This document shows positions 1-64,000 of a stretch of 64,000 bases of DNA, piece after piece (the stretch's first letter is position 1; each line of letters opens with the position of its first letter). The notes beneath the pieces were generated by a model that was not told the DNA's origin, did no database searches, and saw only the letters and a list, made by a program, of their open reading frames with translations. The stretch is taken from contig PAKZ01000035.1 of the NCBI GenBank assembly GCA_002706335.1, positions 62,001 to 126,000 of the forward strand, written 5' to 3'. The position numbers were made by a program, and so were the translations under genes. The DNA is from Ahrensia sp. (GTDB lineage Bacteria > Pseudomonadota > Alphaproteobacteria > Rhizobiales > Rhizobiaceae).

Positions 1-398
1 CCGGGTGTTTCAGAAGCACTCGATGTAATCGAACACGTCCATCTTAGCGTCATTCCTCGTCCTATAGCCCTTGCGTCAGGTGTGCTCGGTATTGAGCGAC
101 GAGAAGAAGCTCTCCATCGCGGCATTGTCCCAGACATTGGCTGACCGGCTCAATCGAGCAGGTGATGCCGTAATTGACCATCAGCCGCTGGAACTGCCCT
201 TGTCCAAATGGTGCAGCAGGCTGTCTGGTCCGCTCTGCACCAGAACGCCATGATGAGAGCATCGGTGACGAACTGAGTCGTCATCTCCGCCTTCATCGCC
301 TAGCCGAGGACGCGCGGGGAGCGCAGATAGACGACGGCGGCGACCTAGAGCCAACCTATGGCGGCCCAGATGCAGGTGAAGTCCGCTAGTCCCGGCGC
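1..398 (-). pseudogene. IS3-family transposase (OrfB/DDE) remnant, 3' part
   Basis: Read on the minus strand, this stretch gives pieces of the catalytic core of IS3-type transposases: ADFTCIW near 350-390 (first acidic residue of the DDE triad), then a degraded region, then NVWDNAAMESFFSSLNTEH near 85-140 (the glutamate segment) and a tail resembling DVFDYIECF. The pieces lie in different frames and in-frame stops interrupt them, for example TGA after NTEHT, so no full transposase can be made. It continues off the left window edge. The element abuts the 3' end of the permease gene at 386, whose stop codon lies inside the IS-like sequence. Family assignment is from motif recognition. Confidence 0.8.
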
Positions 399-1237
399 TG
401 GAACGCGATCATGACTAGGGCGAGGCACGACGAGCCCAGCATAAGCAGGAGAGAGACCGCGTTCAGTAATGGCGTGGATCCCTCTTTCAGCCGGTCGAAC
501 ATGGCGATGGTCAGCGGGGCATCGGAACCGACCAGCATCAACGTGGTGTTGAAATTTTCGAAGCTCATAAGGAAGGCCACCACGAAGGCGCCGATCATCG
601 CCGGAGCGAGATAGGGGATCGTAATTGTGCGCACAGCGGTCAGTCGTGTTGCGCCAAGATTGAGCGCCGCCTCTTCCAAAGACTGGTCGAACTTCTGCAG
701 CCGGGCGGAAATGACCAGTGTCGCAATTGTCGCGATGAACGAGAACTGCCCGAGGATGACGAGCGTCAACCCCGGGCGCAGGACTTCGAGGTCCCATTTC
801 ATGCTATCCCAGATGCTGTTTGCCACGGTGCTGGAAAAGACAAGCATCGAGATGCCGAGCACAATGCCCGGAATGACCAGAGGCAGCAGCATCAGGATGT
901 AGAGCAGGCCGCGGCCGGGGAACTTGTGCCGCGTGAAGAGAAAGGCGTTGGACACGCCGACCGCCACCGACAATAGCGACACGGTCAGACCGACAAACGC
1001 CGATGTTCCGATGGCGCGCAGAATCGGCCGTTCGTGGAACACGCCGATCATTGGCGCCGCGTCACCGAAGAACCAGTTCCACGTGAACCCCTCCCAGGGG
1101 AGGGAGGGAAACTGGCTGTCGTTGAAGGCGAACACCGTCACTACGAAAAGGGGCAGCGCCAGATAGACGAAGAACAGCACCACATAGGCGGAATAGGCGA
1201 AGCGGAACGGGCGCGATTGCGGAATTGTCGGGATCAT
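386..1237 (-). CDS. ABC transporter permease, PotC type (polyamine-like importer)
   Basis: This is one of two inner-membrane permeases of a spermidine/putrescine-type importer. The 283-residue protein has about six hydrophobic segments. Its cytoplasmic EAA loop, which contacts the ATPase, reads EEAALNLGA at about residues 188-196, followed by TIPYLAPAMIGA. The length is normal for the family. It is the last gene of a four-gene minus-strand operon and starts 13 bases after the stop of the partner permease. The stop codon and the last few residues lie in sequence shared with the IS3 remnant, so the extreme C-terminus may have been altered by insertion, although all membrane segments are present. 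The substrate cannot be read from the permease. Confidence 0.88.
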   Translation of the reverse strand: MIPTIPQSRPFRFAYSAYVVLFFVYLALPLFVVTVFAFNDSQFPSLPWEGFTWNWFFGDAAPMIGVFHERPILRAIGTSAFVGLTVSLLSVAVGVSNAFLFTRHKFPGRGLLYILMLLPLVIPGIVLGISMLVFSSTVANSIWDSMKWDLEVLRPGLTLVILGQFSFIATIATLVISARLQKFDQSLEEAALNLGATRLTAVRTITIPYLAPAMIGAFVVAFLMSFENFNTTLMLVGSDAPLTIAMFDRLKEGSTPLLNAVSLLLMLGSSCLALVMIAFQRRD

Positions 1238-1250
1238 GATCGCTCCTGAC

Positions 1251-2108
1251 CTAGCCCATCGTCTTTTCGAGCGTCTGCCCGGTCAGCCGCAGCGTCGCCC
1301 AGACGATGAAGGACGACAGGATCAGAAGCACGAATCCGAACGCAGCGCCCAGTTCCCAGTTGAAGCGCACGATGAACTGCGAATAGATCAGTTCGGTGAA
1401 CCACAGGCTGTCCTTGCCGCCGAGCATGGTGGGCGTAAGGTAGTTGCCGAGGCTTAGCATAAAAACAACAATGCAGCCGGAGACAATTCCCGGCATCGCA
1501 TGCGGGATGATGATCTCCCAAAGGATCGACGGCCCGCTGCCGCCGAGGTCATAGCCAGCCTCGATCACCGCGTCATCGAGGCTGCCGAGCGTGCTGATCA
1601 GGGGCACGACCATGAACAGCATCGAGGTATAGACGAGGCCGATCATGATGGCGGCATCATTGTAGAGCATTTCGACCGGGCCGTGGATCAGCCCTAGATA
1701 CTGCAGCAGGCTGGAGATCACGCCGGTCTCGCGCAACAGGATCATCCAGCCGAAGGTGCGGACGAGTTCCGAAACCCAGAACGGGACCAGGCAGAGCAGG
1801 AAAAGCAACGACTGAATGCGCCCCTTGGCCATTTTCGCGATGTAGTAGGCGACAGGAAAGCCGACAATGAGCGTGATCAGCGTCGCTAGGACCGACATCA
1901 CAGCCGTGCGCATGAACGTCCAGAGATAGAGCGGCTCCTGTAGGAATGTCAGGTAGTTCGCTGGACTGATCTCGTATTTTCCGACGCCGACACGTTCGCG
2001 CAGCGACACCAGGAACATGTCGATATGCGGGATTATGATGAGCAGGGACAGCCACAGCAACAGCGGCGTTAGGAGCAGGATGAAGCCGAGCCGCGTCCCG
2101 TCACGCAT
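1251..2108 (-). CDS. ABC transporter permease, PotB type
   Basis: This is the second inner-membrane permease of the polyamine-type importer, 285 residues with about six membrane segments. The ATPase-docking EAA motif is visible as VIEAGYDLGGSG at about residues 181-192, followed by IIIPHAMPGI. The N-terminus (GFILLLTPLLLWLSLLIIIP) is the usual first membrane helix of PotB/PotH proteins. Its ATG directly follows the TAG stop of the ATPase gene (TAGATG), so translation is probably coupled. It pairs with the PotC-type permease encoded next. Confidence 0.9.
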   Translation of the reverse strand: MRDGTRLGFILLLTPLLLWLSLLIIIPHIDMFLVSLRERVGVGKYEISPANYLTFLQEPLYLWTFMRTAVMSVLATLITLIVGFPVAYYIAKMAKGRIQSLLFLLCLVPFWVSELVRTFGWMILLRETGVISSLLQYLGLIHGPVEMLYNDAAIMIGLVYTSMLFMVVPLISTLGSLDDAVIEAGYDLGGSGPSILWEIIIPHAMPGIVSGCIVVFMLSLGNYLTPTMLGGKDSLWFTELIYSQFIVRFNWELGAAFGFVLLILSSFIVWATLRLTGQTLEKTMG

Positions 2109-3209
2109 CTATTCGGCCCCGGCGGCGAAGCAGTTCGCCTGTTCGCCCGACCAGCCGATATGCACCACGTCACCCTTGGCAAGATCATCGAATTCGCCCG
2201 ACTGCGGCAGCGCGACCTCGATTTCGCCGGCGCTGCCTTCGTCGCGGACGAGCACCCGGCTTGCGGCGGCGTTGAAGAGCAGGCTCGTGACGTGGCCCTT
2301 CAGATGGTTGTCCAATGATGTGAGTTCGGTCTCTTTACGGGAGAGGCGAATGGCTTCCGGACGGACAAAAATGTCGGCTGACTGGCCGCCGCCAAGCGCG
2401 CGTCCCTGTGCGGTCCCGCGTATAAGCAGGCCGATTTCGGTTCGCAGCTCCAGCACACCGCCGTCGCTGCGTTCGATCCGTCCGCTCCAGCGGTTGCTGT
2501 CGCCGACAAAGCCGGCAACGAACGGAGTCTCTGGCCGATAGTAGAGATCGCGCGCGGTTCCCATCTGTTCGAAACGGCCCTGGTTCATCACCGCGATCTG
2601 GTCCGACATCACCAATGCTTCCGACTGGTCGTGGGTGATGTAGACGAATGTCGTGTCGAAATCGGCCTGCAACGCCTTGAGTTCGATCTTCATGCGCTCG
2701 CGCAGCTTCAGGTCCAGTGCGCCGAGCGGCTCGTCGAGAAGCAGCAAATCCGGTTCGAGAACCATGCAGCGCGCGATCGCCACGCGCTGTTTCTGACCAC
2801 CCGATAGTTCGTCGACGCGGCGGCGTCCGATCTCAGGCAGCCCGATGCGTTCCAGAACCTCGCCGACCTTGCGTGTGATATCGCGCTTCGGCAGACCGGC
2901 GCGCCGCAGTCCGTAGCCGATATTGTCGGCGACGTTCATCATCGGGAACAGCGCCAGATGCTGGAAGACCATGTTGACCGGCCGCCTGTTCGGCGCCACG
3001 TCCAGCACCGATTTTCCCTTGATCAGGATGTCGCCGCTGGTCGGTGCGAGAAATCCCGCGATCATCCGCATGATCGTCGTCTTGCCGCACCCGGAAGGTC
3101 CGAGGATCGAAAAGAAGGATCCCGGCGGCACGGAAAAGGAAACGTCGCTGACCGCTGTCGTGTCGCCGAAGCGCTTGGTCAGGTCGATGCACTGAAGGTC
3201 GGGAGTCAT
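2109..3209 (-). CDS. ABC transporter ATP-binding protein, PotA type
   Basis: This is the ATPase subunit of the polyamine-type importer, about 366 residues. The Walker A motif GPSGCGKTT is at about residues 37-45. A signature LSGGQKQRVAIAR and Walker B LLLLDEPLGALD follow, and the C-terminal third is the beta-rich TOBE-type domain expected for PotA/FbpC-like subunits. I start it at the ATG giving MTPDLQCIDLTKRFG, because the longer reading frame adds 23 residues that cross the hairpin downstream of the binding-protein gene and do not look like family sequence. It lies between the binding-protein gene and the permeases, all minus strand. Confidence 0.9.
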   Translation of the reverse strand: MTPDLQCIDLTKRFGDTTAVSDVSFSVPPGSFFSILGPSGCGKTTIMRMIAGFLAPTSGDILIKGKSVLDVAPNRRPVNMVFQHLALFPMMNVADNIGYGLRRAGLPKRDITRKVGEVLERIGLPEIGRRRVDELSGGQKQRVAIARCMVLEPDLLLLDEPLGALDLKLRERMKIELKALQADFDTTFVYITHDQSEALVMSDQIAVMNQGRFEQMGTARDLYYRPETPFVAGFVGDSNRWSGRIERSDGGVLELRTEIGLLIRGTAQGRALGGGQSADIFVRPEAIRLSRKETELTSLDNHLKGHVTSLLFNAAASRVLVRDEGSAGEIEVALPQSGEFDDLAKGDVVHIGWSGEQANCFAAGAE

Positions 3210-3238
3210 CGGCTGTTCGTCATACCGTAAAAAGAAGC

Positions 3239-3262
3239 GGCACCCGCCTGAAGGCGGATGCC
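3239..3262 (-). promoter_or_regulatory. Intercistronic hairpin between binding-protein and ATPase genes
   Basis: In the minus-strand transcript this folds as GGCAUCCGCC, loop UUCA, GGCGGGUGCC: a 10-bp stem with one G-U pair. It lies just downstream of the binding-protein stop. There is no following T run, so it is more likely an mRNA-stabilising or partial-termination element that lets the binding protein be made in excess over the membrane subunits, as known for other importer operons. The function is inferred. Confidence 0.6.
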
Positions 3263-3279
3263 GTGGGATTGGTGGCAAC

Positions 3280-4359
3280 TCAGTTGGCGGCCTTCACGCG
3301 GTCAAGCACGCCGCCTTCGATCGCTTCCAGTCCGGCCGGCACAGGCGGATACCATTTGATGTTGTCCACGGCTTCCGGCGGAAAGCTCGCCTGGTAGCGG
3401 GCCTTGAGATCGGCCGAAACGAACTCGTCGGCACCCTTGGATGCCGTGAAGTTGCCGGCCGCCTCGGTGATCATCGCCGCTATTTTCGGCTGCATCACGA
3501 AGTTGATCCAGGCATAGGCCGCATCGTCGGCCTTGCCCTTGGCGGGCAGCGCGAAGGTGTCGATCCATCCGAGCGCGCCCGAGCTCGGCGCCACGAAGGT
3601 GATATCCGGATTGTCGGCGTTCAGTTTCCAGCCGCCGGTATCCCACGCCATCGCGGCCACGACCTCGCCCGAGCGCACCAGGTTCAGGAGTTCGTCGCCG
3701 CCACCCCAATAGGTTTTGACGTTGGGCTTGCACTCGATGAGCTTGGCCTCCACCTTGTTCATGATGTCCGTATAGGCGGCTTCGTCGCCATAGGCGGCGA
3801 ACGGGTCCATGCCCATCGCGAATGCAAATCCGATCAGCGTTGGGCGTTTCAGGCGGTAGGAGACCTTTCCGGCGACATCCGCGTTGCAGAGGTCGGTATA
3901 GTCCTTCACGTCAGCGGCCTTGGTTGTGTCAAGCACGAGCCCGCTGGTGCCCCATACATGCGGAACGCCATAGATTTCTCCGTCCACCGTCGTGTTGCCC
4001 TTGGTCGCCTCGAGCATCGACGGAATGAACTGCGCGGCATCGATCTTGGAGAGGTCGATCGGCTTGTATATCCCGAATTCGGCCTGCGGTCCGGCGATAC
4101 GGTCCTGGCTCGGCTGCACCAGGTCGAACCCGCCGCCGCCGGTCGCGCGCAACTTGGCGATCATTTCCTCGTTGTTCGACTTGGTTACCTCAACGGTGTT
4201 CCCCGTCTCCTCTTCGAACAGCGTTACCACGTTTTCCGGCGCATAGCCGCCCCAGGTTAGCAGGCGCAGCGTATCCGCGCTGGCGGAATGGGCCAAGCCG
4301 AGAAGGCTAACGGTTGCGACGGAGACGATGAATTTCAGACTTCCACGACGCTTTTGCAT
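3280..4359 (-). CDS. Periplasmic substrate-binding protein, PotD/PotF family
   Basis: This is the extracytoplasmic receptor of the importer, about 359 residues. The ATG chosen gives MQKRRGSLKFIVSVATVSLLGLAHSASA, a basic start plus hydrophobic core and AxA-type cleavage site, and it has a good AGGGAG ribosome site just upstream. The longer frame adds 14 residues without a better site. The mature start, DTLRLLTWGGYAPENV, is typical of polyamine-binding PotD/PotF proteins. It is the first gene of the operon. Spermidine or putrescine is the family expectation; the exact ligand cannot be read here. Confidence 0.88.
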   Translation of the reverse strand: MQKRRGSLKFIVSVATVSLLGLAHSASADTLRLLTWGGYAPENVVTLFEEETGNTVEVTKSNNEEMIAKLRATGGGGFDLVQPSQDRIAGPQAEFGIYKPIDLSKIDAAQFIPSMLEATKGNTTVDGEIYGVPHVWGTSGLVLDTTKAADVKDYTDLCNADVAGKVSYRLKRPTLIGFAFAMGMDPFAAYGDEAAYTDIMNKVEAKLIECKPNVKTYWGGGDELLNLVRSGEVVAAMAWDTGGWKLNADNPDITFVAPSSGALGWIDTFALPAKGKADDAAYAWINFVMQPKIAAMITEAAGNFTASKGADEFVSADLKARYQASFPPEAVDNIKWYPPVPAGLEAIEGGVLDRVKAAN

Positions 4360-4559
4360 GACAACTCCCTTCGTGCGGAAATCGATCTTGGGATCGATCA
4401 TCGACAGGGACCTTGGAGGTATTTTGCCATTTGGTCAATTTCTATGCACCAGCCGGAATGATAACCGCCAGATGGATGACAGGCGGCGCGAATTGAACAA
4501 GGCACCGCCGATATTGTCCGACGTCAGAGCGTCTCAAAGCGAGCCCAGCGCGCGGTTTA

Positions 4560-4793
4560 ATGAACAGAGAATCTGCTGCCCTAGCCGTCGTGCAAGCCTG
4601 GTTTCATCTACGTGAACGCGCTGGCGTTCCCGATCTCCGGTTCCATGATCTGCGTCACGAGGGCGTCAGTCGCCTCCGGGAGCGCGGTCTCAACGTGATC
4701 GAGACCGCGACCATCAGCGGACACCGGGAGCTGCGCATGCTCCAGCGTTACAGCCATCTGCGCGCTGTCGATCTGGTCGATCGACTAGAATGA
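4560..4793 (+). pseudogene. Tyrosine recombinase (integrase) C-terminal fragment
   Basis: The 77-codon frame carries the end of a phage-type integrase catalytic domain: HDLRHEG (second Arg and His), SGHRELRMLQRYSH (His and the nucleophilic Tyr in context) and a short tail. The N-terminal DNA-binding part and the first catalytic arginine are absent, and upstream sequence does not continue the domain, so this is a truncated remnant. It marks the left part of the accessory island. Confidence 0.75.
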
Positions 4794-4796
4794 CAA

Positions 4797-4822
4797 AAGC
4801 GACAGCGTTGCCACTGTCGCTT
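4797..4822 (-). terminator. Rho-independent terminator (possibly bidirectional)
   Basis: AAGCGACAG and CTGTCGCTT form a perfect 9-bp stem around an 8-base loop. Read on the minus strand the stem is followed by a TTTTG run, placing it as terminator for the small membrane-protein gene that ends at 4853. It also lies just after the integrase fragment on the plus strand. Confidence 0.75.
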
Positions 4823-4852
4823 CCGATCTTGGGGTTTCACACGTGATGAACG

Positions 4853-5205
4853 CTATCGAGCTTTGAGTTCTTCGCGGAGCTTATTCCGCTTCTCTTCTAT
4901 CTCACGCTGCAGGCGTTGCGGGTCATGATCATGAGATACCCGTGTATCGCTCTTCTGGACGGCGATGTCGGTAGATGCGTTTTGCCTTTAATTACGGCGT
5001 CGAAACCACCAGCGATGAGACCGGCCAGCGCAGTCATGTAGCCGAGCAGAATGACGTTTTCCGCCAGCGAGATCGCATGCAGATTGATAATGTCTCTGGA
5101 TCCGATGCTTCCACCGGCGACGCCTGATGTCAGAAACAGCCAGCCGCCGACAGCGACGACCACTCCGACTATGATTAATGGATGTTTGAACACTTTGCCC
5201 CTCAT
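4853..5205 (-). pseudogene. Small membrane protein gene with a one-base frameshift
   Basis: From the ATG at 5205 the protein has two hydrophobic segments (LIIVGVVVAVGGWLFLTSG and a second around ENVILLGYMTALAGLIAGG), then FDAVIKGK. In this frame the tail becomes Arg-rich and stops at 4897. One base out of frame, from the A4 run (plus-strand T4 at 4980-4983), the sequence continues as a coherent charged helix: STDIAVQKSDTRV, then LQREIEEKRNKLREELKAR, ending at 4853 just before a terminator. One extra A in that run would restore a protein of about 117 residues. The product is unknown; the shape is an inner-membrane hairpin with a short cytoplasmic coiled-coil tail. A sequencing error is possible. 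Confidence 0.55.
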
Positions 5206-5459
5206 ATTGGTTTCAAATACCTGCGCGAGACTAGGAGTCGGGGCTATCGGGGCCTAGCCCAAAAATCGACAGAAAACCGGATAGCATGAGACGCATCCAG
5301 GGGTTACGCGAAGTCCTAGGAATTTAAGGTCACGTCCATCCCTATGCAGCCTGCTGCCCGAGCATTCCCGGCGCCGGACTACCTCTCAGAATGGGGTGTT
5401 TAGTCAGTCAGTGTGAAAAGATGACTATATTGAGAGCCGGGGTGCATACCAGCGCCGGG

Positions 5460-5477
5460 TGTAAACTTAGTGTAAAC
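5460..5477 (+). repeat. Left arm of 18-bp inverted repeat, two TGTAAAC units
   Basis: The sequence TGTAAACTTAGTGTAAAC contains two direct TGTAAAC units 11 bp apart, one helical turn. The same 18 bp occurs exactly, inverted, at 5546-5563. The spacing suggests a protein-binding array, such as replication iterons, recombinase accessory sites or an operator. The role is not established. Confidence 0.7.
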
Positions 5478-5545
5478 ATTTCGCCCGCCGGAGGCGTCTA
5501 GTTATCAACTTTGAATAGCTGACTTAACGCGAAGCGTAACCGTAA

Positions 5546-5563
5546 GTTTACACTAAGTTTACA
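5546..5563 (-). repeat. Right arm of the 18-bp inverted repeat
   Basis: This is the exact reverse complement of 5460-5477, again with two units 11 bp apart. The arms are separated by 68 bp. Confidence 0.7.
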
Positions 5564-5594
5564 AAAAATGCCGAAATCGCGTTTTTGCGCAGAC

Positions 5595-5601
5595 TGTAAA
5601 C
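5595..5601 (+). repeat. Fifth TGTAAAC unit
   Basis: A further copy of the heptamer in the same orientation as the left arm, 31 bases beyond the right arm, giving five copies within about 140 bp. Confidence 0.5.
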
Positions 5602-6277
5602 ATTTGGGCCAGCCCAGCAGCAAGATAACGATGGGGCAGGGCAAGGCGTCCCACTCGGGAGGTCGCCGCGCGCCGGATATACACATTATATATCGCCGGC
5701 TTCGATGATCATGTCGAACAATCGCGAGACCTCGGTGCATGAGAACGTCGAGCCGCCCAAGAATAATAGATAACATTCATCGTCGCGAAGTCGCGCCAGG
5801 CCAGCGAGTTTTTAGTCACCGGGAGAGCGGGCTAGCGGGTTAAAATCTCCAGTGCTTGTCCGCGACACGGAGCCACAAGAGCACGAAAGAACGGATAACT
5901 CGGTCGTGCTCGATTATCACTTCAAACGCCGACTATTGAGAGGCCCTCTTGCCGAGGAAAATCTAATCCTACCCATCCGACATGGTTAGGCGTGTTTGAT
6001 CCAATTGAGGCATCACTCCTACCCGGTCACGGCGTTCCTGCTCCTACGCAGATATCATTCCATGCAAGATTTTTCTGTAAACAGCGCACGGTCGATCACG
6101 GGGCAGATTGACGTTGGGAGGCAGTTTTCCGGGCTTTATGGCCAGCTTTCCAACACCGCTCTAATAACTTGTAGGTTCATCCTACCCTCCCCTTTCTGCC
6201 ACCCTCACCCTTCTCAACGAAATCTGAGATAAGACGACCAATAGAACCTGGTAGACGCAACTACACCGCGTGCCGAC

Positions 6278-7468
6278 CTAGTCAGACCCGGCGCAGGCCT
6301 TCCTGCTCAGATTCCCTAGTGCGATAGCCCCCCGCCGGTTCAAGTCGTCGTAGCTCATCATGGTAAGCCCAGCTCCAGTCCCTGACCTGTCTATCGTGCG
6401 CAGCGGCCGGCCGAGCACTCGCTTCATCTGTTTGCGGTTCTCCTTCATGAGTTCCACCCTGGCGCGATCCATGTCCCGCAATCCAACCACACCCGCCAGG
6501 AGGAAGCGCTGCAGTCTGAGGTCATCTAGCTTGCTGTGCACGAACTCGATTGGAGTTGCCGGCGCCGCAAGATCAGGAAACGTCGGGGCAGCAAAATGGA
6601 AATAGCGTCGCTGCATCTTCTGAAACCTGAAGTTCGTAAAATCAGAGATCGTCCTGATACCAAGCCGACGCACTTCCTCCCGTCCAAGAGTGACCTCGAT
6701 ACGTGCGCGTTTGTCGACGTCTTCGAGTCTCAAGCAAGTTCCGGCCGCCCGGTTTTGCCTGTCGATCTCCTTGACCATAATCCTCCACTGAACAGCACTA
6801 TGCTCTCTACCGCTGTAGAAAGTCGCGTCATGTGCCGGCGGGCGAATCGATGAGTTGTCATAGGCCCGATGATCAAGCGCCAATGCCAGGCCATTTCTCA
6901 TGCGAGGAAGGACGCCGTCCCATCGATGCCCGCTTCCCCAGACGAAACGAGGCCCCTCACCCACGTTCATCTCGACCAGCCGGCTCGGCAGATGATGACG
7001 GGCGAGAACAGCGGCCATCTTTGCCAGGAGAACGCGATCAAACGATTTCGGATAGAAATCAACGCTGATCTCAAACCGGCCAACCTGGACCTGCTCGCTG
7101 AGGTCCCACCTATTGGAAACCGCTCTCTCGATTGCCCTTAGTTCGCAGAACGCGGGGTCCTGAACGCGAATAGTGAAATCATGATATTGATCGCCGAAAG
7201 TCGGCTTTACCAGGCATGATCGTCCAATGGTTTCCAAAATGGTCGCTCTAACTGGCTTCCACTGCGTCCGGCTCTCGGTTCGAAGGTGCAGATCGACCCA
7301 GTCAACCACTGCGTTGCAGCGAAATGCGTCGTGATCGATCTCGGGGACTAACGCGACGCGATTCTTGAAACGCGCCTGGGAAGCGGGACAGGAGCCATAA
7401 GCATAGGCCAAAAAAAGCCGACCGGCGCCCTTCCGCGAGTGGAGCACTCCACGGTGACTAGATTTCAT
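6278..7468 (-). CDS. Putative replication-initiation-factor-like protein (tentative)
   Basis: This is a 396-residue basic protein without membrane segments. Features that recall the plasmid/phage replication-initiation factor family are CNAVVDWVDLHLRT at about 51-64, VGRFEISVDFYP at about 129-140 and RARIEVTLGREEVRRLG near 258-274, an order of short beta-strand motifs seen in nicking Rep proteins. I cannot place a catalytic tyrosine with confidence, so the family call is weak. Upstream of the ATG there is no strong ribosome site. The gene lies within the island among minus-strand genes of unknown function and reads toward the TGTAAAC repeat cluster about 700 bp downstream, which fits a plasmid-like or integrative-element origin. 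Confidence 0.4.
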   Translation of the reverse strand: MKSSHRGVLHSRKGAGRLFLAYAYGSCPASQARFKNRVALVPEIDHDAFRCNAVVDWVDLHLRTESRTQWKPVRATILETIGRSCLVKPTFGDQYHDFTIRVQDPAFCELRAIERAVSNRWDLSEQVQVGRFEISVDFYPKSFDRVLLAKMAAVLARHHLPSRLVEMNVGEGPRFVWGSGHRWDGVLPRMRNGLALALDHRAYDNSSIRPPAHDATFYSGREHSAVQWRIMVKEIDRQNRAAGTCLRLEDVDKRARIEVTLGREEVRRLGIRTISDFTNFRFQKMQRRYFHFAAPTFPDLAAPATPIEFVHSKLDDLRLQRFLLAGVVGLRDMDRARVELMKENRKQMKRVLGRPLRTIDRSGTGAGLTMMSYDDLNRRGAIALGNLSRKACAGSD

Positions 7469-7493
7469 GGTTTTCAGATCGCATCGAAAAGCA

Positions 7494-7518
7494 CTGCGTC
7501 ACCCAGGGAGTGACGCAG
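7494..7518 (-). terminator. Rho-independent terminator
   Basis: CTGCGTCAC and GTGACGCAG form a perfect 9-bp stem around seven bases. On the minus strand it follows the stop of the gene at 7529 and is succeeded by TGCTTTT. On the plus strand it is followed by CTTGTTTTTCTT, so it could work both ways. Confidence 0.75.
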
Positions 7519-7528
7519 CTTGTTTTTC

Positions 7529-7858
7529 TTACAGTGACAGGATCTGCGGCACTTTTTCGACGTGATCGCAAGCCTCGCCACAATCTTCGTGATAAGCGCT
7601 TTCGACTATATCTCCGATCATATCCAATTTGACGGCGGTCTCGGACGAACGGGCGAAAACCCTGGCTTCCTGCAATGCGGCTGTGGCAATCGCAAGGGCG
7701 TCATCAAGCTCGACACCATGGAAGCTATAATGAATATTATCGGCGATCTTATTCTTGATCCGGCGACAATAGTAATCCGAAATAAACAACGCCGGCGGCT
7801 GCGAATCCTGACCTGATTGTCCTGCATTGAGATTCTGCAAAGTGGGCGATAAAGTCAT
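7529..7858 (-). CDS. Small hypothetical protein
   Basis: About 109 residues, starting MTLSPTLQNLNAGQSG. I use this ATG because AAGGAGAAAATTC lies directly before it; the longer frame would add 42 Arg/Cys-rich residues without a ribosome site. The N-terminus is polar and probably disordered. The rest is mixed alpha/beta with FISDYYCRRIKNKIADNIHY and an acidic, His/Cys-containing end (SAYHEDCGEACDHVEKV). No family is recognised. It has its own terminator and lies between the Rep-like gene and another unknown gene. The two Cys and two His near the C-terminus could bind metal, but this is speculation. Confidence 0.6.
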   Translation of the reverse strand: MTLSPTLQNLNAGQSGQDSQPPALFISDYYCRRIKNKIADNIHYSFHGVELDDALAIATAALQEARVFARSSETAVKLDMIGDIVESAYHEDCGEACDHVEKVPQILSL

Positions 7859-8008
7859 GAATTTTCTCCTTGCTGTGGCTCGAATGCTTCTCACGCAGCA
7901 CCCTCTAGCCATCGTGTTCTGCTTGACATGATTGAAAAATCCGAATGGGGATCGCACCCTGCAAAGAAGCAACGCGCGATCCAACTGGCGGTCTATGTGA
8001 CCGCGACG

Positions 8009-8545
8009 CTATCCATGCAGACGGCGTTCTTCGATCTTTTGCTTAAGAAGCTCGCGGGTCGCGTAATACGCCTGTCGGTATGTTCTCACCTTCCGGCGAT
8101 CCAGCATGTCGGGCATCCCGAACCCCCGTAGCTCTTCCAGGAATTCTTCCGGAAGCGGACGTTCTGACAGGCAAACGAGTTCGAAATCATCGCGAAACCT
8201 CTTCAGGTAATCCGAGAAGTCTTTGCCACGCGTATCTCGCCTCATTTCTTCGAAAGAGCTTTGAGCCATATCGCGCGCATTGGTGTGATCCAGAAGTCCT
8301 TCAATCATTTCCTTGGTCAAATCGCCTAAGGACATGAAGATTGACGACAAGTGACCCAGCTCAAACAAAATCTCGGAAAAATCCCGGGCATCAAAAACCT
8401 GTTCGAATGAGGAGTCCAAACTTATCCCGACGTCGTTAGCATCGCATTCGATCTTAAAAAGGATTTCGCATCCTGCGTCCGTCTTCAGAAATTCGGCAAC
8501 GGTTGCAGGGCCTGAACCCAAGGTGCTATTGTATTCTTCTGGCAT
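8009..8545 (-). CDS. Hypothetical acidic protein
   Basis: 178 residues starting MPEEYNSTLGSG, with GGAGAAT upstream of the ATG. It is acidic and helical, without membrane segments, with a C-terminal charged helix (TRELLKQKIEERRLHG). I do not recognise a family. It lies between two other small minus-strand unknown genes in the island. A single ATTCAC half-site occurs just upstream (near 8554), matching the arms of the palindrome in the promoter of the next gene upstream, so shared control is conceivable but unproven. Confidence 0.6.
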   Translation of the reverse strand: MPEEYNSTLGSGPATVAEFLKTDAGCEILFKIECDANDVGISLDSSFEQVFDARDFSEILFELGHLSSIFMSLGDLTKEMIEGLLDHTNARDMAQSSFEEMRRDTRGKDFSDYLKRFRDDFELVCLSERPLPEEFLEELRGFGMPDMLDRRKVRTYRQAYYATRELLKQKIEERRLHG

Positions 8546-8662
8546 CGTATTCTCCGTGAATTGGTCAGATAGAGTGCCCGATGGTGAAATCGGGTGCTGA
8601 TGGGCAGCGCGATCATGGCTTGCTGGCTCGGTCGCGCGCGCCTTTCCTCGAATTAGCTACAT

Positions 8663-9175
8663 TCACATCTCCTTCACTTCGACCTGCGGAAAAGTCCGCC
8701 GGAAATTTCGATCCAGCTGTTCGCGCAGCTTTGTTAGCTTCACCATTTCATCGAAGGCTTCGGTTTGCGCCTCCGGTGTTTCCGGTGTGCGCGCCTTCAG
8801 ATTCGAGATTGCGAGATCGAGTTGCTCACGCTTGTAGTCGTTGATGACCCTGGAGAGTTCGGTCGCCGCATCGAGCAGAGACATGAACAGAATCTCGGCC
8901 TTGCCGATCGATCCACGATGGCGCTCGTAGAGCTCAGGATCGAGAGGCTCGATTTGTCCCGTCGCTGAATGCGGATCATCGTCGTTGTCGAAATCTGGAA
9001 GCGACACGTTTGCCATGTCGGCCAGAATCTCGATCGCCGACCAGTTCGCATGCTCGTGCGCGTATTCAAAGAACGGCAATGCAAGAAATGGGTAGGTGAG
9101 ATCGGGCATCGACTTGAGTCGCTCTTTCTCTCTTTCCAACTGTTCCTGCTTTCGTTCACGTGCTGATTTCGCCAT
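8663..9175 (-). CDS. Hypothetical protein with basic coiled N-terminus
   Basis: About 170 residues, starting MAKSARERKQEQLEREKERL, which forms a very charged helix. It is followed by DLTYPFLALPFFEYAHEHANW, an acidic linker (FDNDDDPHSA) and two further helices. AAAGGAT lies before the chosen ATG; the long upstream extension of the frame crosses the promoter and is not used. There are no catalytic motifs I recognise. It has a strong, operator-like promoter directly upstream. As the gene next to the HNH remnant and the methyltransferase operon it may be an accessory gene of the island. Confidence 0.65.
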   Translation of the reverse strand: MAKSARERKQEQLEREKERLKSMPDLTYPFLALPFFEYAHEHANWSAIEILADMANVSLPDFDNDDDPHSATGQIEPLDPELYERHRGSIGKAEILFMSLLDAATELSRVINDYKREQLDLAISNLKARTPETPEAQTEAFDEMVKLTKLREQLDRNFRRTFPQVEVKEM

Positions 9176-9194
9176 GACAAATCCTTTCGTGAAA

Positions 9195-9225
9195 GTGAAT
9201 ATAGAATTCACATTCACGATGTCAA
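9195..9225 (-). promoter_or_regulatory. Strong sigma70-type promoter overlapping a palindromic operator
   Basis: On the minus strand, TTGACA (9220-9225) and TATATT (9198-9203) are separated by 16 bases. GTGAAT (9195-9200) and ATTCAC (9206-9211) form an inverted repeat with a 5-base spacer across the -10 box, and a second ATTCAC (9212-9217) lies directly beside it. A repressor bound here would block polymerase. The regulator is not identified. Confidence 0.65.
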
Positions 9226-9461
9226 GGCTGCGTATGTCTCGCTCGGAAAAAAACACTGGAATTATCCTCGGCCGGTCCCGAAGCCGTATTTCGGACACTC
9301 CTAGGAGAGCATAGATTCGCGCTCGCATATTCCGGGCTACGTTGCCCGCACCTATGTTCCTCAGCGAAGCGCAGGCGAGCGATGCTGGTTGCAATGCAGT
9401 CCGACAGCATCCAGCACGCTGGCGCTCGTCACGGACGATCCTCGAGTCAAAGGGCGCATGT

Positions 9462-9646
9462 CTAAGTGCGCAACGTCGCCCGCAACTCGTCCATCATCAG
9501 CCAAGGCCGACGACGATGAATCATGCGATGGCAGTTCGCACAGACGAGGACCAGGTCGGTGAGCTTGGTCTTTTCGCCGGGCTGGATCTCGTGGACCAGG
9601 CGGCTTGGTGTGATGACGGATAATACGCGGAAATCTTCGAGGGAAG
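9462..9646 (-). pseudogene. HNH endonuclease C-terminal remnant
   Basis: On the minus strand, one frame reads LEDFRVLSVITPSRLVHEIQ, then TKLTDLVLVCANCHRMIHRR and WLMMDELRATLRT before a stop. The LVxVCANCHRMIH pattern is the end of the HNH motif of McrA-like nucleases, including the metal-binding CxxC and the last His. The upstream half with the first HH pair is missing, and no start codon lies in this frame, so it is a fragment. Such HNH genes often accompany restriction loci. Confidence 0.6.
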
Positions 9647-9736
9647 CCGCCGCGTATACCCATTAGGCTGGAAATACGTAGGTAGTTTGTCCTATTCATT
9701 GCAGGCGCAGCATACTCTTGGCGGTCAAAGTATTAT

Positions 9737-12397
9737 ATGAACCCGACTGATATTTACGAAGCCCTCGACGCCTTAGCGAAGGCTCCTTTTAGTTCGTCCG
9801 AATTTGCATTCCAGTTCGCCGAAGCGACAGACAACGCGAAGGCAACCTTGGCTCGCTTGCGAGCCGGCGCGCTCAACAGGTCCGATATCGACGGCGGGGT
9901 TCTGCTGAACCTCAAGTTCCATTACGCCCCGGCAGACGCCCTGGGGGTTGAAGCCACCCTAGACGCCATAAAAGGCAGCAAGCGGACTGCGAAGCACAAG
10001 CCGGCGATCCTGATCGCCACCGACGGTGAGACCGTCGCGGCCGAGCACTGGAAGAGCGGCGAGCGGCTGCATTGTGCTTACTCTGAGATCGGTGACCATT
10101 TCGGTTTCTTTCTGCCGGCCGCCGGCAAGGACCGGTATCGCCCGGCGGAGGAGAACCCGGTCGACGTCAAGGCCACTGGCAAGCTCGCCAAGCTCTATGA
10201 CGCGCTGGTGAAGGCCAACCCCGACTGGGCCGCCGATGCCCGGCGGCACGATATGAACCAATTCATGACGCGGCTGATCTTTTGCATGTTCGCCGAGGAT
10301 GTCGGGATCTTCCCGGAGAATCAGTTCTCCCGTGCGATCTTCACCCATGCCGGGGACAAGGGCGAGGAGGCGCATGACGTCCTGATCTATGCGTTCCAGG
10401 CGATGAACTCGCCCAGGAACATGCGGACCGACCTCCCGGCGTGGAGCCAAGACCTCGAATACGTCAATGGCGGCCTGTTCGCCGGCACTATCGACGCGCC
10501 GTGCTTCGACGTTATCGCCTTCCGCTATCTGCGCGAGGCCAGCGATCTCGACTGGAAAGAGATCAACCCGGACATCTTCGGCTCTATGATCCAGTCAGTG
10601 GCCGACCCCAAGGCCCGCGCCGAGCTCGGTATGCACTACACCAGTGTGCCAAACATCATGAAAGTGCTGGGCCCGCTATTCCTCGACGAGATCGACGCCG
10701 AGATCGACAAGGCCTGGGACCGGCCGAATGGGCTGCGCAAGGTTGTGGATCGGATGTCGGCGATCCGGGTGTTCGATCCGGCCTGCGGTAGCGGCAACTT
10801 CCTGGTCGTCGCCTACCGCGAGCTGCGCGCCCGCGAGATCCGCATCCTGCGGCGCCTCGGCGAGCTTGAGGGTCAGACCCAGATCCAGATGTGGTCGCAG
10901 ATCCCGATCACGAATTTCTACGGAATCGAGATCACCGACTTCTCGGCCGAGACCGCGAAGCTGGCCATGTTCATCGCCGAGTATCAGGCCAATGCCATGT
11001 TCGGCGAGGCCTTCGGACGGAAGCCTGCGGCCTTGCCGCTGAAGGGGAGTGCGAATGTTCTATGCGAGAACGCGCTCAGAGTAGAATGGTCCTCATTCTG
11101 CCCTATTGAGAACGGCGACGAGGTCTATATCGCAGGCAACCCACCATATCTCGGCGGGAAGAAGCGCGAGGCATGGCAAACGGATGACATGCGCAACTGC
11201 GGTCTCGAGGACGTCTTATTACTGGACTATGTCACGGCTTGGTTCTTCAAGGCCCAGAGACACTCGCCTACCGCGTTTGCTTTCGTCGCGACAAGCTCGA
11301 TTTGCCAAGGCGAGCAGGTGGCTCCCCTTTGGAGCAGGATGTTCAACGCTGGTCTGTCAATCAGCTTTGGTCACATGCCGTTCCAGTGGCGCAATTCTGC
11401 TGCTGATAACGCTGGCGTCTGGGTAGTCATTGTGGGGTTGCGCAATCGTCCGCGCAAGCCTGTCAGGTTGTTCGATCAAGGATGGGTTGGAACTGGTTCG
11501 ACGATCAGCCCCTATCTGTTTCTCGGTGCTGAGACCTATGTATCGGCTCGATCGACGCCAATCTCGAGGCTTCCAGAAATCGTAATGGGTTCGAACCCTG
11601 TCGACGGCAAGCGGCTGGTTCTTGCCCCCGAGGAAAAGAATTGCATCGTGAATTCTCATCCGGAAGCAGACGAGTTCATACGGCCATACCTCGGAGGCGA
11701 TGAGATACTTGGGGGGAAAGAACGGTTCTGCGTTTGGGTCGATGACGAAGCCGTGGACAGAGCAAAAGCATGCCCTCCAATTGCTGACAGGATCAGAGCA
11801 TGCGGGGAATACCGGAAAGACGCAGGCCGAGATGCACGCCGCTATCAGGACCAGCCACATCGGTTCGCCTACCGCGGGACTGTGAAAGATCTCCCTTGCA
11901 TTGCGATACCGAATTCCCAGTCCTCAAAAAGGCCCTATCTGCCGACTGCGCGCGTTCCCGCGGGCACTGTAGTAAGCAAGGAAGCATTCGCAATTTATAC
12001 CACAGAGGACTGGGTGCTCGCCATTCTCTCGTCGAGAATGCATCAAGTTTGGCTTGCAACAGTCGGCGGAAGAATCGGAAACGGATTCAGATATTCCGGA
12101 ACTCTTGTATACAATACTTTTCCTCTTCCTGGAATGACCGATGGGGATAGAGAGGAGCTGTCTGCGGCGGGGCGCCAAATCTTGAAAGCCCGATACGAAA
12201 ATTATCCTCAAAACCTCGACGAGCTTTACTCAGACGGTAACTTTCCCAAAAATCTAAAGATTGCACATGAGAAGAACGATAGAATTCTGGAAAACCTATA
12301 CTCCGGAAAAACTTTCGCAAATGATGCAGCGCGTCGAGACGTGCTAATGAAACTATACTCAGTTCGCGTTGCGAAGGAAAATGAGGAGGCCGCGTGA
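9737..12397 (+). CDS. MmeI-like class I adenine-specific DNA methyltransferase
   Basis: This 886-residue protein is predicted to transfer a methyl group from S-adenosylmethionine to adenine N6 in DNA. Motif I DPACGSGNFL begins at about residue 347 and motif IV NPPY at about 468, in the wording AGNPPYLGGK typical of MmeI-like enzymes. The segment before them, MNQFMTRLIFCMFAEDVGIF near 175-195, matches the helical spacer of that family. The C-terminal 400 residues should be the target-recognition and helical bundle region. I see no clear D-ExK nuclease motif in the N-terminal domain, unlike true type IIL enzymes, so cleavage may be delegated to the GIY-YIG protein. The 3' part, from roughly 11040, is less GC-rich than the 5' part. 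Its stop overlaps the helicase start. There is no strong ribosome site. Confidence 0.88.
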   Translation: MNPTDIYEALDALAKAPFSSSEFAFQFAEATDNAKATLARLRAGALNRSDIDGGVLLNLKFHYAPADALGVEATLDAIKGSKRTAKHKPAILIATDGETVAAEHWKSGERLHCAYSEIGDHFGFFLPAAGKDRYRPAEENPVDVKATGKLAKLYDALVKANPDWAADARRHDMNQFMTRLIFCMFAEDVGIFPENQFSRAIFTHAGDKGEEAHDVLIYAFQAMNSPRNMRTDLPAWSQDLEYVNGGLFAGTIDAPCFDVIAFRYLREASDLDWKEINPDIFGSMIQSVADPKARAELGMHYTSVPNIMKVLGPLFLDEIDAEIDKAWDRPNGLRKVVDRMSAIRVFDPACGSGNFLVVAYRELRAREIRILRRLGELEGQTQIQMWSQIPITNFYGIEITDFSAETAKLAMFIAEYQANAMFGEAFGRKPAALPLKGSANVLCENALRVEWSSFCPIENGDEVYIAGNPPYLGGKKREAWQTDDMRNCGLEDVLLLDYVTAWFFKAQRHSPTAFAFVATSSICQGEQVAPLWSRMFNAGLSISFGHMPFQWRNSAADNAGVWVVIVGLRNRPRKPVRLFDQGWVGTGSTISPYLFLGAETYVSARSTPISRLPEIVMGSNPVDGKRLVLAPEEKNCIVNSHPEADEFIRPYLGGDEILGGKERFCVWVDDEAVDRAKACPPIADRIRACGEYRKDAGRDARRYQDQPHRFAYRGTVKDLPCIAIPNSQSSKRPYLPTARVPAGTVVSKEAFAIYTTEDWVLAILSSRMHQVWLATVGGRIGNGFRYSGTLVYNTFPLPGMTDGDREELSAAGRQILKARYENYPQNLDELYSDGNFPKNLKIAHEKNDRILENLYSGKTFANDAARRDVLMKLYSVRVAKENEEAA

Positions 12398-14463
12398 TGG
12401 TGGATCTGGTGAAGGTCGCCTACGGCCGCACGGGCACATCGAAGACGACGAACGCCATGGGCATGCGGCCGATGCAGGCCCGGGTCTACGAGGCCCGCGG
12501 CGCCCAGTTCATCCTCCTGAAAGCGCCGCCCGCCGCTGGCAAATCCCGGGCGCTCATGTTCCTCGGCCTCGACAAGCTCGAGAACCAGGGTGTGCGCAAG
12601 GTGATCGTGGCGGTGCCCGAAACTTCGATCGGCGCTTCGTTCCGGTCGACCGACCTGACCTCCCACGGCTTTTTCCGAGACTGGCATGTCGAACCCCGCT
12701 GGAATCTGTGCGACAGTGGCACCGAGGAAGGGACGAAGTCGCAGAAGGTGAAGGCCTTCCAGGAGTTCATGGCCTCCGATGACGAGGTAATCGTCTGCAC
12801 CCACGCGACCTTCCGCTTCGCCTACGACGCCATCGAAGCCGAGACCGGCGCAGAGGCCTTCGACGACTGCCTGATCGCGATCGATGAATTCCACCATGTC
12901 AGCGCCGGCGACGACAACCGCCTGGGCGAGATCCTGCGGCGGCTGCTGGTGCGCGAAAAGGCGCATGTCGTAGCGATGACCGGCAGCTACTTCCGCGGTG
13001 ACAGCATCCCGGTCCTGCGGCCCGAGGACGAGGCCAAGTTCCGGTCGATCACCTACTCATACTACGAGCAGCTCGACGGATACGAACACCTCAAGTCGCT
13101 TGGCATCAGCTACAGCTTCTACCGCGGCAAATATATCTCAGCGATCCCGGACGTCCTCAATACTGACCTCAAGACAATCGTCCATATCCCGCACCGTGGC
13201 TCGGCCGAGGCCTATGGCGAAAAGAACGACGAGGTCGGTCGGATCATCGACGCAATCGGCGAGCATGTCGGGCGAGACAAGGTGACCGGCTTCGATCTGG
13301 TCCGCCGCAAGTCGGACGGCAAGATCCTCAAGGTCGCGGACCTGGTGAACGACAACGAGGAACGTGGCGGGGTGAAGGCCGCCCTGACTCGCGAGATCAC
13401 CGGCCCAGAAGGCCGCCGGGACGATGCGGCGGACCGCGACAAGGTCGACATCATCATTGCGCTTGGCATGGCCAAGGAAGGCTTCGACTGGCCCTGGTGC
13501 GAGCACGCCCTGACGATCGGTTACCGCTCCTCGCTCACAGAGATCGTTCAGATCATAGGGCGCGCAACACGGGACGCCGCGGGAAAGTCCCATGCCCAGT
13601 TCACCAACCTGATCGCCGAGCCTGGCGTCGAGACGACAGTCGTGGCCGATGCGGTCAACGACATGCTGAAGGCAATCTCGGGCGCGTTGCTGATGGAGCA
13701 GGTGCTTCAGCCGAACTTTCGCTTCTACCGGCGCGAAGACGGCGACATCCGCGAACCGGTCCATTTCGATGACACTGGCACCATCCACATCGGCATTAAG
13801 GGGCTGATGGAGCCGCCGACCGATCGATCGAAGGCGATCTGCGAGAACGACATGCAGGATCTGATTGCCAAGGCGTGTCAGGCCATGGATTGCCGCACTG
13901 TCGCTGACGACATCGCACCCGAGGTCGCCACCCAGATGGTGCTCACCGACATCATCGAGCAAAGCTACGAGGATCTCTCCGAGGACGAGACGGAGGCGAT
14001 TCGTCAAGATCTGGCGGCGCGCATGAACATCACCTCAATCGCCCGCAAGGAAGCGGAACAGGCGTCGTCGCAATCGGAGTTTTCGGAAGACTCTGAGGAG
14101 TTCGAACACGCGCCGGACGGCATGAACCTGATCAACATGGTGAAGAAGTTCATTAACGTGCGAGAGCTCGACATTGATTTGATCGACGGTATCAACCCGT
14201 TCCGAGAAGGCTTCGACGTCGCCTCGAAGGCGTTAGACACACCGCTTTTAAAACAGATCCAGAGCGCCATGATCGCGCAGCGCATCCAGATGACCGAGGA
14301 AGAGGCGCGCACGCTCTGGCCGCGGATCAAGCGTTTCCGCGAGGCCGAGGGGCGGGAGCCGAACCCGCATGCAGCCGACCCCCTGGAGAAGCGCATGGCC
14401 GAGGCTCTCGCTTATATTCGCGCCAAGAAAGCGGAACGGATGCGCTCCGCCGCCGCGGGGTGA
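12397..14463 (+). CDS. DEAD/DEAH-type superfamily 2 helicase
   Basis: This 688-residue ATPase has helicase motifs in order: Walker A APPAAGKS at about residues 43-50, Walker B variant DEFH at 163-166, motif III-like TGSYF, and motif VI QIIGRATR from about 385. Motif IV/V-like ALGMAKEGFDWP precedes it. The C-terminal 250 residues are acidic and helical with no motif I know. I choose the ATG in TGATG, which overlaps the methyltransferase stop by one base and has GGAGG seven bases upstream; a GTG three bases earlier is also possible. The arrangement implies translational coupling and a shared complex, probably as DNA translocase between modification and cleavage subunits. Confidence 0.88.
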   Translation: MVDLVKVAYGRTGTSKTTNAMGMRPMQARVYEARGAQFILLKAPPAAGKSRALMFLGLDKLENQGVRKVIVAVPETSIGASFRSTDLTSHGFFRDWHVEPRWNLCDSGTEEGTKSQKVKAFQEFMASDDEVIVCTHATFRFAYDAIEAETGAEAFDDCLIAIDEFHHVSAGDDNRLGEILRRLLVREKAHVVAMTGSYFRGDSIPVLRPEDEAKFRSITYSYYEQLDGYEHLKSLGISYSFYRGKYISAIPDVLNTDLKTIVHIPHRGSAEAYGEKNDEVGRIIDAIGEHVGRDKVTGFDLVRRKSDGKILKVADLVNDNEERGGVKAALTREITGPEGRRDDAADRDKVDIIIALGMAKEGFDWPWCEHALTIGYRSSLTEIVQIIGRATRDAAGKSHAQFTNLIAEPGVETTVVADAVNDMLKAISGALLMEQVLQPNFRFYRREDGDIREPVHFDDTGTIHIGIKGLMEPPTDRSKAICENDMQDLIAKACQAMDCRTVADDIAPEVATQMVLTDIIEQSYEDLSEDETEAIRQDLAARMNITSIARKEAEQASSQSEFSEDSEEFEHAPDGMNLINMVKKFINVRELDIDLIDGINPFREGFDVASKALDTPLLKQIQSAMIAQRIQMTEEEARTLWPRIKRFREAEGREPNPHAADPLEKRMAEALAYIRAKKAERMRSAAAG

Positions 14464-14467
14464 ATGT

Positions 14468-15691
14468 ATGCCGCGCCCGACGCTTGACGAGATCTTTGAC
14501 GAACCGGACGAGTTCGGTCTGCTCGATGTCCAGCTGAAACCGCGCGGCACGCGGCCGCCGGAGCTCGAGCGCGACGCGGGTCTCGTGCGTGAGGTGAACG
14601 ATTTCTATGACCGGCATGGCCGGCTGCCGAACGAGGACGCCGCCGATCACGATGAGATGCGGCTCGGAACGATCTGGAGCGGTCTTTCAGGACGCGCCGA
14701 CCCTGAGGTTTTTCGCGATGTCGATCGCAATGGGTTGCTTGCCATGGCGCCGGTCGACGATGCGCCGCCGGCCCGCGATTGGCGCGACGATCCCCTTGAG
14801 GACGAGATCCCAGACAGCCTGGACGACATCTTCGATGAGGACGACGAAGACCTGTCCGAAGCGTTCACGCGGATCGAGCACGTTACGCGGGTGGCCGAAC
14901 GCAACCTTCCAGACCACCGGGCCGAGTTCTTCCCTTGCCCCGATTTCGAGGTCTTTCGGCCGGCTTTCGAGGAACTCCAGGCGGAGCTTGAGGTCGGCAC
15001 CAGGGAGGCAACGGCCGTAGGCGCGCGCGAGGTGATCGATGTCCAGGAGGGCAGCTACTTCATTCGGAACGGGCTCCTGGCTTATATCGCGGAGAAGGCC
15101 GAGATGACCGCCCGCGGCGGCAAGCGGGATCATCGCCTCCGGGTTATCTTCTCGAACGGCACCGAGAGCGATCCGCTGATCTCATCCTTTCGCAAGGCGC
15201 TTGCCGCCGATCCTACAGCGCGCATTATACACCGTCCCGGTCTCGGACCGCTTGACCCAGATTGGGAGGCAGACCAACTCGACCTGACTGGCACAATCTA
15301 TGTTGCCAGGAGTCGATCCGAGGAGCCGGCGATTAAAGAAGTCCGCGACATACTCCTCAAAATCGGCGTTACGACCCAGGACGTGAACAGGCGCGTTGCC
15401 GATGCCCGTAATGATCCAACGTTCCTTCTCGCAGCTGTCGATATAATCGCGACCTACGAATTGAAGAACCTGTCCCGACAAAAAGTTGAGAGACTCCTGC
15501 ATCGCTTCTTCGACGCCGCCAGACCTCAGGACCTGTGGATTAAGGATCGTTTCGGCCGGAAAGTGCGACCGAGAGAGTGGTTCTATTTACTGCCAGAGCA
15601 TGTAGCGCAGGCGGTCCGGGCGATACGTGCGGGGACATTGCACCAGCTTCGATATGATCCTGAGCAGCAGCGGATTGTTCCCGCCGAATGA
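14468..15691 (+). CDS. GIY-YIG (T5orf172/MUG113-like) nuclease protein
   Basis: 407 residues. The C-terminal 130 form a GIY-YIG domain: GTIYV at 275-279, KIGVT at 298-302, arginines 308-309, a conserved N334 and the metal-binding E341 in KVERLLHRFF, then VRPREWF, the usual end of the T5orf172 subfamily. The first 270 residues are acidic, with DDIFDEDDEDLSEAF near 120-134, and probably mediate contacts with the partners. The ATG used lies four bases after the helicase stop. An upstream frame extension overlaps the helicase and is rejected. All catalytic residues look intact, so it is the likely cleaving subunit. The nuclease-coding half is less GC-rich than the first half. Confidence 0.85.
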   Translation: MPRPTLDEIFDEPDEFGLLDVQLKPRGTRPPELERDAGLVREVNDFYDRHGRLPNEDAADHDEMRLGTIWSGLSGRADPEVFRDVDRNGLLAMAPVDDAPPARDWRDDPLEDEIPDSLDDIFDEDDEDLSEAFTRIEHVTRVAERNLPDHRAEFFPCPDFEVFRPAFEELQAELEVGTREATAVGAREVIDVQEGSYFIRNGLLAYIAEKAEMTARGGKRDHRLRVIFSNGTESDPLISSFRKALAADPTARIIHRPGLGPLDPDWEADQLDLTGTIYVARSRSEEPAIKEVRDILLKIGVTTQDVNRRVADARNDPTFLLAAVDIIATYELKNLSRQKVERLLHRFFDAARPQDLWIKDRFGRKVRPREWFYLLPEHVAQAVRAIRAGTLHQLRYDPEQQRIVPAE

Positions 15692-15750
15692 TCGGAAGTT
15701 GAGAAGCGCGGATCACAGCACCGCTCTTCTTCCCCCGGCACATCCCCGCC

Positions 15751-15790
15751 GCACCCGACAGGCTTCGAAGCTGTGACCTCTGTCTCAGGA
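15751..15790 (-). pseudogene. tRNA-Arg-like 3' half
   Basis: Read on the minus strand: an AGAGGTC variable region, a T-arm (ACAGC, loop TTCGAAG, CCTGT) and the acceptor strand CGGGTGC. There is no CCA. The acceptor strand is complementary to GCACCCG at 15876, the start of the other half. The anticodon arm preceding it does not fold as a normal 5-bp stem with a 7-base loop, and the D-arm is missing, so this is not a functional gene. Confidence 0.5.
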
Positions 15791-15875
15791 GACAGCGCAG
15801 CTACACTCGCAATCTTGCATCTTTGGAACCCGCCCGCCTCGGCTAGCAAGGCCGGGCTTTGGGCTTGCGCCGCAA

Positions 15876-15917
15876 GCACCCGGAGCTCAGCTGGATAGAG
15901 CGCTGCCCTCCGAAGGC
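15876..15917 (+). pseudogene. tRNA-Arg(CCG)-like 5' half
   Basis: It reads GCACCCG (acceptor 5' strand), then GAGCTCAGCTGGATAGAGC (D-arm with the usual AGCTCAG and GAGC) and CTGCCCTCCGAAGGC, an anticodon arm with CCG. Similarity stops inside the 3' side of the anticodon stem. The missing remainder resembles the inverted half at 15751-15790. Confidence 0.6.
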
Positions 15918-16533
15918 TATTTACGAGCGGGCGCTCGAGAAAACCTTCGGCACTAAAATGTGATCTGCCGGATGCCGGGACCGAGTGCACCCGTTAGCCG
16001 CTTTGACTGTCGGACTAAGATCCACCCTCGAAATTTCTCGAAGACCCTCTTAGCCTTAGCCAAACCGCTTGATGGTGATTCATGCTTGATAAGCAATCAC
16101 TTATTTGCGCGCCGCTGATATTTCGGCTATTTCTTGGGACGGGAGTGCTGCCGGAATGTCCGAGCCGTTTCCTTAGATGATGAAGTCGACCCGGAGATGC
16201 ACCGACCAAGCGCTCCGGGTCTTCCTTCTCGAAGCAGCCGGGAATTAAAGTCGCAACCTAGGCCACGATGTTTGTGACATGCACCCCGGGTAATGGTTGT
16301 CCGGCGACCTCGGATCCAAGATACGCCAAGCTTGAATTTTGGCTATGCAATCAGAGACGCAAGAGCAGCTGACACGATGGCGTCTTGCCGCTTGTCACAA
16401 ACATATGCTCCTGAAAGAGGTCTCGCGATCTCCACAAGATTTCATCACAAACTGATGCTCGCCACAATGTTACAATAACTCGACTTCGAAAGAGATAAAA
16501 GCGTGAAAAATCAGATGTTTGACAGATCAGAAT

Positions 16534-16561
16534 TTGAGTTCAAATCTCTCCGGCAGCACCA
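16534..16561 (+). other. Isolated tRNA/tmRNA-like 3' end with CCA; possible attachment site
   Basis: The stretch contains GAGTTCAAATCTC (T-loop-like, with short flanking complementarity) followed by TCCGGCAGCACCA, as at the end of a tRNA or of the acceptor piece of tmRNA. No matching 5' part lies upstream. Integrases often leave such a 3' fragment at one edge of an island. The identity of the parent RNA gene is not settled. Confidence 0.35.
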
Positions 16562-16680
16562 TTCGAACTTCAGCAAAACTGTGCATGGTTTTTTGTCCGT
16601 GCAAAACGAATCCTTACCCAGACGACGCTGACGTTTCGTTTGCCGGCGGGTGAGCGCTGCTGGATCAGCTGAACCGTCAT

Positions 16681-17586
16681 TCAAACCGCGTCCCCGGAGC
16701 CGGAAAGCGCATTGCGGCAGGCATCCGCGAAATCATGTGCGAGTTCCGCGCGCTTGGTGCGGGAGGGATAGACCACCAGAAACCGGTGCTCGATTCCGAT
16801 CTTGAAGGGCGTGATCGCGATGTCGTTGCGCGGAACGGCGTCGGCCAGCCAGCGCGGCACGATCGCGGTTCCGAACCCTTCGGCGGCGAAACCGCATGCG
16901 GATTCGACGGACTGCGTCTCCACCGAGACGCGCGGCGCGATGCCTTCGCGACGGAAGGCCACGTCGATCTCGTTGCGCCATGGCCGCCCGCGCCCGATCA
17001 TGACCAGCGGCTCATGCGCGAGATCCTTCGTCGAGAGCGATTTCTTGCGGGCGAGCGGACTGTCCGCCGGCGTCACCGCGACGAGGCCGCTGACGCAAAT
17101 ATCCACCGATTCGACCCCCGGCACGAGCAATGGCGCCTTGGCTATGCCGAGATCGACCTCGCGCGCCGCCACCAGTCCGACAATGCGCTCGTAATTGCCC
17201 AGATGCACGATCAGTCGCAACCGGGGATGCGCCGAGGTCAGCTTGCGCAGGGCGCGCGGCAGGTAGGTCGCGGCGGAAGAGTAAGGCGCGGCCACGCGCA
17301 GCAATCCGCGTTCGAGGCCGCGAATGTCCTTGGCGAGGTTGATTACCCTGTCGAGGCCGTCGAAGGCGTGGCTTGCCTCCTCGTAGAGCATCAGCGCCGT
17401 CTCGGTGGGCCGCATCCGGCCGTTCTCGCGGATGAACAGCGTCAGCGACAGTTCGGATTCGAGCCGTGCGATTTGCTGGCTGACCGCCGGCTGCGAGAGG
17501 CCGATCTGCCGCGAGGCACGCGTCGCGCTGCCCGCCTCGATCAGGGCACAGAACACTTCCAGGCCGCGCATGAGTGAGGTCGCCAT
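16681..17586 (-). CDS. LysR-family transcriptional regulator
   Basis: 301 residues. The N-terminal winged helix-turn-helix (residues 1-60) reads GLEVFCALIEAGSATRASRQ and then LSQPAVSQQIARLE, a standard LysR DNA-reading helix, followed by a two-lobed effector-binding domain from about 90. It diverges from the peptide-transporter operon across about 100 bp that hold a LysR-type T-N11-A motif, so it probably controls that operon and itself. The inducer may be an imported compound or its degradation product. The start used is the first ATG; a second, five codons in, is possible. Confidence 0.92.
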   Translation of the reverse strand: MATSLMRGLEVFCALIEAGSATRASRQIGLSQPAVSQQIARLESELSLTLFIRENGRMRPTETALMLYEEASHAFDGLDRVINLAKDIRGLERGLLRVAAPYSSAATYLPRALRKLTSAHPRLRLIVHLGNYERIVGLVAAREVDLGIAKAPLLVPGVESVDICVSGLVAVTPADSPLARKKSLSTKDLAHEPLVMIGRGRPWRNEIDVAFRREGIAPRVSVETQSVESACGFAAEGFGTAIVPRWLADAVPRNDIAITPFKIGIEHRFLVVYPSRTKRAELAHDFADACRNALSGSGDAV

Positions 17587-17589
17587 CCT

Positions 17590-17604
17590 ATAACATTGGC
17601 TTAT
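17590..17604. promoter_or_regulatory. LysR-type box (ATAA-N7-TTAT)
   Basis: ATAA and TTAT face each other across seven bases, fitting the T-N11-A pattern bound by LysR proteins. It lies immediately before the LysR start codon and within the divergent promoter region, fitting autoregulation. Confidence 0.5.
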
Positions 17605-17689
17605 GGAATGGCCGCCCGCAACAATAAGATTGTCGCTCCCGGCGACGCGTGCCTAACTCGCCCGATCGGATGGGCCGGCGGGTGGAGCA

Positions 17690-18664
17690 ATGGCTGTATT
17701 TTTTCTGAGACGTTTCCTGCAGACCGTCGTGGTCCTGCTGCTCGTCTCACTGGTTGTCTTCCTCGGCCTCTATGCGATTGGCAACCCGGCAGAGATCCTG
17801 CTGCCCGATGACGCGACGGCGGCGGAACGCGACGCGGCCATCCGGTCGCTCGGCCTCGACAAGCCAATCTGGGTGCAATACGGCGTCTTCCTCGCCAATG
17901 CCCTGACCGGCGACCTGGGCACCTCCTTCGTCTACAATACCCCGTCGATCACACTGATCCTGCAGCGCTTTCCGGCCACTCTGGAACTTGCCCTTTCAGC
18001 CTTGTTTATCGCGATCGCGATCGGCGCCCCTCTGGGCCTTTACGCCGGCCTCAGGCCCGGCACGCGACTGGACCGCGCCATCGTCACCGGCTCGATCCTT
18101 GGCTTCTCGCTGCCGAATTTCTGGCAGGGGCTGATGCTGATCCTGATCTTCTCCATCGGGCTGGGCTGGTTGCCCTCCAGCGGGCGCGGCGAGACCGGCA
18201 CGATCTTCGGCATAGAGACGAGCTTCGCCACCTGGGACGGCATCCGGCACCTGATCCTCCCGGCGACCAATCTCGCCCTTTTCAAACTCGCGCTGGTGAT
18301 CCGGCTGACGCGCGCCCAGGTCCGCGAGACAATGCCGCTCGACTTCGTCAAGTTCGCCCGCGCCAAGGGCGTGAGCGAGCGCCGCATCCTTGGCGTGCAC
18401 GTGTCCAAGACCATCGCCGCGCCGATCGTCACCGTTCTCGGCATGGAACTTGGATCGGTGATCGCCTTCGCCGTGATCACGGAATCGATCTTCGCATGGC
18501 CCGGCATGGGCAAGCTGATCATCGATTCCATCAACCGGCTCGATCGCCCGGTCGTCGCCGCCTACCTGCTGGTCATCACCTTCATGTTCATCATGATCAA
18601 CCTCGTCGTCGATCTGCTCTACACGGTGCTCGATCCGCGCGTGCGGCTGGGAGGCCGGACATGA
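17690..18664 (+). CDS. Oligopeptide-type ABC permease, DppB/OppB family
   Basis: First inner-membrane permease of a peptide/opine-type importer, 324 residues with about six membrane segments. The start MAVFFLRRFLQTVVVLLLVSL and the following GDLGTSFVYN are standard for DppB-like proteins, and the EAA-type loop is present near DFVKFARAKGVSERRILGVH. GGTGGAG precedes the ATG. It opens a seven-gene plus-strand operon and overlaps the next permease by four bases (ATGA). Confidence 0.93.
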   Translation: MAVFFLRRFLQTVVVLLLVSLVVFLGLYAIGNPAEILLPDDATAAERDAAIRSLGLDKPIWVQYGVFLANALTGDLGTSFVYNTPSITLILQRFPATLELALSALFIAIAIGAPLGLYAGLRPGTRLDRAIVTGSILGFSLPNFWQGLMLILIFSIGLGWLPSSGRGETGTIFGIETSFATWDGIRHLILPATNLALFKLALVIRLTRAQVRETMPLDFVKFARAKGVSERRILGVHVSKTIAAPIVTVLGMELGSVIAFAVITESIFAWPGMGKLIIDSINRLDRPVVAAYLLVITFMFIMINLVVDLLYTVLDPRVRLGGRT

Positions 18665-19563
18665 CCGCGCTCGAGACCTCGCGGGTCGCCACGCCGTCGC
18701 GCTGGCGTCCGGTCCTGCGCGAATTCTCGGAGAGCCCCGGAGCCGTGATCGCGCTCGCCATCTGCGTCCTCTTGCTCTTCGCCGCCGTCTTCGGTCCCTG
18801 GCTCGCGCCGCAGAACCCCTACGATCTCGCCGAGATCAGTTTCTTCGATAGCCGCCTGCCGCCCCTCTCGACTTCGCCGGACGGCCACTTCTACCTGCTC
18901 GGAACCGATAATCAGGGCCGCGACATGTTCTCGGCCATGCTCTACGGACTGCGCACCAGCCTGTTCGTCGGCGTCGCGTCGGGTGTTCTCGCCATCGCCA
19001 TCGGCGTCTCGCTCGGCCTCATCGCCGCCTATGCCGGCGGCGCGTTCGATGCGTTCCTGATGCGCTTCGTCGACTTCATGCTCGGCTTCCCGTCCATCCT
19101 CGTCGCGCTGATGATGCTCGCCATTCTCGGCCAGGGAACGGAAAAGGTCATCCTCGCCCTCGTCGTCGTGCAATGGGCCTATTTCGCCCGCGCCGTGCGC
19201 GCCACCGCGCTCAGCGAGCGATCCAAGGAATACATCGAAGCGGCGCGGTCGCTCGGCCTCGGCCACGCCCGTATCGTCTTCGGCCATCTCGCGCCCAACT
19301 GCATGCCGCCGGTGATCGTGATCGGCACGATGCAGATCGCCAGCGCCATCTCGGCGGAAGCGACGCTCTCCTTTCTCGGCCTCGGATTGCCGATCACCGA
19401 ACCCTCGCTCGGCCTGCTGATCTCGAACGGCTTCAACGTCATGCTGGCCGGTCTCTACTGGATCAGCGTGTTCCCGGGCCTGCTGCTCCTCGTGTTGATC
19501 TTCGCGATCAACATCGTCGGCGACCGGCTGCGCGAAGTTCTGAACCCGAGGAACGCCCGATGA
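18661..19563 (+). CDS. Oligopeptide-type ABC permease, DppC/OppC family
   Basis: Second permease, 300 residues. A cytoplasmic N-terminus is followed by a membrane helix (VIALAICVLLLFAAVFGPWLA), a periplasmic part with LLGTDNQGRDMFSAMLYG, the family hallmark, and a C-terminal permease domain with its EAA loop at YIEAARSLGLGHARIVFGH. The ATG at 18661 gives the ATGA overlap with the previous gene; the longer frame upstream is a shadow of that gene. Confidence 0.93.
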   Translation: MTALETSRVATPSRWRPVLREFSESPGAVIALAICVLLLFAAVFGPWLAPQNPYDLAEISFFDSRLPPLSTSPDGHFYLLGTDNQGRDMFSAMLYGLRTSLFVGVASGVLAIAIGVSLGLIAAYAGGAFDAFLMRFVDFMLGFPSILVALMMLAILGQGTEKVILALVVVQWAYFARAVRATALSERSKEYIEAARSLGLGHARIVFGHLAPNCMPPVIVIGTMQIASAISAEATLSFLGLGLPITEPSLGLLISNGFNVMLAGLYWISVFPGLLLLVLIFAINIVGDRLREVLNPRNAR

Positions 19564-20537
19564 GCGCGCTGCTCGAAGTCGAGGGACTGAAAACCCACTT
19601 CTTCACCCGCGCCGGTGTGGTGAAGGCGGTCGACGGTGTCAGCTTCTCGCTTGCCGAGGGCGAAGTGCTGGGTCTCGTCGGCGAATCGGGCTCCGGCAAG
19701 ACGGTCGCGAACTTCTCGATCCTCGGCCTGGTCGATCCGCCGGGCCGCGTTGTCGAGGGATCGATCCGCTTTCGCGGCGAAGATCTCGTCGGCGCGCCGA
19801 TCTCCCGGATGCGCAAGCTGCGCGGCCGCGACATCGCGATGATCTTCCAGGATCCGATGATGACGCTGACGCCGGTTCTGCGCATCGAGACCCAGATGGT
19901 CGAGACGGTTCTCGCGCATGAGAAGGTGTCGGCCAAGGCCGCCCGCGACCGCGCCATCGACGTGCTCGCCCGCGTTGGCATCCCCTCGCCCGCGGAACGC
20001 ATCCGCGCTTATCCGCACCAGTTTTCCGGCGGCATGCGCCAGCGCGTCGCCATCGCGATCGCGCTTCTGCACAAGCCGGCCCTGATCCTTGCCGACGAGC
20101 CGACAACCGCGCTCGACGTCACGATACAGGGCCAGATCATCGCCGAAATGCAGAAACTCGTCGCCGAAACCGGCGCCGCGATGATCTGGGTCAGCCATGA
20201 CCTGGCAGTCGTCGAGACCATCGCCGACAAGATCGCGGTCATGTATGCGGGCCGCATCGTCGAATATGGCCGCTCCGGAGACGTCATCGGACAGCCCGCG
20301 CATCCCTACGCCCGGGGCCTGCTCGACTCGATCCCGAGCCGCACGACGCCCGGCCAGCACCTGAATCAGATCCCCGGCATGGCGCCCTCGGTCCTGCATC
20401 TGCCGCCCGGCTGCGCCTTCCAGCCGCGCTGCCGCTTCGCCGACGCGGCCTGCGCTGTACCGCCTCCGATCGTCGACACCGGAGAAGACCGTTGGGCCCG
20501 TTGCGTGCGCCCGCTCGCGCCCGAGGCCGCGCTATGA
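19560..20537 (+). CDS. Oligopeptide-type ABC ATPase, DppD/OppD family
   Basis: 325 residues. Walker A GESGSGKT, signature FSGGMRQRVAIAIAL and Walker B LILADEPTTALDVT are intact, so it should hydrolyse ATP. The C-terminus carries the oligopeptide-ATPase extension with PPGCAFQPRCRFADAAC, whose cysteines are conserved in this family. The start overlaps the previous stop as ATGA. Confidence 0.93.
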   Translation: MSALLEVEGLKTHFFTRAGVVKAVDGVSFSLAEGEVLGLVGESGSGKTVANFSILGLVDPPGRVVEGSIRFRGEDLVGAPISRMRKLRGRDIAMIFQDPMMTLTPVLRIETQMVETVLAHEKVSAKAARDRAIDVLARVGIPSPAERIRAYPHQFSGGMRQRVAIAIALLHKPALILADEPTTALDVTIQGQIIAEMQKLVAETGAAMIWVSHDLAVVETIADKIAVMYAGRIVEYGRSGDVIGQPAHPYARGLLDSIPSRTTPGQHLNQIPGMAPSVLHLPPGCAFQPRCRFADAACAVPPPIVDTGEDRWARCVRPLAPEAAL

Positions 20538-21532
20538 CCCCGAGACCGCCCCATGTCGCGCTCGAGCGCGTTTCCAAAGTATTCACCCGCAAGCCCGACT
20601 TTGCCGAACGCATCGCCATCTCGCTCGGTTGGCCGGAACCACCGATCGTACGCGCCGTCGACGGCGTTTCGCTCGCCGTCGATCATGGCGAGGCGCTTGG
20701 TCTCGTGGGAGAATCGGGCTGTGGAAAGTCCACGCTCGGACGCATCGTGGCCGGGGTGCATGCCAAGTCCGGTGGCCGGTTCGAGTTCGAGGGCCGGGAG
20801 GAAGCCGACTGGTCGACCGCCGAAGCCAAACGAGCACGGCTCGACATCCAGATGATCTTCCAGGATCCGATGTCGTCACTCAATCCGCGCAAGCGCATCG
20901 CCGACATCATCGGCGAAGCCCCGGTCGTGCACGGCCTCGTACAGGCGCGCGACCGCGAGGACGCCGTTGCCGCGCTGATGCGCGAAGTCGGGCTCGATCC
21001 CGACTATGCGCGCCGCTTTCCACACCAGTTCTCCGGCGGCCAGCGCCAGCGCATAGGCATCGCCCGCGCTTTGGCGGTCCAACCGAAGTTCCTCGTCTGC
21101 GACGAGGCGGTCGCCGCCCTCGACGTCTCGATTCAGGCGCAGGTGCTCAACCTCTTCATGGACCTGCGCGAGCGGCGTGGCCTGACTTATCTCTTTATCA
21201 GCCACGATCTCGGCGTCATCGAGCATCTCACCGACCGTGTGGCGATCATGTATCTCGGCCGGATCGTCGAGGTCGGTCCGACGCGTGAGATCTTTGCAGG
21301 GCCTGCCCATCCCTACACACAGGCATTGCTCGAGGAGGCTCCGCGCATCGGACGCGGACGGCGGGTCTATGCACCGCTGAAGGGCGAACTGCCCTCGCCT
21401 CTCGCCCCGCCGCCCGGTTGCCGTTTCCACACGCGCTGTCCGTACGTCATGCCGGTCTGCAAGATCGAGGCGCCGGAGCTCAAGCAGATTGCCGCAGGGA
21501 GGATCGCGGCATGTCATCTGAACGACAAATGA
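20534..21532 (+). CDS. Oligopeptide-type ABC ATPase, DppF/OppF family
   Basis: 332 residues, the partner ATPase. Walker A GESGCGKST, signature FSGGQRQRIGIARALA and Walker B LVCDEAVAALDVS are present; an alanine replaces the usual S in DEAVSALD, which is tolerated in relatives. It has the C-terminal PPGCRFHTRCPYVMPVC extension. The ATG overlaps the previous stop. A 40-residue N-terminal stretch before VRAVDGVSL is the usual DppF insertion. Confidence 0.92.
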   Translation: MTPRPPHVALERVSKVFTRKPDFAERIAISLGWPEPPIVRAVDGVSLAVDHGEALGLVGESGCGKSTLGRIVAGVHAKSGGRFEFEGREEADWSTAEAKRARLDIQMIFQDPMSSLNPRKRIADIIGEAPVVHGLVQARDREDAVAALMREVGLDPDYARRFPHQFSGGQRQRIGIARALAVQPKFLVCDEAVAALDVSIQAQVLNLFMDLRERRGLTYLFISHDLGVIEHLTDRVAIMYLGRIVEVGPTREIFAGPAHPYTQALLEEAPRIGRGRRVYAPLKGELPSPLAPPPGCRFHTRCPYVMPVCKIEAPELKQIAAGRIAACHLNDK

Positions 21533-21548
21533 AACCAGGAGGTCGCAC

Positions 21549-23117
21549 ATGAGAATCCTTAAGACACTTGCACTGACGATGGCGCTCGCGCTGTCGGTCG
21601 CGCCATCCATGGCGCAGGAACTGACGATCGGCCGTGGCAATGAGCCCCAGTCGATCGACCCGCAATTCTCGCGCACCGGTCCCAACCAGATGACCGCGCT
21701 GCACATGTTCGACCGCCTGACGACGACGGACAAGAATGTTCGGGTCAAGCCGGCACTCGCCGAGAGCTGGGAAAACGTCGATCCCAACACCTGGATTGTC
21801 CATCTGCGCGAGAACGTGAAATTTCACGACGGCTCGCCCCTGACCGCCGAGGACGTGGTCTACTCGCTCAAGCGCGCGCCCGATGTGCCGAACTCGCCGG
21901 CCTCTTTCGGCGGATCGGTCGCCGACATCGAATCGATGGAGATCATCGACGATCACACGATCCGCTTCACCTCCAAGACGCCGTCGCCGCTCTTCGTGCA
22001 GAACATCGGCACAGTCTACATCGTCTCCAAGGCGGCAACCGAGGGCAAGTCCAACGAGGACTTCAATTCGGGCGCCGCGGCCATCGGCACCGGCCCCTAC
22101 AAGTTCGTCTCCTGGGAGCCGGGCGACAAGCTCGTCCTGGAACGCAATGACGATTACTGGGGCGACAAGCCCGCTTACGAGAAAGTCACGATGCGCTTCT
22201 TGTCCAATGACGCCGCGCGGGTTGCCGCCCTGCTGTCGGGCGCCGTCGACCTGATCGACATCGTGCCGCCGGCCGACCTGCCCTCGCTGCGCGCAAATTC
22301 GGATATCACGGTCTACGACACGCCGACCGTGCGCCTGATCTACCTGGCTCTCAACCAGCAGGACGACGCACCGTACATCACCGATCTCGACGGCAAGCCC
22401 CTTGCCGAGAACCCGTTCAAGGACGCCCGTGTCCGCAAGGCGGTGTCTCTGATGATCGACCGGCAGGCAATCATCGACCGCCTGCTCTACGGCGCCGGCG
22501 AGGCCGCAAGCCAGATCGTTCCCGAAGGCGTTTTCGGCTTCAATCCGGACATCGCCGTACCGCAGGTCGATATCGACCAGGCGAAGGCGTTGCTCGCCGA
22601 GGCCGGCTATCCCGACGGGTTCGGCATCACCGTTCACTCGTCCAACGACCGTTTCAGCCAGGACGCGGAACTCGCACAGGTTCTCGGCCAGTTCCTCGCG
22701 CGTGGCGGTCTGAAGGTGAACGGCGTCGAGACGCTACCCTACTCGGTCTATTCCAAGGATGCCGGCAAGAACGCCTATGGCGCGTTCGTCTTCTCCTACG
22801 GCAATTCGACCGGCGAATCCTCGCGCGGACTGCTCAGCGCCCTTCATACCTATGACAAGGAGGCCAATCTCGGCACGCTGAACCGTTTCCGCTACTCCAA
22901 TCCGGCCTTCGACAAGGCCGTGGAGGACGCCGCGCAGATCTTCAACGACGACGAGCGCGAAGCCGCCCTGCAGAAGGCAGCCGCCATTGCCGCCGAGGAC
23001 ACCGCCGTGGTGCCGCTCTATTTCCAGGCGCTCAGCTGGGCCTCGAAGAACGGCATCGAATACGAACCGCGGCGCGACGAACGCACCCTCGCCATGGGCG
23101 CGAAGCCGGCCAACTGA
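21549..23117 (+). CDS. Peptide/nickel-type solute-binding protein (SBP family 5)
   Basis: 522 residues. It starts with the signal peptide MRILKTLALTMALALSVAPSMAQ, and the mature protein begins with ELTIGRGNEPQSIDP as in DppA/OppA. LRENVKFHDGSPLTAEDVVYSL is the family signature. AGGAGG lies just before the ATG. It is the periplasmic receptor of the importer encoded before it, and the only gene in that operon with a real intergenic gap upstream. The ligand is unknown; the hydrolase encoded next suggests a peptide, ester or amide-bearing compound. Confidence 0.92.
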   Translation: MRILKTLALTMALALSVAPSMAQELTIGRGNEPQSIDPQFSRTGPNQMTALHMFDRLTTTDKNVRVKPALAESWENVDPNTWIVHLRENVKFHDGSPLTAEDVVYSLKRAPDVPNSPASFGGSVADIESMEIIDDHTIRFTSKTPSPLFVQNIGTVYIVSKAATEGKSNEDFNSGAAAIGTGPYKFVSWEPGDKLVLERNDDYWGDKPAYEKVTMRFLSNDAARVAALLSGAVDLIDIVPPADLPSLRANSDITVYDTPTVRLIYLALNQQDDAPYITDLDGKPLAENPFKDARVRKAVSLMIDRQAIIDRLLYGAGEAASQIVPEGVFGFNPDIAVPQVDIDQAKALLAEAGYPDGFGITVHSSNDRFSQDAELAQVLGQFLARGGLKVNGVETLPYSVYSKDAGKNAYGAFVFSYGNSTGESSRGLLSALHTYDKEANLGTLNRFRYSNPAFDKAVEDAAQIFNDDEREAALQKAAAIAAEDTAVVPLYFQALSWASKNGIEYEPRRDERTLAMGAKPAN

Positions 23118-24964
23118 TGACAGCGCACGAGACCATCATGGACTACATCATCTTGCGGGACGTGATGGTCCCGATTCGCGACGGCGTTCGTCTTGCGACG
23201 GACGTCACGCTGCCTGCCCGGGCGGGTAAACCCCTGCCCGGCGCCTTTCCGACAATTCTGCACAGGACGCCTTACGACAAATCCGCCGCCCGCCTCAGCG
23301 AGGTGACCGTGACCCGGCGCGAGCCGAAGACCAACGGCCAGATCGCCATCGAACTCGCCAAGGCGGGTTATGCGGTGATGATGCAGGACTGCAGGGGCCG
23401 CCACGGCTCCGAAGGCGTGTTCCAGAAATATATCGGCGAGGGCGAAGACGGTTACGACACGCTCGCCTGGGCGCGAGAACAGGACTGGTGCAACGGCGAC
23501 TTCGGCACATTCGGGCTTTCCTACTCCGCCCATGTGCAGACAGCGCTCGCCATTTTACGCCCCGAGGGGCTGAAGACGATGTTCCTCGATTCCGGCGGCT
23601 TCTGGAACGCCTACCAGGGCGGCGTCCGCCGCGGCGGCGCATTCGAACTCAAACAGGTCACATGGGCCTACAAACATGCCCGGCTCAGCCCGGCGGCAAG
23701 CGATCCACTGGTCGCCGCAGCACTCGGCGCGGAGAACATCTCCGACTGGTTCAAGGCAATGCCATGGCGACGTGGCCTGTCGCCGCTCCGCCACGCGCCC
23801 GAATACGAGAACTACCTCTTCGACCAGTGGGAACGCGGCGCATTCGACGCGTTCTGGCAGAAGTCCGAACTCTACAGCGCGCCCCACTACGAAACCCTGG
23901 CCCGCTATCCGACGTTCCTCATCTGCGGCTGGTACGACCCCTATGCCGAGACAATGCTCGAGCACTACAAGGGTCTGCGCGCGGCTGGCGGCGAGGCCGA
24001 ACTGGTGATGGGCCCGTGGCTGCACGGCCGGCGCAGCCAGACGCACGCAGGCGATGTCGATTTCGGCCCGTCTTCGGTCCTCGATCGCCAGATCGCGCCG
24101 GACTATGACAGCCTGCGCCTCGCATGGTTCGACAGCCGGCTGAAATCGGCCGAAAGCGGCGCCCGACCGTCGGCCGCGAAATGGTTCTGCATGGGCGGCG
24201 GCGACGGTCGCCGCGACAGCGCCGGACACCGCATGCATGGCGGACAATGGCGCGAAGACGCACACTGGCCGCCTTCCTTCACGCAGCCCTTCTCGTTTCA
24301 CCTGACGGGCGACGGAGGCCTCCAGCCTGCCGAAGCGCAACCCGCGCGGATCGACTACCAGACCGATCCCGCAAATCCGGTCCCGACGATCGGCGGCGCC
24401 ATCACCTCCGGCGAACCGGTCATGGAGGGCGGTGCCTTCGACCAGGTCGTGACGCCGGCTACCTTCGGGGCGAGCGCCCCCTACCTGCCGCTCGCGGCGC
24501 GCTCCGATGTGCTGGTCTTTGCCTCCGAACCGCTGGAGCGGGACTTCGAAATCGCCGGGCCCGTGGAATTGCATCTGACCCTTTCGACGGATGCGCCGGA
24601 TGCCGACGTGACCATCAAGCTGATCGACTGGGCGCCCCCCAGCGAGGACTATCCCGCCGGCTACGCGATGAACCTGACCGACGGCATCCTGCGGCTGCGT
24701 TATCGAGACGACTGGGCGGCCCCGAAGATGATGCGCGAAGGCGAGAAGACGGCGGTCACGGTGGCGGCGACACCCGTGGCCAACCTGTTCAAGGCCGGGC
24801 ACCGCATCAGGCTCGACATCGCCGGGTCGAATTTTCCGCGCTTCGACGTCAACCCGCAAAGCGGAGAGCCGGAGGGCGGCGGGCGCTGCCGGCGGATCGC
24901 GACGACATCGCTTCACCTGGGCGGTCCGGACGGCGCGCGCCTGGTCCTGCACGCGGCCCGCTGA
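23117..24964 (+). CDS. CocE/NonD-family hydrolase (X-Pro dipeptidyl-peptidase-like)
   Basis: 615 residues. The N-terminal alpha/beta-hydrolase domain begins YIILRDVMVPIRDGVRLATD and carries the nucleophile motif FGLSYSAHVQ (GxSYxx, with Ala in place of the usual last Gly), with GPWLHG contributing the catalytic histidine region. The C-terminal half is the jelly-roll domain of the family (LDIAGSNFPRFDVNPQSG). Members cleave esters, acylated drugs or X-Pro peptides. No signal peptide is seen, so it acts in the cytoplasm. It overlaps the binding-protein stop (TGATG), which ties it to the importer: it probably opens the imported substrate. Confidence 0.88.
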   Translation: MTAHETIMDYIILRDVMVPIRDGVRLATDVTLPARAGKPLPGAFPTILHRTPYDKSAARLSEVTVTRREPKTNGQIAIELAKAGYAVMMQDCRGRHGSEGVFQKYIGEGEDGYDTLAWAREQDWCNGDFGTFGLSYSAHVQTALAILRPEGLKTMFLDSGGFWNAYQGGVRRGGAFELKQVTWAYKHARLSPAASDPLVAAALGAENISDWFKAMPWRRGLSPLRHAPEYENYLFDQWERGAFDAFWQKSELYSAPHYETLARYPTFLICGWYDPYAETMLEHYKGLRAAGGEAELVMGPWLHGRRSQTHAGDVDFGPSSVLDRQIAPDYDSLRLAWFDSRLKSAESGARPSAAKWFCMGGGDGRRDSAGHRMHGGQWREDAHWPPSFTQPFSFHLTGDGGLQPAEAQPARIDYQTDPANPVPTIGGAITSGEPVMEGGAFDQVVTPATFGASAPYLPLAARSDVLVFASEPLERDFEIAGPVELHLTLSTDAPDADVTIKLIDWAPPSEDYPAGYAMNLTDGILRLRYRDDWAAPKMMREGEKTAVTVAATPVANLFKAGHRIRLDIAGSNFPRFDVNPQSGEPEGGGRCRRIATTSLHLGGPDGARLVLHAAR

Positions 24965-25992
24965 TGCGGATCGTCGCTTTCGGCCAGGCGGTCATTCACG
25001 AGCCGGTCGACTGGCCGCAAGACATGCGGGACGCCGCCGCGGGAGCGTATGCCGCGATCTGCAATTTCGAAGGTTGCCTGCCGCCTGCCGGGGCGTGGCC
25101 GGTGAAGCGCAAGACGGTTCACCCGGCGCATGAAGACGCGCTGGCGATGCTTGGATCCCTGGGCATCACCCATCTCGCGCTCGCCAACAACCACGCCTGG
25201 GACTACGGCCATGCCGGTATCGTCAACACGCGCGCGGCCGTGGCAGATGCCGGCTTCGCGGCCGCCGGCGCGGGATCGACCCTGAAGGAAGCGGCGGCCC
25301 CGGCCATTCTCAACGGTTTGGCCCTGATCGCCGCCGATTGCGGCCCGACACCCGACTGGGCGATTGCCGGCGCATCGACACCCGGCATCAATCCGCTGCG
25401 CATGAACCGCACCATCGGACTGCCGCATAGCGACATCGAACGCCTGCGCGAGATCGTGCGGGAAACCGGAGAAGCGGATCTGCGCCGGTTGCGGCAAGAC
25501 ATTGGCTATGACCGGCCTGCGGAAGGCGAGCAATTCTATCACCTCGCCATAGAGGAAGCGGAGTCTCCCCGCGAGATCTGGCGATGCGACGAAAACGATT
25601 TCGAGCGCTTGGCGGAAAGCATCTCCACAGCGCGGCAACAAGCTTCGAAGACCGTCGTCGCCCTCCATTACCATCACTGGGCCAGCGACTGGAGCCGTCC
25701 CCCGGACTGGTTCGTTCCACTCGCCCACCGCATCGCAGAGGCCGGCGCCGACGCCGTCATCGGCACCGGACCGCCATTTCTCTACGATGCGATCATCCTC
25801 GACGGCGCCGCTATCGCACCGAGTCTCGGCAATCTCGTATTTCACACCGCCCGGGGAGATAAATATGATCGCCTCGGACATCCCGTCTGGAAGGGAGGCA
25901 TCCTCGTATTCGACGGGGAGCGCTGGTCGCTGCGCCCCGCGAATGTCCCGCGCCCCGCATGCCACGCGGCAAGAGAGACACTGGATCGCTGA
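24964..25992 (+). CDS. CapA-like metallophosphatase-fold protein
   Basis: 342 residues, starting MRIVAFGQAVIHEPVDW at an ATG that overlaps the hydrolase stop. The line LALANNHAWDYGHAGIVNT is the NNHxxDxG motif of CapA/PgsA proteins, and NFEGCLPP resembles their NLExxL motif. The second histidine motif is divergent (LHYHHWASDW instead of HWGxE) and the IxGHHPH motif reads IGTGPPFLY, so metal binding may differ from true CapA. No signal or membrane anchor is present, unlike poly-gamma-glutamate synthesis proteins. Its place as last gene of an import/hydrolase operon suggests a catabolic hydrolase acting on an amide or phosphate of the imported compound. This is inferred. Confidence 0.75.
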   Translation: MRIVAFGQAVIHEPVDWPQDMRDAAAGAYAAICNFEGCLPPAGAWPVKRKTVHPAHEDALAMLGSLGITHLALANNHAWDYGHAGIVNTRAAVADAGFAAAGAGSTLKEAAAPAILNGLALIAADCGPTPDWAIAGASTPGINPLRMNRTIGLPHSDIERLREIVRETGEADLRRLRQDIGYDRPAEGEQFYHLAIEEAESPREIWRCDENDFERLAESISTARQQASKTVVALHYHHWASDWSRPPDWFVPLAHRIAEAGADAVIGTGPPFLYDAIILDGAAIAPSLGNLVFHTARGDKYDRLGHPVWKGGILVFDGERWSLRPANVPRPACHAARETLDR

Positions 25993-26029
25993 GCGCCCCG
26001 GGGAAACGGCGCCATTATCCTCGGCCGCA

Positions 26030-27187
26030 TTAGGTGTCGGCCTGGTTCCAGCCTTTTTTCCGGATCTCGGCATCGTGTTCGCCGAGTTTCGGCGACGGGC
26101 GGTCCGACACGGGCGGGGGTGCGCCCTCGAAATTGATCGGGGTACGCAGGCCGGGAACGCCGTCAGGCGCGATTTGCATGCCGCGATGGACGATCTGCGG
26201 ATCGGCGAGCACGTCTTCGACCGTATTGATCGGCCCGGCCGGGACGACGGCCTTTTCCAGCGCCGCGAGAAGATCGTCGCGGGTCCACTCTCTCGTCCTG
26301 TCGCTCAGCAGAGCGGTCAGCGCATCGCGGTGTTCGACGCGCGCGGCATTGGTCGTAAAGCGCGGATCGGCGGCGAAACCGTCGAGCCCGAGGACCCGGC
26401 ACAGCCGCGCAAACTGGCCGTCATTGCCGACGGCGACGATCAGCCAGCCATTGGCGGTCCGGAATGTCTGATAGGGCGCGATATTGGGATGCGCATTGCC
26501 AAGCCGATGCGGCGCGACGCCCGAGGCGAGATAGTTCATCGCCTGATTGGCAAGCACACCGGTCATGCTGTCGAGCAGCGCCATGTCGACATGCTTGCCC
26601 TCTCCTGTCCGGTCCCGTTCGGCGAGTGCCGCCTGGACGGCGATAACGCCGTAAAGCCCGGTGAAGATGTCCGCGAAGGCGACGCCGATCTTTTGCGGTT
26701 CGCCGGCCGGATCGCCGGTCAGGTCCATGATCCCGCTCATGCCCTGTATGAGGAAATCGTAGCCCGCGCGCGACGCATAGGGCCCGTCCTGGCCGAAGCC
26801 TGTGACGGAGCAGTAGACGAGGCCGGGATTGGTCACGGACAGGCTCGCATAATCGAGGCCGAACTTCGCGAGCCCACCCACCTTGAAATTCTCGATGACG
26901 ACATCCGCCTCGGCGGCGAGGCCGCGCACCATGTCGAGGTCGTCGGCATTCCGGAAATCGGCGATCACGGACCTCTTCCCGCGATTGCAGGCGTGAAAAT
27001 AGGCAGCCGATTTTTCGCCGTCACGCTCGATGAAGGGCGGGCCCCACTGGCGCGTATCGTCGCCCTGCGGGCTCTCCACCTTGATGACGTCGGCGCCGAG
27101 ATCGGCAAGCGTCTGGCCGATCCATGGGCCGGCCAGGATGCGTGCCAGTTCCAGGACGCGAAGACCCTCGAGCGGTGCCTTGCTCAT
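26030..27187 (-). CDS. CoA-transferase, CaiB/BaiF (class III) family
   Basis: 385 residues. The N-terminal LEGLRVLELARILAGPWIGQ and LADLGADVIKVESPQGDD are family hallmarks, and the aspartate expected to form the acyl-enzyme intermediate lies in ALLDSMTG near 170. It moves CoA between carboxylic acids. The ATG chosen gives MSKAPLEGL; the longer frame adds a non-homologous 29 residues. It faces the transporter operon tail to tail, 37 bases away, and may activate a carboxylate released by that pathway. Confidence 0.88.
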   Translation of the reverse strand: MSKAPLEGLRVLELARILAGPWIGQTLADLGADVIKVESPQGDDTRQWGPPFIERDGEKSAAYFHACNRGKRSVIADFRNADDLDMVRGLAAEADVVIENFKVGGLAKFGLDYASLSVTNPGLVYCSVTGFGQDGPYASRAGYDFLIQGMSGIMDLTGDPAGEPQKIGVAFADIFTGLYGVIAVQAALAERDRTGEGKHVDMALLDSMTGVLANQAMNYLASGVAPHRLGNAHPNIAPYQTFRTANGWLIVAVGNDGQFARLCRVLGLDGFAADPRFTTNAARVEHRDALTALLSDRTREWTRDDLLAALEKAVVPAGPINTVEDVLADPQIVHRGMQIAPDGVPGLRTPINFEGAPPPVSDRPSPKLGEHDAEIRKKGWNQADT

Positions 27188-27335
27188 CGGAAGTCCTGTA
27201 TTTGGCTGTGGAAAATTTCGAGGATCCGCATGCGGCGCATCATGTAAGACTTCGCTTCGACAATGGTGCGCCATGCATGTCGCGCCGGCTCCGTGATGTC
27301 CAGCGTCACGGCGCGATTATCGGCGTTGCCGCAAC

Positions 27336-30038
27336 CTAACGGGCAAGCCGAAAACCCTGCACGGTCTTCTCGCGGCGCTTCGGATCGCGCCAGCGTTCCT
27401 CCCGGACGAACTCGATCAATTCGTCGGACGGCATGGGCACCGCGAAGGCATATCCCTGTAGCGTGTCGCAGCCAAGATCGCGCAGAATTGCGGCGTGCTC
27501 CGCCGTCTCCACCCCTTCGGCAATGACCTTGATGCCAAGCGCCTGACCAATCTCGATGATCGAGGCGACGAGGCGACGCTGGCTATCCGAACCGATGATA
27601 GGCGTGATCAATCGCCTGTCGATTTTCAGCCGGGTCGGGCGCAGATTTATAAGACTGATGATCGAGGCGTAGCCCGTGCCGAAATCGTCTATTTCTATAT
27701 CGATCCCGAGCGTTTCGAGACGCTCGATATTGCCCGCGATCACCTCATTGCCCTCGTCGAGGAAGATCGACTCGAGCAGTTCGAAAGACACCGTTCCCGG
27801 TTCGATGGGAAGACCGTTAAGGTGGCTTATGAGGTCGGGATCGTGCAACTGGCCGGCCGAGACATTGACCGACATTTTCGGGATCGAGATGCCTGCCGCC
27901 TTCCAGCGGGTCGACTGCCACAGGGTCTGTTCGAGAACGGTACGGTCCAGAAGCGGCGCGACATTCAGCTCGTCCGCGATCTTTAGGAAGCTGTCGGGTG
28001 CCAGCACACCTTCCGTGGGATGCGCCCAGCGGGCGAGCGCCTCGACCCCGACGATCTCGAGCGTCCGGGCATCGAACTGAGGCTGGAAATAGGGCAGGAA
28101 TTCCTGCCGCTCGAGCCCGCTGAGGATGTCGTCGGCCACGCGCTTGTTGCGCACGATTTCGGCTTTCAGCGCCTCGGAGAAGAACTCGAAACGATTGCGG
28201 CCATTGCTCTTGGCCCTGTAGAGCGCGATGTCGGCATCGATGAGCAGGCGCTGGCCATATTCGCTTTCGCCCGCATCCGCCTGCGCCACGCCAATCGACA
28301 CCCCGAAACGGCACTCATGGTTCTCGTAAGGCACCGGCTGGCGCATCTGCTCGACAATGCGGATGGCCAGGGAAGACAATTGCTGCTCATCCGTCGGCGA
28401 CGTGATGGCGATTACGAATTCGTCGCCGCCGATCCGGGCGACGAAATCGTCGGAACGGGTATTCGCCTTCAGGATCGAGGCCGCGTGGACCAGCATGGCG
28501 TCGCCGGCGGCGTGACCCAGCGTGTCATTGATATGCTTGAAGCGGTCGAGATCGATATGCAGAAGCGCCGTGATCGTACGCCCGGCGCGGCCGTTGAGAA
28601 GCTGCTCGTCCAGGAAGCGCCGGTTCGGCAGACCGGTCAGGCTGTCATGAAGCGAATTGCGCTCCATCTGGGCGCGCGCATCCTCAAGTTCGCGGTTGCG
28701 GAACTCCGCATTGCGTTTGGCCGCCATCAGATGGGTTTTGAGCTGGATATCCGACGATACGTCCCAGTTGACGCCGACAATGTATCGCTGACCGTCGAGA
28801 TCGTTGTGAACCGCGCCGATCGCCCTGATCCAGCGGGTCATTCCGTCGGCAATGACCCGGAATTCCGAGTTGTAGGTGTTGCCGGTGGAGATGGCCTCGG
28901 CGAACTCCTCCTCCGCTCGTTTCTTGTCATCGGGATGAAGGACAGCCGACCAATAGTCGTATCGTGAAGGATCGACACCCTCGGGAACGCCGTAGAGTTC
29001 CTTCATGCGATTGTCCCATTTCATCTCGGACGTATCGAGATTGAGCTCCCAGATGCCGATCTTCGACGTATCCAGGGCAAGCTTCAGCCGTTGCGAAAGC
29101 TTCTGCATCTCGTTCTGGCGCCGACCGAGTTCGCGGATATACGCGCGGCGCTGGTCGTAGAGCAGACCGGCGATCGAAATCGGCAGTATGACGAGAAGGC
29201 CTGCTGTGAGGATAATGGACCGAAATCCCCACGCATTCTGGGGCGTTCCGGACCATCCCTCCCGAGGAACGGCGGCAATGCGCCAGCTACCTGACGGCAA
29301 AGTTATGTTCGCGAGAACCGGATCCTCATTGAAGACACCGGGCCGCCCGTAGAAGACCGTTCTGTCGGTCGAAAGCGAGTCGCGGCCGGCGATGGCTACT
29401 TCGATGGAACTGTCCGGGTCGAGTAGACCGCTATCCTTGTACAGCGATTCAACATCGACCACGGCGGAAACCAGGCCCCAAAGACGCTCGGAGCCGTCTT
29501 CCGCTTCCGTAAAAACGGGAAAACGCCCGATGAAGCCCTGCCCGCCCTGCAGCAGATTGACTGGTCCGGCAAGCACCATGTGCCGGGATTCCACCGCCCG
29601 AAGCGCCGCATCGCGCTGTTCTTCGTTGTCGCGGTAGTTGAGCCCGATCGCCTTTTCATTGCCCTCGATCGGATACATCAGGCGAACTACAAGGTCCGGA
29701 GCCGCGGCGATGTTGCGCAACTGCGAGCGGTTTCGGAGCAGGGCGGAGGCGACGCGGCTGAAACGCGCCTGATTCATCTCGGGCTCCGCGGCGATAACAG
29801 CCACGAGGCCCCTGACCAGTTGGAGATTGCTGTTTATGTTGCCTTCCAGCCTGGCGCGGAGCACGCCGAGCTCTTCGCTCACATCGGCGCGCTGCCGCTG
29901 ATCGTGCACCAGCCGGTTCTGATATTCGGCGAAAAGCCCCATGACGATGGTCACGGCGAGCGCGATACCGATAGCGACAACGCTCGGCCTGAGTATAGAT
30001 CGATCGATTTTCAGTCGGCTAACGGAAAATCCCGCCAT
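27336..30038 (-). CDS. Membrane c-di-GMP protein: CHASE-PAS-GGDEF-EAL
   Basis: About 900 residues. The start MAGFSVSRLKID has AAGGATG before it; a TTG start further out would add 28 residues. A first membrane helix is followed by a periplasmic CHASE domain (about 40-250), a second membrane helix (SIILTAGLLVILPISIAGLL), a PAS domain (about 310-430), a GGDEF domain with intact GGDEF in ARIGGDEFVIAI, and an EAL domain with EALARW, NVSAGQL, DDFGTGYAS, LKIDRRLI and AEGVET. Both enzymatic halves look competent, so it may synthesise or degrade c-di-GMP depending on signal. It is flanked by unrelated genes and probably monocistronic. Confidence 0.92.
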   Translation of the reverse strand: MAGFSVSRLKIDRSILRPSVVAIGIALAVTIVMGLFAEYQNRLVHDQRQRADVSEELGVLRARLEGNINSNLQLVRGLVAVIAAEPEMNQARFSRVASALLRNRSQLRNIAAAPDLVVRLMYPIEGNEKAIGLNYRDNEEQRDAALRAVESRHMVLAGPVNLLQGGQGFIGRFPVFTEAEDGSERLWGLVSAVVDVESLYKDSGLLDPDSSIEVAIAGRDSLSTDRTVFYGRPGVFNEDPVLANITLPSGSWRIAAVPREGWSGTPQNAWGFRSIILTAGLLVILPISIAGLLYDQRRAYIRELGRRQNEMQKLSQRLKLALDTSKIGIWELNLDTSEMKWDNRMKELYGVPEGVDPSRYDYWSAVLHPDDKKRAEEEFAEAISTGNTYNSEFRVIADGMTRWIRAIGAVHNDLDGQRYIVGVNWDVSSDIQLKTHLMAAKRNAEFRNRELEDARAQMERNSLHDSLTGLPNRRFLDEQLLNGRAGRTITALLHIDLDRFKHINDTLGHAAGDAMLVHAASILKANTRSDDFVARIGGDEFVIAITSPTDEQQLSSLAIRIVEQMRQPVPYENHECRFGVSIGVAQADAGESEYGQRLLIDADIALYRAKSNGRNRFEFFSEALKAEIVRNKRVADDILSGLERQEFLPYFQPQFDARTLEIVGVEALARWAHPTEGVLAPDSFLKIADELNVAPLLDRTVLEQTLWQSTRWKAAGISIPKMSVNVSAGQLHDPDLISHLNGLPIEPGTVSFELLESIFLDEGNEVIAGNIERLETLGIDIEIDDFGTGYASIISLINLRPTRLKIDRRLITPIIGSDSQRRLVASIIEIGQALGIKVIAEGVETAEHAAILRDLGCDTLQGYAFAVPMPSDELIEFVREERWRDPKRREKTVQGFRLAR

Positions 30039-30211
30039 GGCATCCTTGCACAGTTTCGCTTCCCGCGCGCGCCCAAGGGCATCGCGCGATCCGGAGTCAT
30101 CCCGCGCAAGCTTAGACGCCAAGTCGAAACAAATGCCTAAGACAGGATGCTAATAGCCGATCGCGTCCCGGATGGCCCGGATCTCGCGGCTCTTGCGGCC
30201 CGAAGATCAGC

Positions 30212-31492
30212 CTATCGCTTGTGCCGCCGGTTCACATGCCGCGGACGCCCGGGAAGCGAAAGTGCCGTATCCTGCCGGTCGCGCCGGGCCACGACATTGC
30301 CCTTGGAGACAACGAGCAGGCGCTCGGGCCTCAACCGGATTGCCTCGATCGGATCGCCCGCGTCGAGTACGACCAGGCTCGCTCGCTTGCCCTTTTCCAG
30401 GCCGTAATCGTCGAACCCCATGATCTTCGCCGTCTCGGTCGTTACCATGTCGAAGCAGCGGCGCATATCCGCCGGGCTGGTCATCTGCGCCACATGCAGC
30501 CCCATGAAGGCGACATCGAGCATGTCGGCGGTGCCGAGCGGGTACCAGGGATCGAGCACGCAATCCTGCCCCCAGGCGACCGTGATTCCGTATTTCAGCA
30601 TCTCCGGCACGCGTGTCAGACCGCGCCGCTTCGGATAGGCGTCGTGCCGTCCCTGGATGGTGATGTTGATCAGCGGATTGGGAATGGCCGAGACCTGCGC
30701 CTCCGCCATCAGCGGCAGGAGCTTCGAGACATAATAATTGTCCATCGAATGCATCGAGGTGAGATGCGATCCGTTCACCCGCCCCTGCAGGCCAAGCCGT
30801 TGCGTTTCGTAGGCGAGCTGCTCGACATGGCGCGACATCGGATCGTCGGTCTCGTCGCAATGCAGGTCGCCCCTGAGTCCCCGCTCCGCTGCGATCTCGC
30901 AGAGTTCTGTCACCGACCGGCGGCCGTCGTCCATGGTTCGCTCGAAATGCGGAATGCCGCCGACCACGTCGACGCCCATGTCAAGCGCCTGCAGCGTCAG
31001 TTCGCGGGCCTTCGGCGCGCGGTAGAACCCGTCCTGCGGAAAGGCGACGATCTGAAGGTCGAGATAGGGTTTGACGATGTCCCGGACCGCCAGCAAGCCG
31101 CGCACGCCGGTCATCGCGTGGTCGTCGGACGTGTCGACATGGCTGCGCACGGCAAGCAGCCCCATCGAGACCGCCCAGTCGCAATAGGCAAGCGCACGCT
31201 CGATCACTGCCTCTTCGGTTAGAAGCGGCTTCAATTCGCCCCAAAGCGCAATGCCTTCCAGCAGCGTGCCGCTCTCATTGATGCGCGGCAGCCCATAGGA
31301 CAGCGTCGCATCCATATGGAAATGGGGATCGATGAAGGGCGGCGAGACAAGATTGCCGGAAATATCGATCGTCTCGCCAGCCTCGGCTGCGATGCCTGGC
31401 TCGATCGCGGCGATCGTGTCGCCGGAAATCCCGATATCCGAGGCGGTTCCGTCAGGCAGGACGCCGCCCTTGAGCAGCAGGTCGAAACTCAT
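30212..31492 (-). CDS. Amidohydrolase, cytosine-deaminase-like
   Basis: 426 residues. Metal and catalytic residues appear in order: HFHMDATLS (HxH), HCDETDD (His and the catalytic Glu region), HLTSMHSMDNY and WGQDCVLDPWYP (final Asp). This pattern is that of cytosine deaminases and related N-heterocycle hydrolases. The C-terminus is unusually basic (RPRHVNRRHKR). The ATG chosen overlaps the permease stop (ATGA), so it is co-translated with the nucleoside-type importer and probably deaminates an imported base. Confidence 0.87.
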   Translation of the reverse strand: MSFDLLLKGGVLPDGTASDIGISGDTIAAIEPGIAAEAGETIDISGNLVSPPFIDPHFHMDATLSYGLPRINESGTLLEGIALWGELKPLLTEEAVIERALAYCDWAVSMGLLAVRSHVDTSDDHAMTGVRGLLAVRDIVKPYLDLQIVAFPQDGFYRAPKARELTLQALDMGVDVVGGIPHFERTMDDGRRSVTELCEIAAERGLRGDLHCDETDDPMSRHVEQLAYETQRLGLQGRVNGSHLTSMHSMDNYYVSKLLPLMAEAQVSAIPNPLINITIQGRHDAYPKRRGLTRVPEMLKYGITVAWGQDCVLDPWYPLGTADMLDVAFMGLHVAQMTSPADMRRCFDMVTTETAKIMGFDDYGLEKGKRASLVVLDAGDPIEAIRLRPERLLVVSKGNVVARRDRQDTALSLPGRPRHVNRRHKR

Positions 31493-32430
31493 CTCTCGCC
31501 TTTCTGGTAGGGCACCATCAGCGCCTTGGGATAGGTCGCGCGACGGGCGACCACGATCAGTGCCAGGATCGACAGCACGTAAGGCAACATCAGGAAGATC
31601 TGGTAGGGGATCACTCCACCGGTCACCTGCTGCAGCCGCACCTGATAGGCGTCGAAGGCCGCGAACAGGATTGCGCCGATCAGCGCCTTGCCGGGCCGCC
31701 ACGAGCCAAACACGACCAGCGCGATGCAGATCCAGCCGCGCCCGTTTATCATCTCGAAGAAGAAAGAATTGAAGGCGCTCATCGTCAGGAACGCGCCGCC
31801 CACGGCCATCAGCGCCGAACCGGCGGCGACCGCGCCCATGCGCATCGCCGTGACACTGATCCCCTGCGCCTCGACCGCCGACGGGTTCTCGCCGACGGCG
31901 CGCACCGCAAGCCCGACCGGCGTTCGGTAGAGGACCCAGGCGACGAGCGCGACAGTGACATAGGCGAGATAGGTCAGCGGCGTCTGGTTGAACAGCGCCG
32001 GCCCGATCAGCGGGATCTCAGACAGGCCGGGGATCGCGAAGGGCTGGAAAGGCTCAATCTTCGGCGGCGACGTCACCTCCGGCAGCGAGACGCGGTAGGT
32101 GTAATAGGTCAGGCTCGTCGCCAGCAGCGTGATGCCGATGCCGGTGACGTGCTGCGACAGGCCGAGCGGTACGGTCAGGAACCCGTGCAGCAGCCCGAAG
32201 GCGACGCCTGTCAGCGCCGCCACGGCAACGCCCAGCCATAGATCGCCGCCCGCATAGACCGTGATCCAGCCGGCAAAGGCGCCGGCTGTCATGATCCCCT
32301 CGATGCCAAGATTGAGGACGCCCGCCCGTTCGCAAATCAATTCGCCCATCGTCGCGAAGATCAGCGGCGAGGCAATCCGGATCGCCGCCACCCAGAAGCT
32401 TGTCGTCAGAAGAATGTCGAAAGCTTCCAT
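31489..32430 (-). CDS. Nucleoside-type ABC permease (second permease)
   Basis: 313 residues with eight to ten hydrophobic segments, belonging to the branched-chain amino acid/ribose/nucleoside permease group. LICERAGVLNLGIEGIMTAGAFAG-type wording early in the protein is the hallmark of the second permease of BMP-family importers (NupQ/YufQ type). The start ATG has GTGGAGGTA upstream; a GTG 12 bases earlier overlaps the previous gene. It lies third in the operon. Confidence 0.9.
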   Translation of the reverse strand: MEAFDILLTTSFWVAAIRIASPLIFATMGELICERAGVLNLGIEGIMTAGAFAGWITVYAGGDLWLGVAVAALTGVAFGLLHGFLTVPLGLSQHVTGIGITLLATSLTYYTYRVSLPEVTSPPKIEPFQPFAIPGLSEIPLIGPALFNQTPLTYLAYVTVALVAWVLYRTPVGLAVRAVGENPSAVEAQGISVTAMRMGAVAAGSALMAVGGAFLTMSAFNSFFFEMINGRGWICIALVVFGSWRPGKALIGAILFAAFDAYQVRLQQVTGGVIPYQIFLMLPYVLSILALIVVARRATYPKALMVPYQKGER

Positions 32431-32432
32431 CG

Positions 32433-33482
32433 CTACCTCCACTTGATCCGGTAGCGGGTCAGCATGATCGCGGTGACCATCGTCAAGAGCGCGGTCGCCA
32501 CCATCACCTGGGCAATGTAACTGGGCACGCCGGCAGACCGGCTCATCGCATCAGCGCCGACGAAAATGCCGGCGACGAAGATCGCAGACGCCACGACGCC
32601 CAGCGGATTGAGCATTGCCAGCATGGCGACGACGATACCCGTGTAGCCGAAGCCCGGCGACAGATCGAGCGTCAGGTTGCCTTTCAATCCGGCAACCTCG
32701 GAAAAGCCGGCCAGCGCCGCCAGCCCGCCCGACAAAAGCGCGGTCTTCATCAGCACGCGGTTAACCGGGATGCCGGCGAAACGCGCCGCCTCGGCATTGT
32801 TGCCCACCGCGCGCATCTCGTAGCCAAGCGTCGTCTTCTTCATGACAACCCACATGATCACCGCGCTCGCCACCGCGATGACGAAACCGAAATGCAGCCG
32901 CTTGCCCTGGATCAGGCGCGGCAATTGCGCATCGGCGATAACCCGTTTCGACTGCGGCCAGCCAAGCCCCATCGGGTCTTTGAGCGCACCTTCCAGCAAC
33001 ATCGAAACGAACAGGATGATGATGAAATTCAGGAGCAGCGTCGTCACCACCTCGTCGACGCCGAACCGGACCTTGAGCACCGCCGGGCCGAGCAGCAGCA
33101 GCGCGCCGGCCAGCATGGCGCAGATCATGATTAGCGGGATCAGTGCCGGCGCCGGCATGGCCACCGCTCCCGTACCGAGAACGACGGTCACGACCGCGCC
33201 GATATAAAGCTGCGCCTCGGCGCCGATGTTCCAGAGCTTGGCGCGGAAGGCGACGGCTACGGCGAGACCGGTGAAGATCAGAGGCGTCGCGCGCGTCAGC
33301 GTTTCCAGCAGCGCGAATTGCGAGCCGGCCGCACCCTTGGCGACCAGCCAGAACGTGTTGAACGGCGAAGCTCCGGCGATCAGTACCAGAAGCGAGGCGA
33401 TCACGATTGTCGCAAGGATCGCGCCGATCGGATAGAGCAGCGTTACCGCCAGGCCGGGCGCGGGTTTCGGTTCAAGCCGCAT
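32433..33482 (-). CDS. Nucleoside-type ABC permease (first permease)
   Basis: 349 residues with about eight to ten hydrophobic segments. The central IFTGLAVAVAFRAKLWNIGAEAQ is the signature of NupP/YufP-type permeases. The ATG at 33482 makes an 11-base overlap with the ATPase gene; the alternative start is a TTG. It pairs with the second permease encoded next. Confidence 0.9.
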   Translation of the reverse strand: MRLEPKPAPGLAVTLLYPIGAILATIVIASLLVLIAGASPFNTFWLVAKGAAGSQFALLETLTRATPLIFTGLAVAVAFRAKLWNIGAEAQLYIGAVVTVVLGTGAVAMPAPALIPLIMICAMLAGALLLLGPAVLKVRFGVDEVVTTLLLNFIIILFVSMLLEGALKDPMGLGWPQSKRVIADAQLPRLIQGKRLHFGFVIAVASAVIMWVVMKKTTLGYEMRAVGNNAEAARFAGIPVNRVLMKTALLSGGLAALAGFSEVAGLKGNLTLDLSPGFGYTGIVVAMLAMLNPLGVVASAIFVAGIFVGADAMSRSAGVPSYIAQVMVATALLTMVTAIMLTRYRIKWR

Positions 33483-35025
33483 CGGGCGCCTCCTCGACAA
33501 AGCCGTGCCCGGCCATGCGTTCGCCGATCTCGCGCACCGACAACTCGCCGCGTTTCGAGGGCGGCGACAGGCGGCCTTTCGAGATCACCACGATCCGGTC
33601 CGCCAGCGCCAGCACCTCGTCGAGATCTTCCGAGATCAGCAGGATGGCCGCGCCGCGATTGCGCGCTTCAAGCAGCTTGGTGTGGACATAGGCGACCGCG
33701 CCGACATCGAGGCCGCGTGTCGGCTGATTGGCGAGGATCACCTGCGGCTCCCCGTCGAAGGCGCGGCCAAGGATCAGCTTCTGCATATTGCCGCCGGACA
33801 GCAGCCGCACCCGCGCATTGGGTGACGGGCATTTGACGTCATAGTCCCGGATGATCGCCTCGGCGAAGGTTTCCGCGGCCTTCCAGTCGAGAAACCCCAT
33901 CCGGCTGAAACGCGGCGAGCGATAGGCTTCGGAGATCACGTTTTCGGTGACGCTCATATCGCCGATCATGCCGGTCGCGTGGCGGTCTTCGGGAATGCGG
34001 CCGATCCTGTGCGCCAGTGCCGTGCGCGCCGACCAGTCCCTGACAGCCTCGCCGCGAATGCGAATGGTGCCGCTTTCGGGCTTAAGCGTTCCGGCAATCA
34101 GCGCCGCCAGGGCCGCCTGGCCGTTGCCCGAAACACCTGCGAGCCCGGTAATCTCCCCTTCGCGGAGGGCAAGGTCGATGGCTTCGAGGGGAGCGCCACC
34201 GGCCCGTCCCACGGTCGAGACACCGGCAAGTTCGATCACGGTATCGCCCGGCGAATGCTCGACGACCTCCGGTTCCCGGATCGTTTCGCCAACCATCAGC
34301 GCCGCCAGCTCGCCGCGATCCGTGTCGGCCGTCCGGCGCTCGCCGGAAATCCTGCCTGACCGCAAAACGAGTACGCGGTCGCTGACCGCCATGACCTCGT
34401 TCAGCTTGTGGGAAATGAAGATGATCGACAGGCCCGTCGCGACAAGTTTCTTCAGCGTCGCGAAGAGAGCCTCGGTCTCAAGCGGCGTCAACACCGCTGT
34501 CGGCTCGTCGAGGATCAGCACGCGGGCGTCGCGGTAAAGCGCCTTGAGAATTTCCACCCGCTGTCGCTCGCCAACGGACAAATCCGAGACAAGCGCGCTC
34601 GCGCGGACCTCAAGGCCAAAATCCCGCGACAACTCCTCGATCCGCGCCAGCGCCCTGCCCCGGTCGAACCGTGGCGCGAACAGCGTCTGCGTGCCAAGCG
34701 CGATATTCTCCAGCACCGTCATCTGGTCGGCCAGCGTGAAGTGCTGATGCACCATGCCGATGCCGGCGGCGAGCGCGGCGTTCGGCTCGCCCGGCGGCAG
34801 CGCCCTGCCGAAGGCTTCGACAGTTCCCTCGTCGGCCACGTAATGACCGAACAATATGTTCATCAGGGTCGTCTTGCCGGCTCCGTTCTCGCCGAGCAGC
34901 GCGATCACCTCGCCGCGCTTCAGCTCGAAGGATACGGAATCGTTCGCCGTCAGCGGCCCGAAACGCTTTGTGATGTTGGAGAGGCGAAGAACGGTCTCCG
35001 CCTCTCCGCCCCCCTGTGAGCCCAT
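33472..35025 (-). CDS. Double ABC ATPase of nucleoside-type importer
   Basis: 517 residues with two tandem ABC domains, as in RbsA/NupO. Domain 1: Walker A GENGAGKTT, signature LSVGERQRVEILKAL, Walker B LILDEPTAVLTP. Domain 2: the Walker A position reads GVSGNGQAALAAL, lacking the GK[ST], which is the usual degeneration in this family; signature LLSGGNMQKLILGRAF. One ATG overlaps the binding-protein stop by one base. Confidence 0.92.
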   Translation of the reverse strand: MGSQGGGEAETVLRLSNITKRFGPLTANDSVSFELKRGEVIALLGENGAGKTTLMNILFGHYVADEGTVEAFGRALPPGEPNAALAAGIGMVHQHFTLADQMTVLENIALGTQTLFAPRFDRGRALARIEELSRDFGLEVRASALVSDLSVGERQRVEILKALYRDARVLILDEPTAVLTPLETEALFATLKKLVATGLSIIFISHKLNEVMAVSDRVLVLRSGRISGERRTADTDRGELAALMVGETIREPEVVEHSPGDTVIELAGVSTVGRAGGAPLEAIDLALREGEITGLAGVSGNGQAALAALIAGTLKPESGTIRIRGEAVRDWSARTALAHRIGRIPEDRHATGMIGDMSVTENVISEAYRSPRFSRMGFLDWKAAETFAEAIIRDYDVKCPSPNARVRLLSGGNMQKLILGRAFDGEPQVILANQPTRGLDVGAVAYVHTKLLEARNRGAAILLISEDLDEVLALADRIVVISKGRLSPPSKRGELSVREIGERMAGHGFVEEAPDAA

Positions 35026-36047
35026 CAGCTCGATTTCGGCTCTTCGTCGTTGATCTCGACGATAAAGTCACCGGCCTTGATCGCCGCTTCCTTCTCGGCG
35101 ACGAGGTCGAACGCCTCCTGCGGCACCTTTCCTTCGAAAGTGCCGAGCGGCGCCAGCGAGCAGCCGCCTTCCTTCATGAAGGAATAGACGCCGTAATTCT
35201 CGGCCTTGAACTCGCCCGCCTTCACCTTGGCAATGGCCGCATCAAGCGTCGGCTCGAAATGCCACAGCGCCGAAGCGACGACCGTGTCTGGATAGTCGGG
35301 CTGTGTGTCGATGACATTGCCGATCGCCAGAATACCCTTCTCCTTGGCCGCGTCGGAAACGCCGAAGCGCTCGGCATACATGATGTCCGCGCCTGCATCG
35401 ATCTGCGCGAAGGCGGTTTCCTTCGCCTTGGGAGGGTCGAACCACGAGCCGATGAAGGCGACCTGGAAGGTTGTGTCCGGCGCCATCTCCTTCACGCCGG
35501 CCATGAAGGCGTGCATCAGCCGGTTCACTTCCGGGATCGGAAAGCCGCCTACCATGCCGATATTCTTGGATTTTGTCATCGCGCCAGCGATGATGCCGGA
35601 GAGATAGGATGCATCCTGAATGTAGTTGTCGAACACCGCGAGGTTCGGCGTATCTTCCTGCGGCAGGAAGGACGAGCCCATCAAGTAAGCCGTGTCGGGA
35701 TAGTCGCGCGCCACCTGGCGGGCGGCTTCCTCGACAGCGAAGATCTCGCCTACGATCAGATCGTGTCCGGCTTCTGAATATTCGCGCATGACGCGCTCAT
35801 AATCGCTGTTCGACGTGTTTTCGGAAAAGACGTATTCGATCTCGCCGCGCTCGGCGGCGGCGTTGGCCGCGATATGGATCCGGCTTACCCACTGCTGTTC
35901 GACCGGCACGGTGTAGATCGCCGCGACCTTGAGCTTTTCCTGGGCGCTTGCCCGACCGACCAGGGCCGGCATGGCGAGAACGGATGCACCCGCGGCGCCG
36001 GCCTGAAGCAGCCTGCGGCGGGTTGTGGTGAAGGACTTGTTGGACAT
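35025..36047 (-). CDS. BMP-family binding protein with Tat signal
   Basis: 340 residues. The signal region MSNKSFTTTRRRLLQAGAAG continues with ASVLAMPALVGRASA: a twin-arginine motif, hydrophobic stretch and AxA cleavage site, so it should be exported folded. There is no lipobox cysteine, unlike PnrA-type lipoproteins. The mature domain EKLKVAAIYTVPVEQQWV and the later NIGMVGGFPIPEVNRLMHAF are of the basic-membrane-protein family that binds purine nucleosides or related heterocycles. AGGAG precedes the ATG. It is the first gene of the importer-deaminase operon. Confidence 0.9.
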   Translation of the reverse strand: MSNKSFTTTRRRLLQAGAAGASVLAMPALVGRASAQEKLKVAAIYTVPVEQQWVSRIHIAANAAAERGEIEYVFSENTSNSDYERVMREYSEAGHDLIVGEIFAVEEAARQVARDYPDTAYLMGSSFLPQEDTPNLAVFDNYIQDASYLSGIIAGAMTKSKNIGMVGGFPIPEVNRLMHAFMAGVKEMAPDTTFQVAFIGSWFDPPKAKETAFAQIDAGADIMYAERFGVSDAAKEKGILAIGNVIDTQPDYPDTVVASALWHFEPTLDAAIAKVKAGEFKAENYGVYSFMKEGGCSLAPLGTFEGKVPQEAFDLVAEKEAAIKAGDFIVEINDEEPKSS

Positions 36048-36148
36048 TGCGCGCACTCCTGTCTGTATGGAAATCCGGTAACCCGCCAATTTTTTGATCA
36101 GATGGTAAAACGAGTTCAAAAAAACGGCAAGAGGGGTGGCGGAATTGC

Positions 36149-36592
36149 TCACAGCCTCGACATGACGAGTCCCGCACCCACCAGAAGGATCGCGAACATG
36201 CGTTGCCAGCTGATCTCGTTGACCGGCACGCCGAAGGCGCCGGTGCTGTCGATCACCATGGCGACAAGCAATTGCCCGAGGATCAGTCCGGCGGTCATCG
36301 TCACCACGCCGAGGCGGGACACGCTCCATAGGGCCGACCAGACATAGAATGCGCCGAGCAGCCCGCCGGCAAACATCCATGGCTGGGCAGCCTTGAAATC
36401 GGAAGCCCCGGGAATGCCGCCCCTTATCAGAGCGACGAGAGACAGCGCGATGAAACCGACGCCGAACGAAGCGGCAGTCGCGAGGATGCTGTTACCGGCC
36501 GCGCGCGACAGCGCCGAATTGATCGGCGCCTGCGCGCCCAGCGCTATCCCCCCGGCGAAGACGACCGCCAGCGCGATCCAGAAAACGTGCAT
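36149..36592 (-). CDS. YdcZ/DUF606-family membrane protein
   Basis: 147 residues with four to five hydrophobic segments, about half the size of an EamA transporter. GGIALGAQAPINSALSRAAGN near the start and VTMTAGLILGQLLVAMVIDSTG are characteristic of DUF606. It probably works as a homo- or heterodimeric small-molecule exporter. It lies about 100 bp upstream of the binding-protein gene on the same strand and may share its transcript. Confidence 0.82.
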   Translation of the reverse strand: MHVFWIALAVVFAGGIALGAQAPINSALSRAAGNSILATAASFGVGFIALSLVALIRGGIPGASDFKAAQPWMFAGGLLGAFYVWSALWSVSRLGVVTMTAGLILGQLLVAMVIDSTGAFGVPVNEISWQRMFAILLVGAGLVMSRL

Positions 36593-36664
36593 CGGCCTCT
36601 CCGGAGTTCGGACGGCGCGCCAACCGGTTGCGCGCCGACTATCTTGTAAAAACGGCGAGCCCGC

Positions 36665-37033
36665 TCAGCTCTCGTCTTCGGTCTCGGCGGCGGGGCTGTT
36701 CTTGGAGACGCTCTCGGCGCAGCTAATGGCGTTGCGCTTGTCGGTATAGGTTTCGGAGCGCACCATGGTTTCGCCATTCGAGGCGACAAACCGGTTGAAG
36801 AACTGGCCGTCCTTCGAACCGACGATTTCCCATCTATAGCCGGATCCGTCCTGGTCCTTGGTCAGGTCGACGATCGCGGCGCCAGGCGTGTTCTTCTTCA
36901 TCGAATCGATGCAGTTCTGCGCGCTCGATTTGGACTTGTAGCTTTCCGACCAGACCATGATCTCGGAATTGTACAGAAACTGGACGCCGAACTGGCCGTC
37001 CTTGCGCGAAACGATCTTGAATTTGTGGGGCAT
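36665..37033 (-). CDS. yegP: YegP-like DUF1508 protein, two-repeat form
   Basis: 122 residues containing two copies of the DUF1508 unit: KFKIVSRKDGQFGVQFLYNS at the start and WEIVGSKDGQFFNRFVASNG from about residue 57, each followed by a serine-rich alpha helix (SSAQNCIDSMKKN and NAISCAESVSKNS). It is a small cytoplasmic alpha/beta fold of unknown role, widespread in proteobacteria. The acidic tail is not part of the fold. It probably stands alone. Confidence 0.85.
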   Translation of the reverse strand: MPHKFKIVSRKDGQFGVQFLYNSEIMVWSESYKSKSSAQNCIDSMKKNTPGAAIVDLTKDQDGSGYRWEIVGSKDGQFFNRFVASNGETMVRSETYTDKRNAISCAESVSKNSPAAETEDES

Positions 37034-37168
37034 ACACTTCTCCTCGCGTTTATCAGGAGAGCGATTATGTCCGGTATGAAAGCAATCACAAGCCTTCGGG
37101 CAGGTCTTCCTGTGACAAGCACATGATTTTTTAGGGCAAAACGCGAACCTTCAGGCACCGAAACAGCA

Positions 37169-38155
37169 TTATCCGTTTCCGATCCCCTCATTCGTGCTCA
37201 TCCACCGGCCGACAAAAGCCAGCTTTTCGCGGATCGGCGGGGTCAGCACAAAGGGATAGATGTCCTGCAGGCCCATCGATCGGTTGACGTGGTTGAGCGC
37301 GATGCCGAGGCCCGCGCCAATCGTGATCAGCCGCTCGGTATCGGTTTCGCGATAGGCGTCATAGTCCGGCCCCGGCAGATCGGGTGCCTGAAGACCCGCC
37401 GCAACGAAACTGTCGGTGATATCCGTCAGATGTAAGAGGTGAGCGAAGGTCTCCGCCCAATCCTCATGCGGATGGCTCGACGCATAGGGCGTGACATGTC
37501 GCGCGTTCCAGTCCGCCGGCGCCCCGTCGCGATAGTGCTTTTCGAGCGCTGCTCCGTAATCGGCCGTCTCGTCCCCGAACAGCATCCGGAACCGTTCGGT
37601 AAATCCATATTGCGGCGCAAGCCGTTCGAAGAAGAAGAAATGTCCGAGCTCGTGGCGAAAATGGCCGATCATCGTGCGCAGCCTCTCGCCGAGTTCGGCG
37701 CGCCGCTGCGTTCGCTCGGCCTCGTCCGCCTCAGCGACATTGATCGTCACCACGCCGTCGGCATGGCCCATGGTGACCGGCACCGACCCGCCGCCTGTCT
37801 CTTCAGCCAGCAGGTGGAACACCGGCCGCGGCCCGGTATCGCCTGAAACGAACCAGCCCCACCGCGCCAGATTGGAGAGGACCCAACGTTTCGCCTGTTC
37901 CGTCTCCGCCCAAGGGCCCCGGTTCTCGTCATGAAACCTGTCCGGAATGACCTCGGTCGTCGCACAGGAACGGCACAGGGCGCCTGACGCGTCTGCGGCC
38001 CAGTTGCACCCGATCGTCTGGCGATTGGCGCAACCGATGCCCAAGGGCGTGAAGCGGTCGCTGTCGACGTCATAGGCGACTTCTATACCGCAAGCGCAAG
38101 CGAGGCTTTCGAATGAGAGCGCGGCTCCGCAGTTCGGACATGTATGAAGTCTCAC
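37169..38155 (-). CDS. Putative zinc-binding metallopeptidase with zinc ribbon
   Basis: 328 residues starting with GTG, supported by GAGG upstream. The N-terminal zinc ribbon has CPNCG at 6-10 and later CxC, CANR, C-N-W and CRSC cysteines up to about residue 65. The peptidase part has HFRHELGHFFFF with HELGH at 168-172, and a later DWAETFAHLLH supplies the third ligand. This matches the DUF2248-type family. No signal peptide is seen, so it is cytoplasmic. Substrate unknown. Confidence 0.85.
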   Translation of the reverse strand: MRLHTCPNCGAALSFESLACACGIEVAYDVDSDRFTPLGIGCANRQTIGCNWAADASGALCRSCATTEVIPDRFHDENRGPWAETEQAKRWVLSNLARWGWFVSGDTGPRPVFHLLAEETGGGSVPVTMGHADGVVTINVAEADEAERTQRRAELGERLRTMIGHFRHELGHFFFFERLAPQYGFTERFRMLFGDETADYGAALEKHYRDGAPADWNARHVTPYASSHPHEDWAETFAHLLHLTDITDSFVAAGLQAPDLPGPDYDAYRETDTERLITIGAGLGIALNHVNRSMGLQDIYPFVLTPPIREKLAFVGRWMSTNEGIGNG

Positions 38156-38405
38156 TTTTACCTCGCCTCGGTCGCTCGCCAGCCGGCGAAAGTGCCGGAC
38201 AGCGCGATTGTTATCCTCTCACAAGCTTCTCGCCGAATAGAGGTTCCCTGCCCTGCAGGATTTTCGCGATATGACGGACAAAAGCACGCCATCTGGACAC
38301 GATTACACGCACGCAGCCCTATCCGAAGCGCTTTCCGGCGACGGTTGTCAAATCCGCTGCCGCATTCCGGCTTCCAAGTCGGGCATCGGCAGGTTAACAA
38401 GAACC

Positions 38406-39257
38406 ATGACCGGTTCCCGGCCCATGCCCTCCAAGCCAGACGCCCGCGCGACGAAGAAAGCGATTCCGGCTTTCATCGTCTTCTCCGATCTCGACGGCAC
38501 GCTGCTCGACCATTCCACCTATTCCTGGAAGGCCGCCGTGCCGGCGCTCGCGTCCTTGAAAGCGCGCGGCATTCCGCTGATCCTCGCAAGCTCCAAGACT
38601 TCGGCCGAAATCGCCGGGTTGCGCGCCGCGGCTGGCTTTGCCGACTGCCCCGCCATTGTCGAGAACGGCGCCGGACTGCTCGAACCGGCCGGCGCGGAGC
38701 ATGCCCCTGACGATGACCGCGTTCACCGCGACCTGATAGCCGCTCTCGATGCGCTGCCACCGGAATTGCGTGGCAAGTTCACCGGGTTTTCGGACTGGAC
38801 GGTCGACGAAGTTGCCAACCGCACCGGCCTGCCGCCGCAAGACGCCGCTCGGGCCGCCATGCGACGCTTTTCCGAACCCGGTCTCTGGTCGGGAAATCCG
38901 GAAGAACGCAGCCGGTTCGAAACCCTGCTCGCGCGCCATGGCATCACCGCGCGTCAGGGCGGGCGCTATCTCACCCTGTCCTTCGGCGCCACCAAGGCCG
39001 ACCGCATGCGCGAGATCGCGGCACGCTACGCCTCCGGCGACCAATCGCCGCGCATGATCGCGCTCGGCGATGCGCCCAATGACATTGAAATGCTGGAAAC
39101 GGCCGATATCGGTGTGATTGTCGCCAATCCGCACGCCAATCCCCTGCCCGAACTGGACGGCGAAAAGGCCGGAAGGATCGCGAGGACGCAAAAACCGGGG
39201 CCTGAGGGTTGGAACGAATCCGTGCTGCGGATTATTGAAGATAGACAGGACAGCTAG
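38406..39257 (+). CDS. HAD phosphatase, mannosyl-3-phosphoglycerate phosphatase family
   Basis: About 283 residues. HAD motif 1 is FSDLDGTLLDHSTYSW, motif 2 is LASSKTSAEI, IVENGAGLL is typical of MpgP/YedP proteins, and motif 4 is GDAPNDIEMLETADIGV. It should dephosphorylate glucosyl- or mannosyl-3-phosphoglycerate to the free glycerate glycoside, a compatible solute. It precedes the matching glycosyltransferase by 13 bases. The start is uncertain: ATGs at 38406 and 38424 are both possible and neither has a strong ribosome site. Confidence 0.85.
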   Translation: MTGSRPMPSKPDARATKKAIPAFIVFSDLDGTLLDHSTYSWKAAVPALASLKARGIPLILASSKTSAEIAGLRAAAGFADCPAIVENGAGLLEPAGAEHAPDDDRVHRDLIAALDALPPELRGKFTGFSDWTVDEVANRTGLPPQDAARAAMRRFSEPGLWSGNPEERSRFETLLARHGITARQGGRYLTLSFGATKADRMREIAARYASGDQSPRMIALGDAPNDIEMLETADIGVIVANPHANPLPELDGEKAGRIARTQKPGPEGWNESVLRIIEDRQDS

Positions 39258-39270
39258 GAGCGGGCGGCGC

Positions 39271-40491
39271 ATGGCGGATTTTCACCAGAACGGTCACGTG
39301 GCGACGCTGCACAATTTGCGGTCCACCAAACCCGGCACGCTGGAACGCGAACTGGAAGTTCTCTCCGCGCACCGCAAGATCACGCTGATCTTGCCCTCGC
39401 TTTATTCCGAACTTGAAGGTCCGGCGCTCGCCAACATCGTTGAGGAACTCGCGGGCGCCCGTTTCATCGACCACATCGTCATCGGCCTCGACCGAGCCAG
39501 TGAGGAAGAGTATCGCAAGGCCCGCAAGTTCTTCTCGGTCCTGCCGCAGCCGCATTCGATCCTCTGGAACGACGGACCGCGCTTGCGGGCAATCGATGAC
39601 CGCCTCAAGGCGGCTGGCCTTTCGCCGGAGGAGCCGGGCAAGGGCCGCAATGTGTGGTTCTGCATCGGCTACACGCTGGCGCGCCGCGACTCCGACGTCG
39701 TCGCCCTGCATGATTGCGACATCGTCACCTATTCGCGCGAAATGCTGGCCCGGCTGGTTTATCCGGTCGCAAACCCGTCTTTTTCCCATCTTTTCTGCAA
39801 GGGCTTTTACGCCCGCCACGCCGACGGCAAGATGAACGGCCGCGTCAGCCGCCTGCTTGTCAGCCCGCTGCTGCTGGCCCTGCAGAAGACCATCGGCCAC
39901 CGTGACTACCTGACCTACCTCGCCGCTTTTCGTTATCCGCTGGCCGGTGAATTCGCCATGCGCACCGCGATCCTGCCGGACATCCGCATCCCGTCGGACT
40001 GGGGGCTGGAAATCGGCGTGCTGTCGGAGGTCTGGCGCAACCTATCGACCCGGCTTGTCTGCCAGGTCGAGCTCTCCGACGCCTATGACCACAAGCACCA
40101 GCCTTTGTCCGAGGAGAATCCCCAGGACGGCCTGTCGCGCATGTCGATCGACATCTGCAAGGCGCTGTATCGCAAGCTCGCCACCGACGGCACGATATTC
40201 AGCCAGGAGACCTTCCGGACCATCAAGGCGACCTATTATCGCGAGGCGCTCGACATGATCGAGGCCTATCACAACGATGCGCGCATGAACGGCCTGCATC
40301 TCGACCGTCATTCCGAGGAACGCGCCGTCGAACTCTTCGCCTCCAACATCGTCGAGGCCGGCCAGACCTTCCTCGACAATCCCATGGAAACGCCCTTTAT
40401 CCCGAACTGGAGTCGCGTCCAGGCCGCCGACCAGGACCTGATGCGCGATCTCCACGACGCAGTGAAGGCCGACGAGGCGGAATTTGGCTGA
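39271..40491 (+). CDS. Glucosyl-3-phosphoglycerate synthase-like glycosyltransferase (GT81 type)
   Basis: 406 residues without membrane segments. A GT-A fold is suggested by ITLILPSLYSELEGPALANI at the start, by VVALHDCDIVTYS with a DxD-like metal site (DCD), and by a C-terminal helical region. The sequence resembles GpgS, which joins glucose from a nucleotide sugar to 3-phosphoglycerate. AGGAG lies before the ATG at a longish spacing. The upstream phosphatase and downstream glucoside-splitting enzymes fit a glucosylglycerate cycle. A mannosyl donor cannot be excluded. Confidence 0.8.
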   Translation: MADFHQNGHVATLHNLRSTKPGTLERELEVLSAHRKITLILPSLYSELEGPALANIVEELAGARFIDHIVIGLDRASEEEYRKARKFFSVLPQPHSILWNDGPRLRAIDDRLKAAGLSPEEPGKGRNVWFCIGYTLARRDSDVVALHDCDIVTYSREMLARLVYPVANPSFSHLFCKGFYARHADGKMNGRVSRLLVSPLLLALQKTIGHRDYLTYLAAFRYPLAGEFAMRTAILPDIRIPSDWGLEIGVLSEVWRNLSTRLVCQVELSDAYDHKHQPLSEENPQDGLSRMSIDICKALYRKLATDGTIFSQETFRTIKATYYREALDMIEAYHNDARMNGLHLDRHSEERAVELFASNIVEAGQTFLDNPMETPFIPNWSRVQAADQDLMRDLHDAVKADEAEFG

Positions 40492-42214
40492 TAACGTCCC
40501 GGCCACAAAGCCCTATCGCGATGATGCCGACTGGTGGAAATCGACCACGGTCTACCAGATCTATCCGCGCAGTTTCTGCGATTCGAATGGCGACGGCATC
40601 GGCGACATTCCGGGCATCGTCTCGAAGCTCGATTATCTCGCCGACCTCGGCATCGGCGTGATCTGGCTATCGCCGGTCTACGCCTCGCCGATGGAAGACA
40701 ACGGCTATGACATTTCGGACTATCGCGACATCGCGCCGGAATTCGGCACGCTCGCCGATATGGACAGGCTGATCGCCGAGGCCGGAAAACGCGGCATCGG
40801 CATCGTTATGGATCTCGTCGTCAACCACACCTCGGACCGGCATGAATGGTTCGAGGCCTCACGCGCGTCGCGCGACAATCCGAAACGCGATTTCTACGTC
40901 TGGCGCGATCCGGCGCCGGATGGCGGGCCGCCCAACGACCTGCCGTCCTATTTCGCCGGCTCCGCCTGGGCTTTCGACGAGGCGACCGGCCAGTACTATA
41001 TGCATCTCTTCGCGCCCGGCCAGCCGGACCTGAATTGGGACAATCCGCAGCTACGCGCCGAGATCTACGACATGATGAACTGGTGGCTGGATCGCGGCGT
41101 CGCCGGCTTCCGCATGGACGTGATCGACCTGATCGGCAAGCAGCCCGATCGCCTCATCCGCAACAACGGTCCGAAGCTGCATGATTACCTGCAGGAGATG
41201 CACCGGGAAGCGCTGGCCGGACGCAATGTCCTGACCGTCGGAGAATCCTGGGAGGCCACTCCGGAGACCGGGTTGCTCTTTTCCGGCCGCGACCGCGACG
41301 AACTCTCCATGGTGTTCCAGTTCCAGCACGTCACCAGCCTCTGGGGCGAGGATGGCAACAAATGGCGCCCGCGTCCCTTCGATCTCGTAACCTTCAAGCG
41401 AGCCCTGAACGAATGGCAGCGGGCGCTCGCCGAAGACGGCTGGAACTCGCTTTTCGTCAGCAATCACGACCTGCCGCGCGCCGTTTCGCGCTATGGCGAC
41501 GACCGGCGTCACTGGCGCGAATCCGCGACAGCGATCGCTACGGTGAACCACCTCATGCGCGGCACGCCCTATGTCTTTCAGGGTGAGGAAATCGGCATGA
41601 CCAATGCCGGGTTCACCCAAATCGACCAGTATCGGGATGTCGAGACCCTGAATTTCCATGCCGAGCATGAAGCGGCCGGATACGATCTCGCCGCATTCCT
41701 CGACGGCGCGGCTGCCAACGGCCGGGACAATGCCCGCACGCCGGTGCAATGGACCGCCGCGAAGAATTCCGGCTTCACCGACGGCATCCCGTGGATCGGC
41801 GTCAACCCGAACCACGACAGGATCAATGTCGACAACCAGATCGGCGACGAACACTCCGTGCTGGCGCATTACCGCAGGCTGATAGGCCTGCGCAAAACAC
41901 ACCCGGTGGTCGTCCACGGCGATTACGTCCCCTGCCTTGAAGACAACCCGCAAATCTTCGCTTTCACGCGCAATCTCGGAAACCGGCGCCTCGCAGTCGT
42001 CGTCAACTTTTCGAGCGAACCGGCGAGATGCGATATACCGGCCGGTCTGGAAACCTCCGGCGTTTGCGCAATTTCAAACTACGCGCCGCGCGACACGATC
42101 GCCGGAACGCTCGGCCTCGCCCCGTGGGAGGCCTTTGCCGTCCTGTCGGAAACTCGGGGTCAGGACCCTAGCTCCGGTTCGAAATCCACCGGCACTGATA
42201 CGGCGCAAAGGTGA
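40484..42214 (+). CDS. GH13 alpha-glucosidase-type hydrolase
   Basis: 576 residues with the GH13 motifs in order: DLVVNHTSD, GFRMDVIDLIGK (nucleophile Asp), LTVGESWEAT (acid/base Glu) and SNHDLPRAV (third Asp). The start WWKSTTVYQIYPRSFCDSNG is typical of oligo-1,6-glucosidase and alpha-glucosidase members. The start codon is a TTG inside the previous gene (8-base overlap) with GAGG upstream; no ATG is near. It may hydrolyse glucosylglycerate, trehalose or short alpha-glucosides. Its 3' end overlaps the convergent phosphorylase gene by 47 bases. Confidence 0.88.
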   Translation: MADNVPATKPYRDDADWWKSTTVYQIYPRSFCDSNGDGIGDIPGIVSKLDYLADLGIGVIWLSPVYASPMEDNGYDISDYRDIAPEFGTLADMDRLIAEAGKRGIGIVMDLVVNHTSDRHEWFEASRASRDNPKRDFYVWRDPAPDGGPPNDLPSYFAGSAWAFDEATGQYYMHLFAPGQPDLNWDNPQLRAEIYDMMNWWLDRGVAGFRMDVIDLIGKQPDRLIRNNGPKLHDYLQEMHREALAGRNVLTVGESWEATPETGLLFSGRDRDELSMVFQFQHVTSLWGEDGNKWRPRPFDLVTFKRALNEWQRALAEDGWNSLFVSNHDLPRAVSRYGDDRRHWRESATAIATVNHLMRGTPYVFQGEEIGMTNAGFTQIDQYRDVETLNFHAEHEAAGYDLAAFLDGAAANGRDNARTPVQWTAAKNSGFTDGIPWIGVNPNHDRINVDNQIGDEHSVLAHYRRLIGLRKTHPVVVHGDYVPCLEDNPQIFAFTRNLGNRRLAVVVNFSSEPARCDIPAGLETSGVCAISNYAPRDTIAGTLGLAPWEAFAVLSETRGQDPSSGSKSTGTDTAQR

Positions 42215-43913
42215 TTTCGCCGCGTGACGGATCGACCGCCTCGTCGGACAGCAAATCGACCCATTTCATGCCCGTGATCAGATTGATCGACATCACCGGG
42301 ATGGTCACTTCCTCCTTCGTCACATTGTGAATGGCGAAGATGGACTGATCCCGGTCGAGGCTCTGACGCCAGAAGCCGAAAAGCTTCTCCCCCATATGCA
42401 GCGTGAACTGGGTGGCGTTGGGATGGAAGGCCGGCTGCCGGGCGCGAATGCGGATGCGCTCCTTCATCGCACCGAGAATGCGTGCATGGATCGAGGACGG
42501 ATCCTCCAGTTCGGTTCGCAGTTCCGGATAGTCCCAGCGCTTGCGGTTGATCGTCCGGTTCTGCCCGGTCCGCTCGACGCCCGCATAGTCATTGCCGGTG
42601 CCGAGCAGCGAATGGATATAAAACGCCGGGATGCCTTCCAGCGCCATCTGGATGGTCTGGCTGGCGAGGAATCGCTCGAACTGCCACTCGTCCTGCCCGT
42701 CGACCGTCCCCTTCATCGCCTCGAAATAGGTGATGTTGAGCTCATAGGGCTTCTGTGAGCCATCCGGCATGGCGCGCATATTGACCAGTCCGCCGAAGGA
42801 ACCGACGGTCTTGATGACCTTCTCGATTTCCGCATCGTCCAGCAGCCCTTCCGCCGGCCGCATGCCGATGCCGTCATGCGAGGCGGTGAAATTGAGATAG
42901 GCGCAACCGAGCTGTGCTGGCGGCATCGCCATCTGCCAGGCGTTGAGATAGCGCGATGTCCCCGTCAGCAGCGCATGCAACATGAGTGGCGGCAGCGAGA
43001 AATTGTAGATCGCATGCGCCTCGTTGCGATTGCCGAAATAGGAGAGGTTCTCGGCATTGGGCACATTGGTCTCGGTCAGCAGCACGACGCGTTCGTCGCA
43101 ATAATCGGCCAGCAGCCGCATCAGCCTGACGATCGCATGGGTTTTCGGCAGATGAATGCATGTCGTGCCGATCTCCTTCCAGATGAAGGCGACAGCATCG
43201 AGCCGGATGATGCGCACCCCGTTTGCGATATGAAGCCGCATGATGCGGATCATGTCGACCAGCACATCGGGATTGGCATAGTTCAGGTCAACCTGGTCGA
43301 AAGAGAATGTGCACCAGACATGGCGCGTGCCGTTGGACGTCTCCACCTCGCGCAGCAGCGGATGCGCTCGCGGCCTGACCACGGATGTCAGATCGTCGGC
43401 CGGCGAGGCTTCGAAGAAGTATTTGTCATAGGGCTCGTGCCCCTGCAGATATTCGTGAAACCATTTCGACTGGCTCGACATGTGGTTCAGCACGAGATCC
43501 GACATCAGCCGGAACTCCTCGCCGATGCGGTTGATGTCCGCCCAGTCCCCCAGCTTGGAATTGACGGATTCGTAGTCCGTTACCGCAAAGCCGTCATCCG
43601 AGGTAAAGGGGAAGAACGGCAGAATATGCACGCCGGTGATCGCATCGGACAGATAGCGCCTGAGAAAGTCGTAGAGCAGGTCGAGCGGCTTGTGCTGACC
43701 ATCCATGACCGCATTGCCATAGGCGATGACGACCGAATCCTTCTGTGACCAGAGCGTATTGCCCGGCGGTCGAACCCGCTGACGCGGTTCCAGCCCGTCG
43801 GGCCAAAAGCTCTCGATGATCCGCCGCGACAGATGCGCGGCATCAACATCGGGATAGATTTCCTTGACCAGGCTCAAAAGCTTGGAGCGAAGCTGGGAAT
43901 TGACCGCGATCAT
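42168..43913 (-). CDS. GH13_18 phosphorylase (glucosylglycerate/sucrose phosphorylase family)
   Basis: About 581 residues. Motifs: SDLVLNHMSSQSKWF, IIRLDAVAFIWKE (nucleophile Asp), LLTETNVPNAENLSYF (acid/base Glu) and NFTASHDGIG. The wording is closer to glucosylglycerate and sucrose-6-phosphate phosphorylases than to hydrolases. It would split the glucoside with phosphate to glucose 1-phosphate and glycerate. I start at the ATG giving MIAVNSQLRSKLL, with a GGGA site; a GTG nine codons earlier lacks one. It diverges from the phosphofructokinase gene. Confidence 0.85.
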   Translation of the reverse strand: MIAVNSQLRSKLLSLVKEIYPDVDAAHLSRRIIESFWPDGLEPRQRVRPPGNTLWSQKDSVVIAYGNAVMDGQHKPLDLLYDFLRRYLSDAITGVHILPFFPFTSDDGFAVTDYESVNSKLGDWADINRIGEEFRLMSDLVLNHMSSQSKWFHEYLQGHEPYDKYFFEASPADDLTSVVRPRAHPLLREVETSNGTRHVWCTFSFDQVDLNYANPDVLVDMIRIMRLHIANGVRIIRLDAVAFIWKEIGTTCIHLPKTHAIVRLMRLLADYCDERVVLLTETNVPNAENLSYFGNRNEAHAIYNFSLPPLMLHALLTGTSRYLNAWQMAMPPAQLGCAYLNFTASHDGIGMRPAEGLLDDAEIEKVIKTVGSFGGLVNMRAMPDGSQKPYELNITYFEAMKGTVDGQDEWQFERFLASQTIQMALEGIPAFYIHSLLGTGNDYAGVERTGQNRTINRKRWDYPELRTELEDPSSIHARILGAMKERIRIRARQPAFHPNATQFTLHMGEKLFGFWRQSLDRDQSIFAIHNVTKEEVTIPVMSINLITGMKWVDLLSDEAVDPSRGEITFAPYQCRWISNRS

Positions 43914-44142
43914 GCGTCCCGTGAAATCCTGCCCTTGCACTGCACAAAAAAATATCGTGCCTCGAATTCGGGCATAATGGCAAGGGCAATTGCCAAATCC
44001 CCTTTACGGCACGCATCCTACGGCGAGAAATGATCGTAGTGCACCGAAATTGGCCTGACAAATCGATTTAAACCGGCCTCGTCTTGCTCTAATGTCAGGA
44101 AAACAAGCGGTGCTTAGACGCCAACAAAACGAGGAGGATGAT

Positions 44143-45297
44143 ATGCATCTGGGCATTCTGACCGGCGGCGGCGACGTTCCGGGCCTCAACTCCGCCATCA
44201 AGGCCGTGGTCAATGAAGCCTATGCGCGCGGCTGGACCGTAACCGGCTTCAGGTGCGGTTGGGCCGGCCCTGTCGAAACCGATCCGCTCGATCTCGAGGG
44301 TACGGCGTCCCATCGCCGGGAACTGACGCCGGAATCCGTTCGTTCGATCAACCGGTCGGGCGGCACGATCCTGCATTCCTCGCGGACCCGCCCGTCGCGC
44401 ATCAAGGCATCGCAGCTTCCGGATTTCGTCAAGAAGACAACGCCGCACAAGGACGACGGCTATGTCGACGCGACGGACCATGTCCTCGCCGTCATCGAGG
44501 CGCTGAAGATCGACGTGCTGGTGGCTATCGGCGGCGACGATACGCTTTCCTACGCCGCCGAACTGCATGAGCGCGGTGCGCCGACCATGTGTATCCCGAA
44601 GACGATGGACAACGACGTATTCGGCACGGATTACTGCATCGGCTTTTCCACCTGCGTCACCCGTTCTGTCGAGATGATCGCCAATCTGCGCACCACGGCG
44701 GGAAGCCATGAGCGTTTCCTGATCGTCGAGATGTTCGGTCGCAATTGCGGCATGTCGGCGCTCGGCGCCGGTTACCTCTCCGACGCGGACCGCACGCTGA
44801 TTGCCGAGGTTCCCTTCGAGATGGAACGGCTTGCCGAACTGCTGAGCCGCGACCGCGCCGCCAACCCCTCCAACTACACGGTCTGCATCGTCTCCGAAGG
44901 CGCGATGGAGAGCGGCGGCCGTATCATCGAGAAGGGCGAGGCCGACGCCTATGGCCACAAGAAGCTTGGCGGCATCGGCGAACATATCGGCGTCAGCCTC
45001 AAGGATCTGACCGGCACCGACATGATGATCCAGAATCTCGGCTATCTGCTGCGCTCCGGCCCGCCGGACGCGGTCGACCTGACTGTGGCAAAGAATTTCG
45101 GCACGATGGCCGTTCACCTGATCGACGAAGGCCGCACCGGCCTTATGATGTCCATCCGCGACGGCCACTACACCACCCAGCCCGCCAACATCTCCACGCA
45201 AGGCGAACATCGGGTCAATGTCGCGGCGATGTATGATCCGGAGAACTACCGGCCGAAGATTTCGAAGGTCGAGGGCACGACGCTCTATCTGCGCTGA
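44143..45297 (+). CDS. pfp: 6-phosphofructokinase, PPi-dependent type
   Basis: 384 residues. TGGGDVPGLN starts the nucleotide site. IGGDDTLSYAAEL carries GGDD, and PKTMDNDVFGTDYCIGFST carries PKT[IM]DND: the second Asp and the Lys are the residues that distinguish PPi-users from ATP-users (GGDGS and PGTIDND). So it probably interconverts fructose 6-phosphate and the 1,6-bisphosphate with pyrophosphate, reversibly. GAGGAGG precedes the ATG; an earlier in-frame start is a poor candidate. A strong terminator follows. It diverges from the phosphorylase across about 230 bp. Confidence 0.9.
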   Translation: MHLGILTGGGDVPGLNSAIKAVVNEAYARGWTVTGFRCGWAGPVETDPLDLEGTASHRRELTPESVRSINRSGGTILHSSRTRPSRIKASQLPDFVKKTTPHKDDGYVDATDHVLAVIEALKIDVLVAIGGDDTLSYAAELHERGAPTMCIPKTMDNDVFGTDYCIGFSTCVTRSVEMIANLRTTAGSHERFLIVEMFGRNCGMSALGAGYLSDADRTLIAEVPFEMERLAELLSRDRAANPSNYTVCIVSEGAMESGGRIIEKGEADAYGHKKLGGIGEHIGVSLKDLTGTDMMIQNLGYLLRSGPPDAVDLTVAKNFGTMAVHLIDEGRTGLMMSIRDGHYTTQPANISTQGEHRVNVAAMYDPENYRPKISKVEGTTLYLR

Positions 45298-45313
45298 GCC
45301 CGGCACAAAAAGA

Positions 45314-45346
45314 AAAGGCGCTCGCCCGGTCCGGAAGAGCGCCTTT
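45314..45346. terminator. Bidirectional rho-independent terminator
   Basis: AAAGGCGCTC and GAGCGCCTTT form a perfect 10-bp stem around 13 bases. On the minus strand it is followed by TCTTTTT. On the plus strand the stem itself ends in TTT. It lies between the convergent phosphofructokinase and DUF1772 genes. Confidence 0.85.
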
Positions 45347-45366
45347 CTGTCGGGCTGTGGATTGCC

Positions 45367-45864
45367 TCATCCTGCCTGCCCCGTGAGCATCGCCCCAACG
45401 AGAAAGCAGATGGCGGAACCGGCGGAGGCGACCGTTCGGACATGGTTCAGCCGCGTCCAGTTGCGTTCGTACATCGCCCAGTAACCAAGAGCCGCGCTTC
45501 CGGTCAGGTCGAGCACATCGAGCTTCTTGTTCATCGGCACGTTACCCGCCGCTGTCACGCCGAAGACGCCGAGGAGATAAAGCGCCGAGCCTGCGACAAG
45601 CCACGCAGCCGGCGGGCCATCGACGACGACCGTTGCATAGAAAGCAGTCGCAAACGCAACCGGCACCATGCCCATCAGCAGCACCATGAAGACCGAGCGA
45701 TAGACCTTCCGGTTGATCTGCTGCATCGCCTCCATGCCGGCGGCCGGGGCGGCCGCGCCAAGCGAGCGCATCACGAAGTCGGAGAACGTCAGGAAGACGC
45801 CGGCAACGAGGCTCGCCGCAAGCGACGCCAAGGCGAGCACCCAGGGAATGAATTGGTCGAGCAT
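45367..45864 (-). CDS. DUF1772 family membrane protein
   Basis: 165 residues with four hydrophobic segments. AGVFLTFSDFVMRSLGAAAPAAGMEAMQQIN and later GNVPMNKKLDVLDL are typical of the DUF1772 (anthrone-oxygenase-like) family. GGAGG lies before the ATG. It follows the oxidoreductase gene by about 20 bases on the same strand and probably shares its TetR-controlled promoter. Confidence 0.85.
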   Translation of the reverse strand: MLDQFIPWVLALASLAASLVAGVFLTFSDFVMRSLGAAAPAAGMEAMQQINRKVYRSVFMVLLMGMVPVAFATAFYATVVVDGPPAAWLVAGSALYLLGVFGVTAAGNVPMNKKLDVLDLTGSAALGYWAMYERNWTRLNHVRTVASAGSAICFLVGAMLTGQAG

Positions 45865-45883
45865 GTTCTGATCCTCCTGTCGT

Positions 45884-46513
45884 TCAGTTGGAAATGGCGA
45901 CGGCGCGGCGCAGATAAGTCAGGTCGCCCACCTGCCGGGTCAGGAACGCGGCGATGTCCTCGCGGGAAATTGTCAGCTTCAGCCCGTGTTCCTCCGGCCC
46001 GAACCCCTCCTTGAAGGACCCCGTCGCCGGACCGTCCGCGAAGGCGCTCGGACGCACGATCGTCCAGTCGAGGCCGCTCGCCCGAACCAGCTTTTCCTGC
46101 AATTCATGGTCGCGGAAGACCGGCTTCAAAAGCGCGCCGAACATGATCCGTTTCCAGAAGAAATTAAGGTTCGACCAGCTTTCATGCGCGCCCAGCGTGG
46201 ACTGGCAGATCAGCCGGCGCACACCATGCGTCTGCATCGCCTGAATGACATTCATGGTTCCCTGCGAACGGATCAGGCTCTTGCGCGACATGCCCGCGCC
46301 GATCGTGATCACCACGGCCTCGTGACCGCGAACAGCATTCTCGACATCGGCGGCATCGAAGGCGTCGCCAGCCTGAAGCCTCAATTTCGGATCGTCGATA
46401 CCGATCTTTCCCGGCCGGCGTGCGAAAGCGGTGACCTCGTGCCCGTTCTTCAACAAGCGCTCGACGGCCAGACGACCGACATTCCCGGTAGCTCCAAAAA
46501 CAGTGACTTTCAT
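45884..46513 (-). CDS. NAD(P)H-binding NmrA/SDR-like oxidoreductase
   Basis: 209 residues. The Rossmann motif VTVFGATGNVGRLAVERLL starts the protein; there is no YxxxK catalytic pair, so it is an atypical extended SDR (NAD(P)-dependent isomerase or redox sensor). It diverges from the TetR gene, with three TetR-like palindromes between them, and leads the two-gene operon with the DUF1772 membrane protein. Confidence 0.85.
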   Translation of the reverse strand: MKVTVFGATGNVGRLAVERLLKNGHEVTAFARRPGKIGIDDPKLRLQAGDAFDAADVENAVRGHEAVVITIGAGMSRKSLIRSQGTMNVIQAMQTHGVRRLICQSTLGAHESWSNLNFFWKRIMFGALLKPVFRDHELQEKLVRASGLDWTIVRPSAFADGPATGSFKEGFGPEEHGLKLTISREDIAAFLTRQVGDLTYLRRAVAISN

Positions 46514-46540
46514 GACAGTTTCCCTTTCTGTTTTCTCAAC

Positions 46541-46597
46541 TTGACACCGTGTAAAGTTGACACCGTGTCAATTGCAGGTAACTTGACGCCATGTCAA
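46541..46597. promoter_or_regulatory. Three-site palindromic operator, TTGACACCGTGTCAA type
   Basis: Site 2 (46557-46571) is the perfect palindrome TTGACACCGTGTCAA. Site 1 (46541-46555, TTGACACCGTGTAAA) and site 3 (46583-46597, TTGACGCCATGTCAA) differ at one or two bases. Site 3 contains the TetR start codon. The first two start 16 bp apart. They should bind the TetR protein and repress both directions. Confidence 0.8.
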
Positions 46598-47178
46598 GCG
46601 ATACGCGATCACGAATTCTTGAAGCCGCATGGAAACTGCTGGAGGACGGCGCCGGCGGCGAAGTCCGCATGTCGGACATCGCCAAAAAAACCGGTATCAG
46701 CCGGCAGGCGGTCTATCTGCACTTCCCCAGCCGCGCCGACCTGCTGATTGCGGTGACGCGCTACATCGACGAGGCGAATGAAATCGCCGCCCGGCTGGCG
46801 GCGAGCCGCAGCGCTGCGACGGGTGTCGAAAGGCTCGACGCCTATATCGAGGCGTGGGGCAACTACATCCCGGAAATCTACGGCGTCGGAAAAGCGTTGA
46901 TGGCCATGCAGGAAACCGACAGCGAAGCCCGCATGGCATGGGAAGGCCGAATGCTCGCTGTTCGCGAGGGATGCGAGGCTGCGGTCGCGGCGCTCGCCCG
47001 CGACGGCGCACTATCGCCTGACATCGAGGAGGAGAAAGCAACGGACCTGCTCTGGACCCTCCTGTCCGTGCGCAATTGGGAGCAACTCACCCTGGAATGC
47101 GGCTGGTCGCAGGAGGACTATGTCGAGGAGATGAAACGCGCGGCGCGGAAAACGCTTCTGGCAAGCGCGAAAAGCTAG
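46591..47178 (+). CDS. TetR-family transcriptional regulator
   Basis: 195 residues. The N-terminal helix-turn-helix is RMSDIAKKTGISRQAVYLHFPSRADLL at about residues 27-53, with a helical ligand-binding domain after it. The start codon lies within operator site 3, so the promoter must be close upstream and the messenger has a very short leader. It converges on the adenylate cyclase gene with a four-base overlap. It is likely to control the divergent oxidoreductase-DUF1772 pair. Confidence 0.92.
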   Translation: MSSDTRSRILEAAWKLLEDGAGGEVRMSDIAKKTGISRQAVYLHFPSRADLLIAVTRYIDEANEIAARLAASRSAATGVERLDAYIEAWGNYIPEIYGVGKALMAMQETDSEARMAWEGRMLAVREGCEAAVAALARDGALSPDIEEEKATDLLWTLLSVRNWEQLTLECGWSQEDYVEEMKRAARKTLLASAKS

Positions 47179-49088
47179 CTTACCGCCAGCGCGCTGGGCA
47201 CGAAGACCTCTATCGGTTCGGCCACGCCACGCAGCTCCACCTCGCCAAGCGCGGTCAGCGGATGTTTCGTCAGCGATGCAGCGGTCGGCCCGATCAGCAT
47301 CTTCTGGCCCATCTTCTTTGTCTCGCCCTCGAGCCGGGCGGTCATGTTGATGGTCGGCCCGATCGCCGTGTAATCGACGCGTTGCTCGGTTCCCATATTG
47401 CCCACTGAACAGACCCCCGCCTCGATCGCCGCCACGCAGGCTATCTCCGGCAGGCCCTGCGCCGTCAGCTTCGGGTTTTCCGCAGCGACGCCCGCAATGA
47501 TCGCCTGGGCGCATTCGATCGCCCGGTCGGCATGGTCCGGCACCTCCAGCGGTGCGTTCCAGAAAGCCAGAACGGCGTCGCCCATGAACTTGTCGATCGT
47601 GCCGTCGCGCGCGAAAATCTCGCGGCTGGCGATGCCGAGGAAATGGTTGACCACGGTGACGGCCTTCTCGGCCCCCAACTGGCCGGACATCGAGGTAAAG
47701 CCGCGCATGTCGACCAGCATCGCCGTGATCTGCCGGTCTTCCACTTTCAGCGCCGCCGCGGCATCGGTTTCGGCGAGATGCTTCACGACCTCCGGCGACA
47801 GGAACTGCGAGAACTGCTTCTGCAGAACGCCGCGCCGCCGCTCCGCCTCGCGGTAGAGCATATAGCCGCCCGCCGCGCCCATGATCATCAGTCCCGCCGC
47901 CGGCTGCACACCGTCCATCAGCAGATGCCGCATCGAATAGGCCGCCGCGCCGATGACCAACGGGGCGACGATCACCGGTGCCGACAGCAACACCGCCAGC
48001 AGCGGCCGGCGTGAAAAGACGGTCAGGATTACCAAGAGCAGGATCCCGCCGCCGACGAATCCCCCGCGCTCCAGCCAGCGCGCGTGCGGAGCCTCGAACA
48101 GATATTCCCCGTTCAGCATCTGCGAGATCAGGATAGCGTGTATGTCGGCGCCGAGCCGGTGTCCGCCCCGCGCGGTCAGGTGATATTGGTCCACCCCAGC
48201 CACGTCGACCGCGAGCAAAACGACGCGCCCCGTCAGCGCATCCGAGGGGCCGTTCTCCAGCAGATCCTTCGCCGAGACATGCGGCACCGGCACCGTCGTG
48301 TCGATAATGCGGATACGCCCGTCCGCGCCGAGCGGCACGGTCGCACCGCCGGCCCGCACGGCATCCGTCGGCAGCCCCTCGAGCCGCAGCGCGAAACTGG
48401 GCTCCCCCTGCGCCACCCGCAGCAACTCCAGCGCCAGCGTCGGCCACAGACGGACGTCGGTGCCATCGGTCGTCTCGGCCCAGATCAGCGGCACATGCCG
48501 GATCACCCCGTCGCGGCCCGGCAGCGTACGCACGATGCCAAGGCCGGCGGCCGCGTTCGCCAGTTGCGGCAGAGGCGCGATACCGCCCTGCACCGCCGCT
48601 GCCGCGTTCGGATCGAGCCCGATCACCGTCCAGCCGGCCTTGCTTTCGATATCGAGCGGTCCGGCATTCGGATCGAGCGACATGGCGAGCACGCTCGGCG
48701 AATTGAAGAGCGATTCCGCCAGCGCCGCGTCGCTCGCGGTCCCGTCCGTACCGCCTTGCGGCTCGGCGAAGAACAGGTCGAGACCGACCGCCGCCACGCC
48801 GCTCTCGGCAATCGCGTCGACTACCTTGCCCACCTCGCTGCGCGGCCATGGCCAGCGCCCGAAGGTGCGCAGGCTCGCTTCGTCGATCGTGACGACCGCG
48901 ACCTGGCTGAAATCGAGGGGGATCGGCGCCGAGGCCTGATAGAGGTCGTAGGTCTTTTCGCGCAGCGCCGAGAACTGCGTGTCGAGGAAGATATGGAGAC
49001 CGACGAGGACGACAGCGAGGCCGGCAAAGACAGCGGCGAGCAATCGGCCTCGAATGGATTTGCGGGCAGGCTTGTCCTTGCCGGTCAT
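47175..49088 (-). CDS. Class III adenylate cyclase with CHASE2 sensor
   Basis: 637 residues. A membrane helix near 13-35 is followed by a periplasmic CHASE2 domain (about 40-330, VVTIDEASLRTFGRWPWPR), three membrane helices (about 335-410) and a cyclase domain. The metal Asp pair lies in VDMRGFT and FMGDAVLAFWN, the adenine-selecting Lys in DKFMGD, and transition-state Asn/Arg in GPTINMTARLEG. All are present, so it should make cAMP. CHASE2 senses an unknown extracellular signal. The following two genes (FecR protein and barrel) usually accompany such cyclases. Confidence 0.9.
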   Translation of the reverse strand: MTGKDKPARKSIRGRLLAAVFAGLAVVLVGLHIFLDTQFSALREKTYDLYQASAPIPLDFSQVAVVTIDEASLRTFGRWPWPRSEVGKVVDAIAESGVAAVGLDLFFAEPQGGTDGTASDAALAESLFNSPSVLAMSLDPNAGPLDIESKAGWTVIGLDPNAAAAVQGGIAPLPQLANAAAGLGIVRTLPGRDGVIRHVPLIWAETTDGTDVRLWPTLALELLRVAQGEPSFALRLEGLPTDAVRAGGATVPLGADGRIRIIDTTVPVPHVSAKDLLENGPSDALTGRVVLLAVDVAGVDQYHLTARGGHRLGADIHAILISQMLNGEYLFEAPHARWLERGGFVGGGILLLVILTVFSRRPLLAVLLSAPVIVAPLVIGAAAYSMRHLLMDGVQPAAGLMIMGAAGGYMLYREAERRRGVLQKQFSQFLSPEVVKHLAETDAAAALKVEDRQITAMLVDMRGFTSMSGQLGAEKAVTVVNHFLGIASREIFARDGTIDKFMGDAVLAFWNAPLEVPDHADRAIECAQAIIAGVAAENPKLTAQGLPEIACVAAIEAGVCSVGNMGTEQRVDYTAIGPTINMTARLEGETKKMGQKMLIGPTAASLTKHPLTALGEVELRGVAEPIEVFVPSALAVS

Positions 49089-49199
49089 CGGGTGCCCGGC
49101 AAAGTTTGTTGATCAGCCAGATGTCGCCTTCTGCATTCTCTTGTTCCCGGTTCGGAGAACCGTGCTTTACCAACGCTATTCCCGAATCCGCTGCCCCAG

Positions 49200-50030
49200 C
49201 TATCCGTCAGTGAGGTAATAATCGTCATATGGATAAGGCCCCCGGCAGATAATGTCCGGCCCCTCGCCTTGGAAGCACTCCAGTCCGCCACCGCCGGGTC
49301 CGCCTCCGATGGGGTCGTTGCCCTGGGTATTCGTTCCTGGCCGCGGAAGGCCGCCATTATCCGACCTGCAGGCCGAAGAAGCATTGGCGCTCGCACAATG
49401 TGCCTGATCGTAATTGCCGCTGCCTGGTGTGCCGCCACCCTCCCCGGCCGGCGGTACCATGTCCCCGCCCGCCTGGGTGTTCTTGGTGATTGTCAGGTTA
49501 TTGCCGTCGCTGACGCACGACATGCCTGGATTGGTAACGGTGCGCGTTTTGTCGCCGACCTGGCATTTCATGATCCCGCCGCGCAGCGTGGTGATGGTGC
49601 CGTCCTCATCCACGCTTACATCGACAATCCCGCCGCGCACCACAAGGACAATATGCGGCGTGCGCACCTCGGACCGCCCCCGCTTGGAGATCTGCCCGCC
49701 ATAAATACGGGAAAGCCCGTTTGTCTGCCGCAGCCGCACGGTCCCGCTGCGCCGCGAGGGGTCGTAGACGAATTCGTCGATGGTCAACGCAGCGTTCGGC
49801 CCCATTCGGGCCGTCGACTCATCTTCGAACACGATAACGCCCGAGCCAGTCGCATTGGCGACCAGTTGATCGCCCAGCGCTATTCCGGCGCCTTCGGTGA
49901 CACGCACGCCGCCGCGCGTGACCATGGTCTCTTCCATGGTCATCTTGCCCACATCCTGGGCCGCAGCCCCGTCGAGCGCGGCAGCAAGGACAACACTGGC
50001 AAGAAAAAGTCGTTTGATTGTTCCGCGCAT
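49200..50030 (-). CDS. FecR-domain periplasmic protein
   Basis: 276 residues. The signal peptide is MRGTIKRLFLASVVLAAALDGAAA. A FecR-like beta domain (about 30-160) includes GDQLVANATGSGVIVFEDES and VRTPHIVLVVRGG. The C-terminal 100 residues are Gly/Pro/Asn-rich and disordered, with two cysteine pairs, ending CRGPYPYDDYYLTDG. This is a secreted form without the cytoplasmic anti-sigma part. It lies 10 bases after the barrel gene and 110 before the cyclase on the same strand. Confidence 0.85.
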   Translation of the reverse strand: MRGTIKRLFLASVVLAAALDGAAAQDVGKMTMEETMVTRGGVRVTEGAGIALGDQLVANATGSGVIVFEDESTARMGPNAALTIDEFVYDPSRRSGTVRLRQTNGLSRIYGGQISKRGRSEVRTPHIVLVVRGGIVDVSVDEDGTITTLRGGIMKCQVGDKTRTVTNPGMSCVSDGNNLTITKNTQAGGDMVPPAGEGGGTPGSGNYDQAHCASANASSACRSDNGGLPRPGTNTQGNDPIGGGPGGGGLECFQGEGPDIICRGPYPYDDYYLTDG

Positions 50031-50040
50031 CGGTTTGCCC

Positions 50041-51384
50041 TCAGTGAAGTTGGAACGTCAGGCCGCCCTTGACGCCCCAATAGTCGCTGTTTCGGTCGAA
50101 GGACGCCGTGGAGTTCCTGAATTTGGCCTCGCCGTAGTAGACACCGAAATCGAACATGGTGTCTGAGCGAATCTGCACATTATGGTTCCAGAAAACTTCC
50201 CAGGCGGATCGATCGACCAAACTGGCGTTTAGCCAGACGACATCATTGAGAGCTCCATAGTCCAGGATGGAGCCTTCCGTGTAGCGCACGCCGCCCTCGT
50301 GGACCCAGCTGCGACCGTCTTCAAACACCCACAACAGATGTGAGACCGATGTACCGATCTCGTAGCCGTCGGTTTCGAATTTGTCGTCACCTGACGGGAA
50401 CGCATACGGGGCGGGCGTCTCGCCCCACTCATGGTAACCGCTGGCATAGGCGCCGAGCGCCACACCGGGCGCAATGCGATACTCGCCTTGCACGCCGTAG
50501 GTCAGGCGGTGATCGGTGTAGAAGTCCTGCGAACTGCCTTGCCAACCGTAATCGACAAAGGCCCACAACTGGCTCTCCACGGTCGGCCGTATCGAGGCCT
50601 GCGCCTTCACGCCATATGTATTGACCTGCCGAACGCTGTCCTGCCTGTCGAAATCAGCATAGCCGGTCAGGTCGACACGAAGAGTGTCGATCAGGTCCGG
50701 CAGGCCCTTCGAATAGGTAATGTAGGCTCGACCTTTGTACTGATCGTAGGTGTCATAGATACTGTCGAAGTCCAGATCTCCGATATTGCGGATATACCGA
50801 AAAACGCCACCCACGCGGATTTCGTCGCTCGAAGCCGTCTCGAGGTCCCGAATTACGACGCCGTTGATCATCCCGAACGGCGCAGTGATCGAGCCATCGG
50901 ACTCGGTCGGGAACCCATCGGGAATAGTCTGCGACACCTTCTTGTAATCGATGCCGCCACTGACCGTCAGGATATAGTCCCATCCCGACTGAGCCCTTTC
51001 GATCTTCGCCTTCAACTCCTCGATTTCCTTCTGGAAGGCTTCCCAGCCCGCCGTCAGCAACGCCTGCTCTATATGGGCGGCGGCGAGATCGTAGGAGGAG
51101 ATCTGGTAGTAGACGCGCGCCAGCGCAATGCGCGCCCCGATATCCGCGGGATTGCGCAGGATGATTTCTTCCAGCGTCGAAAGCGCCTGGTCGTACTGGC
51201 CCTGACGGACTGCCTCTACGACAAAACTGTCCAGCGCGGTGCGGCTGCCGATATCGGTCACGCGCAGGTCGAAAGCGTTATTGTAGGAAAATTCGTCGGC
51301 GCTTGCCGGTACCGCGCAGAGAGAAGTCGCCAAAAAGGCCAACACGGGCCAGTTTCCAAGCGTTTTATCGCTACCGTTTGCCAT
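50041..51384 (-). CDS. TPR plus outer-membrane beta-barrel protein
   Basis: About 447 residues. The signal peptide is MANGSDKTLGNWPVLAFLAT and CAVPASA. TPR-like helices follow (QGQYDQALSTLEEIILRNP, then IALARVYYQISSYDLAAAHI, about 55-110), then a long region of alternating strands ending GVKGGLTFQLH, whose terminal aromatic/His pattern fits an outer-membrane barrel. It resembles Slam/DUF560-type architectures. The ATG is used; a GTG nine codons upstream is the other option. It starts the barrel-FecR-CHASE2 group. Confidence 0.78.
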   Translation of the reverse strand: MANGSDKTLGNWPVLAFLATSLCAVPASADEFSYNNAFDLRVTDIGSRTALDSFVVEAVRQGQYDQALSTLEEIILRNPADIGARIALARVYYQISSYDLAAAHIEQALLTAGWEAFQKEIEELKAKIERAQSGWDYILTVSGGIDYKKVSQTIPDGFPTESDGSITAPFGMINGVVIRDLETASSDEIRVGGVFRYIRNIGDLDFDSIYDTYDQYKGRAYITYSKGLPDLIDTLRVDLTGYADFDRQDSVRQVNTYGVKAQASIRPTVESQLWAFVDYGWQGSSQDFYTDHRLTYGVQGEYRIAPGVALGAYASGYHEWGETPAPYAFPSGDDKFETDGYEIGTSVSHLLWVFEDGRSWVHEGGVRYTEGSILDYGALNDVVWLNASLVDRSAWEVFWNHNVQIRSDTMFDFGVYYGEAKFRNSTASFDRNSDYWGVKGGLTFQLH

Positions 51385-51505
51385 TTCGCGACGAGACCCC
51401 TCATCTGTCACCGAATCCGGCTTTTAATAAACGGTTAAATTACCAAAACTCCAGTGCAAATCGGCAACAATCGCTGGCTAACCCTCGAAAAATGACTGGT
51501 AATTG

Positions 51506-51532
51506 TTCCCGGTGCCGTAAAGGCACCGGGAA
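51506..51532 (-). terminator. Terminator-like hairpin after aspartate aminotransferase
   Basis: TTCCCGGTGCC and GGCACCGGGAA form a perfect 11-bp stem with a five-base loop, 10 bases after the aminotransferase stop. The following CAATT is a weak U tract, so termination may be incomplete. Confidence 0.6.
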
Positions 51533-51542
51533 ACTGCTCAAA

Positions 51543-53766
<2,224 letters not shown>

Positions 53767-53834
53767 CAAGCGTTTCCAGGCGAAATGGAAGCCGTTTCGC
53801 TGTCCGGCAACGCGTCAAACGACAAGGCAGATCC

Positions 53835-54458
53835 ATGCTGACCCTCTATTCGATGCCAAGTTCCGGCAATTCCTACAAAGTGCGCCTGTTGCTGGCTTTT
53901 CTGGGTCTGCCCTACGCCCATATCGGTGGAGAGTATGGAAGCGGCCTCACCGACAGCGCCGAGTTCCGGGCCTTGAACCCGGCCGGCAAACTGCCGCTTC
54001 TCAAGCTGGAAGACGGCCGCCTGATCGCGGAATCCAACGCCATCCTGCTCTACCTGGCGCGCGGCACACGCTTCCTTCCCGACGACGCCTTTGAACAGGC
54101 GCTGTGCCACCAGTGGATGTTTTTCGAGCAGAACAGCCACGAGACCACCATCGCCGTGCGCGCCGCGATCCTTTCCTACCCTCAGCGCGCCCATTTGCGC
54201 ACGCCGGACAAGCTCGACCCGCTGCTCGAAGGCGGTCATCGGGCGCTCTCCATCATGGAGGCGCAGTTGCAGAAAACCCCTTGGCTGACCGGCGACAAAC
54301 CGACCGTCGCCGACATATCGCTCTACGGCTACACGCATAGCGCCCACACGGGCGGCTTCGACATGCCGCGCTTTCCCGCCATCAACGCCTGGCTGGACCG
54401 CGTCGCCACCGAACCGGGCTACGTGCCACTTTCCTTCCTTCCGGATGAAGCATCGTAA
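53835..54458 (+). CDS. Glutathione S-transferase family protein
   Basis: 207 residues. MLTLYSMPSSGNSYKVRLLLAFLGL is the thioredoxin-fold glutathione site with the catalytic Ser/Thr region, and LIAESNAILLYLA binds the gamma-glutamyl group. The helical C-terminal domain is complete (TGDKPTVADISLYGYT). It is a beta/theta-like class and probably acts in detoxification. It stands alone on the plus strand. Confidence 0.9.
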   Translation: MLTLYSMPSSGNSYKVRLLLAFLGLPYAHIGGEYGSGLTDSAEFRALNPAGKLPLLKLEDGRLIAESNAILLYLARGTRFLPDDAFEQALCHQWMFFEQNSHETTIAVRAAILSYPQRAHLRTPDKLDPLLEGGHRALSIMEAQLQKTPWLTGDKPTVADISLYGYTHSAHTGGFDMPRFPAINAWLDRVATEPGYVPLSFLPDEAS

Positions 54459-54620
54459 ACACTTTCTTAATTAAGTTCTTCAAATCGCCACATTATTTCC
54501 TGCTAACCGCCGTTTTGTCTCCCCGAACCGGCCTGAATTGCACGTGACTGTGTGACCAGTCACAGCAACCGGCCGTCGGACCGGATTGATGCGACACAGA
54601 CGCAGCGGAGACGAATCGTC

Positions 54621-55118
54621 ATGTTCACGGCCATAGGAAGAACCCGGCGCACCGCCGGCAGCGCCAAATCCACCACCCTGCTTATTGCGGTGCTGGTGCT
54701 GGCCAATCTCGCCGCCATCATGGGACTTGGGACCACGGCCCGCGCCGGCGGGTTTCCCGATGCGCTGCATTACGCGCCGATGACCTGGGAGAAGATGACC
54801 TGGGAAAAGGAAGCGCCTTTGCGCTCGGTGGATACGCAGGCCGATGAAAACAGCGCGGCGTCGGTCGTGGTCGATCCGGTCGCCCGGGCCGATATCGGCC
54901 CGATCGCACCGAAGATCAATCGCAACTTCGTCGAGGTCTCCAGCGAGGAAACCGCCCCCACGGCGAAGGCGATCGGTCGGGCCGGCGACCAGCACCGCGC
55001 CTTGCTTATCGCCTTGATGACGGCAGCGCTCGCCACCATGGCCGGCGTCAGCGTGCTGATGTTCCGGACCCTTGCCCGGGAAATCGCCGAGACCGAGCGC
55101 AAACGCCTGCGCTTCTGA
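54621..55118 (+). CDS. Hypothetical membrane-anchored protein with a 15-bp duplication
   Basis: About 165 residues. An N-terminal membrane helix (STTLLIAVLVLANLAAIMGLG) and a second near the C-terminus (LLIALMTAALATMAGVSVLMF) flank a polar middle part. MTWEKMTWEK near residue 55 is a tandem repeat of a 15-bp unit (54780-54809). No family is recognised. GGAG precedes the ATG; a GTG 23 codons upstream is less likely. It ends about 45 bases before the sugar dehydrogenase gene. Confidence 0.65.
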   Translation: MFTAIGRTRRTAGSAKSTTLLIAVLVLANLAAIMGLGTTARAGGFPDALHYAPMTWEKMTWEKEAPLRSVDTQADENSAASVVVDPVARADIGPIAPKINRNFVEVSSEETAPTAKAIGRAGDQHRALLIALMTAALATMAGVSVLMFRTLAREIAETERKRLRF

Positions 55119-55164
55119 ACGGGCCGGCCTTGGCAGGCTTCAAAATCACCATAGATAGGCAGGG

Positions 55165-56298
55165 ATGATGATAAAACCTGCCTTTCTCTCTGCTCTCGCC
55201 TTGGCCATTGCGCTCCCCGCTGCGGCCGACACCGTCACCGAAACGACCGAACACGCCGACATCGCGGCGAATGTCGTTGCAGACGGCCTCTCGCATCCCT
55301 GGGGCATGGATATCCTGCCCGACGGCGCGCTGATTGTGACCGAACGCGAAGGCGCCCTGCGCATCGTTCGCGACGGCGCGGTGTCCGATCCTGTAGCCGG
55401 CCTTCCCGATATCGCCGTGGTCGGTCAGGGCGGCCTGCTCGATGTCGCTCTCGCGCCAGATTTCGCCGACACAGGTGAAATATACCTGACCTTCTCCGAT
55501 CCCGGCGAAGGCGGTCAGGGCACGGCGCTCGCGCGCGCCGTCCTCGAAGGCTGGCAGGACGGGGTCGCGGAACTCGCTGATCTGGAGCCTTTGTTTTCGA
55601 TGGAGAAGAAAACCGGCGCCGGCCACCATTTCGGCTCCCGGATCGTGTTCGCTGGTGACGGCACCGTCTTCGTGACCACCGGCGACCGCGGCGATTCCGA
55701 TCGCGCCCAGGATTTTTCCGATACGGCCGGCGCGGTGTTGCGCCTCAATCGCGACGGCTCGATTCCGGCCGACAACCCTTTCGTGCAAGACGAGGACGCC
55801 GCTCCTGAATTATGGTCCAAGGGACACAGAAACCTGCAGGGCGCGGCGCTCGATCCGCAAACCGGCGCGCTGTGGACAGTCGAGCATGGCGCGCGCGGCG
55901 GCGACGAGATCAACCGTCCCGAAGCCGGCAACAACTATGGCTGGCCCGTCATCTCCTATGGCCGCCATTATTCCGGCATGAAGATCGGCGTGGGCGCAGA
56001 AGCCCCCGGCTACGAGCAACCGAAATTCTACTGGGATCCGTCCATCGCACCGTCCGGTCTCGCCGTCTACTCGGGCGCGATGTTCCCCGAATGGCAAGGC
56101 GACCTGCTGGTCGGCGCGCTGAAATTCCAGCTGCTGGTCCGGCTGGACCGCAACGATGAAGGCGAAATCGTCGGCGAGGAACGCATGCTGGAACGAGAAT
56201 TTGGCCGCATCCGTGACGTCACCGTCGCGCCGGACGGTTCGATCTTTCTCCTGACGGACGAGGACTCGGGCGCGATCGTCCACATCACCCGCGGCTGA
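55165..56298 (+). CDS. PQQ-dependent soluble aldose sugar dehydrogenase family protein
   Basis: 377 residues. The signal peptide is MMIKPAFLSALALAIALPAAAD. A six-bladed propeller has GLSHPWGMDILPDG, GHHFGSRIVFAGDGTVFVT, LWSKGHRNLQGAALDP and VEHGARGGDEINRPEAGNN, the order of the YliI/Asd family; the His and Arg of the PQQ site are in GHRN. It oxidises sugars in the periplasm and needs PQQ, whose synthesis genes are not in this window. The DUF1499 gene follows closely. Confidence 0.88.
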   Translation: MMIKPAFLSALALAIALPAAADTVTETTEHADIAANVVADGLSHPWGMDILPDGALIVTEREGALRIVRDGAVSDPVAGLPDIAVVGQGGLLDVALAPDFADTGEIYLTFSDPGEGGQGTALARAVLEGWQDGVAELADLEPLFSMEKKTGAGHHFGSRIVFAGDGTVFVTTGDRGDSDRAQDFSDTAGAVLRLNRDGSIPADNPFVQDEDAAPELWSKGHRNLQGAALDPQTGALWTVEHGARGGDEINRPEAGNNYGWPVISYGRHYSGMKIGVGAEAPGYEQPKFYWDPSIAPSGLAVYSGAMFPEWQGDLLVGALKFQLLVRLDRNDEGEIVGEERMLEREFGRIRDVTVAPDGSIFLLTDEDSGAIVHITRG

Positions 56299-56299
56299 G

Positions 56300-56812
56300 A
56301 TGGGAAAATTCGTGCTGTCCTTCGCAGTCGTCGTCGCGGCGATCGTCGCTGCCGCCGGCCTCTTCCTCGTGATCGCGGGGCCGGCCCGAACCTGGCAGAT
56401 GATTGCGGGGAATCCCGACCTTGGCTGGTTCGACCGCTCCGCCCCCGCCCGCAGCGAACGGCCCAATGACGCCCTCATGTGCACGCCGGGCCTTTGCGAC
56501 GGCGTAAAGGTCGATCGCGAGCTGCCGGACTATTCGGATACGCCGGAGAACCTGATCGGCAGGATCGACGAAGCTATGCGCGCCGTCGCTCCATATATCC
56601 GTCGGGTTGACGACGGCGGCGATCCGGCTCGGGCGCGATACATCACCCGCACGCCCTTGATGCGGTTTCCGGACACCAATTCCTTCGAGGCCGTGGCGCT
56701 GGAAAACGGCCAAACCGGCCTCGTCGCCTATGCCCGGGCCCAACTCGGCTATTCCGACGGCGGCAACAATCGCAAGCGGCTCGACGCCGTGATCGACCGC
56801 CTCGACCGGTGA
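56300..56812 (+). CDS. DUF1499 family protein
   Basis: 170 residues. An N-terminal membrane helix (FVLSFAVVVAAIVAAAGLFLV) is followed by the DUF1499 domain with RYITRTPLMRFPDTNSFEAV and ENGQTGLVAYARAQLGYSDGGNN. It is a membrane-anchored periplasmic protein of unknown role. The ATG lies one base after the sugar dehydrogenase stop, so the two are co-transcribed. Confidence 0.85.
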   Translation: MGKFVLSFAVVVAAIVAAAGLFLVIAGPARTWQMIAGNPDLGWFDRSAPARSERPNDALMCTPGLCDGVKVDRELPDYSDTPENLIGRIDEAMRAVAPYIRRVDDGGDPARARYITRTPLMRFPDTNSFEAVALENGQTGLVAYARAQLGYSDGGNNRKRLDAVIDRLDR

Positions 56813-56825
56813 CGCGAAAAGCCTG

Positions 56826-57884
56826 TCAGCCCGCAGGAGGCCAGATCGACGGCCAGGTCTCCGGACCGCCGTCGGGTTCGCCGTCGCAAGTGGTCTTGGC
56901 GCGCGCCTCGGTCAGAACGAAGACATGGCCCGTCTCCGTTTCCTTCCAGGCCCAGCGGTTGAATTCGCCGCAATCGCCAAGTCCCCGCCCCTTGAAGAAT
57001 CCGGTCAGTTGCTGGCGTTCCTGATCCCAGGAAATATTCCAGGCGAGATCCTCCGTCGAAGGCCCTTCCTCGGTCATCACCGGAAGTGATACGCGCCGGA
57101 AATTCGAGCCGGCTCGCTCCCAGAAGGCATAGGGTTGATTATAGGCGCCACCCTCGCCGCAGGGCAGGCCGATCAGCGAAAAACGGTCATTCGAACTGGC
57201 CTCGAAGCCGCCGATCGTCGCGAACCGGTCCTGCGAAAGGCCGCGGCAAGCCGCGCCGTCGCGGTCGGCGAACTCGGCCCGTATCTGGAACGGAATATCG
57301 GCAAATCCCGCAATATCGCGCAATGCCGCCTGTTCGGGCGCGCCCGTCGCCCCTTCGGCCTGCAGCGCATCGTCGCGTCCGACGCGTCCCTGCACCTCGT
57401 CCAGGAAGATCAGCCCGGCGACGAATCCGCTGAGCGAAAAAGTGGAAACCGTGTCGATCCCGCGCGACCGGAAGGTGGCCCGCAATTCGCTCCCCTCTTT
57501 CGCAGCCGCCATCAGAGCCGCGATCTCTGCCTCTCCGTCATAGATATATTCATAGACGGCTGCCCGGTAGGACAGTTCGGAAACCGGGATCGTGAGGACC
57601 GGGCGCCCGTCGATCGAAATACCGACAACCGACCCGGCGGCCAGGGTTTCCCGCACGCCGAGCACGAGACGCACCGGCGCTTCCGGCCGCGCCGTGCGCC
57701 GGAAAATCACGGTGTAGAGTTCCGATTGCGCATTGTAGGCCGAGACATCGCATGTCAGCCCGTCGGTGCAGCTTACCGAAATATCCCGAATTCTCTTGAA
57801 CTGGCTGGCGGACGCCCCGCCCGCCAGCGGGGCCAACCCCGCCGTGACGCCCGCGACCATCAACCACCATGCGAAACGGGGCAT
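56826..57884 (-). CDS. DUF1176 family periplasmic protein
   Basis: 352 residues. The signal peptide is MPRFAWWLMVAGVTAGLAPL and AGGASA. The C-terminal domain has NISWDQERQQLTGFFKGRGL, DCGEFNRWAWKE, AKTTCDG and WPSIWPPAG, the DUF1176 pattern. The ATG with GGGGAGGAGCA before it is a clear start; the longer frame is not used. Role unknown. It converges on the DUF1499 gene 13 bases away. Confidence 0.82.
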   Translation of the reverse strand: MPRFAWWLMVAGVTAGLAPLAGGASASQFKRIRDISVSCTDGLTCDVSAYNAQSELYTVIFRRTARPEAPVRLVLGVRETLAAGSVVGISIDGRPVLTIPVSELSYRAAVYEYIYDGEAEIAALMAAAKEGSELRATFRSRGIDTVSTFSLSGFVAGLIFLDEVQGRVGRDDALQAEGATGAPEQAALRDIAGFADIPFQIRAEFADRDGAACRGLSQDRFATIGGFEASSNDRFSLIGLPCGEGGAYNQPYAFWERAGSNFRRVSLPVMTEEGPSTEDLAWNISWDQERQQLTGFFKGRGLGDCGEFNRWAWKETETGHVFVLTEARAKTTCDGEPDGGPETWPSIWPPAG

Positions 57885-58003
57885 TGCTCCTCCCCGGCGA
57901 AACCGTTGCATCCGCGCCCTTTTTTCTCTCGTGCCTTTTGCAGGGAACCTATAGCAGGGACCGGCGCTGACAAAGGTCAAACTGCCGCAGCCGTCCCGAT
58001 GGC

Positions 58004-59642
58004 CTATGCCGAACCCGCCAGCGGGACGGGTTCGCCTTCCGCCTCGTCTGTTTTCTCGACTGTAGCGACATGATCGCGCAGCAAGACCGCCAGATGGCGC
58101 GCATATTCCTGTTTCGCCCCTGTCGCATCGAGCGGTCGGCACAGGAAAAAGCCTTGCACGGAATCGACGCCGAGTTCGGTCAGCGCACCAAGCTGGTCAT
58201 TATGCTCGACGCCTTCCGCCACAACCCTCATGCCGTATTCATGGGCCACATTGACCAGCATGCGGATCAGCGTCGCCGTGCGCGGATCGCGTTCGATCCC
58301 GTCGACGAAAAACTTGTCGATCTTCAGAATAGCCGCTCCCAGCGTCCGGATGGTCGCCAGCCCGTTGTGACCCGTTCCGGCATCGTCGATCGCGATCGCG
58401 ACCCCTGCCGCCCTGAGTTTGTCGATACAGCGGCGCGCCGTCTCCGGATCGGAGATTTCCTCGCGTTCGGTGATTTCCAGAATGACCCTGTGCGGGTCCA
58501 ACCCGACTTTTTGCAGGGTCCGCAGGAAGCGGCGGCAAAATTCCGCATTGGTGAATTGCGCCGGAGAGGCGTTGAAGGCGAATCTCAGCTTCGGCGCCAC
58601 TTCGAGGATATCCTGCATTTCCTGCGCCGTCTTCTGAACCATCGTGTCCAGCAGATCTTCCGCCCACCCGTTGGCCTCGATCAGCGGCACGAAGGCGGTC
58701 GGCGAGACCCAGCTACCGTCCGGTCTCGGCCACCGCGCCAGCACTTCGAACCCATTCATCTCCCCTGACCGGAGATCGTAGACCGGCTGGAAATGCGGAA
58801 CGATCTCGCCATGCGTCAGCGCATTGCGAAGGCGTCTCGAGGCGTTATCGGGCGGCACCAACCCGCGCGCGACGAAGAAGGCGAGCAGCAGCGACGCCGT
58901 GACGGTCACGAGTTTCGTGGCCCCGCTGGTATCCATGTTCAGCTTGTTCAGCAACACGTTGGGAATATGGACCCGCACCACCAGCGGGTAACGCTCCGAG
59001 CGGAACTGGAACTTCTCCGTATCGCCGCCGATCTGCCATTGCGGCCCTTCGAACGCCCCGACGGTGCGGCCATTGGTCAGCGAAAGCCGGACGGCTCCGG
59101 TTTCGCGCAGAGCCTGGGGCAACGCGTCGAAAACCATCGCATCGGTGTTCACCAGCGCCATCGCCAGCGTCCCGTCGTCGAAGGTCCAGGTCACCGCCAT
59201 GGCCGCCTTGTCGCCCATGTGAAGCGGATTGAGCACGATCCCGGAATTTCGCGCCGCCACACCGTCTACCGGATCGCGGTAGTTTTGCGCCAGCGTGTCG
59301 CGGTCCTGGGCGGCGGAACAAATCCGACCATCCTTCGCGATCAGGATGTCCTTGATCGGGCCGGAGCTGTAAACCGCGTGATTGAGCATTTCGATGCTCT
59401 CGCGGCTGCAGTCGGTGAAGCCTTCCTCATAAATCTCGCCCAGGCGTTTTGCTGCATATTCCGTGGCGATTTCAGCGCGCGAGAGTGATGCGCGCCAGAT
59501 CCGTCGCGCTCTCCCGGTTGAAGGCGAGCGCGATCTCGCGATGCGCATAATTTGCGGCAAGTAGAAGAAGCACGGCCGAAATCACGGTCAAAAGACCGAT
59601 CCGCATGCGTCGCGAAATCCGCATAGCCAGTTGCATCGCCAT
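58004..59642 (-). pseudogene. CSS-motif EAL phosphodiesterase gene, frameshifted near its 5' end
   Basis: The N-terminal part, from an ATG at 59642, encodes a membrane helix (IGLLTVISAVLLLLAANYA) and ALAFNRESATDLARITLAR before a stop at 59472. The next frame resumes at AEIATEYAAKRLGEIY and continues to 58004 with the CSS motif (DCSRESIEML, RICSAA), a second helix and an EAL domain: FEVLARW (EVL instead of EAL), NASPAQF, ITEREEI, IDDAGTGHN, LKIDKFFV and AEGVEHND. The two reading frames meet at the GCGCGCG tract 59475-59481; two extra bases (or one fewer) would fuse them. It would be a redox-controlled c-di-GMP phosphodiesterase if intact. Sequencing error, decay and slippage are all possible. 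Confidence 0.7.
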
Positions 59643-59739
59643 TTGCGAGAAGCTAGCAGGACGAGGTTTATTGTTCCTTGCTTCCGACCCGCCCCTTTTG
59701 AGGGGAGGCCACCGCCAACGAGCTCCTCTCCGCCCCGCC

Positions 59740-60630
59740 ATGAACCGTGCCTCCGCAAATCTGCTGCTGCTGATCACCGGAGCCATCTGGGGAGGCGGTT
59801 TCATCGCCCAGGCGACGGCGATGGACAGTATCGGCCCCGTGCTTTTTACCGGCATCCGGTTCCTCGCCGCCGCCCTTGCCGTCCTGCCCTTTGCCATTAT
59901 CGAGGCGCGCCGCGCCGGTGCGCCACTCCTGCCCGATGGGGGCCAATGGGCGCGTTTCGCGCTGCTCGGATCGCTGCTGTTTTCGTCGCTCGCCGCCCAG
60001 CAGATCGGCCTTTTGACGACCAGCGTGACCAACTCCGGCTTCCTGACCGGCCTCTATGTCGTTCTGACGCCGGTAATCGGCGTCGCCCTGTGGCGCTTCT
60101 GGCCGCATCCGGTCGTCTGGCCTGCCGCGTTGATGGCGCTCGCCGGCATCGCGCTTCTGTCCGACGGCGCGTTCACCGGCCTGTCGCGGGGCGACTGGTG
60201 GACGATCCTTTGCGCCGCACTATGGGCCTGCCACGTCCAGTTCCTCGGTCGCTTCGTCGGAAACGCTCGCCCGCTGCAACTCGCCTGTTCGCAATTCTTC
60301 ATCTGCGGAATTCTCGGCATCGCCATCGCGTCCGCAGTCGAAACCGTCGCCTGGAGCATGATCACCGCATCCGCCACCGAAATCCTCTTTGCCGGCGTCA
60401 TCTCCGGCGGGCTCGCCTTCACCATCCAGGCGATCGCCCAGCGCCACACCACCGCGCCGCAGGCGGCGATCTTCATGTCGTCGGAAGCCCTTTTTGCCGC
60501 GTTGTTCGGCGCGCTCTTTCTCGGCGAACGCATGGGCGCGACCGGACTGGCCGGCTGCGCCCTGATCTTCGTCGCAATGCTGTCGGTCGAGCTCATACCG
60601 ATGATGCGCCGGCAAAGACCGGCGGCATAG
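59740..60630 (+). CDS. EamA/DMT-family transporter
   Basis: 296 residues with ten hydrophobic segments in two EamA repeats, beginning LLLLITGAIWGGGFIAQATA with the usual small-residue-rich first helix and ending near ALFLGERMGATGLAGCALIF. It is an inner-membrane exporter of amino acids or metabolites; the substrate is not evident. The ATG is chosen over an upstream in-frame ATG that would lie in the divergent gene. Confidence 0.9.
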   Translation: MNRASANLLLLITGAIWGGGFIAQATAMDSIGPVLFTGIRFLAAALAVLPFAIIEARRAGAPLLPDGGQWARFALLGSLLFSSLAAQQIGLLTTSVTNSGFLTGLYVVLTPVIGVALWRFWPHPVVWPAALMALAGIALLSDGAFTGLSRGDWWTILCAALWACHVQFLGRFVGNARPLQLACSQFFICGILGIAIASAVETVAWSMITASATEILFAGVISGGLAFTIQAIAQRHTTAPQAAIFMSSEALFAALFGALFLGERMGATGLAGCALIFVAMLSVELIPMMRRQRPAA

Positions 60631-60974
60631 TCCGTCGCCGCCCGTGAGCGCGATCAAATCGCAAGCCTGTTTTCCCGGCCCCGTGATCGCTCGCAAGCTT
60701 CCCTTGCACCCTTCCATCTCTGCGCCGCCACAATTGCCCGCCCGCAACTGCCTGATCTGGCTGAAAAGTCCGCGGCCGCGTTAGGAACTGTGGCCGAATT
60801 TCGGCATTATCTCTTTGTTTTTCTTTTCATTTCCGACACGCATCGTGATTTGAACTGCCGCGCGCGAAAGGCCTAGTTCGCCCCGTCGTCGTCGGCACGT
60901 TCCGAAAGCCCCTCTCCCAACCAGCCCGGACGAACCGGCGGCGGCGACCCCTTGCGAAACGGAGGTATCCGACC
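60631..60974. other. Intergenic region, 344 bp
   Basis: No gene, repeat or RNA is recognisable. It presumably holds the promoter of the first DUF1344 gene. A T-rich stretch (60810-60830) lies about 150 bp before that start. ACGGAGG is the ribosome site. Confidence 0.4.
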
Positions 60975-61229
60975 ATGCAAAATCTCTTCTCCGCAGTGCT
61001 CGCCGGCGCCATGCTGTTCGCGTCGGTCAATCTGTCGGCGGCGCGCGAAAACGGAGGCGTCATCGCCCATGTCGACATGGAATCCCGCATCCTCGTCATG
61101 CGCGACGGCACACGCTGGCTCACCGCCGACGATGTCGATCTGAGCGGACTGGCCGCGGGCGACATGGTGCAGTTGACCGTTTGGGAAGACACGGAAGTAA
61201 TCACATCGATCGAGAAGATCAGGATGTAG
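60975..61229 (+). CDS. Small secreted DUF1344 protein
   Basis: 84 residues. The signal peptide is MQNLFSAVLAGAMLFASVNLSAA. The mature domain has GGVIAHVDMESRILVMRDGT and SGLAAGDMVQLTV, the short beta-rich DUF1344 pattern found in Hyphomicrobiales. The role is unknown, probably periplasmic. GGAGG precedes the ATG. A second DUF1344 gene follows 320 bp downstream. Confidence 0.75.
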   Translation: MQNLFSAVLAGAMLFASVNLSAARENGGVIAHVDMESRILVMRDGTRWLTADDVDLSGLAAGDMVQLTVWEDTEVITSIEKIRM

Positions 61230-61548
61230 CGACGTTTCGGGCCAGGCGCACCGGGTTCCCGTAACCTCGCGCCGGCCTGACCACAGGCGCCCGGCAGGTC
61301 GGACGCTGACTTCAGCACCGGCCGCCAGCGGGATGGCGGCGCATGTCGCCGTCATCCCTTCTCTGACAGGGAATCATGCCGGATCGTGGCGGAATCGCGG
61401 CTTATCGATGTCTTTTTCAAGTCATTGTAATAAAACGCAAAATCCGATTGCGGCGCACCGAGCTCCGCGCTAGGAATCCGCTGCCCGGCAGCGCCCCCCG
61501 GAAACGGCGAGCCTCCTGAGCCCGGGTTTTTGCTCATGGAACAACAAG
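61230..61548. other. Intergenic region, 319 bp
   Basis: Between the two DUF1344 genes. It contains one small inverted repeat (GCCGCCA/TGGCGGC, 61321-61340) without a T run, and an AT-rich spot near 61420-61440 that may belong to the second promoter. There is no coding signal. Confidence 0.4.
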
Positions 61549-61791
61549 ATGAGAAAAGCTCTCATTGCCCTGGCCGCGACACTGGTCGCGACCGCATCCC
61601 TGCAGGCCGCTGAAATGAAGATGGTCGTCGAATCCGTCGATTATGAAGGCAACACCATCGTATTCACCAACGGCGAGACGATGACGATTGCCGAAGGAGT
61701 CGATTTCACCTCGATCGATACCGGTGACAACGTCACCATCATCACCGACGACCGCACGGGCGAGATCACCCAGATCGAGATTCCCGAATAA
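61549..61791 (+). CDS. Second small secreted DUF1344 protein
   Basis: 80 residues. The signal peptide is MRKALIALAATLVATASLQA. The mature part has VESVDYEGNTIVFTNGETMT and DTGDNVTIITDDRTGEITQI, paralogous to the first but clearly diverged, with fewer basic residues. A terminator follows directly. Confidence 0.75.
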   Translation: MRKALIALAATLVATASLQAAEMKMVVESVDYEGNTIVFTNGETMTIAEGVDFTSIDTGDNVTIITDDRTGEITQIEIPE

Positions 61792-61817
61792 GAGGCCGGC
61801 ACGACCGCGATGTTACC

Positions 61818-61842
61818 GGCCGGGCATCTGTCCGGCCTTTTT
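61818..61842 (+). terminator. Rho-independent terminator after DUF1344 gene
   Basis: GGCCGGG and TCCGGCC pair (one G-U) around six bases and are followed by TTTTT. It separates the DUF1344 gene from the convergent cupin gene. Confidence 0.8.
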
Positions 61843-61843
61843 G

Positions 61844-62197
61844 TCAGATTCGCTCCTTGACCACAGCGGTTTCCGGATCGCCCGTGTTCGGCGTCCCTTC
61901 CGGCTCTATCAGCAGCGCCTCGACCTCCTCCTCGGCGACCGGCCTGTGCTCGACGCCTTTCGGCACGACATAGATCTCGCCCGGTCCGAGCTCGACATCG
62001 CCATCGCGCATCTCGATCCTGAGCCGGCCTTTCAGCACCTGGAAGAAATCGTCGGTATCCGGATGCGAATGCCAGACGAACTCGCCCTTCAGCTTTACCA
62101 CCAACAGATCGTGCCCGTTGAACGAGCCGACGATCTTCGGCGACCAGTGCTCCGAGAACGCGCCGAGCTTATCGGCGAGATTGATCGGCTGTTTCAT
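61844..62197 (-). CDS. Cupin-domain protein
   Basis: 117 residues. The metal-binding cupin motifs are VWHSHPDTDDFFQVLKGRL (HxHxxxD/E, G) and VPKGVEHRPVAEEE. It is a single-domain cupin, an isomerase- or storage-like enzyme of unknown substrate. GGAGG precedes the ATG; the longer frame is a shadow of the next gene. It follows the dehydratase gene by 10 bases and is probably co-transcribed. Confidence 0.85.
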   Translation of the reverse strand: MKQPINLADKLGAFSEHWSPKIVGSFNGHDLLVVKLKGEFVWHSHPDTDDFFQVLKGRLRIEMRDGDVELGPGEIYVVPKGVEHRPVAEEEVEALLIEPEGTPNTGDPETAVVKERI

Positions 62198-62207
62198 GCC
62201 CGCCTCC

Positions 62208-63419
62208 CTATGGCTGCACCGGCGTCGCCGCCATGCCCAGATGCAGCTTGTCGCCGTCATAGGGGTGCGCCCTGAGCACCGCCTCGTCCGGCTCCACGCC
62301 GAGGCCGGGCTCATCCGGAATGATCGTGTAACCGTCCTCCAGCTTCAGCGGCTTCTTGAGCAGCTCCGCGTGGAACCCGCCCCAGTCCTTGATCGCTTCG
62401 AGGATGAGGAAATTCGGCGTCGAGGCGGCGACCTGGATGTTCGCGGCCGCGACCACCGGTCCGCAATAGCAATGCGGCGCGACCAGCGCGTGGTGCACCT
62501 CCGCCAGCGCCGCGATCTTCTTCGTCTCCCAGATACCGCCTGACCGGCCGCAATTGGGCTGGACGATCTGCGCCGCGTCGAGCGCCAGCAACCGTGCGAA
62601 TTCGTACTTCGTCGTCAGCCGCTCGCCGGTCGCAACCGGGATCGAGGTCTTCGCCGCGAATTCCGCCATCGCCTCCGGCATGTCCGGCGGCACCGGCTCC
62701 TCGAACCAAAGCGGATCGTAAGGTTCGATCGCCCTCGCCATCCGCGCCGCACCGGACGGCGTGAACTGGCCATGTGTGCCGAACAATATGTCCGCCCGCG
62801 TTCCAACCGCCGCGCGCACGGCCTTCACCATCGCAGCCGACAGCTCGATGTCGGTCAGAAGCGGCTGGTGCGGGTCGTATTGCGTATAGGGCCCGGCCGG
62901 ATCGAACTTCACCGCCGTGAATCCCTGCTCCACCCAGCGCACCGCGTTTTCGGCGGCGAGATCGGGATCGTTGTAAACTGTCTTCCCGCTGGTCTCATCC
63001 GGATAGATCGGCCCGTCGGCCGGATAGAGATAGGTGTAGGAGCGCAGCGCCTCGTGCACCCGCCCGCCGATCAGCGCGTGCACAGGCTTGCCGGCCTCCT
63101 TGCCGACAATGTCCCAGCAGGCCATCTCCAGCGCGGAGTAGCAGCCCATCATCGAGAGGTCCGGCCGCTGCGTGAAGCCCGACGAATAGCAGCGTCGAAA
63201 GAACGCCTCGACATTGTGCGGGTTGTGGCCGGCGAGATGCCGCGACGCGACATCTTCGATCATCGCCGCCATCGCCTTCGGCCCGAACGACGCCCCATAG
63301 GCCTCGCCCCAACCGGTCACCCCGCCATCCGTCGTCAGCTTGACGAAGATGAAATACCGCCCGCCGGGCGCGTTGTCCGGCACGCCCACGACGAAGGTTT
63401 CGATGTCTGTGATATGCAT
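62208..63419 (-). CDS. Enolase-superfamily dehydratase (mandelate racemase/MLE family)
   Basis: 403 residues. The N-terminal capping domain starts MHITDIETFVVGVPDNAPGG. The barrel has GFTAVKFDPAG (Lys region), ILFGTHGQF, WFEEPVPPD (metal Glu), VATGERLTTKYEF (metal Glu) and VAPHCYCGP (His). This fits sugar-acid dehydratases such as galactonate dehydratase. GGACCCC is the weak ribosome site before the chosen ATG. It lies between a cupin and an alcohol dehydrogenase, a combination suited to sugar-acid breakdown. Confidence 0.87.
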   Translation of the reverse strand: MHITDIETFVVGVPDNAPGGRYFIFVKLTTDGGVTGWGEAYGASFGPKAMAAMIEDVASRHLAGHNPHNVEAFFRRCYSSGFTQRPDLSMMGCYSALEMACWDIVGKEAGKPVHALIGGRVHEALRSYTYLYPADGPIYPDETSGKTVYNDPDLAAENAVRWVEQGFTAVKFDPAGPYTQYDPHQPLLTDIELSAAMVKAVRAAVGTRADILFGTHGQFTPSGAARMARAIEPYDPLWFEEPVPPDMPEAMAEFAAKTSIPVATGERLTTKYEFARLLALDAAQIVQPNCGRSGGIWETKKIAALAEVHHALVAPHCYCGPVVAAANIQVAASTPNFLILEAIKDWGGFHAELLKKPLKLEDGYTIIPDEPGLGVEPDEAVLRAHPYDGDKLHLGMAATPVQP

Positions 63420-63530
63420 GGGGTCCTCCGGGGCAGCGACTCGCGAGTATGAAACGTTTTCCGCCTGGCGAAGCAACCCGACAATTTGCCGGTGCCTTCC
63501 CTACCCGCTACACAGCATTCGCTATTCGCT

Positions 63531-64000
63531 TCAAAAAACCACCACATTGCGCAGCGCCTCGCCGCGCTTCGTGCTCGCGATGGCCTCGTTGATCCGGTCC
63601 AGCGGGAACCGCCCCGTCACCAGCTCGTCCAGCTTCAGCCGGCCCTCCTGATAGAGCGTTACCAGATAGGGGATGTCGCGCGACACCTGCGCCGAGCCCA
63701 TTTTTGAGCCGTAGATACGCTGGCTCCAGCCGGCAAGCAGGCCCGGATCGTATTCGCCCATGACGCCCGACGGCGGCATTCCGACGATGACGATCGCGCC
63801 GTTCTTGGTGATATATTGCGAAGCGCCGTCGATGGCCGGCTTCGCCCCCACCGTGACGAAAACGAAGTCGACGCCGCGCCCGCCGGTCAGCGCCATCACC
63901 CGGTCGCGGTGGTCCGGGTCTGTCGGATTGATCCCGTGCGTCGCACCGAAGCGCTTCGCGGCCTCCAGCTTGTCAGCGGAAAGATCGATGGCGATGATCG
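63531..64000 (-). CDS. Zinc-type alcohol dehydrogenase (medium-chain), partial
   Basis: Only the C-terminal part is in the window; it continues past the right edge. Visible are a Rossmann-domain second half (IIAIDLSADKLEAAKRFGA, then DFVFVTVGAKPAIDGASQ), GAIVIVGMPPSGV and a C-terminal substrate-domain tail with YGSKMGSAQVSRDIPYLVTL and RINEAIAS, as in class III and benzyl-alcohol dehydrogenases. The zinc-binding N-terminus is not seen. It lies upstream of the dehydratase on the same strand, about 110 bp away. Confidence 0.87.
   Translation of the reverse strand, partial: IIAIDLSADKLEAAKRFGATHGINPTDPDHRDRVMALTGGRGVDFVFVTVGAKPAIDGASQYITKNGAIVIVGMPPSGVMGEYDPGLLAGWSQRIYGSKMGSAQVSRDIPYLVTLYQEGRLKLDELVTGRFPLDRINEAIASTKRGEALRNVVVF

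Follow-up and report, generated by a model that had tools for sequence, protein, structure and literature searches.

A dnmA-yeeB-yeeC-type operon in a tRNA-Thr island of Ahrensia sp. and its probable role as a split restriction-modification system

Gene organization and genomic context

The DNA analysed here is a stretch of 64,000 nucleotides from Ahrensia sp. (hereafter the window). At positions 9737-15691 of its plus strand lie three intact and closely spaced genes encoding an MmeI-type methyltransferase, a superfamily-2 helicase and a GIY-YIG (T5orf172) nuclease. The first gene (9737..12397, 886 aa) encodes a dnmA/yeeA-like adenine-specific DNA methyltransferase of the MmeI family; the second (12397..14463, 688 aa from its ATG) a yeeB-like helicase/translocase with matches to ResIII and Helicase_C; and the third (14468..15691, 407 aa) a yeeC-like nuclease matched by MUG113 (E 3.7e-12) and T5orf172 (E 2.4e-10). 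At the first junction, TGATG, the TGA of the methyltransferase gene (12395-12397) shares one base with the ATG of the helicase gene (12397-12399), and a GTG at 12394 is another possible helicase start. At the second, four bases separate the helicase stop from the nuclease ATG at 14468; the longest frame of the third gene begins at 14369. These coordinates and junctions agree with an earlier note on this DNA, which had described three plus-strand genes with a one-base overlap and a four-base gap. A promoter search found no recognisable sigma-70 promoter 5' of the first gene, and promoter and terminator matches were no better than the range obtained from shuffled sequence.

The same note had placed the operon beside an HNH remnant and debris of mobile elements, and both are found nearby: the C-terminal remnant of an HNH endonuclease on the minus strand at 9462..9662 (PF01844, E 4.7e-4 over 27 aa, just under the Pfam cut-off) and the C-terminal fragment of a tyrosine recombinase (integrase) on the plus strand at 4497..4793 (PF00589, E 5.8e-9). 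A 29-bp copy of the tRNA-Thr 3' end (16536..16564, plus strand) marks the right end of an integrative island of ~35.4 kb, the second copy of the repeat lying beyond the window, within an intact tRNA-Thr (G000:C35:43062-43136). The trio is located ~0.85 kb inward of this right end. No empty insertion site was found; a same-genus contig carrying the LysR/ABC block stops matching the window after 16701 and runs on into aroE.

A methyltransferase with a degenerate nuclease domain

All five MmeI domains (MmeI_N, MmeI_hel, MmeI_Mtase, MmeI_TRD and MmeI_C) were identified by Pfam profiles on the product of the first gene, with E from 4.8e-92 to 2.5e-10, and its top Foldseek match is MmeI (5hr4; E 7.7e-56, TM 0.89 by target). 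The methyltransferase domain (10706..11473, plus strand, aa 324-579; PF20473, E 4.8e-92) carries both FDPACGSGNF and NPPY, and is followed by a target recognition domain (11528..12130, plus strand, aa 598-798; PF20466, E 1.7e-65), which is the most divergent region among close relatives. The N-terminal nuclease domain (9737..10213, plus strand, aa 1-159; PF20464, E 2.3e-22) is degenerate, its PD-ExK motif having been lost. The earlier note had seen no MmeI N-terminal nuclease; this is correct for the catalytic motif and incorrect for the domain, which is present.

We found a strict PD-ExK motif in none of 105 trio methyltransferases. Outside the trio, 101 genomes gave 20 matches to the MmeI_N family; with three weak or partial ones set aside, the 17 distinct genes examined all carry the motif. 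Among 83 trio homologues, the catalytic columns D, E and K are retained in six, one and none, respectively, and the window copy retains none. Residues D96 and E103 of the window protein were considered as a nuclease motif and ruled out, as alignment with intact homologues puts the motif ~40 residues earlier. A true type IIL enzyme was considered as well, and the absence of the PD-ExK motif led to its rejection. In some plasmid records the methyltransferase next to a helicase relative (H19, H111) is labelled type IIL MmeI, although all 105 trio enzymes examined lack the motif.

When the three proteins were searched against the defence profiles of PADLOC 2.0.0, only the methyltransferase was matched at full length, as a type IIG restriction enzyme (E 6e-240). 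Its match to DrmMI is far weaker (E 1e-29), those to PglX profiles are weak (best 3e-6), and in structure it resembles PglX/BrxX (E about 5e-12) much less closely than MmeI. Helicase and nuclease gave weak, domain-level matches, to PbeA (3e-6) and PDC-S57 (5e-7), respectively. In PHROGs, the methyltransferase has four matches, three of them of unknown function, the helicase has one, a DNA helicase, and the nuclease has zero.

Helicase and nuclease

The helicase carries the motifs PPAAGKS, DEFH and QIIGRATR, of which DEFH, QIIGRATR and the Walker A GKS are unchanged across an alignment of 12 sequences; a Pfam profile search found no nuclease family on this protein. In the nuclease, GTIYV, KIGVT and Glu341 are present, and G275, Y278, K298, G300, R309 and E341 are unchanged in 100 of 100 aligned homologues. 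The motifs of all three proteins had been reported as intact, and all were recovered. The structure model of the nuclease has a pLDDT of 88 with uncertain domain placement; this predicted model gave no confident whole-protein structural match, and for the middle domain Foldseek returned only weak matches (best E 0.015), to SH3/Tudor/EF-P-like barrels.

Linkage and co-divergence across genomes

The trio occurs in order at 74 of the best 80 genome loci retrieved with the helicase, out of at least 558 helicase relatives, and the remaining six loci lie at contig ends. The family is widespread: in a phylum sample of 398 genomes, YeeB was found in 24, all of which also have YeeC. In a set of 101 genomes (that of the window's organism and those of relatives) the same 11 have both, and the partner genes are retained across phyla. 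Chance adjacency of the three genes was rejected because of these linkage counts. A survey in which homologues occurred mainly without their partners had been named as evidence against a common system; the result is the opposite, as co-occurrence is almost complete. Among viral-contig loci, three of 43 have a truncated helicase and lack YeeC, although more than 5 kb of sequence lies downstream. Plasmid records with at least partial helicase relatives number 263, of which 153 cover at least 80% of the query in one place.

The three proteins diverge in step: correlations between their pairwise distances are 0.885-0.914, and none of 500 permutations reached a value as high. Identity is 0.44 for the recognition domain versus 0.76 for the helicase (614 pairs, which are not independent), and in near-identical viral-contig loci the DNA over the recognition domain no longer aligns, while both flanks do. 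By these sequence comparisons, the recognition domains are the fastest-diverging part of the trio.

A cargo slot between methyltransferase and helicase

Unrelated genes are inserted between methyltransferase and helicase at 45 of 121 loci, and between helicase and nuclease at none of 130. Cargo families in this slot are defence or toxin-like (RhuM, YhcG, Fic, GmrSD-like, Schlafen and Abi), and 10 of the 30 slot proteins scanned have no Pfam family; of six RhuM relatives examined, four lie inside type I operons. The slot of the window copy is without cargo. Repeated insertion at one fixed spot of the trio has apparently not been reported before, and the slot provides a simple guide to further defence genes.

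A further idea, of rather low probability, is that the trio serves as a general chassis beyond cutting: the complex would check DNA for self marks, and the co-expressed slot effector may be released when unmarked DNA is found or cut, or when a phage inhibits the complex. If so, inspection of self and non-self DNA would be coupled to exchangeable abortive-infection modules drawn from cargo families common to type I systems, and the window copy would be an unarmed form.

A known but little-studied family

The trio had been described as one that could not be named as a known system. That statement has to be revised: the arrangement is that of dnmA-yeeB-yeeC, a known, little-studied family, and the same gene order has been described in Bacillus subtilis (PMC9973331, PMC7261158). 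The B. subtilis genome, used as a control, gave matches for PF20473, PF20464 and PF10544, and a Bacillus mediterraneensis trio (L049) is among the relatives. DnmA of B. subtilis forms m6A at GACGAG (PMC7261158). The two reports describe this methylation as active and gene-regulating, give plasmid transformation as unchanged on dnmA deletion and infection by three phages as unchanged on deletions at the locus, and term the locus a relic (PMC9973331, PMC7261158). For Vibrio crassostreae, as cited in PMC9973331, deletions of dnmA and yeeB led to higher sensitivity to some phages, with no change for other phage subclades.

The absence of DISARM and BREX partners, claimed earlier, was confirmed for the sequences covered: drmA, drmB, drmC, pglZ and brxC were looked for and not found on the helicase, the nuclease or six nearby frames. 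On this basis, both identities were rejected for the sequences scanned.

Proposed function and alternative readings

We propose, with a probability of roughly 0.7, that the trio is a DnmA-YeeB-YeeC system in which restriction and modification are split over three proteins, resembling a divided type ISP (half type I) enzyme, and that it most likely destroys unmarked invading DNA. With its own recognition domain, the methyltransferase would find a short site, probably an asymmetric one, and mark self DNA by methylating one adenine. At unmarked sites it would assemble with its partners and load the helicase, which would move along the DNA driven by ATP; the GIY-YIG protein would cut, probably once motors coming from two opposed sites run into each other or stall, and phages or plasmids may be restricted in this way. 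That modification, translocation and cleavage are divided over three proteins acting as one unit, as the earlier note had suggested, is supported by the sequence data, and the defence role for which it made the operon a candidate is probable.

It is unlikely that only the methyltransferase works, as an orphan epigenetic regulator with helicase and nuclease as passengers. This has been proposed for B. subtilis, where it accords with the active, gene-regulating m6A and the unaltered phage infection and transformation reported; yet YeeB and YeeC of B. subtilis themselves miss stretches (noted in PMC9973331), whereas all three window genes are open with their invariant residues kept, and the helicase and nuclease partners are conserved across phyla. 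The same chemistry might instead be selected for maintaining an island or plasmid, by keeping competing elements out or by killing cells that have lost it, and not for phage defence. The trio's place just inside the island's end and the plasmid-borne relatives are consistent with such a module, which we consider quite improbable and which is compatible with split restriction-modification.

In BREX, phage is excluded without a dedicated cutting step, and this precedent, with the structural similarity of the methyltransferase to PglX/BrxX, would allow a motor that blocks unmodified phage DNA without cutting. Such exclusion seems very unlikely here: the trio almost always includes a nuclease, whose catalytic residues are invariant, MmeI is far nearer than PglX in structure, and pglZ and brxC are absent from the frames scanned.

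PADLOC 2.0.0 sees only one of the three components at full length. The published results conflict, with no effect in B. subtilis and an effect in V. crassostreae, so an intact copy is worth testing. Cutting by the trio would also bear on how one-strand marking of an asymmetric site spares newly copied own DNA.

Comparison with known systems

The trio shares gene order and strand with dnmA-yeeB-yeeC, the helicase gene and then the T5orf172/GIY-YIG gene lying directly 3' of a gene for an MmeI-homologous methyltransferase that has its own recognition domain and no PD-ExK. The window helicase falls in a clade of its own, with 15 helicases that are mainly alphaproteobacterial, and the likeness to the B. 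subtilis trio is one of gene order and domains. The methyltransferase has the fold of type IIL MmeI, with its domains in the same order; however, the N-terminal nuclease motif is lost, and motor and nuclease are on separate proteins. As in type I systems (HsdRMS), motor and modification genes are separate, and the RhuM cargo of trio relatives is also found within type I operons; unlike them, the trio has no HsdS, its specificity is fused to the methyltransferase and its nuclease is a separate GIY-YIG protein, in place of the PD-ExK nuclease that HsdR combines with the motor. With type ISP enzymes such as LlaGI it shares a translocase and a gamma-methyltransferase with a single recognition domain (PMC3874165), but it consists of three polypeptides rather than one, and a GIY-YIG nuclease replaces the Mrr-like one.

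Organization and linkage of the three genes

The trio in the window is a new, intact member of a known, little-tested kind of system, dnmA-yeeB-yeeC. Its methyltransferase gene (9737-12397, plus strand; 886 aa) overlaps the ATG of the helicase gene (12397, plus strand) by one base (TGATG), and the nuclease gene begins, after a four-base gap, with the ATG at 14468 (plus strand). All three frames are open, and the genes lie at the positions that the earlier note had given from sequence alone. Pfam matched all five MmeI domains in the first protein, ResIII and Helicase_C in the second, and MUG113 and T5orf172, of the GIY-YIG clade, in the third. The HNH remnant (9462-9662, minus strand) that the note had placed beside the trio was confirmed, as was an integrase fragment (4497-4793). 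Four frames of 151-396 aa adjoin the trio on the minus strand (6278-9394); they yielded nothing above the thresholds of Pfam, PADLOC or PHROGs.

When genome contigs were searched with an alignment of the helicase (YeeB) alone, at least 558 relatives were found, of which the best 80 were kept and all inspected. The possibility raised earlier, that homologues occur mainly without their partners, is not what we found: 74 of these best 80 of at least 558 loci are flanked, in the same orientation, by the methyltransferase upstream and the nuclease (YeeC) downstream. In five others no methyltransferase was seen within the 122-1880 bases of contig upstream, too short a stretch to rule out one behind a cargo gene; the remaining one shows no YeeC and has 37 bases of contig downstream. 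Among 43 loci on viral contigs, both partners are present in 30, nine lack the methyltransferase (0-956 bases upstream) and four lack YeeC; one of these four is at a contig end, and the other three (L142, L149 and L150) are broken trio copies, with truncated helicases and more than 5 kb of sequence downstream. YeeB and YeeC occur in an identical set of 11 of 101 genomes (the trio's own and relatives), disregarding one extra 30-residue YeeB match in one of the 11. Across 398 genomes of the phylum, YeeB was found in 24, all 24 with YeeC, and two extra YeeC matches are fragments (78 and 46 residues). Eleven more trios were retrieved through YeeC itself and are therefore uninformative on its presence. 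In 101 complete trios, pairwise protein distances correlate at 0.897, 0.914 and 0.885, and none of 500 permutations was as high.

Catalytic residues of the three proteins

The AlphaFold model of the methyltransferase (67-sequence alignment; pLDDT 90, pTM 0.78) has the MmeI crystal structure as its top Foldseek match (E 7.7e-56, 33% identity). The MmeI nuclease residues are given as D70, E80 and K82 in the available text of PMC4833311. When 83 non-redundant trio methyltransferases were aligned with two intact MmeI-like proteins, the corresponding columns held D in six, E in one and K in none of the 83. None of the 105 trio methyltransferases searched contains the strict motif, (V or I)D-x9-ExK; a looser expression matched six of the 105, a lower rate than in shuffled sequence (182/2100), and all six are unlike the intact sequence. 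A profile search for the MmeI N-terminal domain (MmeI_N) in the 101 genomes gave 20 matches outside the trio. Three of these (L178, L179 and one on G005:C13) match weakly or in part; the 17 distinct genes examined all keep the strict motif. These 17 correspond to 20 called frames, since two genes appear twice and one is divided in two, and one motif is located immediately ahead of the start codon chosen. One of the intact genes encodes a second MmeI-family protein in the window's own genome, on another contig (G000:C3:35290-37335; 7231-9792 of the stretch L188), and the 18 kb of L188 contain no YeeB or YeeC match. Because the motif is absent in the trio and present in non-trio MmeI_N genes, the trio lineage has retained the N-terminal nuclease domain and lost its active site. 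The earlier note had not seen the MmeI nuclease here; this stands for the active site and fails for the domain itself.

Of the helicase motifs that the note had read as intact, DEFH, QIIGRATR and the Walker A GKS lie in invariant columns of 12 aligned helicases. In 100 nuclease homologues 15 positions are invariant, including G275, Y278, K298, G300, R309, E341, H345, E370 and W371. The nuclease model is locally confident (pLDDT 88.4) and its domain placement is not (pTM 0.43); its sole structural matches, to SH3/Tudor/EF-P-like domains, are weak.

Divergence of the recognition domain

Over 614 non-independent pairs with helicases 70-98% identical, mean identity is 0.68 for the N domain, 0.74 for the spacer, 0.69 for the methyltransferase domain, 0.44 for the recognition domain, 0.80 for the C domain, 0.76 for YeeB and 0.59 for YeeC. 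Four pairs were compared among L117, L118, L119 and L147, viral-contig loci close to one another; in these, methyltransferase-gene DNA is 75-92% identical on both flanks of an unalignable 0.6-0.9-kb stretch that covers the recognition domain. This is the pattern of restriction-modification systems selected for new specificities.

A cargo slot in the wider family

The most interesting by-product is the space between methyltransferase and helicase genes, which is without cargo in the window copy and holds cargo in relatives. This gap exceeds 150 bases at 45 of 121 loci: 0/1 in the window, 10/11 in relatives, 24/75 on genome contigs (from the best 80 of at least 558) and 11/34 on viral contigs, some of which are near-copies of each other. 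The helicase-YeeC gap is at most 19 bases in all 130 loci with YeeC found within 3 kb. Frames called mechanically, longest first, lie on the same strand in 43 of 44 slots longer than 300 bases; their median coverage of the gap is 0.98, and 22 of the 44 slots have frames that abut both neighbours (-60 to +30 bases), frequently with four-base overlaps.

The slots encode 59 proteins of 90 aa or more, which form 33 clusters. Thirty proteins were scanned with Pfam: 18 scored above the cut-off (Schlafen AlbA_2, RhuM, YhcG/DUF1016, GmrSD_N, Fic, Abi_C, PIN, FRG, DUF3800, CcdB, CoiA, PDDEXK_4, KilA-N, Bro-N and AAA), two below it (Abi_2, HTH_11), and ten had no match at E 0.01. These ten, of 139-365 aa (at loci L015, L017, L018, L019, L020, L061, L081, L093, L098 and L128), are candidate defence effectors of unknown kind. 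PADLOC, run on ten of these 30 slot proteins, matched six, strongly for PDC-S05 (L023), PDC-S02 (L088) and SoFic (L016) and weakly for HEC-05 (L014), PD-T4-5 (L031) and pAgo (L054); the other four gave no match.

On a helicase tree built by a quick method (101 rows, 35 cargo-bearing), cargo requires at least 24 changes, 18 of them forced by well-supported branches. Shuffled labels required a mean of 29.2, and 13 of 500 shuffles were as low as observed; cargo is thus only somewhat clustered. L119 has a gene of RhuM type in its slot, whereas the slot is 90 bases long in L117, L118 and L147, whose helicase DNA is about 92% identical; L118 (7085-12043) and L119 (4840-10747) differ in this gene and in the unalignable recognition-domain region. 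The RhuM gene matched 125 plasmid records; of six inspected among the 25 matches listed, four lie in type I operons adjoining hsdM, hsdS or hsdR and two do not. For a slot YhcG (480 records matched), one of three inspected among the 25 listed lies in a DnmA-YeeB-YeeC slot and two outside any restriction operon. A 2024 preprint by Payne et al., cited in PMC12255303, reportedly takes embedded defences as its subject. As far as the available text of the sources goes, type I operons with embedded defence genes are known for TgvAB (PMC12409362) and DarTG2 (PMC12255303), and our literature search found no report of defence genes embedded in dnmA-yeeB-yeeC.

Genomic setting

The trio sits at the right end of a 35.4-kb integrative island (G000:C35:43062-78564, in full-contig numbering). 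An intact tRNA-Thr(GGT) (C35:43062-43136), followed by a tyrosine integrase of 523 aa, bounds it on one side, and 29 bases of the tRNA 3' end are repeated 35.4 kb away at window positions 16536-16564. Genes for a molybdopterin oxidoreductase, for multicopper oxidases and for NnrS are also on the island and suggest nitrogen-oxide respiration. The LysR/ABC block that borders the island has a counterpart, 85% identical, in a genome of the same genus, where aroE (read from the DNA) lies next to it instead. Between trio and island end, positions 15880-15918 look by eye like half of an arginine tRNA, its 5' part, and may be left from a further integration; ARAGORN found no tRNA in the window.

Comparison with known systems

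The trio, which the earlier note could not name as a described system, does have a name: dnmA-yeeB-yeeC is described in PMC9973331 and PMC7261158. According to the available portions of these papers, DnmA makes m6A at GACGAG, the gene order is kept in other bacteria, and B. subtilis mutants had no phenotype for phage or transformation; work cited there includes the proposal of a type I-like system (Morgan et al. 2009) and V. crassostreae dnmA and yeeB mutants, in which sensitivity increased for some phages but not for the rest. The OXA-23 transposons Tn2006 and Tn2009 contain yeeA, yeeB or yeeC genes, in the available text of PMC9258068. Many Acinetobacter plasmids (for example, records H116-H119 and H121-H127) carry the helicase in part, at 24% or 76% of its length.

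Type ISP enzymes combine nuclease, translocase, methyltransferase and TRD in a single chain and require two head-to-head sites (PMC3874165, in its available text). In its predicted mode of action the window trio most resembles a type ISP enzyme divided into parts; however, because type ISP is defined by one polypeptide and the trio comprises three, it is not a member of that family.
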